NCBI GenBank assembly: GCA_037043015.1
Contig: CM073327.1
Location: 10,274,727-10,338,726 of the forward strand
Length of the DNA stretch: 64,000 nucleotides
From: Bryum argenteum
Taxonomy: Eukaryota > Streptophyta > Bryopsida > Bryales > Bryaceae
Direction: 5' to 3'
The notes below the pieces were generated by a model. The model searched no databases. It was not told where the DNA came from and saw nothing but the letters and a program-made list of their open reading frames with translations. The position numbers and the translations under genes are program-made. How positions within the stretch are numbered: position 1 is the stretch's first letter; the number at the start of each line of letters is the position of its first letter. Shown piece by piece: positions 1 through 64,000 of the stretch.

Positions 1-22
1 CAATCCGATCCCCATAATCGCC

Positions 23-73
23 ATGGCTGGTACATCAATTCGTGGAAAGCAGCAGCAACAATCTGGGTACTAA
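23..73 (+). promoter_or_regulatory. Upstream ORF in the SLP 5' leader
   Basis: A 16-codon ATG-to-TAA frame lies 14 bases upstream of the SLP start and in a different frame. Its ATG is preceded by CGCC, a good plant initiation context, so it could lower translation of the main ORF if it lies within the transcript. The transcript start is not visible. Confidence 0.3.
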
Positions 74-87
74 TTCTCCTCATCGCG

Positions 88-3000
88 ATGGCAGCCGCGA
101 GCATGAGCTGGGCCGTGGCGGCCTCGACCGCATGGCTGTCCTCCAGCAAGCAACAAGCGGAGGGATTGCGCTCGCTCTTGCTCCCCGCTGGGGTTCGAGT
201 GGTAGGTGGTCTCAAATGTAGCAGTACTAGGGCATTACCGACGTGTGCCGCCTCCTTTGACGAAGCTGGTTCGGGCAAGAGCTTTGATGAAGCTGCCTCG
301 GGCAAGAGCAGCAATGGATTCGTGGACATGGGTGTGCTGCCCATCCAATTCGAAAACGGCCAAGATCCTCCCACTGTTGTCTTCGCTCCCAATCGCCGGA
401 TCGTCGCCAGTAAGCTCTCTTTTCTCCTCAATTGCCCTAAATTCTATGCATAAGACAATCTTCACTTCTTTTTTTCACTGAATGTTATTATTCTTTGTTC
501 AATTGACCTAATCACAGTATTCAGAAAAAGAAAGCTTATCTGGCAGTTTTTTCTTTTCTTATATGAATCTGTGCAATTTGCATACTTTCCGCCTCCAGTA
601 CCCCGAATTGTCTGCATTAAATAAATCTGCTCTTGTTTGAGATATTTGAGTCTTCTGTTTGACGAGTCGCTTGATTTTTGGACAAAACGGATGTTGTTAT
701 CTGTCTCAAATAAACCATACAGAAAAGTTTGTTTTTGGGCTTGATCTGGCATCCGTGCAAGGCTGTAGATATTCCATATTGTCAATACTGTGAAATTGGG
801 AGTATTGAATTGTGAGATTGCTGCAGTCGGTGATTTGCACGGGGATTTGGAGAGGACGCAGTCGGCTTTGCAACTTGCTGGCGTTTTGAGCACGGATGGC
901 GAGCATCGATGGGTTGGAGGCACCACGGTACTGCAATCACTTTTCTTTCTTAGCTTTCAGTAGAAATTTCGACACTGACACCAAAGTTATCTGCAAAAGA
1001 TCGACTTCTAGAAGGCCATGAAATTCCTTCACACTTAATTTGTGTATTTCTTGAATGATACTATATCTGAATCGAACTCTTAGATCACATATGCAAAAGT
1101 TAACACTGATATGAAACTTACATATCATTGAGAGTACCTCCTTCGGTTTCGAAGTCACGAACTGCAAAAGGTTTCACTCATGGAGACACCTACTTCTGGA
1201 GTCGGAAAGATTAGGGTGTGCTCATGTACAGTCGCTGTTTTCCTCTCCATTATGGATAGGCCTACTTTTGAAGTTATGATTCGATTGTAAGCTTCTTTTG
1301 GTGCAGGTGTTGGTGCAAGTGGGTGATGTACTTGATCGGGGAGAGGATGAGATAGCGATTTTGTCGTTGTTAGCATGGCTGGGCAAGCAAGCTCGCAGCA
1401 AGGGTGGGGCTGTGTTTCAGGTTTTGGCCGACATACAAATTGCTTCGCAAACTTGATCGTTTTTGAGTTAAGTCAGTTTTTGACGTTCCTTTTGTGTGTG
1501 TGTTTTGTTAGATTCTTGGCAACCATGAGACTATGAATGTAGCTGGTGATTTTCGGTACGTCGCTCCCGGAGGCTTCCATGAAGCGGAATTGTTTGCAGA
1601 GTATTGTGAGCAGGACCATGGCGGTAACTGGGATGCTGCTTTTGAGGCTTGGCATGAAGCATCTCAAGAGTTGAAGAGAACTCGTGAAGCTGGGTTCACT
1701 AGCTGGTTGCCTATGTTCAATCCCATCAAGGTACAACACTGCACCCCATCCACACTAACGAGCCTTAATAATCATTAATTATGGACTTTCTTCTATGACC
1801 AGTTAGATAAATAAGTTCAATATCATATCATTATGAAGTCCCTCTAGCCGATCGAGTCCCGAGGATTTCATATGTCAACATACTGAATGAGGAGTTCGGA
1901 CAAGTTCCTCGTCTGGTTAGGTTTATCATAGAATCCATGAGCTTCTCGTGGAGAGCATCATTGATTATATGCACTATACATGATACTGGATCCTCGATAA
2001 CCTCAAGAAGATTAATGTTCCAAACCGAAAAGTGTGCGAAACTTGACCTAATTGGTCATTTACATGCGACTTGGCGTGTTACTTCTTTCAGATTCAGAAG
2101 GGGATTGTAGCAAGGACGAAGCTATTGTCTCCAGGAGGGCCATTGGCGATGCAATTGGCTTCTCATGGAGTTGTACTGAAAGTAAATGACTGGCTATTTG
2201 CACATGGAGGAGTCCTGCCTCATCATGGTCAGAGCTCTTACTTTCATGTCTGCGTCTTCCCACTTTTTTAGCGTGATTCTGATCTTCCATGTTCATTGGT
2301 CTTGCACTCCATTCAATTCAAATTTCTTGTCTCCAACGAAGTGATGCTCTATTCGTTTGCAGTGGACTACGGATTGGAGAGGATGAATCGGGAGGTAAGC
2401 TTGTGGATGAAGATGGGCAACAACAGATGGGGCAAGCCTGCGGAAATGCCGTTCGTTGCTGTCAAAGGGTTCGACAGCATAGTGTGGAGCAGGTTGTACT
2501 CCAAGGAGAATTTTGATCGACCCCAAGAGAAGATTCAGGTATTAACCAAATCATTCTTAAAAAAGGTGGTTCATTCCTCTTAGCCGTTTTGATTACATTC
2601 AGAAAAACATCAATGTGGTTGATATGGTGTTTGATTCTTGGAATTCAGGCATGTGGTATACTTGCAGCAGCTCTGTCTGCAACCAATTCACGTGGCCTTA
2701 TCGTCGGCCACACTCCACAAACAGTCGGTGCGAACTGGTAACTCCTCCAACCTCCGTAATCTTCCTCCAGTATTTTGACGCCTTGGCACACAATAGTCTC
2801 TTGGAACTTCCGAAGTCCAGATTATCTATTCGCATTATACCTATCATTGATAGCTTCCTGTGTGATCAGTTATCTTATTCATAAAAAATAATCATCGGAA
2901 AAGGTTTTGAGCAGCTTAGGACGAGACATTGTTTTCATTACTAGAGATTATGAGAGCTTATCATAAGCAGAATGCCTACACATCAGTGAGTAAGAACTGC

Positions 3001-3491
3001 TGGAGCCTCGAAGTAGGTCCTTCCTACCTATTCAACAGTATCCGAGGCTGCATTTAAACCCCTTTTAAAACCTCAGTAAGAATATTCCTGTACTCAAACA
3101 GCAATTGAATTGATGATACTTGCAGCAAGTGTGATGGGCGAATCTGGCGAATAGACGTTGGCATGTCGAGTGGGGTCCTTCATGCTCTTCCCGAGGTAAA
3201 AATCTTGAGCTTCTTCTTTGCTGATCTTTACATCGACACCCTATTCTATCTAGTATTAATTCTGTGCTTCTATTTTAAGATCGCTAAACATATGATTACC
3301 CAAAATAGTTCAATCAGTTCCATGTAAAGCATGATCATGGTTTTAATCGGTAACTTGCTTGGTGAGTGCAGGTATTGGAGATTGTGGACGACAAGGTGAG
3401 GATCATGACAGTGACGGAGGAGTTTCTTCCGGGAGAGTTTTCAGAAGAGGAGTCTAGTTGGAAAGGCAAACTAGAAGTACAAAAATCGTAG
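88..3491 (+). CDS. SLP1: Shewanella-like protein phosphatase (SLP1-type, chloroplast), 9 exons
   Basis: PPP-family metallophosphatase of the Shewanella-like group; Arabidopsis SLP1 is plastidic. Proposed exons: 88-409, 827-927, 1307-1420, 1512-1730, 2092-2227, 2363-2538, 2649-2737, 3126-3195, 3372-3491, all GT-AG with continuous frame, giving about 448 aa. Seen: GDLHGD (formed across the first junction), GDVLDRG, GNHE, HGGVLPHH and GHTPQ, the metal-binding and catalytic motifs of the family in the right order. The first ~70 residues are Ala/Ser-rich with few acids, like a transit peptide, and contain a small internal duplication (FDEAGSGKS/FDEAASGKS). The 5' edge of exon 5 is uncertain: an in-frame AG at 2096-2097 would drop two codons. 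Start chosen at the first ATG opening the long frame; a short uORF precedes it. No break seen, so probably functional. Confidence 0.93.
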
Positions 3492-3780
3492 GATCAGTTT
3501 TTAGTTTTTTTTTTCTTCATCATATTTTTATCAACAGTAAATCGATGTTCTCCTATCAAGATTCTCTTTCCTGAAAGTACATGATTCGAATGCTCATTAA
3601 TGGATGGTTTCAATTTAATTTTCCAGGTAACAAAATTGGTCAGTGAGGAGGGTTACCAAATTGTTGACCGCTCTCTGAGTACAGTAATCAAATTCTGTCT
3701 AAAAAGGTGGAGATTACGTCAATCATTCTTTCTTAGGCAGAGTCTAATATGGAAAGGATTGGGTAAGAAAAGATAAAGCC

Positions 3781-3852
3781 GACCATGCTGGGGATCGAAC
3801 CCAGAGTCTCTTGCTCCGTAGGCAAGCGCCTTATCCATTGGGCCACACGGTC
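3781..3852 (-). tRNA. tRNA-Arg (anticodon ACG)
   Basis: The reverse complement folds as a 72-base cloverleaf. Acceptor arms are GACCGTG/CATGGTC (one G-U pair), the anticodon stem is CTTGC/GCAAG enclosing loop CTACGGA (anticodon ACG, expected A34 to inosine), and the T arm CTGGG-TTCGATC-CCCAG carries a canonical B box. There is no intron. On the minus strand the 3' flank runs into TTTATCTTTT, a plausible Pol III terminator. It lies 290 bases after the SLP stop on the opposite strand. No defects seen. Confidence 0.95.
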
Positions 3853-4182
3853 TATCTCGCTGCGTGCAGCCCCGAATATTCGCTAACAAGATGCTTCGGG
3901 AGGAGGGTCGACGGTTATTATACTAGACATTCTTTTTTTCTTTATTGAAGAATCTCGGAAAGTTGCAAAAATGCATCCATTTTAATTTGACGAAATTAGA
4001 GGCACAAGCTTAGTGAGATTTATGCTATAATTCCTAAAGTTCCTCTTGACCCAATTTGGGCTTTGGTCACTTGTAATTTTTGGTGGAAAGCTAATTCTAT
4101 GAATAGAGGACTTAAAGTTTAGGAATTAGTAGCCATTTTGGTTCTCAAGTGAAGAACTTTTGTTTTTTCAGATATCTTCTCT

Positions 4183-4381
4183 TTAACTCCTAAAGATCCT
4201 TGATACAAAATTGTCTAAATTATCAAAAAGGACCTTCAATCTTCTACTTCAGGTCCAAAGAAACTCAATTAGAAGATCCAACTGTAGGATCTTGAAGTTA
4301 ACTTGACCCTTTACTCAGATGTTAAATTTGAACCATTAGTTTTTCTCTGAATTTCGGCTTTCTTGGATCTTTAGGAGTTAA
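4183..4381. mobile_element. TTAA-ended MITE, copy 1 (199 bp)
   Basis: It begins TTAACTCCTAAAGATCC and ends GGATCTTTAGGAGTTAA, a perfect 17 bp inverted terminal pair including TTAA. The interior is non-coding. The first ~70 bases reappear in reverse orientation at the right end of the copy at 20948-21215, which defines a family. Family assignment (piggyBac-like TTAA target) is inference. Confidence 0.75.
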
Positions 4382-6622
4382 TTATTCTTTGCAATACCTA
4401 TGAAAGAGAATATCTCTCTCAAAGATGCTTCAAGAGAGGTATGACACCATTTTAGTTGAATGTGTAAATTTTGGTACTTGGTAAACTCCGGAATCATTGC
4501 ATTTTGTTTTTTTTTTGCTGAGGCTCTTACTTTTTGCAATGGGATATGGCTCCTATAATATTTTTGTACACGAATGTTATGGATAAATTGGGACATGAGA
4601 GTGAGTCAAGGGGGGGGGGGGGAGTGGGTAGCACATGGAAAATGGCCTTGTAAGGAGTCGTAGTACTTTGTGGGGACAGCCATACAATAGCAAAATGTGG
4701 CGGTGCCTAATTTGATGGTTACGAACAAACAAACAACATGCGGGGTGGACACAAGATCCACTCTCGCCATGAAAATCGCGCCCTTGCACACTCACTCACT
4801 ATAATTATCATCATCGACAACCCAAATAAAATTTGTTATTGCTCGTAATAACGTACATGGCTTGGCTTTCACCATTTCGGGTTGTTTTGATTTGTTGTAC
4901 CCTTGGAAGGGCGCACCGGGCATATTCCTAGAGTAGAAGAAGTTTTTTCTCACGCATGTTTAGAAACCGTGAGATGCTCTCCAACTTTTACTTATATGCA
5001 TGTTGAGATTTTGCGTAGTTGCCATTACCTTCTCTTCATTATGAAATTTGCGACTGCATTGCGGAATTCTCCATTCTCGGTATCGAAAATGCTACGCCTC
5101 AAAGGTAGCGAAGGATTCCGTGCTTCATGTTCATGGGTGTTATGTAAGCTTAAGGTTGACATGATAAATCAAAGTTTTTGTCGTTTGTGAAGTAGTAGTG
5201 GCCGAAGAAATGAAGTATATCCGTGAAATTGCAATTTTTGTTCAAAATTTATGAACAATATCAATTGTCAATAAATTTACTTCCTAAATAGTATATTAAA
5301 GTATGTTTCATATGGAGGACTCATTCTAGACCATTTTTCTAACATTCATTATGATGTGTTGAAGGTAAAACCAAAGTGCTAAACTCCATGGCTCTCTCAG
5401 CCCTAAAACGCCCAAGCATGCCACTCAGGCTTGATTTTTAGTGTATTTTCGGAGGGGATGGGGCATTTAAGGGTTAATTTGAACTTAAAGTTGCATAATT
5501 TTTGGAGGTTAAGAGCTTCATTGAAGTCACTATGTAGTAATATCACCAAACTTGCAAATAACATTTAGATCTCATTTAGTTCCATGTCATTTATAAAGAT
5601 AGAACAAGTTGTTCAAAAACAAGATGCGCGTGCATATCAAGAAGTACATCAATGTGCATAGAGCTACACAATGACCATTATACGATTAGAGGCATGTCAA
5701 TTTTTTTCCGTGAGTCCCTTAACTAACCCACTTCTGCCATCCGGGACGTTACCACGGACAGCAATAAAATCTCGGTCGTGCATAAAAATCTAGAAAAATC
5801 ACTGCTCCACTGACTAGTGTTGACATTCGCAAATCAAGTTTCGAACCCCACCCCCCCCCCTTCTGACTAGAATTTAATTAGAAGTCGAACCGGGCCGGGA
5901 GGGGATTGTACGCATGCCTGCAGGGGTCCGAGGGAGATTTGATCCCCCACTAACACTTGAACTAGTACTAACATTTTTATTACCCTTCCCGTTACTATTT
6001 AATTTTTGACGGGCATCCAATGGTGTGCACGTCAAGGCAAGATCTCGCACATACATACACACACGTGTCTTGTGAGTCATGCATGTATGTCCATGTATGT
6101 CCCATCTTTTGCTCATGAATTGGGAGAATTGGGTCGCGCCTTTGTCAGTAGTAGTCGTACTTTGGGGAGGGGGATTCATGAGTGAGCAATTTTTGGTCGC
6201 TTGGTCTCTTGAGAGGATCATGCACACGATGCTGTCATGGGAGCAGGAAACACGCCAAACTCCATGTTCGAATGTGTCCCGTCCCGGGCATTATCGTCGT
6301 CGTCCGTCGTCGTCGTCACCCTCAAGGACACCGAGTGTCATTCAATCATGGTTTGCCCATGAAGGGGTAGATTAAGTGCAACTTCCTTTCGTCAACATGG
6401 TATCAAAATCCTATCCACATCTCGCTTTGTTGTTGTTGGGTCCCTCTCTCTCTTTTGTTCGAAGTAAAAAGTGAAATAAAAAAAAAAAAAATCCTCCCTA
6501 AAATTTAAAAAATCTTGTGAAAAGGGAAAGTTATGGCAGGACTTCAAAACAATGACGGATAATTCAAAATTAAGCACCCAAAACTTGCCACAAGAAGAAG
6601 TTTGTATACGTGAAAGTGAGAT
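4382..6622. other. Intergenic, no gene seen
   Basis: AT-rich DNA. It holds a run of 13 G at 4610-4622, a C-run near 5850 and short CGTCGT repeats near 6300. The frames on both strands are short and show no family motif. Confidence 0.6.
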
Positions 6623-6820
6623 GTTAACTCTTAATGGTACATGATGCAAAATTGCCTAAATTATCAAAAATGATCTTTTTCCACTTCAAGCCTGTAAAAA
6701 ATTGAGCCAACTTTGTCCTATATGATCTCACAAATGAAGAAGAATCGACGGATCAAATGTGACATGTGCATAAATTGTCAAATTAACTTCAAGATCCTAC
6801 AATTGGATCTTCAAGATAAT
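6623..6820. mobile_element. Degenerate TTAA MITE, copy 2
   Basis: It starts GTTAACTCTTAATGGTAC and then follows the same order of words as the copies at 4183 and 20948 (GATGCAAAATTGCC, TTATCAAAAA, AACTTCAAGATCCTACAATT). The ends are eroded and the right terminus is not clear. Confidence 0.55.
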
Positions 6821-8840
6821 TCTGACTATGTTTACTTTTAATCACAAACAAAAAAAAAAGTCAATCACATACATTTTAGACAAATTCACATATTCAAGAT
6901 CCGAAAATACAAAAAAAATCTTGTACACTTGTAACCATGGTGTTTACTAATAAAGTGTGTAGTTTATATTCATGAATAAGTGGTGAATTTGCAAGCTCGT
7001 GACCAAGATGTACATAATATTAAAGAAAAATGAAGATGGTATATGTACATACATGTGTATCTTGTATACATGATACACAACACATAAACCAAAAATATGT
7101 GTATTACTATTATAGTTTCCTTCCAAGTCATGATCTAGTCAATGATTTGGATATGCATTTTGATGAAATAATCAATGGTGGCCTTCTTTGTTACTTTTTG
7201 AGAGAAAAATTGGGAACCTTCACCGATTTAAATTGGAATAAAGTCATAGTAATTTTTCTAATTTTGAGTATAGTGAAAGAAATTTCACCAAACCTTATCT
7301 CCTCCTTACCCAAAAAACAAAAAATAAATAAAATCTTCTTCCAAAACAACAAAATTTCGAGGTCATGCTTAGGTCATAAGTGTTCAAGGTATCTCCACTT
7401 TGAAATCAATGATAGAAAGACAAGTTCTTCAAATCCCGGGTAATAAGGCTCAATGATTGTTGGACTTGAATAGTTTTTCTCAAGTTACAAATACTTTGCA
7501 TGGAGCAAAAGCATGAAAGATGTTATTATTCATTGCTGCTTCTATGGCCTATATCCGGGGGCTAGATCCCTTCCAAGGCACATGAATCTTCACTTTATTT
7601 TGATGGAGAAACCCTTGTTTTGATTTTAATTTAAAAGGTCCACATTAATTTTGAGGTTTTAATTCTTTGTTGGATAAGATACATTGTAGTGGCTAATAAA
7701 TAATAAGATGTTGATACTAAAGAAAATCAATGTGGACCTTCTTATCTTAGTGGCATAAATAAGTGGCTATAGGTACTAATTGCCCATCTTTCTAATATGG
7801 TGTCCTCCTATAAGGATTATTTATTTGTTAAATTTTTTGAGTTTGTTTTTAGTATCGCGGTTAAACTTTCATGCGAAGTGTTTGATGGTAATTTTAACAA
7901 CATTAAGATGTTGTACCCACTAGTAGGAAACCTGATAGAACAAAGGACGTATTTTTGTGGTTCAAAGGACTCTAGCCAAAATGAATAACAATACATGAAG
8001 GATACAAATTATGAATGTGTCTCATTGTCATTCTTTTTGTCAAAATCAAAACCTTGTCATTCTTTCCGTCATTGTAAACAACCTATGGAGTATGGACGCT
8101 ATGTCATTTATGTAAAATTTGTCATGTCACTTATGGCCGGTTTTCCTACTAGGTACCTAAGCCTATTATAGTAGGCATTATTCCAAAAATGATTCATTGG
8201 GTGTTTACCATTTGCGAGATCATAACATCCAAAGTCTTGCGTAGAACTTACAACATGACACTTGCAACATGACACAACTGAGAATTTAAAATGGCTTCTT
8301 ACAAACAATAAAAATAAAATGATGATTTTCATAATAGAAAGTGATCTAGGGAAGGTCAACTACCCTATATCATGTAGCACAATGACTAAATGGCTGAAAT
8401 TTAGCCCAATATAAGAAAATATCTTGCACTTGAAGGTAGGATCCCAAAACCGCACAAGATAAAATTGCGTTGAGTGCATCCAAACAAGTGGTATATCATC
8501 TCCTCCAAAATTAGGTTCAAATCAAGCACTTTTGAATGTGTCTGTTTTAGAAACACCTACCGCTCTTACGTTTAAAAATCTTATTTAAAGTAAATCCAAA
8601 GTTTATGATTCCAGTTGGTATAATCTCCTATTGTTGCATACATACATTGCACAGCTTTAATAATTAAATCTACTAGGCCATACCACAATGAGCTTGCCAA
8701 TCTGAAAGTTGTATAAATTTTGACCATGTTACCTTACTACAAAATGGCACACAACAAACACACTTGGAATATTAGAATCTAAGGTATTTTAATTACCTAT
8801 TCTATTTCAAAAGCGGTTTCCATGAATGATTATTGATTGA
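6821..8840. other. Intergenic, no gene seen
   Basis: Strongly AT-rich. A 137-codon frame at 7030-7443 is low in complexity (rich in I, K, N, F), matches no family I know and has no splice context, so I do not call it. Confidence 0.55.
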
Positions 8841-11798
8841 AAGCTTCAAAAGAATACATGTGCCAAAACGATAAGAGAAAAAACCCATAGCTTGACATTC
8901 CCCCACCACCATGACTGGCAACAAACAAACACCACGAGGGAACGGTGAAGGAGATCATGCAGTGAAGGGGGAGGAAGAAGAGGTAGAAGAAGGAAGCTAA
9001 GGCGGAAGTATCTTCTCAAGAGGGATGGGCACGGATTTTGTCTTACCGCTGCATCGTCATTGAACACGAGGATATGGCCATGCCATGCCAGCCATACCAT
9101 TCACCACACCCGCCGTCCGGCCTTTGCACTCTTCCAAGCAGCACCCTCTCAGCATAACGGGGATCGATCATCGTCCCCGGAAGTGCGGGGAGCTTCTGTT
9201 GTTGAGCCTTTCGCCGACCAAATACGTGGCCCACGGGCTCACACTTGAGCCAAGCATCGCCGCCGGGACCACTGTTGTTGTAACACTGCAGCAATGGCGC
9301 TTCGTTCTCACAAAAATTCCCTCACGCTATAATGCACACACTGAGGACTACTGTTCCTCTTTGTTTCCTTGCTGTGGTCGTGTCTTTCGGTTCCTCTCGT
9401 GCCAATTTTTACTAATATTTACTTTTCCCCCGCTTAAAATTTATCTCGCGACGTAACACTGTGCAACTGGAGGTCCTGCATATGAGAGTGTTCGCCTTTC
9501 GGTTCTTGAACCCTGATCGGCTCAATTTTTACTGATATTTAATCTTCACGCATGAAATTTATCTCGGTTCTTGAACGGCGACGTAACACTGTGAAGTTCG
9601 GCTTTGTTAGAAATCGGAGGTACTGCATGTGAGCGTGTTTGTCTTTCGGTTCTTGAATCCTTGCGTATCAGTTTTTACCGATATTTACTAAACGGCATAA
9701 TAGTTATATCGGTTCTTGTACGGCGACGGAAGACTTGCAGATGTCTGTTCTTTAGAATCCGGCTTCGTTAGAGATTGGTTGTTATGGTCATAGGAGATGC
9801 GAGCAAGTCTAGTTCGGCTTTTGTTTCTTGATCGGCGACGTAACACCTTGGCATGGTCACCGTGCAGATGAGTGCGCTTTATAGTTTGGCTTCGTTAGAA
9901 ATCGGAGGCACTGCATATGAGAGTGTTCGGTCATAGGAGACGCGAGATTAATCTGTGTCGTACTCTGCCGTGTGGTCACGTCTCACGCTTGAAGCCGCAT
10001 CTTGTCTGCGTGTAGCCGTGGCAGGGACAGCTGTAGGCGCCACGAATTATTGATGCTATTACGACCAGCTCCTGTCGCTATTAATGGTGCACCGGTTCCG
10101 GTCTTCAATTGTGAGAGCCGTATGGGAAATTACATCGCTTGGTAGCGTGTAGAAGGGGAGGGAGTTGTACTGCGACAAGGCCGTGGACAGTGATTTCGTT
10201 GCGATTTTCAGCGGATCACTTCCTTGTTTTAACTTCATTTGCATGCATCTTAGAAGTCTTAGTGTCATTAATCGGTCGCTGCGACTTATTAATGACGTTC
10301 GATCTGACACTCAACGTTGAGTCTGACATTCTTTGTTGACTACAGATACCAAAGAGGATTTGATCCATTCTTGTTGCGAGCGTCTTCAAATCCGATTTTT
10401 TAATATTCTCCGTATATCCTTAGAAAACACACAAGTCACTGTCGTATCTCATACGGATGTGCAGGTCCTTGTCTATGACATCTGCGTAGTTCATCAGGCA
10501 GTTCTTCTTGTTCATAGTTCACATCATTGTGAAAGTTGTAGAGGAGAGCGACGCCTCAAGTACAAAATGAACTCGCGAGGGTTGTGTGTCTGCAGGCGTG
10601 AATTGCAACGGTCCGGTGGAAGTTCCTCATCGCGAATAAAACATCAGTAGAGTTCTGTTCACACTCAAAGCATCGTCAGACTTGGTGCACCTTTCCATCT
10701 TGCGAACTTTCTTACCGACAGTTCTTATTTCCAAGGAGAGGCTAGGAGCGATTTGTCTTCGAAGTTTTTGCCATCGGTGACAACCTCAACGACGGCTCTC
10801 TCTGGTCGAGTTTCTATTCGTTCTAATCAGCGCCCAGTCGCTGGAAGCCGACGAAATATCTTCAAGTGACAGTGCTTCTTCCTAAGACGTTTCAATCCGA
10901 AGGTAGGAACACAGCTCTCTTAATTATTAGACAATGCATAACATGCAACTGGTGTACTACGGTGTCCGGAGTTGCTAACGATGTTACCAGAGCTGGACGT
11001 TTTGTCGTTAAGCATGAAGTAGTCTCTGTAGGGAATCAGTGTTCGTTGAAATATGATGCTTAGTTTTAATGTCTACTGAACCAGTTGTTGTCGTGAACGT
11101 TAGCGTCAACGATCATGAATCAGTTTTTTTGCTACAAGAGAGTACCTTTTTACTGTAGAGTACTCTTACGGAGAATTGAGAGTAATATATTGATGCCCTG
11201 ACATCCATCTGAGTGTATCATCCTCAGTCCCAGACCAGCTAGACAAATGATACCTCCGATCAGTACATGCGAACTTTTAAAACCTGCGCCTGCAGGTGTA
11301 CTATCAAAACGAGATTAAAGATCTTCTAAGAATAGTTAGTGGATACAGGAAGTTGTACTCATAAACATGCATGTTCTATTTCGATCCTTTCCCTTGACAC
11401 ATTCCTAAAACGTCGTATAGGACGGGGCAGTCTTGATGAGGGATATTAAGCTTCGAAATGATAGAGTTTCTTAATCACTCTAGTTGAGACGTCGCATTGA
11501 AATTGAACCGGAGACTGTAGTCTGAACTGTCGATGAAGGCGGTCCACCCTCGTTGAAAACACAGAATTATGTTGCCTCCCCTTGAAAAAACATCATGCTC
11601 AATGACCCGAGAGTACTCATATCGGCTTGTCTCATATGTTTCTGTCTTGGTCTTCTGTTCTGCAGAAAGTAATGTATTCTGAGCATCAAGGAGTCGCCTG
11701 ATTATCGATTTATTTGCGGTGGTTGTTCAGTCTTATAGTCAGTTGATCGATCACCAGTTTGGGTACTCAGTCACCGTGGTTTGAAGAAGCTCTAAGTT
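8841..11798. other. Upstream region of the bHLH gene, no coding exon recognised
   Basis: Base composition is more balanced than in the flanking AT-rich DNA, and the region runs directly into the bHLH start. It may hold promoter, leader or leader introns. Small frames near 9.1 and 10.3 kb show no recognisable domain. The tandem repeat at 9449-9950 is listed separately. Confidence 0.4.
9449..9950. repeat. Imperfect tandem repeat, ~110-145 bp unit, four copies
   Basis: Units begin at about 9449, 9579, 9724 and 9836, each with a variant of CGACGTAACACTGTG. Three units share TTAGAAATCGGAGG-like and GAGAGTGTTCG-like words, and the first two add TTTCGGTTCTTGAA and TTTTTACTGATATTTA. The units have diverged, so the array is old. 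It lies about 2 kb upstream of the bHLH start. Confidence 0.65.
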
Positions 11799-13540
11799 AT
11801 GGCTCTTGGTGAAGGCACTGAGCAGTTCACAAGAGAAACGGATGAAGAGAATTTTTCAGACTTAGACTCATCTGATTCTGAGGACGAGGATATTCTGAAG
11901 GCATTCGAGCCTGTCGTTCCACGATCTGGAAAAAGAACGTATGGAGTATTGGTTGAGGATATGATGACAGAGCGTAGACACAAGAATGCGAAGCTCGATG
12001 AGCAGCTAGTTTTCTTACGGTCGATCCTTCCAGGCACTCACGAAGGGGTAAGTCGAACTGGCTTCAGAAACTCTGCACAGCTTTGTGACATTTTATATCC
12101 TTCGACATGTTCTGGATGCTCTTTGGCTGTGTGTTGTTTCCCGTGTTGGTTACGATCATTATCCACTTACACATGAACGCAAAAGCCTTCCATGCAGTCG
12201 TTCTGCCATACTTAAGTTAATGATTTCTGATTTGAATGCAGGAAGAAGGGGCCTCTGTTCTAATAGATGCATACGAGTATATAACGAGGCTCCAAAAATC
12301 TGTGGACGATCTCAACACCGAACTTGTACCATTGTGTAATCCTGCCAATATGAGCGCTGCCTGTCTCAGGGAGGAGTCACTTGAGGTGACATCCACTGTA
12401 CAATCGACAAACGCAGGGTCCGTTTGTGTTTTATACCAGCATCCTATGGTAGGTCTTCACCTACATTGCCATAGCCTGATTCGTGCGCTTGAATATGCTT
12501 TCACCTCTTCTTTACGAATAACTTGCTCGGTCAGAATCAACGATCACTGTCGTTAACTTCATATTTACTTCATCTCGTTAAGTTGGAAATATGATATTAC
12601 ATGTGTCGTTTTGGTATTCTGAAATGGTGATGCGGAATGAGATTGATAGTGCTTTTCTATGCCAAACCTTAACTGTTCATACTAAATCGCGTCATTTTCC
12701 TCAGTAAATTGTCGGTTCATCGAAGTTGTGGCTACATACTCTTTCGCTCAGCTCAAGTTTATCAGTCTTGAGCAGTGGTATCTTGATCTGTTTGAACCAA
12801 GTGTTTCACTTTGAGCGCCTTCGATGAATTCAATAAACGTCACAAGGTCAAAGTCTTAAAATAAAGATTGACACGATTTTGGTAGCTGGTGTGTAGACAA
12901 TTGAAAAACTTACTCGAGCTCAGTGTAGCAAGTACGATTTTAGGACCCGAATCCTGACCATTCCTAACTGACGTCTGATGTATTATCGAGAAACAGGTGG
13001 TAGTGAAACGAGAGGAAGGAAAAGTGGAAGTCCACATTGCGTGTATAAATAGACCAGGGATCCTAGTGGACATCATGGGCGCCTTGGACTCCAAGAGGAT
13101 AACTGTGTTGCACGCTCGTATTGCCTGTCGGCAAAACGTCCTATTTGAAGCTCTGACCATAGAGGTAAGAGTCAGTTGACGTTCTTTTCTCCCCGTTCCA
13201 TATATATGACACTTTTGTGTGCAAGCATGTAGGCCGATTGAATCCATCAACTTGATGGGTTTGTTGCCAGTGGCAATATCTGGTACTAGAGACCTCGTGA
13301 CTGAATTGCGTTGCAAACATTTGGAATAGAATGACACTCGAATTAACAGCGAAAGTATCATTACGTGAGAGAGCTTGACGATATCTGACTTAGAAATGTT
13401 GGAAATGACAGAAAGAAACGCTGGCACTGCATACTGGTCCGGAGCCGCTGCCCATCGAAGCAGAAGACGAGGCTGTGAAAGACATAATTGTTCGTGCCAT
13501 CCGTCAGGGGAATACCAACAGTTACTCACTTGTCCAGTGA
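11799..13540 (+). CDS. bHLH transcription factor with C-terminal ACT-like domain, 4 exons
   Basis: Proposed exons are 11799-12047, 12242-12448, 12997-13164 and 13412-13540, all phase 0 with GT-AG borders, giving 250 aa. An acidic N-terminus (residues ~10-35) is followed by the bHLH at ~57-105. The basic region reads TERRHKNAKL, helix 1 DEQLVFLRSILP and helix 2 ASVLIDAYEYITRLQ; the first intron falls in the loop, a usual place in plant bHLH genes. Exon 3 encodes an ACT-like fold (VEVHIACINRPGILVDIMGAL) as in plant bHLH groups that dimerise through a C-terminal ACT-like domain. The Glu expected at the E-box contact is present, but the following RxR positions read HK, so DNA affinity may differ from canonical members. 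The exon 4 acceptor is the least certain junction. The gene is probably nuclear and functional; its target pathway is unknown. Confidence 0.85.
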
Positions 13541-14399
13541 CATCAACCACATCCGAGCGTCGATGGAGCTGCAGTATTTTGTCAGACTATAAGCTGCGTC
13601 CCTGTACTCTGCTCAGGGTAACAAGTGATTGCTCGCTAATCTCCTAGCTTTCTACTATCAGCCACGGGTATACAGATTTCCATCTTACATGAGTAGTCTG
13701 CACTTTAGGATGATAACTGTATCTGGTCTACATTTGAACCACACAACTGTTGTTGACCTCTGATGTGTACAGTAAAATTTTATTACATAATGACCTGATT
13801 ACCTCTCGGTCATCAAATCACAGACATAGCGTGCTCGCACCCTTTGCGAAATCATCACAGCCTTCAGAGCTGGATCGAAGGCGATTCTTGCGATCCTCTG
13901 GGTCTGCAGGTAAGTCAATAATCTTTTAAGGACGTGACTTTCGAGTTCTTGTGACGTTGTGCATGCCCAGGTTCAGGTGATTGTGGTGTGAAACTATGAG
14001 GAGATTTATGAACCATATTGATGAAGTTTGACGTACAATACTCTGTCATTCTGATTTCCTAATCGACTAGACCTCTGCTCTACCAAGAGCAATAACTCTC
14101 TTCCAGTCATAGTTACGAATTCACTGTTCCTGAAAGAGACATTTTTAATGGAGATACCAACGAGAATCCGTTGCTCTGGGGGCTTGATTGAATTGTATTA
14201 GGACAGAGCTTCGTACTTGGAGAAGTCATGCGGTAGGCTTGGATCGGCATTGGAAGGGCCAAGGTACTGGTCCTTGCAGCAATGCCACGCGTGATTACAC
14301 CAATCAATATACTAGATCATCCTATTAGTGTGTGAGTTTTCTTCGCCAAAGTCAATGACAGGTAAGACTATCAATAGTAAGTAGAGACGTTACATTATT
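13541..14399. other. Downstream flank of the bHLH gene, no gene seen
   Basis: Probably 3' UTR followed by intergenic DNA. Frames are short and unrecognised. Confidence 0.5.
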
Positions 14400-14770
14400 T
14401 TGACCCCTCAACAACCATGGTCACCGATTAGGCTTTTTGTAATTTTGGACAACTAAGATGAAGGGTTTGAAAGTAATATTTTTTGCTTAAGATTTTTATT
14501 AGGTGCTCTTTTAAGTGCAAAATGTGTGTGGTAAAATTTGCAAAGTCGAATTCCAATTTTAAACCTTCACTTGGAAATTTTAGGTTGTAACTTTTAAGCC
14601 CAAAAAGGGCCTCTAAATTGAGTCTTTTTTTGAAAAAAAATTCTTGGAAATATGTTCATAACCAAATTAATACTTAAGTTCCAAAGTGTCCCAAGTCAAA
14701 AAGTTCACCATTTTTACATGGGCAGCCTCCAAAAATTTGAATCTTTACAACACCTAAAAAGATATGATCT
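14400..14770. repeat. Remnant of a TTAA-family element (GTGTGTGGTAAAATTTGC type)
   Basis: It starts TGACCCCTCAACAACC, a worn form of the TTAACCCCTAAA end. It then shares ATTTTTNNNTAGGTGCTC, GTGTGGTAAAATTTGCAAAG and GGGCAGCCTCCAAAA with copies at 46107, 58261, 62100 and 62395. Non-coding. Confidence 0.6.
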
Positions 14771-15132
14771 CTGTTATGTTTCTCTTGGAAATTGGACCAC
14801 TTAGGGTTACTTTACACTATGGACCATGAAGATTGACCACGGCCTTCTAAAACCTGTGATTGGAGAGTAAAGTGTTCTTGGTACCATATATACATTATGA
14901 GATTGGCATTAAACTTGAAACAACTTTGTTGCTTTCCTAGAGATTTTATTTATTATTTTACTTTTTTTTTCTCTTCTTTTCTTTCTCCTGTACAACGGTA
15001 CAAGGGCCAAAGCTAACAAAATCAGTGCCCTGGTATGTGCATGTATTGGCTGCGCAATATATTAATACATTCATTAGATAAAATAGATAAAGGGAGAAGA
15101 AAATAGAAAATTGTAGCCTTTTTGAAACTCAT

Positions 15133-15428
15133 ATAGTTAGATAGATAGATAGATAGAAACTCCGGTCCCTTTCTAAGGGGCCGGCGTGAATGAAGTGTCC
15201 GTTCGTAATGTTAATATCCCGATGGCCACCGGACAAGGGGAAATTGGAACAATACTACTTCCCCCTCTCGAGGGTGGACACTATAACTACGCTAGTTTCT
15301 AGCCTAGTTACTAATGCCTTGAAGATACTTGACATAGTATCCCCCCAAAGGGCTTTGAGGTACCCATACAACAAGGTCCAAAGACCCCCCACAATAGTTG
15401 GGTGGACTATAGTAGTCATATAGTCATA
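15133..15428 (-). mobile_element. SINE-like retroposon, copy A
   Basis: Read on the minus strand it shares CCGGAGTTTC, GGGAAATTCCCC-like and AGGGACCGGAG words and the same order of blocks as the plus-strand copies at 43205 and 46664. It ends in a (CTAT)n tail, here seen as (ATAG)n at 15136-15157. The tRNA-like head is missing, consistent with 5' truncation on insertion. Confidence 0.65.
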
Positions 15429-15671
15429 TAATGATCAACTCCTAAATTCAAGTGGCCCACAGGACCTCCAAATCAGTCAATCTGAAATCAAACCGTGTTT
15501 TTTTAAACTTGATTTTGGGAAATTCAAATGTAGGAAATCGCTTTGAATCAAAATCCAATTGATCTACCAAATTACTAGTTTTTATCTCAAAAAGATTTTG
15601 AGATATGTAATAATCAAGTGAAATACATCCATGAGCGAGAACGATTAACCAATTTTTGTTTTTATTTTTAG

Positions 15672-15911
15672 CGAATTGCTATAGGAAAAGTACAATTGGT
15701 AGCTAAGTATAGAAGAATCCCCCCAAATCTTGAAGGAAGTGCTAGGCTGACAAACACGTTGAGATTGAAAGCAGGTTCTTACTCATTTGGTGCCAAGCAA
15801 ACCGTATTTTGCAAGGAAGTTGATGGTGAACCGGTTAGCACCTTGCTCTCATCATATTTACTCTTACTGGAGTTTAGTAGACGAATTTCCACTATGCGAA
15901 TTGACTATTAA
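15672..15911 (+). other. Exon-like open frame of unknown origin
   Basis: A TTTTTATTTTTAG acceptor-like site at 15671 opens an 80-codon frame (begins RIAIGKVQLVAKYRRIPPN) with ordinary protein composition in AT-rich DNA. I recognise no family. It may be an exon scrap of a host gene or an element. No matching partner exon was found on either side. Confidence 0.25.
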
Positions 15912-16914
15912 ACAAACTTTGAAGTGGTTACCGATTAGCACTCTCCCTCCTACTCGAACCTACGCTCTAGAAGCTCATAGTGCCTTTGGAAGCTTATATG
16001 GTGTGATAGGAAATTATGAACACAAAGGTCATGTTTGGATGATATGAATTGTGCGTAGATGACATGTTCTGTAATACATAAACAACAAGTCAAAAGGTCA
16101 TATGTATACAGCATGGTACACTAAAAATTATATTTAGTGTCGGCAACACTAGATGCGAACAACAACACTAACTTGTCAACAAGGATAAACTTATGGCAAC
16201 TCTAAATGCCAACTACAACACCAATTGTAAACAATAGTAAATTCTAGATATTATTAGTAAAAAGTAGTTGACATTCAGTGTTGGATTTTAAGTAAAAGTA
16301 AGGATCTCTGGTCTTGGAATCCTCAATTGAATGCTCCAACTCACTCAATTTCCTGATTGTGGTAACAAATTGAATACAACACATATCCTCATAGATAACA
16401 CTTTCAACATCAAACCCCATTTCCTTAAGAAGCACTTATTTCACTTCTTGAATCTTCTATTTGTGTATGTACAAAGCAAACAATGCCCTACTTGCATATC
16501 GCCCTTATCGGTGAGCGAGATCCCCTCCAGCATTTGGCATTTCAAAGCCATGAAAGAAGTGAAGCTTAAGAAACGCAAAGAGTGGGTTCATACAGTAATT
16601 GTCCATTACATGACCAATAGTGTTGTGACATGATTGAGGTGACTACACTATTCATCATCCAAAACTAAATTTACTTTTTAGTGTAGTGCGTAGATGACAA
16701 TTTGTACGTATAATTATGATAACAATGTAGTGTATAGATGACTAGTGGTTTATAGACAAAATGGTAGTACGTAGATGTGTGGAGATGACTGATCGTACGT
16801 AGACAACCTGTTATTTGTTGCCCATAGATCATGAGTAAATGACAGTTGTAGGTACGTGTCAATTTCTGCATTAATGTCAATTGTGCCAAGTAAGCATCTC
16901 CTAACTAGTCACTA

Positions 16915-17188
16915 GGTCCTACCTAGCTAGCCAACACCTTATGCATTGATGTCCGGACGTGCGTAGCTGACACATACTACGTTGATGTCAAGTCGTGCGT
17001 AGCCGACACATCCTGCATTGATGTCAAGTTGTGTGTAGCAGACACATACTACATTACTGCATTGATTTTAGATCGTGCGTAGCCGACACATGTTGCATTA
17101 ATTGATGTCAGGTGGTGCATAGCCGACACAGCTTGTGTTAATGTCAGGTCGTGCATAGCCGACACATCTTGCATGAATGTCACAGGTC
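16915..17188. repeat. Satellite array, left block (~40 bp unit)
   Basis: Repeated variants of GATGTCAGGTCGTGCGTAGC followed by CGACACATCTTGCATTA, about six units. Weaker relatives of the GTGCGTAGATGACA core extend back to about 16040. It continues after two inserted elements at 19107. Confidence 0.85.
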
Positions 17189-17464
17189 CACTACTACAAT
17201 TTGCAATTTGAGGGGTTTGCAACGTTTTCTTCTCAAATGTTGCTCAAGTTTAACAACATTTTGGAACTTGCTTGAGCAACATTCTCAATATAATAAGCAG
17301 CGTTATTTATAATATAATTGAAAACTTTGAAAGCAAGTTCCAAAACATTGCTAGACTTGAGCAACGCTTACACAAATGCAACGTTGTAATGTTGCAAACC
17401 CCTCTCTTCTAGTACAAAAGCAACGTTTGTAACGTTGCAAACCCCCTCTCTTCTAGTAGTAATT
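17189..17464. mobile_element. MITE inside a satellite unit (ACTACTA termini)
   Basis: About 276 bp with inverted ends: CACTACTACAA...GGGGTTTGCAACGTT on the left, and AACGTTGCAAACCCC...CTTCTAGTAGT on the right. It splits a satellite unit between GGTC and GTGCATAGCC. The interior contains further inverted GTTGCTCAAG/CTTGAGCAAC words. The termini resemble CACTA elements, but the right end reads TACTACTAG on the reverse strand and a 3 bp target duplication is not clear, so the superfamily is open. Confidence 0.65.
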
Positions 17465-17482
17465 GTGCATAGCCGACACATA

Positions 17483-19106
17483 CAGTGTGTGGCAAAACGG
17501 AGTCAAACTCTTGAAATTCGTAATTTGATAAGCAATGTGGAAAACTTGGCAATAGATTTTTAGAATGTGTAAATTGTGCAATATAGCAATTTGAATGGGC
17601 TACAATTTGATGGAGAAGAAGTTCCTTCTTACATTGAAATGTACAAGAAAATTACATTTAAAGGAAACTATGTTCATTGACTCACTTTTGCATCCACTAT
17701 CAAAAAGCAACTCAATATTTTGTCTACTTGCCTTTAGCGGCTAAAACTGCTTGGATCCGCCTTGGCATGCTTTCATACAACCTCCTACACTCCTCTATTG
17801 CTAAAGAAGCCCAACACTCCTCAATACGCTCCCACAATTCTAAAATTCCTGTTGGAGCCCTTTCATACTGGTTAAGACGACGTTTGATCCAAATTAAAAG
17901 ATGCTCAATTGGATTCAAGTCAGGAGATTGTGCAGGCCACTTAAGAACATCAAAATTTTGTGATCTCAACCATTGCCGAACACTTTTTGTCGTATGTTTG
18001 GGATCATTATCATGCTGAAAAATCAAATTTGAAGGATCAAGATCATATGCACAGATGGTATACAATAAATCTCTTTGCAAGATTTCTTTATATTGATGTT
18101 GATCCATTCTTCCTTCGATTCTACATAACATACCAGGGCCATGGAATGTCATGCAACCCCATACCATCACCGAACCACCGCCAAACTTCACATCACATTG
18201 CACACTTGTCTTGAATCACAAGATTGTTCATTGCGAATCCAACACCAACTACGACCATCCGAGCAAAATCGATTTACCTTGGTCTCATCGTAAAAGATGA
18301 CATGCTTCCAAATCACCAACGGTCCAATGTTGATGGCGCCTAGCAAATTCAAGTCGATCCTTAATGTGTTTCTGGTTCAATTTTGGTTTCTTATGCTTCA
18401 CTTTTGATCTCAAGCCTGCTGCACGTAAAGTCCTTCGCACTGTATCAACACTCACAGTAACATGGCATTCCTTGCGTACATGTTGGGCAACTTGTGTAGC
18501 ATTTTCAAAACCTCCTGATGTGACAGCACGAACACATGCTCTCTTCTGTGCATCACTTAGCACTTGTAGTCTACCACCACTACTAGCTGACAAATCACAT
18601 AATCTCTTCTTTCTAAGTCTTGCAACATGGCTCTGAGACACCTGCAACTCATGTGCTACATCTCTTGTAGTCCTACCAGCTTGCAACATCACCAAAATGG
18701 AGTTATCAAGGTCTTTTCGAGCACTACCACAAAGCTCATCTAAGTGCACCATGGTCTGTCCTCACACTCTGCTTACAATGTGCAATAAGTTGACATGGAG
18801 TATGTCAAGATAGACACTCCTTGTGCCTATGCCAATCTGGTCATAAAAGTCTTCCATCCATTTTTTACCACTTCATTGCATTTATTATGGCATGCCATGC
18901 AAAACTGAGTCAAGCCAAGTGTATGTGTTGGAAGACATGTATCTCCTTATAACTTTTTTATATGTCACCATGGATGCTATGTCAACTAATACACTCCATA
19001 TTATATGTCCTCCATGTTAAAAATGGTCATTTCATTATTGAGTTGTTAGGAATTGACGGCCAAATAATCTCTTTCAACAAGGTTGACTCAGTTTTGCCAC
19101 ACACTG
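17483..19106 (-). mobile_element. Tc1-type transposon, 1,624 bp, with TIRs and TA duplication
   Basis: The ends CAGTGTGTGGCAAAACGGAG and its inverted partner (TTTTGCCACACACTG at 19092-19106) are flanked by TA on both sides (17481-17482 and 19107-19108). Removing the element and one TA restores a satellite unit. It encodes a broken transposase on the minus strand. Confidence 0.95.
17724..18752 (-). pseudogene. Tc1 DD34E transposase, frameshifted
   Basis: This is the DDE transposase of the surrounding element. The N-terminal part (18752-18285) has the tandem helix-turn-helix DNA-binding region (TRDVAHELQVSQSHVARLRKK and a second HTH). The catalytic part (18203-17724) shows FGGGSVMVWG, QHDNDPKHT and SPDLNPIEH. 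Thirty-four residues separate the second Asp from the Glu, which is the Tc1 spacing rather than the DD39D of typical plant mariner-like elements. Between the parts, a one-base insertion in a T-run near 18310 and a second shift near 18210 break the frame through the first catalytic Asp region (FYDETK in another frame). The copy therefore cannot make a full enzyme. There are no introns. Confidence 0.92.
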
Positions 19107-19700
19107 TACTTCATTGATGTCACGTCGTGCGTAGCCGACACATCCTGCATTGATGTCAGGTCGTGCACTCGCGCATAGTTGGCACATCTTGTATTTGTGT
19201 CAGGTCGTGCGTAGCGGACACATCATGTTTTGATGTCAGGTCCTGCGTAGCCGAGGCATTTTGCATAAATTAATGTCAGGTCGTGCGTAGCCGTCTAGCC
19301 GACACATCTTGTGTTAGTGTTAGGTCGTGCGTAGTCGACACATCTTGCATAAATGAATGTCAGGTCGTGTGTAGTCGACACATCTTGCATTAATTAATGT
19401 GAAATCGTACGTAGCCAACACATCTTGCATGAATGTCATGTCGTGCGTAGCCGACACCTCTTGAATTGATGTTAAGTTGTGCTCGTGCGTAGTGGACACA
19501 TACTACATTGATGTCAAGTTGTGCGTAGCCGACACCTTTTGCATTAATTAATGTCAGGTGTGCATAGCGGACACATCTTGTGCTAATGTCACGTCGTGCG
19601 TAGCCGACACATCTTGTGCTAATGTCATGTCGTGCGTAGCTGACACATCTTGCTTGAATGAGAGGTTGTGCGTAGCTGACACATTTATGTCCTTCACGAA
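19107..19700. repeat. Satellite array, right block (~40 bp unit)
   Basis: About fifteen variants of GTCAGGTCGTGCGTAGCCGA plus CACATCTTGCAT, with spacers of variable length. It is the continuation of the block ending at 17188. No open frame runs through it. Confidence 0.88.
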
Positions 19701-20099
19701 CAGGACGTGTATAAGTGACATGTTGTAAGTAGTAGATTTAGATCAATAAATGCAAGACAAATCAAGTAATAAACTTTTGTAACATATCGCTTAAATATTT
19801 CTTGTCTTTTTTATATGAATCTACAAATGTCCATATAAATTTACAATTGACAAAATATCTCTTTTGTCATTAGGAGTTAGATATAAACAACTTACTACTA
19901 ACTAAAGGTTATCTTTACATCAAGTTCCTATCGGCGTTAGTCCTTTTTATATCAAGTCCCTATCAATGCCAATGCAAGTCTCCTATATACCAAGTGCCTA
20001 TCATCGTCAACGCCACTCTTCTTATATCAAGTCCGTATCAGTGCCGGTCTAATAACTCCTTTACGTCATGCCCACATTTACAAAATCTATATGTCATTG
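19701..20099. other. Intergenic, no gene seen
   Basis: AT-rich, with a loose repetition of TATCAAGTCCCTATCA-like words near 19920-20060. Confidence 0.5.
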
Positions 20100-20951
20100 T
20101 TAACCCCTAAAGTCGAAAGCCCCCAAAACTGTCAGAACTCCTCAAAACCACCCTCTTTCAATGCAAGATGAAAATTTTCAATTTATGACGGAATCTCAAG
20201 TATGTAACCGTAAGATCTTATACCTAACTTGTCCATGTATGTGTGTACCAAAACTTAGATTCAAATTCCTTACCACTTGTGAGATCATAAAATTCAAAGT
20301 TGAAAAAAAGTTATTCTCCCTTGTTGCAAAATGGGTTGGAAGTCTTTTGTGAGCCCAAAAAACCAATTTTAAAAGTAAATTTGAATTGAGGCTCTTCAAA
20401 TTCTTGTTTTTGAGTGAGTTGGGAGCATGCCTATGTAATATTTACCCTCATGCAACCTATAAAACTTAATGAAATGCTTGAACTTTCACATGGAGGTATG
20501 CTGAAATTCAACTTCAAAGGCCCCTCTTCGGTAATAAATATGGCATGTGGATAATAATTGGATGAATGATCCAGACGGTGAAATCATGCCTTACAACCTT
20601 ATTTCCAAGTATACAAAACAAAAATTGAAAAAAAGTAAAATCTCAATTTTTGGTGAATTTTTGAAGTTCTTGCAATCTTATTTATTTTGGGCCGATTTTG
20701 AGAATAAACGAGCATATACCACAGTTTGGGCAATTTTGGGCAGATTTCAAATAGTGTTTTCAGACTTTGACTGTAAATATCTCAGAAAGTATGAGGAATT
20801 TAGCACCATGAAATGACTTTTCGGAAAGCTATGAAAAAAAACTCTTCAACCTGAAAAAGGTTTCAATTTTGTACGAGCTAAATATAGTAAGTAAGGGGCT
20901 GACTACACCCGAAACGATCCGATTCGGGCTCTTTTCGACTGTAGGGGTTAA
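20100..20951. mobile_element. TTAA-ended element, 852 bp
   Basis: The left end TTAACCCCTAAAGTCGAAAG and the right end, read in reverse as TTAACCCCTACAGTCGAAAA, form ~20 bp terminal inverted repeats. The interior is non-coding and homologous to 40352-41032 (inverted), 41450-42000 and 47329-48105. It shares its final TTAA with the next element. Confidence 0.8.
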
Positions 20952-21215
20952 CCCCTAAAGGTCCAAGAAAGCGGAAATTGCTTTTTAGAATTTCCGCAGG
21001 GAGAAAATTCAGCCAACTTTGACCATTATAATCTCAAAATTGGAGAAAAATTAACGGTTCAAATCTGACATTCGAGAAAAGGGTCAAGTTAGCTTCAAGA
21101 TCCTACGGTTGGATCTTCTAATCAATGCTTAGATTGAGTTTCTTTGCACCTGAAGTAGAAGAATGTTCTTCTTGATAATTTAAACAATTTTGTATCAAGG
21201 ACCTTTAGGAGTTAA
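20948..21215. mobile_element. TTAA-ended MITE, copy 3 (268 bp)
   Basis: It begins TTAACCCCTAAAGGTCC and ends GGACCTTTAGGAGTTAA. It is the same family as the copy at 4183 in opposite orientation. Its left TTAA is the right TTAA of the 20100 element, so the two insertions abut at one site. Confidence 0.8.
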
Positions 21216-23490
21216 GCTACTTATTTGGAGACGTTGATTGTGAATTCAATTGTTGTATGAGATTATTTTTAAGTTAGGCACACTCAACACCTAAATATGA
21301 GACCAATGAACTTGAGTTATACACTAAATAGTGCCAAAATATAATAATCAACATAGTATATTTCTACTCACCCATTTTGTATATGTACCACAAGTTGTCA
21401 TCACATCTGAAGATGCTACACAAAGCTCCTTTTCTAGCCTAAAATCCAAATCTCCAATTCATCTTGTGCACAAACCTTCAAAACACTTAATAAAATGGGT
21501 AAATTCCACAATCTTGGAAATCCACAAGCATATTCATACCCAGAAAAAGAGAGGAAAATCTAAAGTAAATGCATTTGCAAATGTAAGATATGAAGAGTCC
21601 GAGCACAACATTTGGATCCTAAGGTCCATCAACTAAAAAACCAGTGATTTAATTTGATGGTCTTTGGGTGTAAAGTTAAGTGAGAAGAGGCTATTAAAAA
21701 AGTGTATTTTTAGAATAGATTTAGTTTCTTATATACAACTATTCTTTATTTTCACTCAACTTCCTCTCATTCACCAATTATCTTTTGTTCCTTTTTGTCT
21801 TCTTTACCTTCACCTTCCACACAAAATTAGTAATTTTAAAAACTCAAGAATTAAAAAATCAATCTTATAATACCCTCTTAATATTAATCTTACACTACCC
21901 CTTTAGACTCAATATGACAATACCACCCTCAGACTCATACAATCTATTTAACAACGCCCCCTCCCTAGATGGGTCTGACATGAATTTTGTGGGTTGTCAA
22001 AAACAACAATTATATACCAATGAAGCAAAAAAATCTTGCTATGTCAATTTTGCTCCCTTTCTCCATTGCACAAAAATTTCTTTGTCTTAACAGACTTCTC
22101 AATTCCTAAGTTGCCATTGGCTGAAATCCTTCTTCTCTTGCCCTGTCAACTAAATTGTAATGAAGACCTTAGTATCTTCTTGGATGCCTATCTACCTTAG
22201 ATTCAAAATTCTTAGAAAGTCCACTTGATGTTGTAGTATAGGCCTCTTAAAGGCACCATTGGAGGGCCCTTTTAACTTTTTAAACCCCAAAGGTTACCCT
22301 CTATGCAAAAAAGGGTGTCAAATTATCCTCTTAAGATTCTATTGTAAAAAGGTTTTCTTGTCTTTTAAAGCGCCCATATCACGCTTGATTCAAATTTTTG
22401 GTTAGTTTTCATTTGTATTTGATGACAAAATTGTTACATGGTTACATGATAATATTTTTTGATTATTTGATTTGGGTGTTTTGGTTGAAGTTTCTTCTTG
22501 ACTTCTTTATTCTTTATCCAACTCTCAAATGCGTCTTGTGTTGAAAATCGCCACAATTACCTTTAATTGCATCTTGTATTAAAACTTGCCAAGTTAAAGG
22601 TTTGTACTCATACTATGATTGCTTGGGATGCTTAAATAGCGTTATTCGGGGAAAGTGGCAAAATTTGGGTGCTCGAAATGAAAACAATAACATTGATTTT
22701 TTGTTATTAACATTGATTTTTTGTTATTGACATTAAAGATTAAATATTTTTTACTCGTGCTTAAAAACAACAATAATTTTAAATGGGGTATTCAGAAATA
22801 TTTGCCTTGCAAAGTAATATTTCTTAACAGTTGTTCAAAAATAACAATGTTTCTTGAATGGTCATTGAGAGATGTTGCCCTTTGATCACGTTCAAAATTC
22901 AAAAACCATAAAAAGTTTGATATCATGAAATTTTGGTGATATTAAAAAAAAATGAGTTGATATTACAGAGGATGTGCATGATTTTAAAAATGTGCCAATT
23001 CAAAAGTTTACATAAATATTGAAGAAGTGCATTTTAAAAATTTGCTAGTAAAACGGCACATTTTAGAACGCGGCCAAAATGGTACATCAAGGCTTTGACA
23101 AAATGGCACAAAGAATACCACCATATTAAAGGAGTCAAGGTTCAACACTCATTTCACACCCTTATTGCCACCACATTGTCTCGTACCTTGCTACTTCTTC
23201 AAGTCGTGAGTGGATTTCTAAACTCTTCTCTCACACTGCACTTGCCTTAGGTGTTTCCTCCCGCCATTCATGGATCAAAAGGGCAGGGTGGTTGTAAAAA
23301 AGAGGTTCTCCGTGCTTGCGTGGCCGATTACGTAGCAGAGCCGTTGGAAGTTATGGGCATGAAAACTTGTTTTTACTTTTAGGTACCTTTAAAGGTCCAC
23401 CTCTCCGGTGCCTACACGCACCTTTCTTTTTGTCTTGAAATACAACCCATGTATTTATGTCTTTTTGCATTGCATAACTTCCAACGTATA
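21216..23490. other. Intergenic, no gene seen
   Basis: AT-rich. A short direct duplication of ACATTGATTTTTTGTTATT lies near 22690-22730. Frames of up to ~100 codons at 21331 and 21785 have no family motif. Confidence 0.55.
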
Positions 23491-23572
23491 TTGAACCAAA
23501 TGTTGCACACAGTCACAATATTGAACCAAATGTTGCACACAGTCACAATATTGAACCAAATGTTGCACACAT
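23491..23572. repeat. 30 bp tandem repeat, 2.7 copies
   Basis: The unit TTGAACCAAATGTTGCACAC plus AGTCACAATA is repeated perfectly at 23491 and 23521, then partially at 23551. The unit length is a multiple of three, so it gives an ILNQMLHTVT-like repeat in one frame, but no gene context supports translation. Confidence 0.9.
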
Positions 23573-23769
23573 CAGTGCAAACTATTATGACCACTCAAAC
23601 CTTGATTGATCAACCAATTTTCTTAAGAGGAGGAATAAGATCTCCAATTGATCACATACAAGCATTCCTCCATCAAAGGGTTCAAAACTAAAATAAACAC
23701 ATGGTCCTTCATCCACAGTTGGATTTCAATTATATGTCACATTAGAAGCTCCTGTTTAAAAGCTACTCA

Positions 23770-24130
23770 AGAATCCATACAACAAATTTCCATCCTTTTT
23801 ACTTTGAAGTGGAAATGCTATCAATAAACCTATTGTAATGAAAAAATCACCAACAAGAATATTACTTTTCTTCATCTCAAATACACCCTTGAGCTAAAAA
23901 AGACGATAAGAAAATTTTATTTGCGCAAAAAAAAGCATCACAATGGTGAAAATTGCCCAAAATCTACAAAGAAAAAATGTCCAAACTAGACCCCTTGCAC
24001 AAAAAAAATAAAATAAATAAAATAAAAAAAAAATAAAAAAAAAATGCCACAACTTCCTCATATCTTGAACAAAATTAAGCTTTTTACCACAAAAAATCAA
24101 CTCAAAGTAGAGTCCAAATCAACAAAAAAA
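23770..24130. repeat. Fragment of the long TTAA family, inverted
   Basis: ACTTTGAAGTGGAAATGCTA, CCTATTGTAATGAAAAAATC and nearby words are the reverse complement of blocks at 42130-42210 and 51440-51500. No terminus is recognisable. Confidence 0.5.
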
Positions 24131-24273
24131 AGTCAAAATTCAACTGTTGGTGGAGGAGAAACAACTCCTCAACAACCATGTATATTTTGAGTTTTTTCAT
24201 CAAAAAAGCATCGTTACAAATTCAACACCCAATTTGTAACGATGTCAGTACCCCTCCCCAAATCTATCTCATT

Positions 24274-24432
24274 TGAGGGTAAATGATTGAAAATATGACT
24301 AATGCTAATCATCTTATATTTGTGGTCACATATCACATGTCATGACTGACCGTTTGTAATGACATGTGACTACAAACCCTCAAAAAGTGACTATCAATAT
24401 TCATATTTTTAGTCATTTACTCTTAATCGCAC
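24274..24432. mobile_element. Fold-back MITE (GAGTAAATGACTAAAA ends)
   Basis: The left arm GGGTAAATGATTGAAAATAT pairs with the right arm ATATTTTTAGTCATTTACTC, and internal GTCACAT/ATGTGAC words continue the fold. The same family, interrupted by another element, occurs at 50636-51785. Confidence 0.65.
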
Positions 24433-24845
24433 CAGTCCTGACAATGTAATACTATTTAATCATATTAATGTATATGACTCCCATAGTCCCTACGATTGCA
24501 GGAAATCCTCGGGAGGAGCCCAACCGTGACTCAAGTATAACAATCTTATTCAATTTTCAATTCATCGTCCATTTTCTGCAGCCACATGAGCGCAAAACAA
24601 TCCGTATATCGTTGTGAATATCCTGAGATGGATTGTTTCGGTTGTTTGGTAAATGGTTGATTTATACATTTAGCTGGGATGTACTGATCTGACCACGAGT
24701 GAGCCAAGCGAATGAACCTTTGATCCTCTTTCGGACATCAAAATCGTCATACACGAAGTTGTGAATGAGGAAATCGTGGCATGGAGATCGTAACCAACCG
24801 GCTGCCCTGAGTAGCTATGTGCATAGATCTAAGGCTCTTCCGCGA
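24433..24845. other. Intergenic, no gene seen
   Basis: Mixed composition; no recognisable frame or repeat. Confidence 0.45.
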
Positions 24846-25095
24846 TCACTGTCCTGAGAAGAAACTAAACAAATCTGCAGAAGTCGATCGGTCCGGAAGC
24901 GAAAGATCATGCAACTCTTGACGAATTGCTTCGGAAAATTCAGTTTCAGATTCAAACGGGGTAAAACTGCAATTAAAGCGGGATCTCAAAGTAAAGAGCG
25001 GATACTGCAATGATACCGCATAAGAGGGAGGTGGATCACCTTTCAGCACACGACTATACTTGAGCAGGATCTGTTCTATAGTGCGTACATCTGAT
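24846..25095 (-). CDS. Possible terminal exon of an unknown gene
   Basis: On the minus strand a CACAG acceptor at 25096-25100 opens an 82-codon frame ending in TGA at 24846. The peptide (SDVRTIEQILLKYSRVLKGD at its start, acidic/Ser-rich tail) has normal composition and no family I recognise. It lies downstream of the HAD/terpene-cyclase relic on the same strand and could be its last exon or a separate gene. Other frames at 25210-25335 and 25560-25728 may be further exons, but no consistent splice chain was found. Confidence 0.25.
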
Positions 25096-26049
25096 CTGTG
25101 TATTCACACATAGACAAGTATCCCAACCCGGACGATGACGCAGGGTCATGAGCGCGATTGCCGCGGTCGTGCAAGACGAACGTCCGTCTGCACATTCCGA
25201 TGGGCGGAGGCCGTTTTGACGGGTCTCACTGCTTTTTAGTTCGAATGGGTGATCGATCGCCATTGCTGTGGATTCTGCTATTCTCCTCCCACTATCGAAT
25301 GTAAGAAATTCATTGTTCGTACCGTCGTTCGACAATGTATACAGACAGTCACTACTCCATGTTGTGCACGTACTGCAAGTGCGTCGTCGAGGTATGGTGA
25401 CATCTCCTAAGAAAGTTTGTAATTCTGAAACAAACTCAGAGGAATGTTTACTTGGGATGTATCAATGCATGTCAGATTAGATGCGGCACCATATCTTTTG
25501 CACTGTTTAGTTCTAAAACTGAGCGAATCCTAATCTCGTGACGAGAGCTATGATGTACCTGTCGTTTCGTAAGCAGGGTTTTCTTCTCCCTACTTCTCGA
25601 TTGTTGATTGAAATCCGTATCATCAATTTGGGCTTGAAAGCACTGGAGAAGCCGTGTTTCTCATCTCTGGCAGCGAACCACTTGTGCATTGCAGCATTTA
25701 ACAGAGTAAGAAACATGCATTGCAGCATTTAACAAAGAAAGACAGAGGAGCACGCACAACTTCAGCATGGAAATTTGAATCTGCAACCATGTCATCGGTG
25801 ATAGTGAGCCTCGAGCACCACATGGTTCTCATCAGTTTTGTATCGAACACGTTAATGAATTAGATTCCATTATAATGAGAAGAATTACACATTTTGAGTC
25901 CAACGAAATGGGTTTTTGTTGCAAGGGAGGGGCACGTGATGTACAGGAAAGTTGTTGAAAGGCAAATCTTGTACTGTATGGTGAAACTCATAGAAAGATT
26001 GTTGAAATGGGAAAGGAAATGATCATAGCAGACTAAATCGGATATTGAA

Positions 26050-27265
26050 TGTACATTCCAAAAGGAAAGCAAGATCCATACTACAATGAAAAGCTTCGAT
26101 GATGTTCCAACCCCTGCTTGCAATTCGATGTGCAGCGACAGCAAAAGCAATAGTGGTGAGATCGTTAGCAAACCAGCTCTTGTGGTCACAATAAGAATAA
26201 TACGAGCACATGGTCCATTCTGCGCCGCAGTGGATTGAAGTACACCGTAAACAGTCCGTCTTCATTCCTGTACTCCAGCATCGTGTCTAACACTCGGTTA
26301 ATCGTGTCCATGTCCACCATATTTCCAAAACCATGCATCATTGATTATGCCATTGACGTTGTGTCCATCAGGGAAATTCTGGTGGCTTCTTGCATTCTCA
26401 GTTTCATGAGAAGGTCGACGACGTTCCGCTCCGGGAAGGAGTTGAATCGCCTTGTTTCTGGAGCTTCTTGCACAGGGAGGTAACTAGGATCGTTCAGAAG
26501 CTCCGCCATGAGGAACAGGTCGTAGTCAACTTGAACCTTGACGCCTTCGAAGGTGATAGATGGCTGACCTTTGTTTGTGTGGAGAAAACCGCTAATTGTT
26601 CTTCTTCCGTGCGAAGGTGGTAAACCAGGAGGTCGACCGCGGAAGTTGGGTCATCAACGAGAACGGTGGTGAATCCCAGCACTTCGGCAGCTACGACGTT
26701 CTGCAACGTATCGTCGTCAAAGAGTGTCCGCGAGGGGAGACACTCACAAAAAATGGTGAAATTCTCCTAAGCTTGGCTTTCTAATTCCGACTGCCCCGGA
26801 GTAGAAAATGGCATCGAATTTCTGGAAGAGTTCTGGAAAGGCAGTGAGCATGGCGTCGTAGTCTTCCTTCGCAGCGTTTGTCATACAGTAGAGTTTCAGG
26901 TTGGACGACTGCCTCCTGAGAGCTTCGATGAGGGTGACAAGTTCGGGAACGGGAGCGAGAGAAGCGCGTGCTTTGACGACGAAGGTCTGAATGTCGGCCT
27001 CGGAGATTGTAGGTGCGAGATGAGCTAGTTCTTGTTGAGTCTGGGTCCAGGTAAACTTTCCCTCCTGATACCGGTGCCAGACATGGCTACGCATCATGCG
27101 TCTGACAACTTCGGGATGCAGAGCCATGCCGTGGCCCACATCCAGATTTGGCTTCAAAAGCACACCGTCAATGTTGAAGCAGACGTTCATGAACTGCCCG
27201 GTGCAACTCAAGTGCGGAATCACATTACTTACATTGTTCTCCGTCAGTCTCATATCGGACACCAT
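26050..27265 (-). pseudogene. HAD-type terpene cyclase (HAD + class II cyclase fusion), decayed
   Basis: In the fungal/bacterial family (for example AstC) a HAD phosphatase domain is fused to a class II-like cyclase that makes drimane-type sesquiterpenes. HAD part: FNIDGV (motif I, nucleophile Asp replaced by Asn) at 27178-27161, SHVWHRYQEGKFTW, CMTNAA (motif II), SGAVGIRKPS (motif III Lys) and LFDDDTLQNV (motif IV, DDD at 26710-26718). Cyclase part: SITFEGVKVQ, DTTS of a DxDTT motif (26357-26365), YRNEDGLFTVYFNP and HRIASRGW. These match the family order, but the frame changes at a six-T run (26748-26753), again near 26570-26600, by a one-base loss just before DTT, and after MDHVL. A TAA interrupts at 26345-26347. 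Neighbouring genes are intact, so sequencing error is unlikely. The later cyclase motifs were not found. The start is a guess. Confidence 0.75.
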
Positions 27266-27379
27266 CGGCACTGCCAGAACTAGCAACGTCCAATTCACCG
27301 AATGGACAATGCAAAGAACTCCGGAGTCAAAAGATCTTTGTTGCATTGACACAGTTGAAGCTCCCGATCGAACCTCCAC

Positions 27380-30300
27380 AACCTGAGATCTTCATACGGT
27401 GTATGAAATCTCGTAATTCGCGGCAGAGATATTTCATACCTGAAGGAGCGGGCACAGTGACCCCCGCTGTTTTGCTTCTGGACGGTTCGAGAATCTTCTG
27501 AGGGACACGCAGCGAGCAGTCGGTGATCTGTTGTACTGTACAGTTGCCGGCGCTGCTGGATTCGTTACCTGAAGTAAGCTACTATGCATATTCTGCTTAA
27601 ACTCATGCGACTGAAGCTAGCCAGCTTGCGCGCACTCAGTAACCAAGTTTCCACTTAACAGTAGCTTTGTCCTAGCGAGCTTCAATTGCGTGGAGTAGGT
27701 CCAAGAGCAGTTGTACGAATCAGTATCGGACACTGATCTGTAGCATGCGTTCGAACTTGGAATTGTAGGTTCTGAAAAGCCGCCATCTAATGAAGGGCTT
27801 GTTCCGTGGGCATCCTGAACTTCGATACCAGAGGAAGTCACATCAGAAGTCAAAGGCCAAATGTAGATGGAGTAGTGGAAAATGCAGATACAGCAAACGA
27901 AGTCGTTGAAGAGTATGATACAAACGATTCACTACACTCCAAGGCGGACGTACAGGTGTGGATTGGATAACTGATTTTACCTATCTGAGTAGCTTTCATA
28001 ATGAAGGAGGCTGTCGGGAGCATGAGATAAGTGCTGCTCCAAGACTCTTACACTAGATAGTGCATATTCCTACTAATACTTGGATCAAACAGAAGAAAAT
28101 ACGAATACCTTCTCGCACTTTTTGAAGGAAGGAGCGGTGACGGCTTGCAGCCACAGTTTGTCGCGTCTTTTGTTTCTGAGTGGGTCACAAAGTAAGAAGT
28201 TAGTTGTTACTGAAAGTCCACTTCCTGGTTGTGGCGTGTGTACAGCACACATGAGACACACGTGAAAGACAACGACAAATCTACCCGAAAGACACTGAAT
28301 CATGACTGGTCACTACATGGTGGATCACACTAAATTCGGCTTGCTTAGTCCATCACAGGAACCAGTCGAACTAGAATTCAAGTGCTTGCAAAAAGCCACA
28401 TGAAAACATCATTTCCTGCCCAGAGTAACGTGTACAGTTTGCATGTACGCATAGTGGGATATAGCATAACTGCCAAAAAGCATGTTCGAGTGGTGGCGTT
28501 GACACCGGTGACTTGCTGGAAGAACGCCGGGGACGGCCATGGCCACGTCCATCACATACGAGCTGGACACGATGCAGGATGTTGAGAAGCGGGTGCTGGC
28601 ACCCGCAGACACGTTCTAGGTGCCGCGAATGCTCGGCACAATGCATCTATCCTCCTCCCCCGATCATTTTCATGACATTATTTCTTCAAACCTTCAAACC
28701 TAGTTCCCTACTTGCTCTCACTGTCAGTTGCTCTACGTTTATACACCAACAAAATTGATATCCTTGCCCCGGCTTGATTTCTAATCTTAAGTCTAAATAC
28801 ACTTTCTGAAGTAGATCATTTCGTATTCTCATGCGTTTTCTCAGAGGCTTTGGGACGAAGTTCTCAGGCTTTGGGACTAAGTCCTCTAGGACCTTCAGCC
28901 TCGCAATTGATTGTTGTTCATTACTTTTAATAACATTTTAGAATAATTTAAATTGGGTGTTGTCCGGGCCTAGACCATGTCTCCCAAAATTGATAAATCA
29001 GTACACATAGAGCGTAAGAGAATTTCACAATTTGAGGTCAGAATGGGATCAGGTGTTTTCAAGTCTTACTGATAATGAATAGACTAAAAAGGGAACTTGC
29101 TCAGTCGTAGGTTTCCTGCGTTCAATGACGTGGACTACACAATTGCTCTCTGGCGAGAATCGCCCATCACAAGGCTCTCTAACTTGACTTTATTTTTATT
29201 TCTTATAAAACCCTGAGAGGAGAACTTTTGGCCGCTGAGGAGGGCTCTGACCCCGCTGGCGTTTTAAGCTTTGTTTGGTTGTTTCGGTCCCTTTCAAAGC
29301 TAGTTTGATATTGTAGTTTTGTAAATCCTCATGGCATGCATAATTGTTGGTATTTGAGGTGAGATTTGATGATTTTCATTTGAACAACATTTTCCTAAGA
29401 TATTGGTAAATCTAGAAATTTTTGATAGAAACATAATATTGATTAAATAAGAGCATCTTTCATTGCCCCCTCACGCCCCAAGTTGGAGCCATCTTCAAGA
29501 TCATTTTTTAATTCCCACCTTATGGAAGTATACAATTCATTGGTCAATGGGGTTGAAGTTCCTCATTCCCCTAAATAGTAATACTTCATCAATTGGAGAT
29601 ATGTTGTGATTGCTTCTAATTCAATCTAGCATTAACTCCAACATAGTATAAGCTGCAATGTGGCGTGTCTTGTATTTCAAAATTCTTAAGTACAAAGCTA
29701 ACTCCAATTATTGATATGTTGTTCCAATGCCATCATGGATTCATACTTTGATCATGATCCAAATGCCTCAAGCTTACCTTATACTGGTTGAGATGTAAAA
29801 TTTCCACAACTATTTTTCATATACGCCAATGAAATTAAAATATGACAACATATCCATCGCCATACAATGAAACTAAAGTATGGCAGCCCGCCTATTCAAA
29901 AGATGATGAAGAAGACAACCATGGCGTTAGTTAAGGTACTGAGAATGGTAGGATATTTTACACTCTTCATGGTAGAATGATATCATCTGGTGAGTGGGGA
30001 GAGATAGCTTGCCAAATGTAGGGCCTATTAGCTTAGAAAGGAGAAATCCATACCCCTTCAAACTTCCAAACCAACAAAAAGTTTGTATTGTAATGTATTA
30101 TCACATATATTGTATCAAATTGAGGCTTTTTCCTTAAGAAATAGTCCTTTATTTTTTCAAGAAATAGTTACAAGTGGCAGTGTGTCCCACCTACGGGCGC
30201 TTGAAATAGCCATAGGGTAAGTACAACTATTTTTAGACACTTTAGCCATTCACCATACTTGAATTGATGACACGTGTGATTTAATTACTATTTTTCAGTG

Positions 30301-30605
30301 CTTAGCAAATTTTTTTTAAAAAACGACAAAATCTCCCTATTTTTGTGAAATTTTTAAGCACTTACATATTTTACTACAAGTTTTAGAAGTGACTAATATA
30401 AGTACATCTATAGTCGTTCACCCTACTGCATGTACATATGAGGAACATACTATCCAAAGGTAATCTTCATTCTATCCCAAGAAAATCTTCATTCTGGGTT
30501 GTCTGATTTTGGGGGCCATCCGGATATAGATTCTCTTACCCTAACAACTGGCCTAGAGGTCTGGTCCAACAAAACAGCTATAGATACTCATTTACCATCA
30601 ATCTT

Positions 30606-30614
<9 letters not shown>
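27380..30614. other. Intergenic, no gene seen
   Basis: 27.4-28.7 kb is of balanced composition with small unrecognised frames on the minus strand (27617-27853, 28371-28646). From 28.8 kb it is AT-rich with nothing recognisable. Confidence 0.5.

Positions 30615-30692
<78 letters not shown>
30615..30692. repeat. (TA)n microsatellite
   Basis: An almost pure TA dinucleotide tract of roughly 75 bases, about 420 bases upstream of the RUVBL2 start codon. Confidence 0.98.
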
Positions 30693-30694
<2 letters not shown>

Positions 30695-30929
30695 AAATTT
30701 TTTAGAATTTTAAACATTTAAATCTTTACCAAAATATTGGCCAAAAAGATATTTTTGACAGAATTCAAAAGCATTTATAGCAAGGGTGAATGAAAAATTG
30801 ATAGTCACTCGCCCATTCAAATTTCAGTAACCTTGGAGCGGCCCTAATACAACAGGCATAGGCGTTCCTTCCTTCGTAAGGAAGACGGTTGTCATTGCAA
30901 TGGCGGTAAACAATGGCGGGGTTGTCATT

Positions 30930-31025
30930 CGCAAGATCGATTACATTGTCCTCAATTCTGCTTCCATTCGACGCACTATGGCGGAATCGATCAAATTATG
31001 CTTCCATTCAACGCAATGGCGGAAC
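30930..31025. repeat. Short direct duplication in the RUVBL2 upstream region
   Basis: TGCTTCCATTCGACGCACTA and a near copy TGCTTCCATTCAACGCAATG, each followed by TGGCGGAA and TGATCAA-like words, lie ~35-45 bases apart, 90-170 bases before the start codon. Confidence 0.6.
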
Positions 31026-31046
31026 TGATCAATTTGCTGCTTATGA

Positions 31047-32992
<1,946 letters not shown>

Positions 32993-33684
32993 TAACTCAA
33001 TTGACACAAAACAGAGAAGTCCATCTGACACAGGAAGCAATTACACTGGTAACCGGACGCTCACAGACCAAATTAAAAGTTTCAAACAATCGAGAAGAGG
33101 GTCGCCAATTATGAAACTGAAATGCGTCACAAACCATTTTTACCGGCCAATATTACATATTTTGGTGTACATCAATGGGAAGGTCAGTCGTCCCTCCCAC
33201 TAAAAAAAGTAGAGCAGAGCATCTGGCTTACATCTACTAACTAAATCGTGCTGAAGCCTGGCTCGCCTCCGTAAAAAGCAGCGTACAACTGCAGGCATGA
33301 CCTCCCTTGGGGAAATCAAACCGTTTCTTTCTTACATTTCTTTGCAACCTTAGCAGGTGTTCAGAAACGGGGGGGAAAAAAAACAAAACACAACGACCAT
33401 GTCCCAAAAGAGACAGTTCAACTCTCCACGGGAAATCATTGTGGAATTCATCATTGTGCCCTTGTGTGTTGTAGGTAAAGACGGATTTGCGGACAATGCA
33501 GCTCTGTTTCTATAAATATGCAGTGCACCTGCAACCCGGTTCTTCGATAGCAGCAAACAGAGTGTGCGACGTCGAGTCGAGCACACAAATCTTTTCCAAT
33601 CCACGCATGCAGAAAAAAACAGGTCCCGACCATCTTCAATCGAGAAGATTTGTTGCACGAGACCGGGTCACTTAGGGTTCATCG
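32993..33684. other. Convergent 3' flanks of RUVBL2 and KAI2
   Basis: Presumed 3' UTRs of both genes. A G-run followed by an A-run lies at 33369-33385. No frame worth calling. Confidence 0.6.
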
Positions 33685-34923
33685 TCACCGCAAGCAACCG
33701 GCGATATGGCGTTTCAAGACCGGGATGACAATGTCGGGGGAACTGAGCTGCGGCAAGTGGCCCTCGGTTGGCAAAACCTCGACTATCGTGGGACCGCCGA
33801 GCGAGTGGTGCAAGTAATCCGCCACCACCACTGGCACGGCCAAGTCCTTGCTGCTTTGCAAGATGTGGCACGGGACGGTCACGTGGGGTAACATCAATCG
33901 CAGATCGCTCTGGAAGATCGTCTTCGCTACGCTGAAGGCGATGTCGGGCCGAATATTAAACAACGTACGACCGAACTCCTGCACTGCCTGGGAATCTATG
34001 TCGGCTCCCACCGCCAGCGGCGCGAATCCAGACACCCACGCTTTGAAGTTGGACTGCATCGCCTCAAACAACTGATTCAAATCTTCCTGCTCAAATCCTC
34101 CGAAGTAGTCCACGTCATTCAGGTACCTACACAACAAAAGTCACCGCTCAACACCTCATCCTTCCAAATCACTTATCGTCCTTCAGTCAAAAACTGACGC
34201 AGTTGCGATAACAAAAACACTGATCAAAACAAGTAGCCAAAACGCTCCCCACAGTAAAGAAACACGAAACTGTAGCAGTGTGATTCATCTTCTCTTAGCA
34301 TACCGATTCACTCGAACGTGCTGTACCATCCGACACTTACTTCGCCAACACACTGATTGCTAATTAAGGAAAGGACTGCATAGGACGAACGTGGCGCATT
34401 CTCGAACGATCAACACTCTCAACTCCGTAAAACGACGAAAAACTTTCGACGTCTCCAGTGACGGATTCCGAAGACCACGAACCCTAAGCAGAAATATGAG
34501 CATCCGGCAACCCTGTCCGCTCTTTGACGAACGACGTGTCACGTACCGAGGAGATGCGGAGATAGTGATGATCTTCTCGAAGCATTCAGGGCGCTCTAGG
34601 GAAGCAAGGCAAGCAACCATGCCGGCGACGGAATGACCAACAAAGGTGCAAGTCTCGATGTCAAGCTCATCAAGAATGGACAAAAGGTCATCAGCGTAGC
34701 CGTGGAGAGTGGAATATCTTGAGAAGCTGAAATACTCCGGGTCTGTGGTGCCGGCGCCCATGTTGTCGAACAAGACGACCCGGTAGTTGTCCACGAGGTG
34801 CGGGATAACATGCTGCCAAACAGATTGATCCGTGCCAAAGCCGTGCCCTAGCACCACCACCTCCTCGCCCGTTCCGACCACGCGCACATTGTGCGCCTCG
34901 ATCAAAGTCGGCAACTCAGCCAT
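33685..34923 (-). CDS. KAI2: KAI2 karrikin/KL receptor (alpha/beta hydrolase), 2 exons
   Basis: This receptor-hydrolase for karrikins and the undefined endogenous KAI2 ligand works with the F-box protein MAX2 in the nucleus and cytosol. Exon 1 is 34923-34547 and exon 2 is 34126-33685, with GT-AG borders inside the codon for Arg of SASPRY, the conserved intron position of the family; 272 aa. Seen: [13 protein letters not shown] (oxyanion region), NMGAGTTDP, nucleophile Ser in [23 protein letters not shown], catalytic Asp in SSKDLAVPV and His in [10 protein letters not shown]. The triad is complete. Wording through the lid ([19 protein letters not shown]) is KAI2-like rather than D14-like. The N-terminus starts [13 protein letters not shown], close to family starts. 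No break; likely functional. Confidence 0.97.
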
Positions 34924-37598
34924 CGCTAGTTTGCTCCCTCCAACACCACGTACAATCCAGGTACTCTCACAAACCCTCTCAAGACTTTCAGCTCATGATT
35001 TTGACCATGAATCTGAATCGATGCATGAGTCTGATCATTCAAGAGCGAGACTGTTGCTGCCGAGTGATGGATTAAAGTAGTGAGGTGGTGCTGTGGTGGT
35101 GATAAAGTGCGAGGGGCTGGGAGGGGTGGGACCCGAGCAGGGGTAAAAGGATAGGAGGGGCTGCTTGATAGGTACCACGGAGTCTGTGTATTGGGCTGAA
35201 GGGTTTTGCTAACTGTCCTAGTGCTCAAGTGGCTGGCCACTTGGGGGAGGGTCGGCACTGCAAGTGGGTATCTTCAAATCTGACGCTCGCCAGTCGGAAT
35301 TGGCCCCATCACAATCAATTGACCCCGCCCCATTGCCTACCTAGCTTGGTTGGTAGGTAGGTACTGGATGGCCGTCTGTCTTGGAATGGCTTCGTCCGCC
35401 CCATTGACGCTGGCGTGATTGAACCATCCCTTTACCCAAATGGTGGGTGGGATACATGAACCTTTTTCTCTGTTTCCTTGTTTAAATAATGCATGTAAAT
35501 CAAACTAAAGTTGCCCTTGTCAACTTCAAGATTGAATACATTCTAGGTGTTCAAAAAGCCACCTTGATATTAGACAATAGGAAGTTTCCTTGGAAGTAGG
35601 TGTTCAATATATCACCTTTATAATAATAATAAGAAAATTTCAAGTTTCAAAATGATTGGGAATTTCATAAACATTCTTAACCGTTAGCTATGTACGGAAC
35701 CAATTTTGAATGAAAGTGGATGTACAATTTAAGAACCAACATTGTACATGTACTTTCAAGGCCAACAAAAATTTTCATTCTTTTCTTCCTAATTTGTAAT
35801 AGAGTTCTAACCAAATCCACAATTATGTCTAAAACTATTAACTCAAGTTGGAAGAATAGTGAATTTTACAAGGTCAAGCTTCAAAATGTGATTCATACAA
35901 TACTTCAAAGAAAATAGTAGAAATTTTATGATTTAAAGCGTTTTCAGAATTCTTAAAGCACTAGGAATCTAGCCATTGGGATTATGAAGGGTTGGTTTAC
36001 ATTAGGGTACAGAAGTTCACCAGAACTAGAATGTAGGGACTCTTGACTAGTTTTTCAATCATGATTAGTTAAAAGTTGAACTCTTCACTTGCAGGTGTTT
36101 ATTCTCTGAAGAACGTTGATAAGATTACATGGCCATTTACATGACAACAATTTCAGGGGGAAAAAAGTGACATGCCAGCCTGAAAACTCCATAGCAGGTA
36201 AACAAATTCTAAATCTCTTGCAATTTCTTAGACACATCCTCCCTTACCTCAAATAAGTATATCTTGAACAAGACTTCTTGACCTTCTCCACCGTAGCACC
36301 GTAGTGTGTGTAGACAGACCCAAAGATTATCCACCTTGTAGTGAGTCACAGCACCGCCCAACAGAGAGAGAGCACGTATGGGCACCAATGCACGCTCATA
36401 GCATCCAGTACTCCGTACAGGCCAGTCTGGTTGACCGAATCTAGGGGTGCTACGTAGCGTGGAATCGGATCCGATTATATAAATTCGCTGCAGTACGCTG
36501 TGAATGAATAGTATCAAATCTCTTCGTCCTGGCCCCTTTAATGTTAACTAATCTCGGTGGTTGTGATTGTACACACCATGCTATTCTCAAGGCCCAACCA
36601 GAGCCTGTGCTCTCTCTCTGAACTAGATCCTGCCTTCTTTGTGGTCCAGAACTCCAGATTTTGTTCCCTCAAATTTCATGGTCTGCGCTGTTGCTTTTTT
36701 CTTTTCCTTTTCCTTTTCTTGAAACAACTACAATTGAATAGTTCTGCTAGTAGAGATCAAATCTCATACAGTGAAGGAAATTCAGTATTTGTGTCAAATA
36801 CAGGAACTTAATTGGGCATATTCTTTGTGATGAAATGAAAACAAAGTACAATTATGTGAGGGTGAAGTTGAAATTATGTTGAACGAAGACTCCATCCACC
36901 TCGGAATAGTTTTAGAGTTCGGTAAGCCTGATCATAGCCTGATCATGAGAAAATATTAATATTTACATCAATTGACAATCTATGTGTGTGGCTTCTAAAG
37001 AAAATTTAAAACTCAAACATGTTCCCCTATAGTTATATGTGACTAGTATATTTTGAATAGATTTATCACTCTAATTTTGTGGAATCTATGGGCATGCCAG
37101 CGACCAGTTCTGAGTAGGAGCGGCCAAGTGAGGACTTTAAACTGATGAGCACTAGGAAGGGGGTTCGAAGGAAGCCCACCAAATCCCACCAAGTTGACTT
37201 GTCTAGGAGCGAAAATCATCATTCGTTAGATGTTCAAAAATACCTCATATGCCCAATTTGAACAAATTTTGAGTAAGATATGGCTATTTGAAAATGTCTG
37301 CAATTGGTTGTTTTGTCCAATTTCAGCGAAGTACCCAATCTGTGGGTACATTTTGCTTAACTCGAGCTAATTGCATTTTCCCAAAATCATTGAATATTCC
37401 CATTAAAACAAAATACGTGTTTGCACCCATTTCTGCACCCTCTAGATATACCCATTTTAGCTTGCTTGCATCATCAACTTTGACATTGAGTTGGTGTGAT
37501 TGGCCAATCAAGCCTCGAGATTAGGGCATTGAATATCAGAGAGGAAACAATATATGAATGCTTCAGGTTGTGGGTTCCACAGATGGGTGGCTATGTTC
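34924..37598. other. KAI2 upstream region and intergenic, no gene seen
   Basis: The first ~400 bases are balanced in composition and are probably KAI2 promoter and leader. TAGGTAGG-type words occur near 35340. From 35.5 kb it is AT-rich. A 102-codon minus frame at 36209-36517 has no known domain. Confidence 0.5.
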
Positions 37599-37601
37599 TA
37601 A

Positions 37602-38316
37602 GAGCATGCCCAGCCCGCACTGTGGGCCGGGAAGTGGAGCCATATTTAGTGTGTGAGGAGCCCCAGCCTACACACTATCCCTCTACCCCGGTCAAGAGGG
37701 TTGAGGTCTCCTAAATTCTAGAACACCATATGATCAAACCACCTATTGTCGTGCACTTAAGGAAAATTTGACGGAATTTATATACTTGGAAAGAGAAATG
37801 AGTGGGTTACTATTTTTCAATGAGGAAAAGACTCACTTTCCCTATTTTTGTGGTTTTAAAAAAAACACACATAATCAAAATACAATTTTTAGAAGCAGTA
37901 GCCTAAAGACAGGCACCCTAATTATGTTTGCATGGGGTACATGCAAGAGAGGTTAGATCTTTATGAAAGAAAAAATCTTGGGTGCACGCCCTTAGGTAGG
38001 TGTCCGCTTATAGGTGGTTTCACCGTAACTCCAAGTTATCCCTTGCCTTCATTCACATTTTAGTGTCCCTATCAACCAATGCAATAGTGTCACATGGCAC
38101 AGATTTCATTGGCAAAAATAATTTCTATTATAATCTGCTTGTCATCAAATGTGATTGGTGAGAGGCCTTTTCCTCTGGCATGTGATTGGCGAGAGGCCTT
38201 TTGTTGTGGCCTATGTCCAGGCCTCGGGTAGGGCGACTAACGCCCGGCTCAACGGCGCCTGCAAGGTTTTCCTGGAGCAGAGCGGCTCGGCTTGACGGAC
38301 ATTGCTAGGCATGCTC
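37602..38316. mobile_element. PIF/Harbinger-like MITE, 715 bp
   Basis: It begins GAGCATGCCCAGC and ends GCTAGGCATGCTC, flanked by TAA on both sides (37599-37601, 38317-38319). It is GC-richer than its flanks and has no coding capacity. The superfamily is inferred from the 3 bp TWA duplication and the GAGCATSC end. Confidence 0.7.
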
Positions 38317-38319
38317 TAA

Positions 38320-38583
38320 GAGCATCCGCACCCCTACTCGCCCAGGGTCTGACACACGCAATAAGTGTATGAAAAATGCTCAGAGCTCTTCAAAAATGCC
38401 TCTTGACTCTCTACTTTGGCGTGTCAAGAAATGGCCCTCCAAATTTAAGTGCATTGACTATTTCACATGCACTTTTGGTGCTTGAGGAGCCTTTAAGGGT
38501 GGGGAGTGTGATTTCAAGGGCTCTTCAAATATAGATGAACATTTTTAGCGAGTCACCTTTAGCGAGTATGGGTGGAGATGCAC
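38320..38583. mobile_element. PIF/Harbinger-like MITE, 264 bp, abutting the previous one
   Basis: The left end is GAGCATCCGCACCC; the right end, read in reverse, is GTGCATCTCCACCC. Flanks are TAA (shared with the preceding element) and TTA. Inner ACTCGCC/AGCGAGT words extend the inverted pair. Confidence 0.7.
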
Positions 38584-39059
38584 TTAATAACCAAACACTC
38601 AACCTCCAAGCAACCAGCTTCTTTACTTCATGATTGATTCTTCTCAATCGATTCATAAATAGATTATTTCAAAGAATTATGAAAATATTGCATCTATCTA
38701 TATTCATCAATTGAAAATGGTTCCAAATTTTAAACAAATTCTAAAGTTATATTTGCTCTCATAGGAAAGAAGCACATGAGCACATTTGAGATGCTTCGTG
38801 CATGACCATCATGCAACCTCCAAGTAACAAGCTACTTAGATTCATTATTGATTCTTCTCAATCAATATATAACTTGAATATTTAAAGGAATTATAGCATC
38901 TATCTATATTCATCATTTGAGATGCTTCGTGCATGCTTCGTGCCATGATGGTTATTTGCTTGCATGATCAGGTCAGTCACCGGTAGAGACAACTTAAGTT
39001 TAAACTGGGAGTGCCGGTATTTAAAGGATTTGTTACACCACCTTCTCCTCCATTGGTAA

Positions 39060-39709
39060 GGGCATCCTCAATGGATGCCCTGCAATTGCTCATGGTGTGG
39101 GCACACCGGCTCTCGAGCAGCCCCAGCAGGGCCAAAACCCCAACCCTGCATTTGGGGCGGGGCAGTAGGGGGCTCTTCTCCTCTCTTTTCTCTTCTCTTT
39201 AGAATTTGTAATTTAAAAATTTGAAATTTTGAAATTTTTTTGGGGGCTGGCTGCCCCCCTTTTTGTCGCAGCCCCTGCTGGACCGACCTGCTGACGTGGG
39301 GTTACACCGGCCCAATAGGGGTTTTAGCCCACCAGCCATGTTGGCTGAACTGGCTGGGCTGCAAACCCTGGTGTGCCCAGGCCATCACTCTAAAGGCGGG
39401 TAGCGGGAGTGCCTGTGAGCCGGCGGCCCCAATGGTTCACCCGCCACCCGTGTCGAGGAAGGCCATCCCGCGGCCATAGTGGCTGGCTGCCGACTACGGT
39501 GGCCACACGGTGCCATCGTAGACATTTGACCAGGATAGCGAGAGTAGTAGAGCTCACGACACAAATGGAAAATATGCCAAGAGCGGGAGCTCCAATAGCG
39601 GACTCGTCAGGGTGATGGGAGCTGTACCGTGATCGTAGGGTCGACTTTTTGGTGAACTCACGATTAGAGCCGTTGGCGGGACCCGTTACCGAGTCCATTG
39701 AGGATGCTC
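39060..39709. mobile_element. PIF/Harbinger-like MITE, 650 bp, GC-rich core
   Basis: It begins GGGCATCCTCAATGGATG and ends GTCCATTGAGGATGCTC, with TAA on both sides (39057-39059, 39710-39712). It has the same terminal sequence as the 43900 hairpin element. The small frames inside it are not genes. Confidence 0.8.
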
Positions 39710-40351
39710 TAAACTAGCTTGGGATTTGCAAGCAATATAGGCTCCTTGCCATAGCTGAGTGATGAAAAAGCGACGGAGCAAAGATCATGGGCTTGAAGCA
39801 ATGCCACATGTTTCATGGCAGACGCAGCTTCGCCTGATTGATTGCATCCGATGTCGATGGTTGGGAGGCTGTCCATTCTGCCGAGAGCTTGGTCTAAGGT
39901 ATGAACACCTATTTTTGTATATTTTTAAGAACTCATTTTTCCTTGGAATGAGTGGGTTCTTATTTATTTTTTAGTGATTTCTGAATAAAACACGATAAAT
40001 TTTCTTTGTTTTTATGATATTTATAAGCACTTATAATAATAACTACAAAATTCAAAAATGAAAATATAGGTTGACGTGTAATTGGCCACCCTATTGTATG
40101 TATGCATGAGGTACATTAAGAGTGATTGTAGGGTGATGAAATCTTCATTAAAGCAAGAATCTGGAAATGCACGCTTTTAAGAGGTGAACGCCTTTGGGTG
40201 GTCATCCTTGAACCATTGATTTCATCGAGCCTGCGTTGCCGAAGCTGGTTGGCATGTATGGAGGTGACCGGACATTAAATGCAATCCAAGTTCTCCCGTG
40301 GAATTCTCAAGTATATAGGGGGGCTAATAAAAGGGTGCTCAGTATTTTTTT
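39710..40351. other. Intergenic, no gene seen
   Basis: A 71-codon frame at 39759 has no recognised family. AT-rich afterwards. Confidence 0.45.
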
Positions 40352-41032
40352 GGTGTAAGCCCAAAATTGCCCAAATTGCAGTATATGCTCATTTATTCTC
40401 AAAATCTACCCAAATTGATTAATTTGCATAAACTTCAAAAATTCACCGACAATTGGGATTTTACTTTCTTATATTTTCATTTTTTTATATTTAAAATTTT
40501 TTGTACATGTAGAGAAGGTAGTAACATAATTTACAACTTGTCATTTTAATTGTTGAGAATGGGCTTTTGTATTTGAATTTCAGCATTTTTATAGGTTTTA
40601 TACCTTGTATGAGGGTTAATAATGCATAGACATATTCCTCACTCGCACAAGAGCAAGAATGTGAAGAGCCTCATACCAAATTCTCTACCGAAAATGGTTA
40701 TTTTGGCCCCCAAACCATTACTTCACCAATTGACAACATGAACAAAAATTTCTTTTCCCCCAACTTTGAAAGTTACGAGCTCACAAATGGTACGGAATTT
40801 GAATCTCAAATTCAATATACAAGTACATGTACTAGATCCTAAAGTTACATATTCAAAAACTTAGTCAAAATTCAAAATCTACATCTTGCTTTTCAATTTG
40901 TTAAAAAAATTAAAAAAAAAATTAAAAAAATTAAATTTTTTTTAAAAAAAAATTAAAATCTTGCATCAAAAGAGGGGCAAGTTTTGAGGGTTGTTTTTGG
41001 TTATTTTGAGGCTGCTCACCTTTAGAGGTTAA
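40352..41032 (-). mobile_element. TTAA element, inverted and truncated
   Basis: The right end CACCTTTAGAGGTTAA is the inverted form of the left end at 41450. The interior matches 20100-20760 in reverse (GCCCAAAATTGCCCAAATTG, ATGCTCATTTATTCTCAAAA). The opposite terminus is missing. Confidence 0.65.
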
Positions 41033-41449
41033 AATAGAGGGGACCACAAGTTGCCAAAAACAAAAGAGAAGTGGCTCTGTCGTGGCACATTATCCACTTC
41101 ACCCGGCAAACTCATGGGCACATCTTGCTGAACTCCACGTGTACATCCAATTTTAAATAGCCATACCATTTTACTAATTTCCCTATTACTATATGCCCAT
41201 TCTATATGTAAAACATTGACCTTTAAAAGGAGAAGCTTCCTTGTGCACTTCCACACGGCCATATTTGAAATCCATGAGAATTTTTTTTTATTATTGTCTA
41301 AAAATATTGGTTTTTGAGGAATCTAAACGTAGGATCGTGTTTTTAACTATCTAATTAGTCTACTCACCACTTCGATCGAATTTCACCGCATAGATTTTGA
41401 GAAAATTTGAGTCAAAGTTTCAGTTTTTGTCAAAACACCATGTCTTTTT

Positions 41450-42955
41450 TTAACCCCTAAAGGTGAGTAGCCTCAAAACAACCAAAAACCCTCATAACTG
41501 CCTTCTTTTGATGCAAGATGTAACTGTTTGAATTTTGACAAGTTTTGAAGTATGTAACCACAGGGATCTAGTAGCTAACTTGTACATGTACATGCATACC
41601 AAATCTTAGAATCAAATTATGAGATCATAATGTTGGAAGTTGAAAATAATGTTTTCTTCCATGTTGTAGATTGCGAAAGGAATGTTTTGGGGGCCAAAAG
41701 AATCATTTCTGGAGCGAAATTTGATATGAGGCTCTTCTTGTTTCTAGGTGAGTGAGGAACATGTCCATGCAATTATTACCCTCATACAACCTATTAAACC
41801 TATAAAAATGCTTGATCATTCACACAGAGGTATGCTGGAATTCAAATACAAAGGCCCGTTTTCAACAATTAAGATGGCATGTGAAAAAATATTGGATCAA
41901 ACGATAAGATCACGCCTTACTGGTATTTGTATAAGTTAAAAAAACAAAACTTGAAGAAAAGTAAAATCTCAATTCATGGTGAAATTTTAAAGGTTTTTGC
42001 GTTTTAATCAATTTTTAGTAAAAAAATTGGCAGTTTTCACCATAACAAGGCCATTATTTGCGCAAAGAAATTTTTTTTATGGATTTTTGTTGTGTTCAAG
42101 GGTGTCATTGTGATGAAGTAGACATCTTTGTAGTTGGTGACTTTTTCATTCCAATAAGTCTATTGGTAGCATTTTTACTTCAAAGTGAAAATGCTAAGAT
42201 TTTGTGATTTTTTTTAAGGACTTATATCTTTTAATCTCGCAATCTATGAGGCCTCATGACTCAAGATTTGAGCTACATGATGTTCAATATGTCTACTACA
42301 AGATTGTGCAGTTGAGATCTGAGTAATATACCTTAATTTTCACTTATGACACTTCTTTTTAGAATGTGTTCTTTTCTTTACCAATGAGTCAAACCATTTA
42401 GTAGTTACAATGATTCCCAACATCATTGTAGTTGGACGATATTTGACCCAAATACTTTTAGTATTGGATTTGCAATGATGTTCCTACAATGAAAAAAATA
42501 AATTAAGTGGATGATTTTTGACTAGCTTTATCTCCTTCAATGACCATTGCATTTCAACTTTATTTTTTGGGATAAATTCCAATTAGAGTCTAGTCTTAGT
42601 GGTAAAAACCTTGACAAGATCAAAAAAATTCAAAAAATAAGTCACGAATTTTTTTGGGAGTGCAAGAGTGTTATTGAGATGACACTGAACAACTTTTTAG
42701 TTGGCGATATTTTTTAATGCAATTGTTGATAAAATTTCCACACTACAGTGAAAAAGATGAAATTGTGCAGTTTGTTGACAATATCAATACATTACAATCT
42801 CCCGATCTATGACTCAGAATTCAGTCCACATGACTTACTATAAGTCTACTACAAGATCGTACGTTGTGAATAAGTTACTTCTATTTTCATCTATTTCACT
42901 CTTTTCAGAAACGTGTTGTTTTGGCATAAAATGCCTTGGGACATACAAGGGTTAA
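41450..42955 (+). mobile_element. Long TTAA element, ~1.5 kb, possible near full-length non-autonomous copy
   Basis: It begins TTAACCCCTAAAGGTGAG and ends CATACAAGGGTTAA. The left third matches the 20100 element, and the right two thirds match the 50733 element, with one block (ATGAGGCCTCATGACTCAAG and neighbours) occurring twice inside. The right terminus is eroded. No transposase frame is present. Confidence 0.6.
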
Positions 42956-43204
42956 ATTGAGTTATGTAAATCTTTATTCCCACAACAAATGAAAAAAACG
43001 TAACTCCTAAAAAGTGTGACTCGTTTGTAACATAAGGAACACATTCTAATAAAAGAGTATCATAAACAGCCTTAGATAGCAATTCACAAAGTTAGAATTA
43101 CATGTAGAGAGAAAAACCAACCAAAATGAGAACTACAAAAATGTCACATTCTTTCGTTTGTAAGAACCATGGGAACCCATTTCCCATCGCCAATTGCTAG
43201 TGAG

Positions 43205-43510
43205 CAATAAGGCATCACAAGGTGGTTAGGGTTCTTTATCCCCAATGAGGAGGTCGTGGGTTTTATTCCCCATGCCGACGTGATGCTCACCACCATAGTC
43301 CACTCAACTATGGTGAGGGGTTCATGTCACTTTTTTTGAGAATGTGTGAGGGTTGTATGGGTACCTCAAAGCCCTTTGTAAGGATAGCATGTGGGGTATC
43401 TCTAAGGCACTAGTGACTAGGCACGAACCAACATAGTGTTCACCCCGAGAAAAGTTAGTAGTCCCGCCATTGGTGTCATAACCTCCGGGCATACAACCAA
43501 GGATAGGTAG
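43205..43510 (+). mobile_element. tRNA-derived SINE-like retroposon, copy with head
   Basis: The head reads AAGGTGGTTAGGGTTC (A-box-like) and, about 30 bases on, GGTCGTGGGTTTTATTCCCC (B-box-like), as in tRNA-derived plant SINEs. The body (GGGTACCTCAAAGCCCTTTG, CACTAGTGACTAGG) matches the copies at 15133 and 46664. The tail is not conserved here. Confidence 0.6.
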
Positions 43511-43899
43511 AACGAATATGGTAAGGTGTCCTATAATGGCGCAATTTTCAGCAGAGAAAATCTACAGGAATGTTGCCAGTGCAGGCAACTTTTGTGCATG
43601 GGGAAAATTAGTAGAAAACTAGAGCAAGTGGAATCATCATTCTTCGACTCCTCTACAGTAAGTAATGAATTTTTAAAGATGGAAATATTGGTGTTCTTAA
43701 AATGGTGCCCGAAAGTGACGCCCTATAATCTTTGCAATGTGTACATGGGACTGTTGTATGAAGAAGCTATTATGTACGTGATAGTGAAGATTACTAGGGC
43801 TCCATTTTCGGCACTGCGCCATTTTTGGCTGCTCTACCATACTCTATTCACGCCTGCCTTTAAATAGTTTGGAGTTTCTCTTCTCCAAATGATAAATAA
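43511..43899. other. Intergenic, no gene called
   Basis: A 113-codon plus frame at 43526-43867 begins just after the SINE. It is Cys/Leu-rich and matches nothing I know, so it is not called. Confidence 0.4.
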
Positions 43900-44416
43900 G
43901 GGCATCCTCAATGGACATTGAATACACTCCCTCTAAACCAAATTCTATCTTTTGATTGATCTAAAATTAGAAATTAAAATTATCATCATTAGAAGCGCAT
44001 GTAAATAAACGTGAGATATTTCTCAAGAAAAAAAATTGTGAAATTGAGACATAGGTGAAATCCCTCATTGAAAACATTACATTTTCAAAATTTAGAGGGA
44101 GTGCAACAAATCTTGCTTAAAAATGGGAAGATCCTCACACGCTCCCTCTAAATTTTAGAAATATAGAGGGAATAAGGGGGGGTCACCTACTTTGTTAAGC
44201 AAGATTTGGTGCACTCTCTCTAAATTTTGAAAATGTGGTAATTTCAATAAGGAATTTCACCTACGCCCCAATTTCACAAAAAAAAATTCTTGAGAAATAT
44301 CTCACGTTTATTTACATGCGCTTCTAAGGATGATAATTTTAATTTCTAATTTTAAATCAGTAAAAAGATAGAATTTGCTTTAGAGGGAGCTTATTCAGTG
44401 TCCATTGAGGATGCTC
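43900..44416. mobile_element. Hairpin MITE, 517 bp with ~200 bp inverted arms
   Basis: It begins GGGCATCCTCAATGGACA and ends TGTCCATTGAGGATGCTC, flanked by TAA and TTA. The arms pair nearly along their whole length (for example GCGCATGTAAATAAACGTGA with its complement near 44305) around a short loop. The same ends bound the element at 39060. Confidence 0.85.
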
Positions 44417-46106
44417 TTAAAGAAACCAAAATGAGGAGAATAAACTGGAAGGAAGTTAGAGACGCAATCAAAGATGCGGAGGATAAAGTGAAGGGAAGCA
44501 CGGAGGAGCAAGTGAAGAGACAAGCAGCAGACAAAGCGTGGATTGAGTGAGTGGCACTGGGCGGGGGTGCAGGCAGCACCGGAATTGGCAGCACTGCCAG
44601 TGTAGGAGATATTCCGGACCATCACTGACGACCCTCTCTCTCTCTCTCTCTTCTCTTTTCTGTCCGTCCGTAGGATCAATCGATCGATCCATCCTGGCTC
44701 CCCAATACCAATCTTCCTCACTGTCTACAGTAACTCTAAATAACAACCGTACTCGGCGTACTCTGCAGTTAGTATCACTGCATGGGGTCAACGTACAGTG
44801 CAGGATATTCCACTGCCCACAAGGCCACCACCAGTATTTATGGGAGATTGTGCTGCTACCCTCTCTCGGGAACTGAAAAAGCAACCATTCAATTCATCAG
44901 TTCTAGATTCATCTGGCAACTTCCGATCTCGATCTTCACTGGCAGGTACATTATAGCTTCCCCCATGCAATAGTACCATGGACAGTAATCATACAATATA
45001 GACGATTGATCGATGCTTGGATGAGTGTGTGTCTTGGGAGGCTCAATAGCATCGACGTTGCCCGTAAGTTCCGTTTGTTTGTTTGTTCGGTTGGTTGGGA
45101 TCGAGAATGAAGCTGTAGCTTGAATCATCATGCAGTTTTAGGATCTTGAATTAGCTGTGCTTTGCGATTCGTGATGTTGTGGAAGGATAAGATCGGGTAT
45201 GGTCCATCGTGACTTGGTGTGGGGAGTTCGACGAAACATGGAATTTGTAATCAACTATGGTAGAAGTACCTAAAACCACCAGCACCCCGAGTATCAACCT
45301 ATAGGTCTCCCCATAACCGCACCTAGCCTGAACTAGCATTGTCAAAACACTCAATCAAAACAATGAAAAAGCTTGTGGTTTTGGGTCGAATCATGAATGG
45401 AAATTTGTACCAGCTATGTGTGACAATGGGAAAGTCTACATATAAGTTTTGGGGTCACCAAGTACTTTTGCCTTTGAAAAATAGTCTATTTGTGTATTGG
45501 GAAAAAAAAAATTGAAAAAATCTGCATTCTATGTTCAAAAACCTATTTTCTACACGTGGAAATTGCACCCCTATAATAACCCAGAAAAAAAAGGCTCAAA
45601 ATCCTTAAGTTGGTGGTTTTAGGTACTTCTACCATATTGGATCAGTGAATTTTTTATTTTTTTTTTGTAAGTTAGATATATTTCTTGTAGTTGGTATGTA
45701 TCCAAAATGATATGGTTGTTCATACAATGACTAGATTTTATTTTGTAAATTAAAGATGGAGTTAGGAAATTAGTGTCCCATTTGCAAGTATTGTTCAATT
45801 TATTGTAAATAGTCCATTATATGAACATAGATAGTGTCAAGGTTTATTTTCACTAATACCAAAGTGCCTGTAGATAACGCAGTATTACACTAGTGAGGAG
45901 AAGTAGTGCTCTCAGTACACTCACACGTACTCATTGTAGCCGTGACAAAACACGAGTTGGAGAAAAGTCAAAATGTGCAATTGGAGAGAAGAAGAATTTG
46001 GGGAACTTGAACTTGCAGCTACTGAATCCCACGGAAGTGTTGATCACTCGATGAACTCGAACAGCGTGAACTCCATATTAGCTCGAGCCGCAGTGATCTA
46101 CACACA
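44417..46106. other. Intergenic, no gene seen
   Basis: A (CT)n tract lies at 44635-44655. Frames on both strands around 44.4-45.0 kb overlap each other and have no family motif. Two GGTGGTTTTAGGTACTTCTA-like words occur in opposite orientation (45263 and 45611), hinting at another fold-back element of ~370 bp. Confidence 0.45.
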
Positions 46107-46440
46107 ATGCATTGTAAAGTGTATGTGGTAAAATTTGCAAAGCCAAATCCAAATATTAAAACCTTTACCTAGAAATTTCATGTTTCAAAAAGGGCACCTC
46201 AAAATAAGTAACTTTTATAAATTTTCTCCAAAAATTTATGCTCTTTACTAATTCACTACTCAAATTCCAAATTGAAAAAATATACTAATCATACAAGGCG
46301 AGCCCACAAATTTCAAAAACATTCTTCACAAATGCCCAAAAAAACTTGAGAGACAAATTTTGGATGTTATGAACTCTCGAATGTTAATCAATTTCTCGAA
46401 AACTATCTAAAAATACTCTTAGGTACAAGATCTTACAATT
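46107..46440. repeat. Fragment of the GTGTATGTGGTAAAATTTGC repeat
   Basis: It shares GTGTATGTGGTAAAATTTGC and AAAGCCAAAT with 62520 and 14525. No termini seen. Confidence 0.55.
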
Positions 46441-46663
46441 GGAAGTTTTAAAAAAGGAAAAAAAAAATAGGTTCACACCTCAGGAAACGAATAGAGGTTG
46501 ATAATCACAGTTTTCACGTTTCAAGCTCACAAAAACACACAAAGGAAATTTATGGTTTAATCTTGAACTACTAAGGACTCATCTCCATTGAATTTTTTCG
46601 GGTAGGCACATACGGTTAACAACTTTGATGCCAAACATACATTTCATAACTGAGTGTTCATAT

Positions 46664-46935
46664 ATACCATCGGTAGTCCACCGAACTATGGTGGGGGGTC
46701 CTTGGACCTTATTGTCAGGGTACCTCATAGCCCTTTGTGGGAATACTATGTCAAGTATATTCCAGACACTAGTAACTAGCTAGAAACTAGCGTACTTACA
46801 GTGTCGACTCTCGAGAGTAGTATTGTTCCAGTTTCCCCTTGTCCGCTGGCTATCAGGATATTAGCATTACGAATAGACACTTCTTCCACGCATGCCTCTT
46901 AGAAAGGGACCGGAGTTTCTATCTATCTATCTTTA
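46664..46935 (+). mobile_element. SINE-like retroposon, 5'-truncated, TCTA tail
   Basis: The body runs from ACTATGGTGGGGGGTCCTTG through GAAAGGGACCGGAGTTTC to (TCTA)n at 46917-46932. The reverse complement is nearly co-linear with 15133-15428. The tRNA-like head is absent. Confidence 0.7.
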
Positions 46936-47328
46936 CACAGATTCATTTGGGCTAGTTCTCCAATGAATTTGGCTATAGTTCCAATACCAATTCAATGTAC
47001 ACGTAATGAATGAGCATAAAATAAAAATTTAATGTGAGAGTTTAATATGGATTTTGTATTATCAGGCGCTTACTGTACTCAGATTCCAATGATAAAGAGT
47101 ACTTAGTGCACTTTCACTGTACACATGCTAAGTTAACTCAAAAATGGTCGGTGACCATTCATTGATTGGCCTCCCCCTTTCCAAGAAATAGTAGTATTGG
47201 AATTATACCATCCTAGAAATCTAAACACCCGGATTTGTATTGTTCATAGATTTTTCCATAAAATAGTTTGAATTTTGATTCCATGGATTTGGCACGACAC
47301 TTGCTATGTTTGTACTTTAACTTTTTTT

Positions 47329-47782
47329 TTAATCACTAAAGTTCCTAAAGTTTCAAGGCACTATTTGCATGCTTTACTGCAAGGTGAGATTTTTTTCAAA
47401 TTTTAACAGTAAGATCTTGTACTAAACTTGTACAAGATCGAATGTGAGATCATAGCGTTTGAAGTTGGAAAGGACATTTTTTTCCCCCTTGTTGTGAAAT
47501 GGGTAAGCAATGTTTTGAGGGCTGAAGAAAAGCATTTTTAGAGGTGAATATGGATTGGGGCTCTTCACATTCTTCTTCCTAGGTGAGTGAGGAATATGTC
47601 TATGCAATTTTTACCCTCATGCAACTTGTAGTACTTAAAGACATGCTTGGTTTTTCACGTGGAGGTATGTTGAAATTCAAAATACAAAGGCCCATTTTCA
47701 ACAATTAAAAAGGCATGTAAAGAATTATTGGGTTGAAAATCCAAATGGTAAGATCATGCCTTACTACTTTTTCTACATGTAC

Positions 47783-47833
<51 letters not shown>

Positions 47834-48785
47834 ATCTCAAATTTTGGTGAATTTTCGAAGTTCTGCGTTTTGATCAATTTGAGGCAAATTTTGAGAATAA
47901 ATGAGCATATATCCGGTAGTTTGAACAATTTGGGGCAAATTTCAGATAATGATTACAAACTTTGAATGCAAATACTTCCTAGAGTATGAGGAATTTTAAA
48001 GCATGAGAGGGCTTTTTAGTAAGCTATGGAAGAATTCTACAACTTGCAAAAAATTCTAACTTCATGTGATCCAAAAATAGTAAGTCACAAGTTGACCAAA
48101 GCCATATTGACCAAAAACGCCAGTTTGGATGAAGGGCAAAAACTTTAAAGAGCCATAATTTCTCCATTTGAACTATGTATTGGACAAAATGTCAAAATCA
48201 CTTGGGTTGGGTTACAAATCAAGTCTAGTTTTTGTAATAAAAGTTTTAGACCCATATAGTAGATTATAAATAAATGACATGCATTTTAGTGAAGGTAGCT
48301 AATGTCTTTGGGTTTCCAAATATTTGGCAAGTTTTACCTTAGCGAGCCAATTATGTAAGATTAAAAATAGTTTTTTACGATTTTTTCTTACATAAGTGTG
48401 ATCATTGGATGCAACCCAAAAACTTTGTACTTGGAAGATTTTTGATCCGGATGACTTGGTATTGGATTCACAATAATGTTTCTACAACGAAAAAAGTGAA
48501 AAACAGATGATTTTTGAAGAGCTATATCTCCTTCATACACCGCTAGATTTTGACTTTATTTTTTGGCATGGCTTCCACTTAGAGTCTAGTTTTAGTGGAA
48601 GAAACCTCGACACAATCGAAGATATATTGAAGATAAGACATGCATTTGAGTGCAAGAGGTATATATATCAACTATTTGTATTTATTCTGTAAAAAATTTG
48701 TCACTTTTTCACCATTGCTAGGCTAATATGTCGGCCGAGATAATTTTTAATGATTTTTTTGGTACAATAGAGTCTTTTTCTAAAA
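47329..48785 (+). mobile_element. Composite TTAA-family element, eroded
   Basis: It starts at a TTAA followed by TCACTAAAGTTCC. It matches the 20100 element to about 48105 and then the 50733 element (GGCAAAAACTTTAAAGAGCC onward) to about 48785. A pure run of 45 A at 47784-47828 sits where other copies read ACAAAAC. No right terminus. Confidence 0.55.
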
Positions 48786-50031
48786 GAAGGTGCGAAAATA
48801 GCAATTGGGGAAAACAAACAACACATCGATTGTATCTTAATTATAAAAACAGTGAACGGTGAGTAGGTATCTCTACAAGTTTATGATTTTTAAGCCAATC
48901 TATTTTTCCAATATCTTGAATTTTGGCATATTTTGAAAGATTTGAAAGATTCATCTAGGTTTGGCCCGAAACATCATTGTTCCCTTCATTATTACATCAA
49001 TTTTTTAATTTTCCAACTATTAAAATTAGATTTAGAGATTTTCAATTGCCCTTACAAAACTTGGAAAGTAGTCGAGAGCCCCACTTCGAAGACTCTACTT
49101 TGGTGTTGGTTGCACATTCTTCCACTTTCTTCTCTTTGTGCGATTCTTATGGACACTAATTAAACATCAATCATATGATTGTTAATTTCTATAACTTTTT
49201 CCATGATGATTTAAGGAAGGAAGACCAAAACTTTTCAAGATAAGACGGTTGGTGTCTCAATTCTACAATTTTAGGTAATAATAAAAATAAGTAATTAAAA
49301 TTTTAAGAAAAAATATTTTTTTATAAAAAAAAAACCTTTAATATTAAAACCTTTAAAAAAATTAAAAATCATGAAAATCATTAGTGCTTTTGTGATTTTA
49401 GGTGCAATAGATGTCTTTCTAAACCCGAAAGGTCCACAAAGACCAAATTGATCTGATTTTCAGTGTAATCTCACAACCTTGGACCCTTAAGGGTTAAGAT
49501 GTAGTTCTAGATGAATTTATACCTTGGACCCTTTTCTTCCTATTTTTTATTTTAAGACAGACATATAGAAAACCTCAATGCAAAAGTTTGCATCAACTTG
49601 TAAGATAATTCGTAACAAGGGATCAGATCCGCAACCTCAAGGCAACTCTTTCAAAGTGAGGTCACGAAAGAAGCTAAGTGGTTATGGCTCTGGCCGTAAA
49701 GCCTTCATTGGAAAAAGCTTAACAAGAGTCTCATACACATTTTAGAAGACAGAAGTAAAAACAATCCTTCTACTCACGCTCCTCATAAACTGAACACAAG
49801 TTCATACCAACTTTCAGCAATCATGGTGTCACAACAACGTTCTTGCTACTTACCTCCCTTTAGAGAACAAAGTCCAATGGGTACTCGCAGCACCCATAGA
49901 CTCGTACCGTCCTCATAGATAGCTAACTTAGAGTCTCTAGTCTTGCTTGGTCCTGCGTCCGATATTGCCATGGTTGACTCCGGCTGGGGGTCGCCAATGC
50001 CGTTTTTTTTCGCTTGCAATTGATTAATTCA

Positions 50032-50038
<7 letters not shown>
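48786..50038. other. Intergenic and possible retroposon body, no gene seen
   Basis: AT-rich to 49.5 kb. From about 49.6 kb the composition changes and the stretch ends in a 47-base poly(A) at 50039, which suggests a retroposed transcript on the plus strand. Its source is not recognised. Confidence 0.35.

Positions 50039-50085
<47 letters not shown>
50039..50085 (+). repeat. Poly(A) tract, 47 A
   Basis: An uninterrupted A run. It may be the tail of a retroposon whose body lies at ~49.6-50.04 kb. A clear target duplication was not found. Confidence 0.9.
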
Positions 50086-50087
<2 letters not shown>

Positions 50088-50149
50088 ATTTTCAACATAT
50101 GCAAATTGGTACTTTGTCGTTAGGTTGGCCTAAAAACAACGCCATTTAG

Positions 50150-50518
50150 GTGAAAAATGCTGAGTTTAAGCACTTGACTTTGAATAACATGTCATTGTAT
50201 AAAAATCTCTTTCTACAAGCTATGTTCGAATTCCAGAATTCATTCAAATCGTTCGATGCCCTTGTCTTGTGGAAAGCCACATTACGTGGAATGACTTCTA
50301 CACTAATTGAAAATTTATATCAGGATATTTATATTCTCCATAGAACCCCCAATTTACATTTTTGTGTTCATACTATATCTTGTTCACGCAAGTATGGGGG
50401 AGCCCCGATGTCTTACTTCTCGACTGCTTCTAGTCGAGAAGTAGTTAAGTATGTAATTGAGGCTCGAGGCTTTTTAGTAACGTCTTGTTTGAGTGATATG
50501 GCGTATTATCACGAATGA
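50150..50518 (+). pseudogene. Possible LINE-type ORF fragment
   Basis: An open frame of ~120 codons with LVLWKATLRGMTSTLI, which resembles the linker between endonuclease and reverse transcriptase in plant LINE ORF2. It has no YADD or other RT core, and the likeness is short. Its 3' end overlaps a 38 bp tandem duplication. Confidence 0.2.
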
Positions 50519-50558
50519 AATCTTGTTTGAGTGATATGGCGTATTATCACAAATGAAG
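50483..50558. repeat. 38 bp direct tandem duplication
   Basis: TCTTGTTTGAGTGATATGGC with the 18 bases that follow is repeated immediately, with one substitution. It is recent by its identity. Confidence 0.9.
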
Positions 50559-50635
50559 TTCAGAATCTTGTTGAGTATTTGAGTTCACTATAACACATTT
50601 AAGGTTTTTTGACTATGAGCGTAGCCATTTTGTCC

Positions 50636-51785
50636 GGAGCGACTAAGAGTAAATGGGTGAAATTATGATTTTTGATTGTCATTCTATAGCCATGCTTTGA
50701 CGGTTCATGGTCACATGTCACTACAAACAATCTTAACCCCTAAACGTCCCTAGTGTCGAAAAATGACATTTTGGTTGAAGGGCAGAAACTTTGAAGAGCC
50801 ATGACTGCTTCATCCAAACTCCGTTTTTGACGAAACCACTTGGGTTAGGTCACAAATCAAGTCTAGTTTATGTGGTAAAAATTGCAAACTCATAAAATAA
50901 AGTATGAATAAATGGCATGGATTTTAGTGAAGGCATCTTTTGTTTTTGGGTTTTCAAACATTTGGCATGTTTTACCATTGCAAGCCAATTATGTGAGATC
51001 TAAAATAGTTTTTCATGAATTTTTTTTCATAGGTTTGATATTTAGATGCATCCCAACAACTTTGTAGTTGGAATTTTGTTGATCTAGATAACTTTGGTAT
51101 TGGCTTTGCAATGATGTTTCTATGATGAAAAAAGTGAAAAAATGGATGATTTTTGAAGAGCTAGATCTCCTTCATCCACCGTTAGATTTTGACTTTATTT
51201 TTTGGGATGGATTCCAATTATAGTCTTTTTTAAGTGGTAGAAACCTTGACCCAATCGAGGATATATTAAAGAAAAGGCATGGATTTGAGTGCGAGGGGTC
51301 TAGTTTTGGACTATTTTTCCTTTGTAAAATGTTTGGCAGTTTTCACGACTACAAGGCTACTATTTGAGCCAAGATTTTTTTTTTGATGAATTTTTTTGGT
51401 ACAAGAGTGTCTTTGAGATGAAGATGAACAACTTTCTAGTTGTTGATTTTTTGATTGCAAATTTCATGTTGGTAGTATTTTCACTTCAAAGTGGAAATGA
51501 TGGTATTTTGTAGCCTGTTTTGCGCACTAATATGCTATGTTTTCGCAATCTATGAGGTCCCATGAGTCAAGTTTTGGTCCACATGATCTACTACAAGTCT
51601 ATTACAAGTTTGTACGGTTAAGATCTGAATAGCTTATCTTTATTTTCATCTATATCACTTTTTTTGAAAATGAGTTTTTGGCTAAAAATACCCCAAGGAC
51701 GTTTAGGGGTTAATATGTGATGTCACCACAAACTGTAAGATAATCACCAATAGTCATACTTTTAGTCATTTACTCTCAGTCACTG
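50636..51785. mobile_element. Fold-back MITE split by a TTAA element
   Basis: The left arm GACTAAGAGTAAATGGGTGA (50641) and the right arm TTAGTCATTTACTCTCAGTC (51762) are the ends of the family seen intact at 24274. The arms are separated by the element at 50733-51713, inserted in the loop. Confidence 0.7.
50733..51713. mobile_element. TTAA-ended element, 981 bp, perfect 17 bp ends
   Basis: It begins TTAACCCCTAAACGTCC and ends GGACGTTTAGGGGTTAA. It is inserted within a fold-back MITE; excision with one TTAA rejoins CAATC-TTAA-TATGTGATG in the MITE loop. It is non-coding and homologous to 42030-42955 and 48117-48785. Confidence 0.85.
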
Positions 51786-53700
51786 TAGACATCATGACCA
51801 CGCCTACAGTCAAAAATTGTTCTAGTGGTTTTCAACGGTGATGAGTATTGAGGGGTGCATTGATATATTTCTCATAAAATAAATTGTAAAGAGTATAGTA
51901 GTATAATCAAATTCTACATCAAAAATGAATTCAAGGAAACAAATCTACGTGAAACCCATGTTTAAGGAATATCACGAGTTTCCACACCTTAGTATGTGGC
52001 TGGTAAGCATTAATGAACCTCCTTCACTTCCTTGATGGGTCATTTTCTTGAAGTAGAAGCATCGATTATCCAGTTTCAGAAGACCTTGAAGAACTGAAAG
52101 AAATTAAGTGACAACTTCGTAAGTAAATTAAAAAGAAGTACTCGACTTGTGTGGTTCTAAGAGTAGGACAAGTAGAAATCCAAACATCATCCTCACAACA
52201 CTGACCGGACTGCCATGAAAAATTAGGGTTCCAGAGAACAATCCAAGCAACTTCTATGTGCCCATCAAGCATTGTGGCCTCAGTATTGAAATGACAATTC
52301 CAGCAACATTGGCTCATGGCCCTCACGAGTGTCTTGCTACCGGAGCTCCAGTCTGTGGTCATCTCCCTCGTAAGCTAAGCTACAACATGCGGCAGATTGT
52401 TCTGTTAAGTTACGGTTCCAGTCGAACAACAGTGTCTAGGGAGCCACGGAAACGGTTTGTGCAAGTTGACAGTGAGTCTGTGAGTCACCACCACGACTTC
52501 CAGCCCTTGTCTTGACTATCTCAAGTAACAAATTCACATTGAGAATGTGCAAAAAAGAAAGTGAAGTGATGAAACAAACAGAGAATACCAGATGTCGGAA
52601 CATATATAAAAGCAACGCACATGTGCGACACCAAAACATGCACACTTGTATCACCCTCCCGTCACACTTGTATCACCCTCTCTGCAAGGACGGGACAAGT
52701 AAATGCATTGCCCGCCATGATTTCGAAATGAACCAGCAACCCTCACAGGGAAGCAAGTGAAGGCGGATCGGCCTCCAAAAGTCTCAGATCGCAGAGTCGA
52801 GTGACAGAGGATGGAGGCAGCCGCCATTTTCTGCTGGCCGAGCGAGGCGTATACATGCGCGCTGGCTCTCAGCTTCTCGAGATCAACAAAACTGGCACCA
52901 TTTTCTCGACGATTTCCGACATCAACGATTGTCAAGACCGGGACAATGAGCTAGAGGAACTGACGAAGCTTGAGGAATTATTGATGCTTAAATGAATGAA
53001 GCACTCCGCAACGTCCAGGCCGGAACAATGAACCAAGAGCCTGATGAAGCATTCCGACAGATGACTACAGTATATATGCCGGCTGGGCAAGTTCTACGTT
53101 CATCTCTTGATAGTCTACGTTGCAGACGTCTTCATACCAAGCCTCAAAATGCATGCCCTCCTCTGCAGTTTGCTCCGCATCGTAACACAGATCAGTCTGC
53201 TCAAAAAGATAGCATGGCAGCAGATTGAAGCATTTCACATAGTTACGAAAAAGATAGAAGTTGAAAAGACATATGATGATGCCTTGAATGATATAGAATA
53301 TAGCTCCGATGTGAAACAATTTATGAGGATAGCCGCTAAACACCAGCACATGGCGTGTTGTGTCAATATGGTACAATCGTGGAGGACGGATATGCCTCCA
53401 GCAACTCGTTCGATCACCTACACTAGCCGATCAGAGCATGACCAGCTACTCGTGCTGGAGGGCCAAAATTCTTGACGGATTTTATGATGTTCCCCAACTG
53501 CCTGCATTGAAAGGAAGGGGAGAAGCTTTGCAGTATATAACTATACTACCCTATCTGAGCCTCCTCCGAAGCTTCCAGTCTTGGCGTTCTGGAGTGATGG
53601 AGGGAAGAGCCCCTCGCGCATTCAACTTCCAGGGCAGACAGACATGATAAAAATCACGCTTGCTGAAATAAGAAAGGTAATGAAGGTACTAGATTATTTG
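51786..53700. other. GUN1 downstream region, no gene recognised
   Basis: 52.0-53.6 kb has gene-like base composition and several 60-120 codon frames on both strands (52066-52362 minus, 52651-52935 minus, 53107-53475 plus), but no conserved motif or consistent splice chain. A ~20 bp direct repeat, CACACTTGTATCACCCTC, lies at 52640-52680. It could hold a non-coding or lineage-specific transcript. Confidence 0.4.
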
Positions 53701-56700
53701 CTATGTGCCCGAAGGTGCTAATTGAGGCTCTGGTTTCAAGGATAACGATCCAAGGTCAGGTAGTTGCCGGTTCCATTGTGAGTTTGATTTGACGATGGCG
53801 TCTTTGAGAGTGAGAAGCTTTGAAGTTCTCGGGTCGCCTAGCCATGCTCGGACGATGTGACCTGCGCACACTAGCCGCCCTTCGTTGTATCTGCCTACTT
53901 GAAAGGGTGCCTTGATCTCTTGCAATCGTAACTCCACTGCCCGTTTCACTGTGCTGAAGCCTGCCACTTTGCTGTGCTTTCCCCACCCTGTCAAAATGCT
54001 GCAAACAATCACGAGTAATAGATTAGCAACCGACCGATCCAACATTCGTACTTTCTGATATCGAATACAGACTGGAATGAGTTTCTCGTTCTTCACAACT
54101 AGCTGTTCGTGGTATTCAAAAACTTACTGAGCTACTTGTGTGAATAAATTAGTCTAACTACTGCCACTGAAACTACATTCTGTAGAAAGTTCCAAACTCT
54201 ATCCTAACCAGTGTCCATTAATATTAGTTTCTGTGCGATGATCATTGGACATCGGTTACCGTTCGATAGACGATGGACATTGGTTTTTGTTAATCAGGAA
54301 CTGGGAAAGTTGAAGAGAAGGGTCATTAGCAAATACCTGAGTACTCTGGGTAGGTCATGGCCTTCCCACACCAAGTCTCTGAGGTCGAGGAGCCAGACGT
54401 GCAGCATGGCTTGAGCGGCACCCACAGACATGAGGTGAAGGTCCAGGCAAAACTGCTGCTCGGACCGCCACCACGCATTCTCCCACACTTGCCGCCGCTT
54501 CGCTGCCACGACCACTTTCTGTGCTCCTTCTCTCTGTTCATACAAGTCGTAATACTATTGTCAGATTGAGACCTAGGGACTGCAGTTTAACGATTGTTGT
54601 CAATTCTGCAAATGAAACTAAATCCAGAAAAAATATGGTTTTGGAATTGATGTGGGTGATGTGAGTAAGCAAGTACCTGGCCGAAGTGCCAGAGCACGTC
54701 AGTGAGGGCGTTGTAAAAAGCAGCCCCAGTGGCGTAATCCATTCTCGCGATCTCATCAAACAGTCGGGAAGCGTCCACCCACACTTGGTCACGCATTCCC
54801 ATCAACAAGCCATGGGCAATCCCATACACCCAGCTGTCGAAGAACCGCATCTGCTCCAGCAGCACTGATGCCTCTTGAAGTGAGGCGCATCGACTGCAAG
54901 CGTTCAGAATGGCGGAGAATGTCACCACATTCGGCTTCAATCCGAACTGCTGCATCTCATGAAACACACTCACGGCCGCCAACACGTCGCTCGCACTTTC
55001 TTGCGCCCTGCGCGCAGGCACCATCTCCATACTACTCTTCTCACCACCAGGCCTGCCCTGGATAGCGGAAGAATTCGAAACCTTCAAAGTATCCGAGCTC
55101 TCGGCCTGGCCATTCCCGCCATTTCGACCATAAGCATCGATGAGGGAGTTGTATGTCACGATATTGGGCTGAATCCCAGCCTGCATCATCTCTTGGAGCA
55201 ACACCACCGCGTCTTCCACTAACCCGCACTTGCAGCACGAGTCAATGAGGGAGCTGTAGAGGACTACGTCGGGTTTTAGTCCGGCGCGCTTGAATTCAAC
55301 AAAGAAGTTCGTTGCTTCCTGGTGCATGCCTGCTTTCGAGAACGAGTCGATCAAGGCTGAGTATGTAAGCACATTCGGCACCAGATTCTCGGATTTCATC
55401 TTCTCGAACAGGCACGCGGCGTCCTTGTACTTCCCTTGCTTACCATAAGCGTCGATAAGGGCGTTGTAGGTCACGACATCGGCTTTAAGTCCGGCTCGTT
55501 CCATGTCCTTGCACGCAGTCAGAGCGTCTTCAAACCGGCCGAGTTTAGCGTAAATGTCGATGAGCGTGTTGTACGAGACGCGGTCAGGTCGAACGCCGGA
55601 CTCCTTCATGTCGTGGTAGAGTCCGATAGCTTCTTCGAAGCAGCCGAGTTTGCCATAACCATCGATCATGGTGCTGTAGGTTACAACATTTGGGTTGATT
55701 TTCTTGCCGCGCATGGAGGCCATGATGGAGGCCGCGAGCTCCATTTGGCCGCCCTTGCAAACCGCGTCGATGAGCGTGTTGTAAGTGAAGATGTCTTGCT
55801 CGATGCCTCGGCGTTGCATCTCCGCGAACACGCGCTGGGAGTCTTCCCAGAGAGAACCGCGACTGCAGACGGCGATAAGGGAGTTGAAGGTGATTCGGTC
55901 GGGCTCCACGCCTTCCTTCTGCATCTCCTCGAAGATGTCGAGCGCCTTCTTCAAGTCCACGCCACCCTTCCCGCACGCATCGATGATTGTGTTGTACGTG
56001 ATCAAATTCGGCTTGCACCCAGCTTTCTTCATGGCTTGGAAGACCTTCAGCGCTTCCCGGCACCGGCCGCTCCTACCGTAGGCGCTTACCATGGCGGAAT
56101 ACGCGTACACGTTGTTGCCGAACCCCGCTTTCTGTGCCCGGTTGAGCACATCGAGCGCTATCTCCACTTTGCCGAGACGACCGAGGGTGCTAATCATAAT
56201 ACTCGCGAGCTTGCTCCATTCGCTTCGGAGATGACCTTGTTGAATCATCCACTCGTAGCCTTGAAGCGCGCGCTCCCACTCGCCGCGGTTACCAAGCTCC
56301 CGCAAGAGATAAGGAAAATCCTCCATGCCGACCAACTGATGCGACCATTTTTCCAGCAACATCGCCGTGGACTTAAGCGAGTTCGTGGAGAGAATCTCCT
56401 GTGCCGCGAGATCGGCTTCGGGGCTGTGCTTGCCCATGTAGAGCTTCTGACGACCATGATGAAACTTGCTAACGAGCCGCGTCGAGCGACGCCCGCAGAA
56501 CTCAGCGTTAAGACCATTAGTCCCGGACGGCTGGGCTTGTTGTTGTTGGTGCGGTGGCTGATGACCCCATTTGGTGGTGGGCGTCACGGCCACGCGCTGC
56601 GCGGTCCAAGAGGGCGAATCTGCACCAGGGTTTGCCCCTTGCCGACTCGGACGCCATCGCCCACCACGACTCGAACTCGGTCCCTTGCCTAAACCAGAGC

Positions 56701-56779
56701 TTCCCGCTACCGCCCCTACACCCGCAGCTGCGCTCGCTGCCTTCGCCTCCGCGCTCAGAAACCCCGCCCCGCTCGCCAT
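53701..56779 (-). CDS. GUN1: GUN1-type PPR-SMR protein (plastid retrograde signalling), 3 exons
   Basis: GUN1 is a plastid PPR-SMR protein that links plastid protein homeostasis and tetrapyrrole state to nuclear gene expression. Exons are 56779-54677, 54533-54337 and 53998-53701 (GT-AG), giving 865 aa against 918 in Arabidopsis. Seen: an Ala/Gly/Ser-rich transit-like N-terminus; [17 protein letters not shown] before the repeats, as in GUN1; about a dozen P-type PPR repeats (~residues 200-620; YNTLIDAYGK-type helices); [29 protein letters not shown] at the first junction; and the SMR domain with CLDLHLM (LDLH) and [11 protein letters not shown] (TGxG type) across exons 2-3. A low-complexity insert between late repeats (near 55030-55125) is less conserved. 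It is intact and not ordinary PPR editing machinery. Short open frames antisense to exon 1 are shadows. Confidence 0.97.
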
Positions 56780-57628
56780 AGCTCACCCTCAAACTCTCAT
56801 CCCTAATCCCCCACAACCAAGAAAAATCTAGTACTCAACCTAGAAAACTAACAATTGAACTTCGTGAAGAATGAGGAGAATGATGCTTTTACAAGGGAGT
56901 GCGCCTCGGTGGCTTCCATAGGATGCCATGCTTGGATTCCAGGCCATCGTCGCGCCACAGCCCGCTTTGCCTTTGCCACAGCCTCGGTGTCGTCGTCGCC
57001 TTCATCGCCCCACACTCTTCCTCACCCTTGTCGTACTCCCCCTCATCCACACTTTATTCATCCACAACCATGCTTTACTCATCCATGGCCCAACTTTAAT
57101 CATCCGTATCATGAACGGGCAGTTTTCAGTGGGTGGGAGGGGCAGTTCGGACACTGCCCACGGGTGGGTTGGGCAGACCGGGTAGGTGACCGTGCAACAG
57201 AGGGGAATAAAGACGGGGATCCGATGACGAGGTGCTTGGGCCACGCTGGAACGGTGCTTTTCTTAGCCACTTTGCGGCGAAGATTCCTTTTTTAGATCAA
57301 ACTTGGGGGCTCTTCACATGAAGGTCTCCATTGGTCCACATCAGGGCTTTTATTTGTGGTGTCTTTGTTGGAGTGGCACTTTTTGATTGCTATTTTTCTT
57401 AGTCATCTGTGTGATTTTATCATTATGCAATTTGGTGCTGATTCTAATAGATATTTGCTGTTGAAAGTCTGCCACCTTCTGAGGCCACCATTTGTATGAC
57501 TGTAAATGATCTCGTGGTAAAGTTCTGAGTCTAGAAGCACTTACCATGATAAGGTCAGAATGGGAGTGAAGGAAGCTGCAGGAGTGGCAACCTGCGAGGT
57601 GGGCGACGGGGTGGTCAGTCGCTTGAAG
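56780..57628. other. GUN1 upstream region
   Basis: Probable promoter and leader of GUN1. The first ~450 bases are GC-rich and hold open frames on the plus strand (56855-57295) rich in Pro/His/Ser with no domain, not called. Confidence 0.5.
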
Positions 57629-57735
57629 GAGGTAGGTAGGTAGAAACTCCGGTCCCTTTCTAAGGGGCTGGCGTGAATGAAGTGTCCGTGAATGAAGTGT
57701 CCATTCGTAATGCTAACATCCCGATGGCCAAACAG
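57629..57735 (-). mobile_element. SINE-like retroposon 3' end, copy D
   Basis: A (GTAG)n tail followed by AAACTCCGGTCCCTTTCTAA and CATCCCGATGGCCA, the 3' end of the SINE family on the minus strand. It is strongly truncated and carries an internal 15 bp tandem duplication (GTGAATGAAGTGTCC). Confidence 0.65.
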
Positions 57736-57759
57736 ATACTACACTTGAAGGACTATTAG

Positions 57760-57839
57760 TTAACCCTTAAACATCAAGCCCCTCTGAAAATACACTGGAA
57801 AGCAAGTCCGAGGGGCATGCTCTGACATTTAAGGGTTAA
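57760..57839. mobile_element. 80 bp TTAA-ended micro-element
   Basis: The left end is TTAACCCTTAAACATCA. The right end, read in reverse, is TTAACCCTTAAATGTCA, and inner GCCCCTC/GAGGGGC words also pair. It is almost a pure hairpin and the smallest member of the TTAA group here. Confidence 0.75.
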
Positions 57840-58019
57840 AGCACGAAAACTTAAACTTTGTCAAGTAGCTTGCTACTTTGGTTGATGATTGTATTTCTCT
57901 GAGTCATTTAGTAGATTGATTCTATTTTTTTCTAAATGAAATAATAATATAATAAAGAAAGAAAGAGAGGGTCTATTCTTCTTCATGAAAATATAACAAG
58001 ATTTTTTATTTTATTTTTT

Positions 58020-58570
58020 TTAACCCCTAAATCTCGGGTAAGCGTTCGTAGCAGCTACCAAGGAGGATGCAGGAGGGGTAATGAGCCCCCTAATTTTTTG
58101 ATGTATAGACATTAAATGCCATGGAGTAGGCTTGTATGGGTAATTTGGGGTCGCAGACCTCAAATTTGAATTCAAAATTATCAAAAACGGCCTTGGGAGG
58201 TACCCACGGATTCTAGGGGGCCTCCTTGGTAGCTGCCACAAACCATTGCCCCTAAATCTCCTTGGTGTTTTTTGGGAGCTTGAAACCTCAAAACTGCGAT
58301 TCTCTACCTCTAAGCACTCGCGGGGGTGTGAACCAATTTCTTTCCCTTTTTTTAAGACTTCCAACCGTAAGATCTTGTACCTAAGAATATGCTTGATTTC
58401 TGTTTAAAGAATTGACCGTTGGATGTTTACCATTTGAGAGATCATAACATCCAAAGTTTGTCTCCCAAGTATTTTTAGGCATTGCGAAGATTGGTTTTGA
58501 AATTTTTGGAGGCTGCCCTTGTAAAATTGGTAAACTTTTTGACTTGAGTTACTTTGAAATTTGAGTAGTG
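58020..58570 (+). mobile_element. TTAA-family element, left part, interrupted
   Basis: It begins TTAACCCCTAAATCTC, is interrupted by a MITE at 58036-58250 and resumes with CTCCTTGGTG. The interior words CCGTAAGATCTTGTACCTAA and GAGAGATCATAACATCC match 20205 and 8215. The right terminus was not found; the end given is where recognisable homology to 14690-14770 stops. Confidence 0.55.
58036..58250. mobile_element. Mutator-like MITE, ~215 bp, with 10-12 bp target duplication
   Basis: The arms GTAGCAGCTACCAAGGAGG and, in reverse, GTGGCAGCTACCAAGGAGG bound the element. CCCCTAAATCTC stands immediately outside on both sides (58024-58035, 58249-58260), a target duplication in the 9-12 bp range typical of Mutator-like elements. 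No coding capacity. Confidence 0.75.
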
Positions 58571-59106
58571 TCGGACCTCGTTTTTTCGATTTTTGGCCAT
58601 TAAGTTCTAATGCGCATTAAGAATAAGTATAGTGTCTAGAATCCGACCTATGTATTTGTTAAGCCGTATATTATAAGGCAATTACGTTTTTACAAATAAG
58701 TGAATTAGTTAAAATCTAGTTTGTGTTAAGTAGGACAGATTTACCAATCCGTACTCTGTCCCCGTACGGCTAGGACGTGCTGTCAGAGGACGGATTAGGA
58801 GTTATGATCGTAGGTAAAGGACGGAGTGGCGAAGAATTTAATAATGGCGAGAAATCTAGAAGGCGACTCCGTACGGAGAGGACAATGATGGCGGCGGACC
58901 ATGTCATGATGGTCGGACTTAACTCCGGCTCCCTCGATATAAGGCAACCCGTCCGCCCTCGTCGTCACCTGCCTCCTCGTTTTCTGCGCCCTTTGTCGTC
59001 TTGCGCTCCTATCCTCCGTCTTTCCGCTTTCCGTCCTTAGCTCCGATCCGGCCCACTGGCCGATCTCAGCCCGGCGACTTTGTATTTCCTCGCGCACTTC
59101 TTTCCT
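58571..59106. other. Upstream region of the 639-aa ORF
   Basis: Composition shifts from AT-rich to balanced at ~58.7 kb. GGACGG and CCGTAC words recur here and downstream of the ORF (61.0-61.7 kb), suggesting that both flanks belong to one unit, though no long direct or inverted repeat was found by eye. Confidence 0.4.
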
Positions 59107-61026
59107 ATGGCAGGAACGGCGTCCACTTCCGCTCAAGAGCAAGAGGAGCTGAAGATCTCCATCAAGCTCGTGTCGCCGTGTATTCCGATCGAGGAGGATG
59201 AGAAGAAGTCCTTGACGGAAGACCTCGAGAGGATGGGGTTAGTCGGCCTGCTGGATACGCCCTGGGGTTTGCGCGACGCGGACATGGTGCGCGAGATCAA
59301 GGTCGGCGCGCCAAACCAGTTCGAGGGGACGGTTAGAGGGAAGCCGGCTTCCTGGACGGCCGACCACTGGAGAGCTGTTTACGGCCTGACCGTAAACAAC
59401 GGAGTAGGGTTGTGCGGCCGGAAACACAAGTGGGCGAAGAAGGCGTTCCACGGGGATCCGCACAAGAACAACGGCTACTCAATAGAAGATTGCAAGAATC
59501 CGAGGGAGCGCGCCGTCATCAAGTTCTTGGCGCCGATTATTCACGGGGAGAAGCCGCACCGCATCACCGTACGGCTGGCCAACACCGTCCTGGGGTCCTT
59601 GCGCGGCGAACGGGAGGCAGACTGGGGTATGATCATCCGCGACTTGGTCGCCCGGCTTGCGGAGAATGTAGGTAAAACCCGCCCTAGCCCTATTACTCCT
59701 TTTATCTATCACCTGTACAAGAAGGAGGAGGTGCTGACGGAGGAGGAGGAGTCAAACTATGAGATCGCGTTGTCGTCGCAAAACAACGGCGTGTTCGAGT
59801 CGGAGGAGAGTACGGATAGCAAGGCCGTGTACTCGGAGGAGGAGGAGGACGAGGTCGGATCAGACGACGAGGTCGGATCAGACGACGGGGACGTCCCACC
59901 GGACGCGCCAGAAGAGCCAGCTCCGGAGGCAACCCCACCGCGGACGAGTCCAGAGGTAATCATCCTTCCGTCCCTGTTCCCTCCCACGAACCCGACCGAG
60001 GCCGGAACTCAGACTGAGAGAGGGCAGCCTTCGAGGCCGGTGGATGAAGGGGAAGTTACGGCCGATTGGGAGAACCCCATGAATCCGAACGACCCCCGAA
60101 TCCCCCCACCTCTCAGTCCGTCCGCCAATCACCCGGATCCCATGAGGCGAGCATGGCACCACTTCACGGAAGCCAGGTGCCAGTACTTCTTCTACCAAGG
60201 ACTGCTGGCGAAGCTATGCCAAGAATTTGGAGTGAAGACGTTGCTGGAGGTCAAAAAGAAGTGGGAATCCAAGCCGGACAAGGAGCAGTTTCGACAAATG
60301 GAGAAGCAAGTGACCAAGCTTATCTTGGAGAATAGACGTCTTCGCGAGACGGTCAGAAGAAGGGAGGAAGAACTCCTGGTCGGAAGGCAGGCCGTAATCA
60401 CAGCAAACGAGCAGGTCGTAAAGCTCGTAGAAATCTGTGAGGTTCCGGCCGAGGTACTGCAGAAGGCGAACCTGTTCGATGCCGGAATCCTGGAATCAGA
60501 AGTATTCAAGGCGGAGACCTTCAAGAAGTTCCTCTTGGCGGCGAAGACGTACGCCACGAAGGTTGAGAAGAGCAACGCCGAGGTCAAGGTGCTGCTCGAC
60601 GCCGTCCGGGAGCAGATGAAGGAGGTAGTCATGCCGGCCTTCACTTCTACTCCGGCCAAGACCCCGCGGCCGGATACAGCGAGGACGGATGCTGGGCCCT
60701 CCAGTCCGACCGACACGAAGGGCAAGGCGAAGGTGAAGACGGAGACGGACGCACCCGCTCCAGCAGACTCTCCGGCCAAGAACACGCGCACCGCGAAGAG
60801 GAAGCTCACGGCCGAAGAATATGAGAAGTCTCCCGGGGCGCAGAAACTTTACGACATCGGCCTCGAGCACTCCGAAGAGGAAGAGTTGAAGAGCGGGGAC
60901 GAGACCAACTCCAGCGAGGACGAGTACGTGATAACGGATACGGGCAAGAGAGTGAAGGCAGGACGTATCGCAACAACGCCACTGAAGCGGCCGAAGCACA
61001 GAGTTAGTTCGCGAAGGAAGAGGTAG
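59107..61026 (+). CDS. Intact 639-aa GC-rich ORF, unknown, possibly element-derived
   Basis: A single exon with G/C-rich third codon positions, unlike its AT-rich surroundings. Start chosen at the ATG at 59107 (MAGTASTSAQ); the frame is open slightly further upstream without an ATG. Residues ~1-215 look globular (TADHWRAVYGLTVNNGVG, DWGMIIRDLVARLAEN, PSPITPFIYHLYKKEEVLT), with a distant feel of the plant transposon-associated or gag-like domains; I cannot name it firmly. Residues ~220-330 are acidic and Pro-rich and include a duplicated DDEVGSD. Residues ~390-520 are predicted coiled coil (KLILENRRLRETVRRREEEL). The C-terminus is Lys/Arg-rich, ending KRPKHRVSSRRKR, a likely nuclear signal. 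No zinc knuckle, protease, RT or DDE motif. It may be the gag-like product of an element or a lineage-specific nuclear protein. Confidence 0.6.
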   Translation: MAGTASTSAQEQEELKISIKLVSPCIPIEEDEKKSLTEDLERMGLVGLLDTPWGLRDADMVREIKVGAPNQFEGTVRGKPASWTADHWRAVYGLTVNNGVGLCGRKHKWAKKAFHGDPHKNNGYSIEDCKNPRERAVIKFLAPIIHGEKPHRITVRLANTVLGSLRGEREADWGMIIRDLVARLAENVGKTRPSPITPFIYHLYKKEEVLTEEEESNYEIALSSQNNGVFESEESTDSKAVYSEEEEDEVGSDDEVGSDDGDVPPDAPEEPAPEATPPRTSPEVIILPSLFPPTNPTEAGTQTERGQPSRPVDEGEVTADWENPMNPNDPRIPPPLSPSANHPDPMRRAWHHFTEARCQYFFYQGLLAKLCQEFGVKTLLEVKKKWESKPDKEQFRQMEKQVTKLILENRRLRETVRRREEELLVGRQAVITANEQVVKLVEICEVPAEVLQKANLFDAGILESEVFKAETFKKFLLAAKTYATKVEKSNAEVKVLLDAVREQMKEVVMPAFTSTPAKTPRPDTARTDAGPSSPTDTKGKAKVKTETDAPAPADSPAKNTRTAKRKLTAEEYEKSPGAQKLYDIGLEHSEEEELKSGDETNSSEDEYVITDTGKRVKAGRIATTPLKRPKHRVSSRRKR

Positions 61027-62090
61027 GACGTCTTAGAGGCCGGCAGTCACAGGACGGCCAGGGTTAGGAGGTCGGATTGGTATCCGTCCTAGGCCAGTAT
61101 AGTGTTTTCTTTTTGGGAATGCGTGCCGCTTTTTGAGGAGTAGGCCTGGTAGGCCGGCGCCGCAATCCAGTTAGGTATCTAAGTCGTTGACTTAGAAGTA
61201 CTTATAGGTGGGAGTTTTGGCCACCTAAACATTCCTTGCTTGAGTGTTAATCGAACCTTCTTATGCGCATATTCGGTGTGATCATTTCCCTGTCTCCTTT
61301 TCAGTTGAGTGCTTGGAAAGCCGGATCTACTTTGTGTGTTGTGAGTTGGGAGTTAGGAATCCGGATTCTTTGTTAGATCGTTTCTGTGGAGTTGAAGTCG
61401 GGTTGGGCGTATTCTTGAGTGCCTTGTGTCTTGAACGGGTCTAGGTGTCTGAGAGAGGGAAACTGCTGTGGTAAACACTTACGGTTTGGGAGGGTCTGGG
61501 AGTATAGTGTGTGAGGACGGATTCCAATCCGGCCTCCAGCCTGCCACAGACTTGGGTTCCTCTGTAGTCTCAGAGGACGGATCAAGCACAGTACGTGACC
61601 AGAATACGTGTAGACGTCTTCTAGCCGGATTCGGAGCTCTTGGAGTCTGTCATTATAGTAAGGGTAATAGGGTAACCAGGACGGCCTGCGTGACCTGCTA
61701 GTTCGGACGGATAGGACGGATTAGTTGTGAGGACGTAATGTGTGCCTTAGTGTGTGTGCGTGTGAGTAGAGTCTAAGTGTGGAAGTTTCCGCCACGGTAA
61801 ACATAAGGGAAAGAGTCTTTGTGCATCCCCTCTTGCAAAGGGATACCCTTGCCCTGCAAGGCTAAAACATAAGTTGGGACTAGAAACGTTTGTGGGTTTG
61901 GTTGTTTTAGCACTACTTGTCTTGGTCACTTCACAGAATCCCTGGAACGATACACGAGTCACCTGAACACGGGTTTTACACCAATAAACGTGTAAGGGAA
62001 GATAAAGTGAATACATGGCATCCGACAAGTAGGGATTTAGTAATGAACATGTTTCAAAAAACAAATTTTTAAAAAGTTACTTTTTTAAGC
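61027..62090. other. Downstream region of the 639-aa ORF
   Basis: 61.03-61.75 kb is GC-balanced with recurring GAGGACGGAT words and is probably 3' UTR or element body. It then grades into AT-rich DNA. No gene seen. Confidence 0.45.
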
Positions 62091-62295
62091 TGCCCCATCT
62101 CGGCTCGCAACCTAAGGATCGTCCTAGTAGACTCAAAAATTGGAATTTGACTTTGCAAATGTTACCACATACACTCTGCAGTATAAGGGGGACCCAATAA
62201 AACTCTTAGGCAAAAATATTACTTCTAACCCCTTCATCTAGGCTGCCCGGAATTGCAAAAACCCATTTCGGGCTTCAAGGAGAGTTAGGGGTTAA
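62090..62295 (-). mobile_element. TTAA-family end, inverted
   Basis: It ends AGTTAGGGGTTAA. Read in reverse it follows the order of the element at 62395 (TTAACCCCTAA, TTTTTGCCTAAGAGTTTTAT, GTGTATGTGGTAACATTTGC). The far terminus was not found. Confidence 0.6.
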
Positions 62296-62394
62296 CAAAA
62301 GCGTGTTGATGAAACACACTGCAAGAACCCATTAGGTGATAGGCTGATCTATGCTATAGGTGCGAGCAGGTTTTAAACCCCCAAGCTCATAGTT

Positions 62395-62760
62395 AACCCC
62401 TAAAAATCCAGGAAAACTAATTTGGTTTTTTGAGATTTTGGGCAACTCATTTTAAGGAGTTAAATTGATATTATTGCCTAAGATTTTTTACTAGGTGCTC
62501 CCCATAATGTATGTGTATGTGGTAAAATTTGCAAAGCCAAATTTTAATTTTATAACCTTCGTCTAGAAATTTTAGGTTTCGAGTCCAAAACATGCAGTTT
62601 AAAATTAGTTTTTTTGAAATATTCTTTTTTAGAAATATGTTCATTACTGAATTACTATTTAGATTCCAAAGAGTCTGAAGTCAAGAAGTTTACCAGTTTT
62701 ACAAGGACAACCTCCAAAACTCTCAAAAACAATCTTCACAAATTCTAGTGATTTTACAAT
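62395..62760 (+). mobile_element. TTAA-family element, left part
   Basis: It begins TTAACCCCTAAAAATCC and continues with ATTGCCTAAGATTTTTTACT and GTGTATGTGGTAAAATTTGC. It is the mirror partner of 62090-62295, about 100 bases apart. The right end is not defined. Confidence 0.6.
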
Positions 62761-64000
62761 TTTTTCTTTCAAAATTTGCCAAAATTTGAGGTTTTGGATT
62801 TTTTCCAAGATTTTTTTTTTTTCAAAATTCACATTCTTATGAATGCACCTACTCACTGTCCAAATTTTTCTCAAACTTAATATATCATATGCGGTGCTTG
62901 TTTTACTATATTGTTTTTTTTAGACCTTCTTTCATAAAATAATTTACATTAAGGTCAAAAAGTGGAATTGGTCTCTAAAATTTTGCATGAGCATACCCAA
63001 CTTGATTACCTACATGGAAAAAAAATGACGGAAAAATGTTTGGTGTAACAATTATCAAGTTGCCCTTGGCACCATTTAGACAATGCATCTCACACACCGG
63101 CAAGAAAAAGTGTTGGACAAACTGTGATGTGCGAAGAGAAGAGAAGACGGTTGCGTCCATATTGCTGCAGTTTCTATAGAAATCATTTCACGGCAGAGGA
63201 ATGTTGCAGTTCGAGTGGGGAAGACTTGCATTGCAGGAATAAAACTCCAGCGACCAAAACTAAGGAGAAATTTGTTATTCTATTGCTGAACTTGAATCTT
63301 CATAGTAGAAATCATCTCATTTCACTCTGTAAGATTAGAGTTGAGATTGTAAACTCTAAACTTCATGATCTTAGTGAGACTTACGATGTATTAAGTGCGC
63401 TACACTTCTGAAAGAGTGCAAATCTGTTAGAAAAAGCCTTGGGGTTGTAGATAATGTAGCGGTTGTTTGCAATGCGTTGCTGGTAAGGAGTCCGATAGTG
63501 AAGAATGAAACGATGTCAAACGAGATAACAATGTCGATCAAGTTGACAACGATGACATCAAAGAAGTTTGTAAACTGAAGAAATTGCATCTCTTAAAACA
63601 ACCACATACACTGGTCGAACATGTCGGCAGAGGTTTGACCCCTGTGAAGGAAATATCGTTGCTAGTAGCGAACTCAAAAAACCATATGAAATGCCGAAGA
63701 GTGTCGTTTTTGTTGTCGGAGAAGAGATGTTGTATAGAGCAGTTACTGTTGCAGGCACTTAAGCCGTTATAATCACAGAGGCAACTAAAGACCTCAAAAA
63801 AAAACAAGAAAGTTGTAACCTGTAACGAGAACTTCGTTGATCCAAAAGTCATTACATACAAAAAATATTGAGTTATCAGCGAGTTGTTGTTATTCCCTAT
63901 ACACCTGTGAAACTAGGTACACTCACTTTCTGATGTTGTAGAGGCAGGGATTGTCGTTCTTATTTCAGAAGAAGTCATTTTACCATAGTAATTATAGTAA
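62761..64000. other. Window end, no gene recognised
   Basis: AT-rich to 63.1 kb. 63.12-63.86 kb has small frames (95 and 62 codons, plus strand) of normal composition without known motifs; they could be decayed coding DNA of an element. Confidence 0.4.

Follow-up and report, generated by a model that had tools for sequence, protein, structure and literature searches.

A decayed fusion gene in the window

The window analyzed here (the whole 64,000 bp stretch, C7:10274727–10338726 of the assembly) carries on its minus strand the remains of a gene in which a HAD domain was followed by a terpene cyclase domain. Three-frame translation of this strand gives the motifs SGAVGIRKPS, LFDDDTLQNV, SITFEGVKVQ, DTTS, YRNEDGLFTVYFNP and HRIASRGW in frames 1, 2, 1, 1, 1 and 2, respectively, so a first-pass annotation of this DNA was right in reporting these six motifs in this order on one strand and in different frames. 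The PDB and paralogue matches given below put this observation far beyond chance. That annotation had the relic extend over 26050..27265. Its in-frame ATG does lie at 27265, but the last part that can be aligned with the nearest intact paralogue (on contig C2, below) stops at 26110 rather than 26050, and the aligned span is 27314–26110.

The whole relic (26110..27265, minus strand, as are all its parts given below) has 90.6% nucleotide identity to the C2 paralogue. Its first part, 26746..27265, is a HAD domain that is read in a single frame (Pfam PF00702, E = 3.8e-6) and has T in motif II and K in motif III; its motif I is FNIDGV versus FDIGGV in the intact paralogues, with Asn in place of the HAD nucleophile Asp. 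The part with HAD motif IV (LFDDDTLQNV, 26600..26746; genome match C7:10301292–10301483) is frame shifted by an 8 bp deletion, and after a 10 bp deletion the first frame is regained for the first half of the cyclase domain (26209..26591), which contains DTTS and YRNEDGLFTVYFNPLRRRMDHV. The relic reads LMDTTS here, the first Asp of the DxDT motif having been lost beside a frameshift, and directly past DTTS is a stop codon (26345..26347) that is the sole in-register stop relative to the C2 paralogue. The middle of the cyclase domain, including the Tyr that activates the catalytic acid (Tyr361 of AstC and Tyr427 of AsDMS; below), has been removed by an internal deletion of ~360 bp (26206..26210); blastn gives it one junction, at which window 26208/26209 equals 10768/10407 of the C2 region, whereas a local aligner breaks it into 154 + 208 bp. 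What is left beyond the junction is a C-terminal remnant (YSYCDHKSWFANDLTTIAFAVAA..RIASRG, 26110..26199; genome match C7:10300851–10300952), to which HRIASRGW belongs. The C2 paralogue ends in ...FAVAASRG, and the relic has a 12 bp in-frame insertion there. HRIASRGW stands close behind YFNP in the relic because the ~360 bp between them are lost.

Compared with that of C2, the coding part of the relic has thus lost 8, 10, 1 and 5 bp in four small deletions that each shift the frame, in addition to the ~360 bp deletion, and has gained three in-frame insertions and one in-register stop. Its substitutions are spread evenly across the three codon positions (36/394, 36/394 and 39/392). We regard the window copy as dead on the strength of these frameshifts, the stop and the large loss, as had been proposed for it. 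Introns can be ruled out as the source of the frame changes, since the C2 paralogue is unbroken there and the relic lost, and did not gain, sequence at each frame break. Sequencing error is unlikely, because 9.4% of the aligned bases differ from the paralogue, several of the deletions are multi-base and ~360 bp are gone.

When the relic is read through its breaks (with X at each), a PDB search matches it to AstC, the drim-8-ene-11-yl pyrophosphate synthase of Aspergillus oryzae (PDB 22TZ; PMC13244436; PMC5024094), in one stretch (E = 5.3e-19, query residues 64–363, chain residues 56–335), which bears out the proposal that this was an AstC-like fusion. It also matches AsDMS, the bifunctional drimenol synthase of Aquimarina spongiae (PDB 9MHS and 9M7D; PMC9128629, PMC12365925), in two stretches of the 9MHS chain (E = 2.5e-12). 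Elsewhere in the genome, an open frame of 536 codons without a break is 77% identical to residues 3–363 of the read-through (E = 2.2e-172).

Intact paralogues and a segmental duplication

Three protein searches of the whole genome (a 258.8 Mb assembly in 25 contigs), with the relic, the C3 protein and the C2 protein as queries, agree on four HAD/cyclase loci, namely two relics (the window copy and one other) and two frames without interruption; only the best candidates were scored, and faint remnants could escape. The first-pass annotation had raised the prospect of an intact paralogue elsewhere in the genome, and there are two, at C2:17444320–17445885 (522 codons within the 536-codon open frame) and at C3:24194037–24195626 (530 codons), neither of which is interrupted by an intron. 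The second relic (C2:28514244–28515206) is without ~180–195 codons from the end of the HAD domain to the start of the cyclase domain and has a stop at the junction.

Window positions 25020..27641 correspond to C2:17443166–17446124 in blastn pieces of 77.8%, 87.6% and 76.8% identity. A plant U3 snoRNA gene adjoins the relic at 25050..25225 on the plus strand (Rfam RF01847, 84.4 bits versus a gathering score of 80), and one also adjoins the C2 paralogue (99 bits with the same model). Because the cyclase gene and the U3 snoRNA are common to both segments, we conclude that a segmental duplication gave rise to the window relic and the C2 locus, and on the evidence of the two sequences the window copy decayed after it.

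Genomic surroundings of the loci

The genes that lie near the four loci are those of a plant, as the first-pass annotation had supposed from the window. In addition to the U3 snoRNA (above), the window contains a KAI2-type hydrolase whose best match is “Pp-KAI2-like E” (E = 1.7e-162, 542 bits), with “PpKAI2-like C” also close and the best entry lacking a Pp name at 437 bits. On one side of the C2 paralogue, 4 to 14 kb away, are starch synthase, PsaF and an MlaE-type permease, and the U3 snoRNA is on the opposite side; this PsaF matches four PDB PSI-F chains at 444, 380, 337 and 333 bits, the next being at 267. We take the Pp names and PDB entries 6L35 and 7KSQ to be those of the moss Physcomitrium patens, and from the hydrolase and PsaF matches the genome is most likely that of a moss. 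Pfam finds a SINA-type ligase less than 1 kb off one end of the C3 paralogue and a kinase ~7.5 kb off the other, and a PRORP-type PPR gene ~3 kb from the second relic.

Fungal or bacterial contamination of the assembly would account for the lack of introns in the cyclase frames and for a family that is otherwise microbial in the literature excerpts drawn on here. It is nevertheless very unlikely, given the plant genes that adjoin the loci; moreover, the loci sit on three chromosome-scale contigs (18.7, 30.6 and 34.6 Mb), two of the four copies are dead, and a plant U3 snoRNA was duplicated along with one of them.

Around the paralogues and the second relic, no P450 is present among the six flanking ORFs that match Pfam (a seventh ORF has no match), and no terpene-type gene cluster was seen there, the remaining flanking ORFs being judged by eye. 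Several kb from the second relic (positions 866–3349 of locus L021) are a piece of bacterial-type LSU rRNA, a 5S rRNA and two tRNAs, and this stretch resembles a nuclear insertion of plastid DNA. The window itself also has Tc1/mariner-type transposase frames at 17724–18752 (PF01498, PF13358) and, at 59080–61026, an open frame of 648 codons that Pfam does not match at E ≤ 0.001 and that is possibly part of a retroelement.

The canonical terpene synthase C-domain (PF03936) was found in three places in the genome, two of them adjacent at C3:24.41 Mb and one broken by stops. The only unbroken matches found, at C3:24410157–24410830 (L058, L059), have ~215 kb between them and the intact HAD-type cyclase of this contig, and this nearness is probably due to chance. 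Elsewhere on that contig (C3:13128394–13174975) are four tandem copies of a 215–216-codon frame with a HAD hydrolase match, one of which by eye resembles part of a copper-type P-ATPase; this array (C3:13.13–13.17 Mb) was considered as a partner for the cyclase and rejected, since by eye it appears to be part of a P-type ATPase.

Domains and active-site residues of the intact proteins

AstC is the top match of the C2 protein in a PDB sequence search (E = 1.1e-54, residues 66–519 in one stretch), and AsDMS matches it in two stretches, 37–220 and 314–519 (E = 5.8e-35). Identities of the C3 and C2 proteins are 28.1% of 430 and 29.2% of 431, respectively, to AstC and 24.7% of 490 and 23.6% of 492 to AsDMS; the two microbial proteins are 24.4% identical to each other (of 435), and C2 and C3 are 58.7% identical (of 494).

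Pfam and NCBIfam recognize nothing but HAD in the pieces of the window relic, Pfam likewise recognizes nothing but HAD in the intact proteins, and no Pfam terpene synthase N or C domain matches the C2 or C3 protein or the two pieces of the second relic at E values up to 10. These results could suggest that the window holds a generic HAD phosphatase pseudogene next to chance reading frames, with no cyclase, and the first-pass annotation had itself allowed for a generic HAD hydrolase with nothing cyclase-like past 26570. However, the AstC match of the relic runs through the cyclase domain, as the AsDMS match also extends past the HAD domain, and a whole cyclase domain is present in the two intact paralogues. 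In a control, Pfam gives no terpene-cyclase family for the AsDMS or AstC sequence either, so its silence on the cyclase half is uninformative. We give a generic HAD gene or chance frames a negligible probability and consider them ruled out by the full-length AstC, AsDMS and paralogue matches. The C2 and relic matches cover the fusion of a HAD domain with a class II cyclase β-type domain that makes up a HAD-type terpene cyclase (HAD-TC), and the C2 and C3 open frames run on through the cyclase domain, which sets them apart from stand-alone HAD hydrolases.

All four HAD motifs are kept in both intact proteins (I FDIGGV, II T, III K and IV DD), with Gln in place of the motif IV Glu of AsDMS (DDxxE). 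The class II acid motif is DLDTTS in C3 and DLDATA in C2, the latter with both Asp residues present but Thr274 lost (here and below in AstC numbering unless noted). Tyr309, Arg314, Arg316, Tyr360 and Tyr361 are present in C2 and C3 and also in AsDMS, and the acid-activating Tyr (Tyr361, or AsDMS Tyr427) is present in the second relic as well. Position 324, which is Asn in AstC and in all ten bacterial sequences (below), has Ile in C2 and Val in C3. The phosphate sensors Gln265 and Lys451 of AstC are replaced in the plant proteins, which also have Leu for Phe268, a residue that all ten bacterial sequences share with AstC. Positions 256 and 257 were left unused because they pair differently in the two alignments.

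The changes D271A/N, D273N, T274A, N324A and Y361F are reported to abolish product formation by AstC (PMC13244436); C3 keeps four of these five essential positions (not Asn324) and C2 keeps three (neither Asn324 nor Thr274). For AsDMS, D331A/N, D333N, Y427F, Y373A and Y426A are reported to abolish activity and R378A to lose 96% of it (PMC12365925), and C3 carries the equivalents of D331, D333, Y373, R378, Y426 and Y427 (D, D, Y, R, Y and Y, with AsDMS residue numbers assigned by counting along the printed chain). Since the portions of the AsDMS study available to us do not count the Asn324 equivalent as catalytic (PMC12365925), we treat this residue as a difference within the HAD-TC family and not as a defining feature of it.

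Selection and functional state

Comparison of C2 with C3 gives dN and dS values of 0.336 and 1.44 (NG86) or 0.323 and 2.22 (YN00), and their codon-position differences are 0.345, 0.220 and 0.508 over 510 codons. Third positions are also the highest between the second relic and C2 (0.176, 0.132 and 0.329), and this third-position excess between copies indicates that their divergence took place for the most part under protein-level selection. After its split from the window relic, the C2 branch shows changes at the three codon positions of 14/11/8 when polarized by C3 and 7/4/8 when polarized by the second relic. Because there is no third-position excess on this branch, selection on C2 may have been relaxed recently, although its frame is still open while its sister copy in the window took at least six disabling changes. 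Of the two, C3 is the better candidate for a working enzyme.

Relatives and origin

One scan of genome contigs with a four-row alignment gave 48 pattern matches, 12 of which are related loci with 24–28% identity. Ten of these are full HAD-TCs (nine Flavobacteriaceae and one Rhodobacteraceae), and the two from Actinomadura match in the cyclase part only. The Actinomadura loci (L034 and L035) have this cyclase-domain match without a HAD part, and by eye a P450-like frame follows in L034; L034 is cut by a contig end, so its HAD part may be missing from view. A frame of ~290–300 aa precedes the cyclase in eight of the ten bacterial HAD-TC loci (L025–L029 and L031–L033; none does in L024 or L030). 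From its GGKRIRP and DDIQD motifs we assume, by eye, that it encodes a polyprenyl diphosphate synthase, and together with the cyclase it probably forms an operon that supplies farnesyl diphosphate (FPP).

Among 296 genomes from the phylum of A. spongiae, 110 have a match at E ≤ 0.001, but among the matches listed none except that of the seed passes query residue 264, and the DxDTT motif is at ~313. Viral contigs gave no pattern match with the relic as query; with the alignment as query they gave 79 pattern matches, none of which is a relative. Thirty-four plasmid records matched an AstC fragment query, and none of the best 20 of the 34 extends past residue 163, approximately where the HAD domain ends. 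With the 12 related loci at only 24–28% identity, a recent transfer from a sequenced bacterium is not supported.

A 14-row tree unites the plant sequences (99/99) and sets plant plus AstC apart from the ten bacterial HAD-TCs (100/100); AstC, the single fungal row, is on a long branch (1.62) and the composition of the C2 row was flagged as atypical. A cyclase-domain tree of 13 rows (without the window relic, L026 and L027), rooted on the two Actinomadura rows, joins plant and AstC at 96/94, and in it a grouping of plant with Actinomadura is not rejected (p-AU 0.058). A fungal-type source is our best guess from these trees, and with one fungal sequence in them, acquisition from a fungus is what we infer. 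The sister relationship of the plant and fungal sequences relative to the bacterial HAD-TCs would also be expected if the family had been inherited vertically, or were a eukaryotic gene of greater age that mosses and fungi have retained, without any horizontal transfer, and the plant–AstC identity of only 28–29% points to an old split. We consider vertical inheritance rather unlikely, perhaps a minority chance that deserves mention, since the available text of PMC13244436 names only bacteria, Ascomycota and Basidiomycota as sources of the family and both intact plant frames are intron-free. A fungal-type origin is favored, on the one fungal sequence in the trees.

Predicted activity and its meaning

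The predicted proteins start with MGSDM (C2) and MEF (C3), which leaves no room for a long transit peptide ahead of the HAD domain, so the protein would be cytosolic and would meet FPP. In the mechanism we propose, FPP would be protonated at its terminal double bond by the second Asp of DxDTT, the C-terminal cyclase domain would close a bicyclic, drimane-type diphosphate skeleton, and the HAD domain, in which all four phosphatase motifs are kept, would afterwards remove phosphate in the manner of AsDMS or of AacA, the albicanoyl monophosphate synthase of Aspergillus aculeatus, described as a fungal HAD-TC with a working phosphatase (PMC13244436). The family would have been gained from a fungus-like source and kept under protein-level selection while it diverged, and two of the four copies found would then have been lost.

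Judged by these residues, the intact copies, and C3 above all, would work like AsDMS and AacA, and the activity is most likely class II cyclization of FPP plus dephosphorylation to give drimane-type sesquiterpenoids. Without Asn324, the enzyme could be weaker or could form another product. It is a possibility of some weight, though the lesser one, that the intact copies are not drimane synthases but use a new substrate, make a new product or are mainly prenyl phosphatases, as the change of Asn324 to Val or Ile, the replaced phosphate sensors Gln265 and Lys451, Leu at Phe268 and, in C2, Ala at Thr274 might suggest; against this, C3 holds all six of the residues at which changes leave AsDMS with little or no activity. 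Our overall reading, in which we have considerable confidence, is that the window gene is a pseudogene of a small HAD-type terpene cyclase family in what is most likely a moss nuclear genome, a family whose intact copies would work like AsDMS and AacA and whose source was probably fungus-like.

The HAD-type terpene cyclase family is a recent but known one, and its occurrence in a plant appears to be new within the literature searched: among the open-access papers listed, judged by their titles and the starts of their abstracts, we found no report of HAD-TCs in plants. Drimanes occur in some liverworts and a fern, and the text of PMC13364417 accessible to us names no gene for them; the intact HAD-TC genes in this moss-like plant are candidates for a bryophyte route to drimanes, and terpene formation here may follow a route so far unrecognized in plants. 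The probable transfer of the enzyme from microbe to plant has left living and dead copies in one genome, and the active sites of the plant enzymes differ from microbial ones at positions known to matter. A broader proposal, to which we give about even chances, is that a moss lineage acquired a HAD terpene cyclase of fungal type and still has one or more functional, bifunctional enzymes for drimane-type or new bicyclic sesquiterpenoids, with an acid-positioning network that differs from the microbial one in lacking Asn324, and that this is a third kind of land-plant terpene cyclase besides canonical terpene synthases (TPS) and the microbial terpene synthase-like enzymes (MTPSLs) of non-seed plants, which are terpenoid cyclases of bryophytes and likewise of microbial type (PMC13364417).

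Comparison with known terpene cyclases

The plant HAD-TCs differ from canonical TPSs and MTPSLs in having no Pfam terpene synthase match, whereas the canonical TPS piece of the same genome has one. In the Figure 1 legend of PMC13244436 the HAD-TC family is named from bacteria, Ascomycota and Basidiomycota only. Its fungal members form head-to-tail dimers in which the HAD and cyclase domains are in contact in trans. Like the plant proteins, AstC has a HAD domain and then a class II cyclase domain with a DxDT motif. It is described as without phosphatase activity (PMC13244436), and its HAD motifs II and IV show Ala and VDN instead of the Thr and DD of the plants; it also has Asn324 and Lys314 where they have Val or Ile and Arg, at 28–29% identity. 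AacA has the activity pattern that is predicted for the plant proteins, a likeness drawn from its description (PMC13244436).

AsDMS differs from the plant proteins in having DDxxE rather than DDxxQ at motif IV and Asn rather than Val or Ile at AstC position 324, and it is 24–25% identical to them. Its gene in A. spongiae is adjoined, by eye, by a polyprenyl-synthase-like frame, and none was noticed among the plant flanking frames. It is nonetheless like the C3 plant protein in being a fusion with four HAD motifs and with the D331, D333, Y373, R378, Y426 and Y427 equivalents in place.
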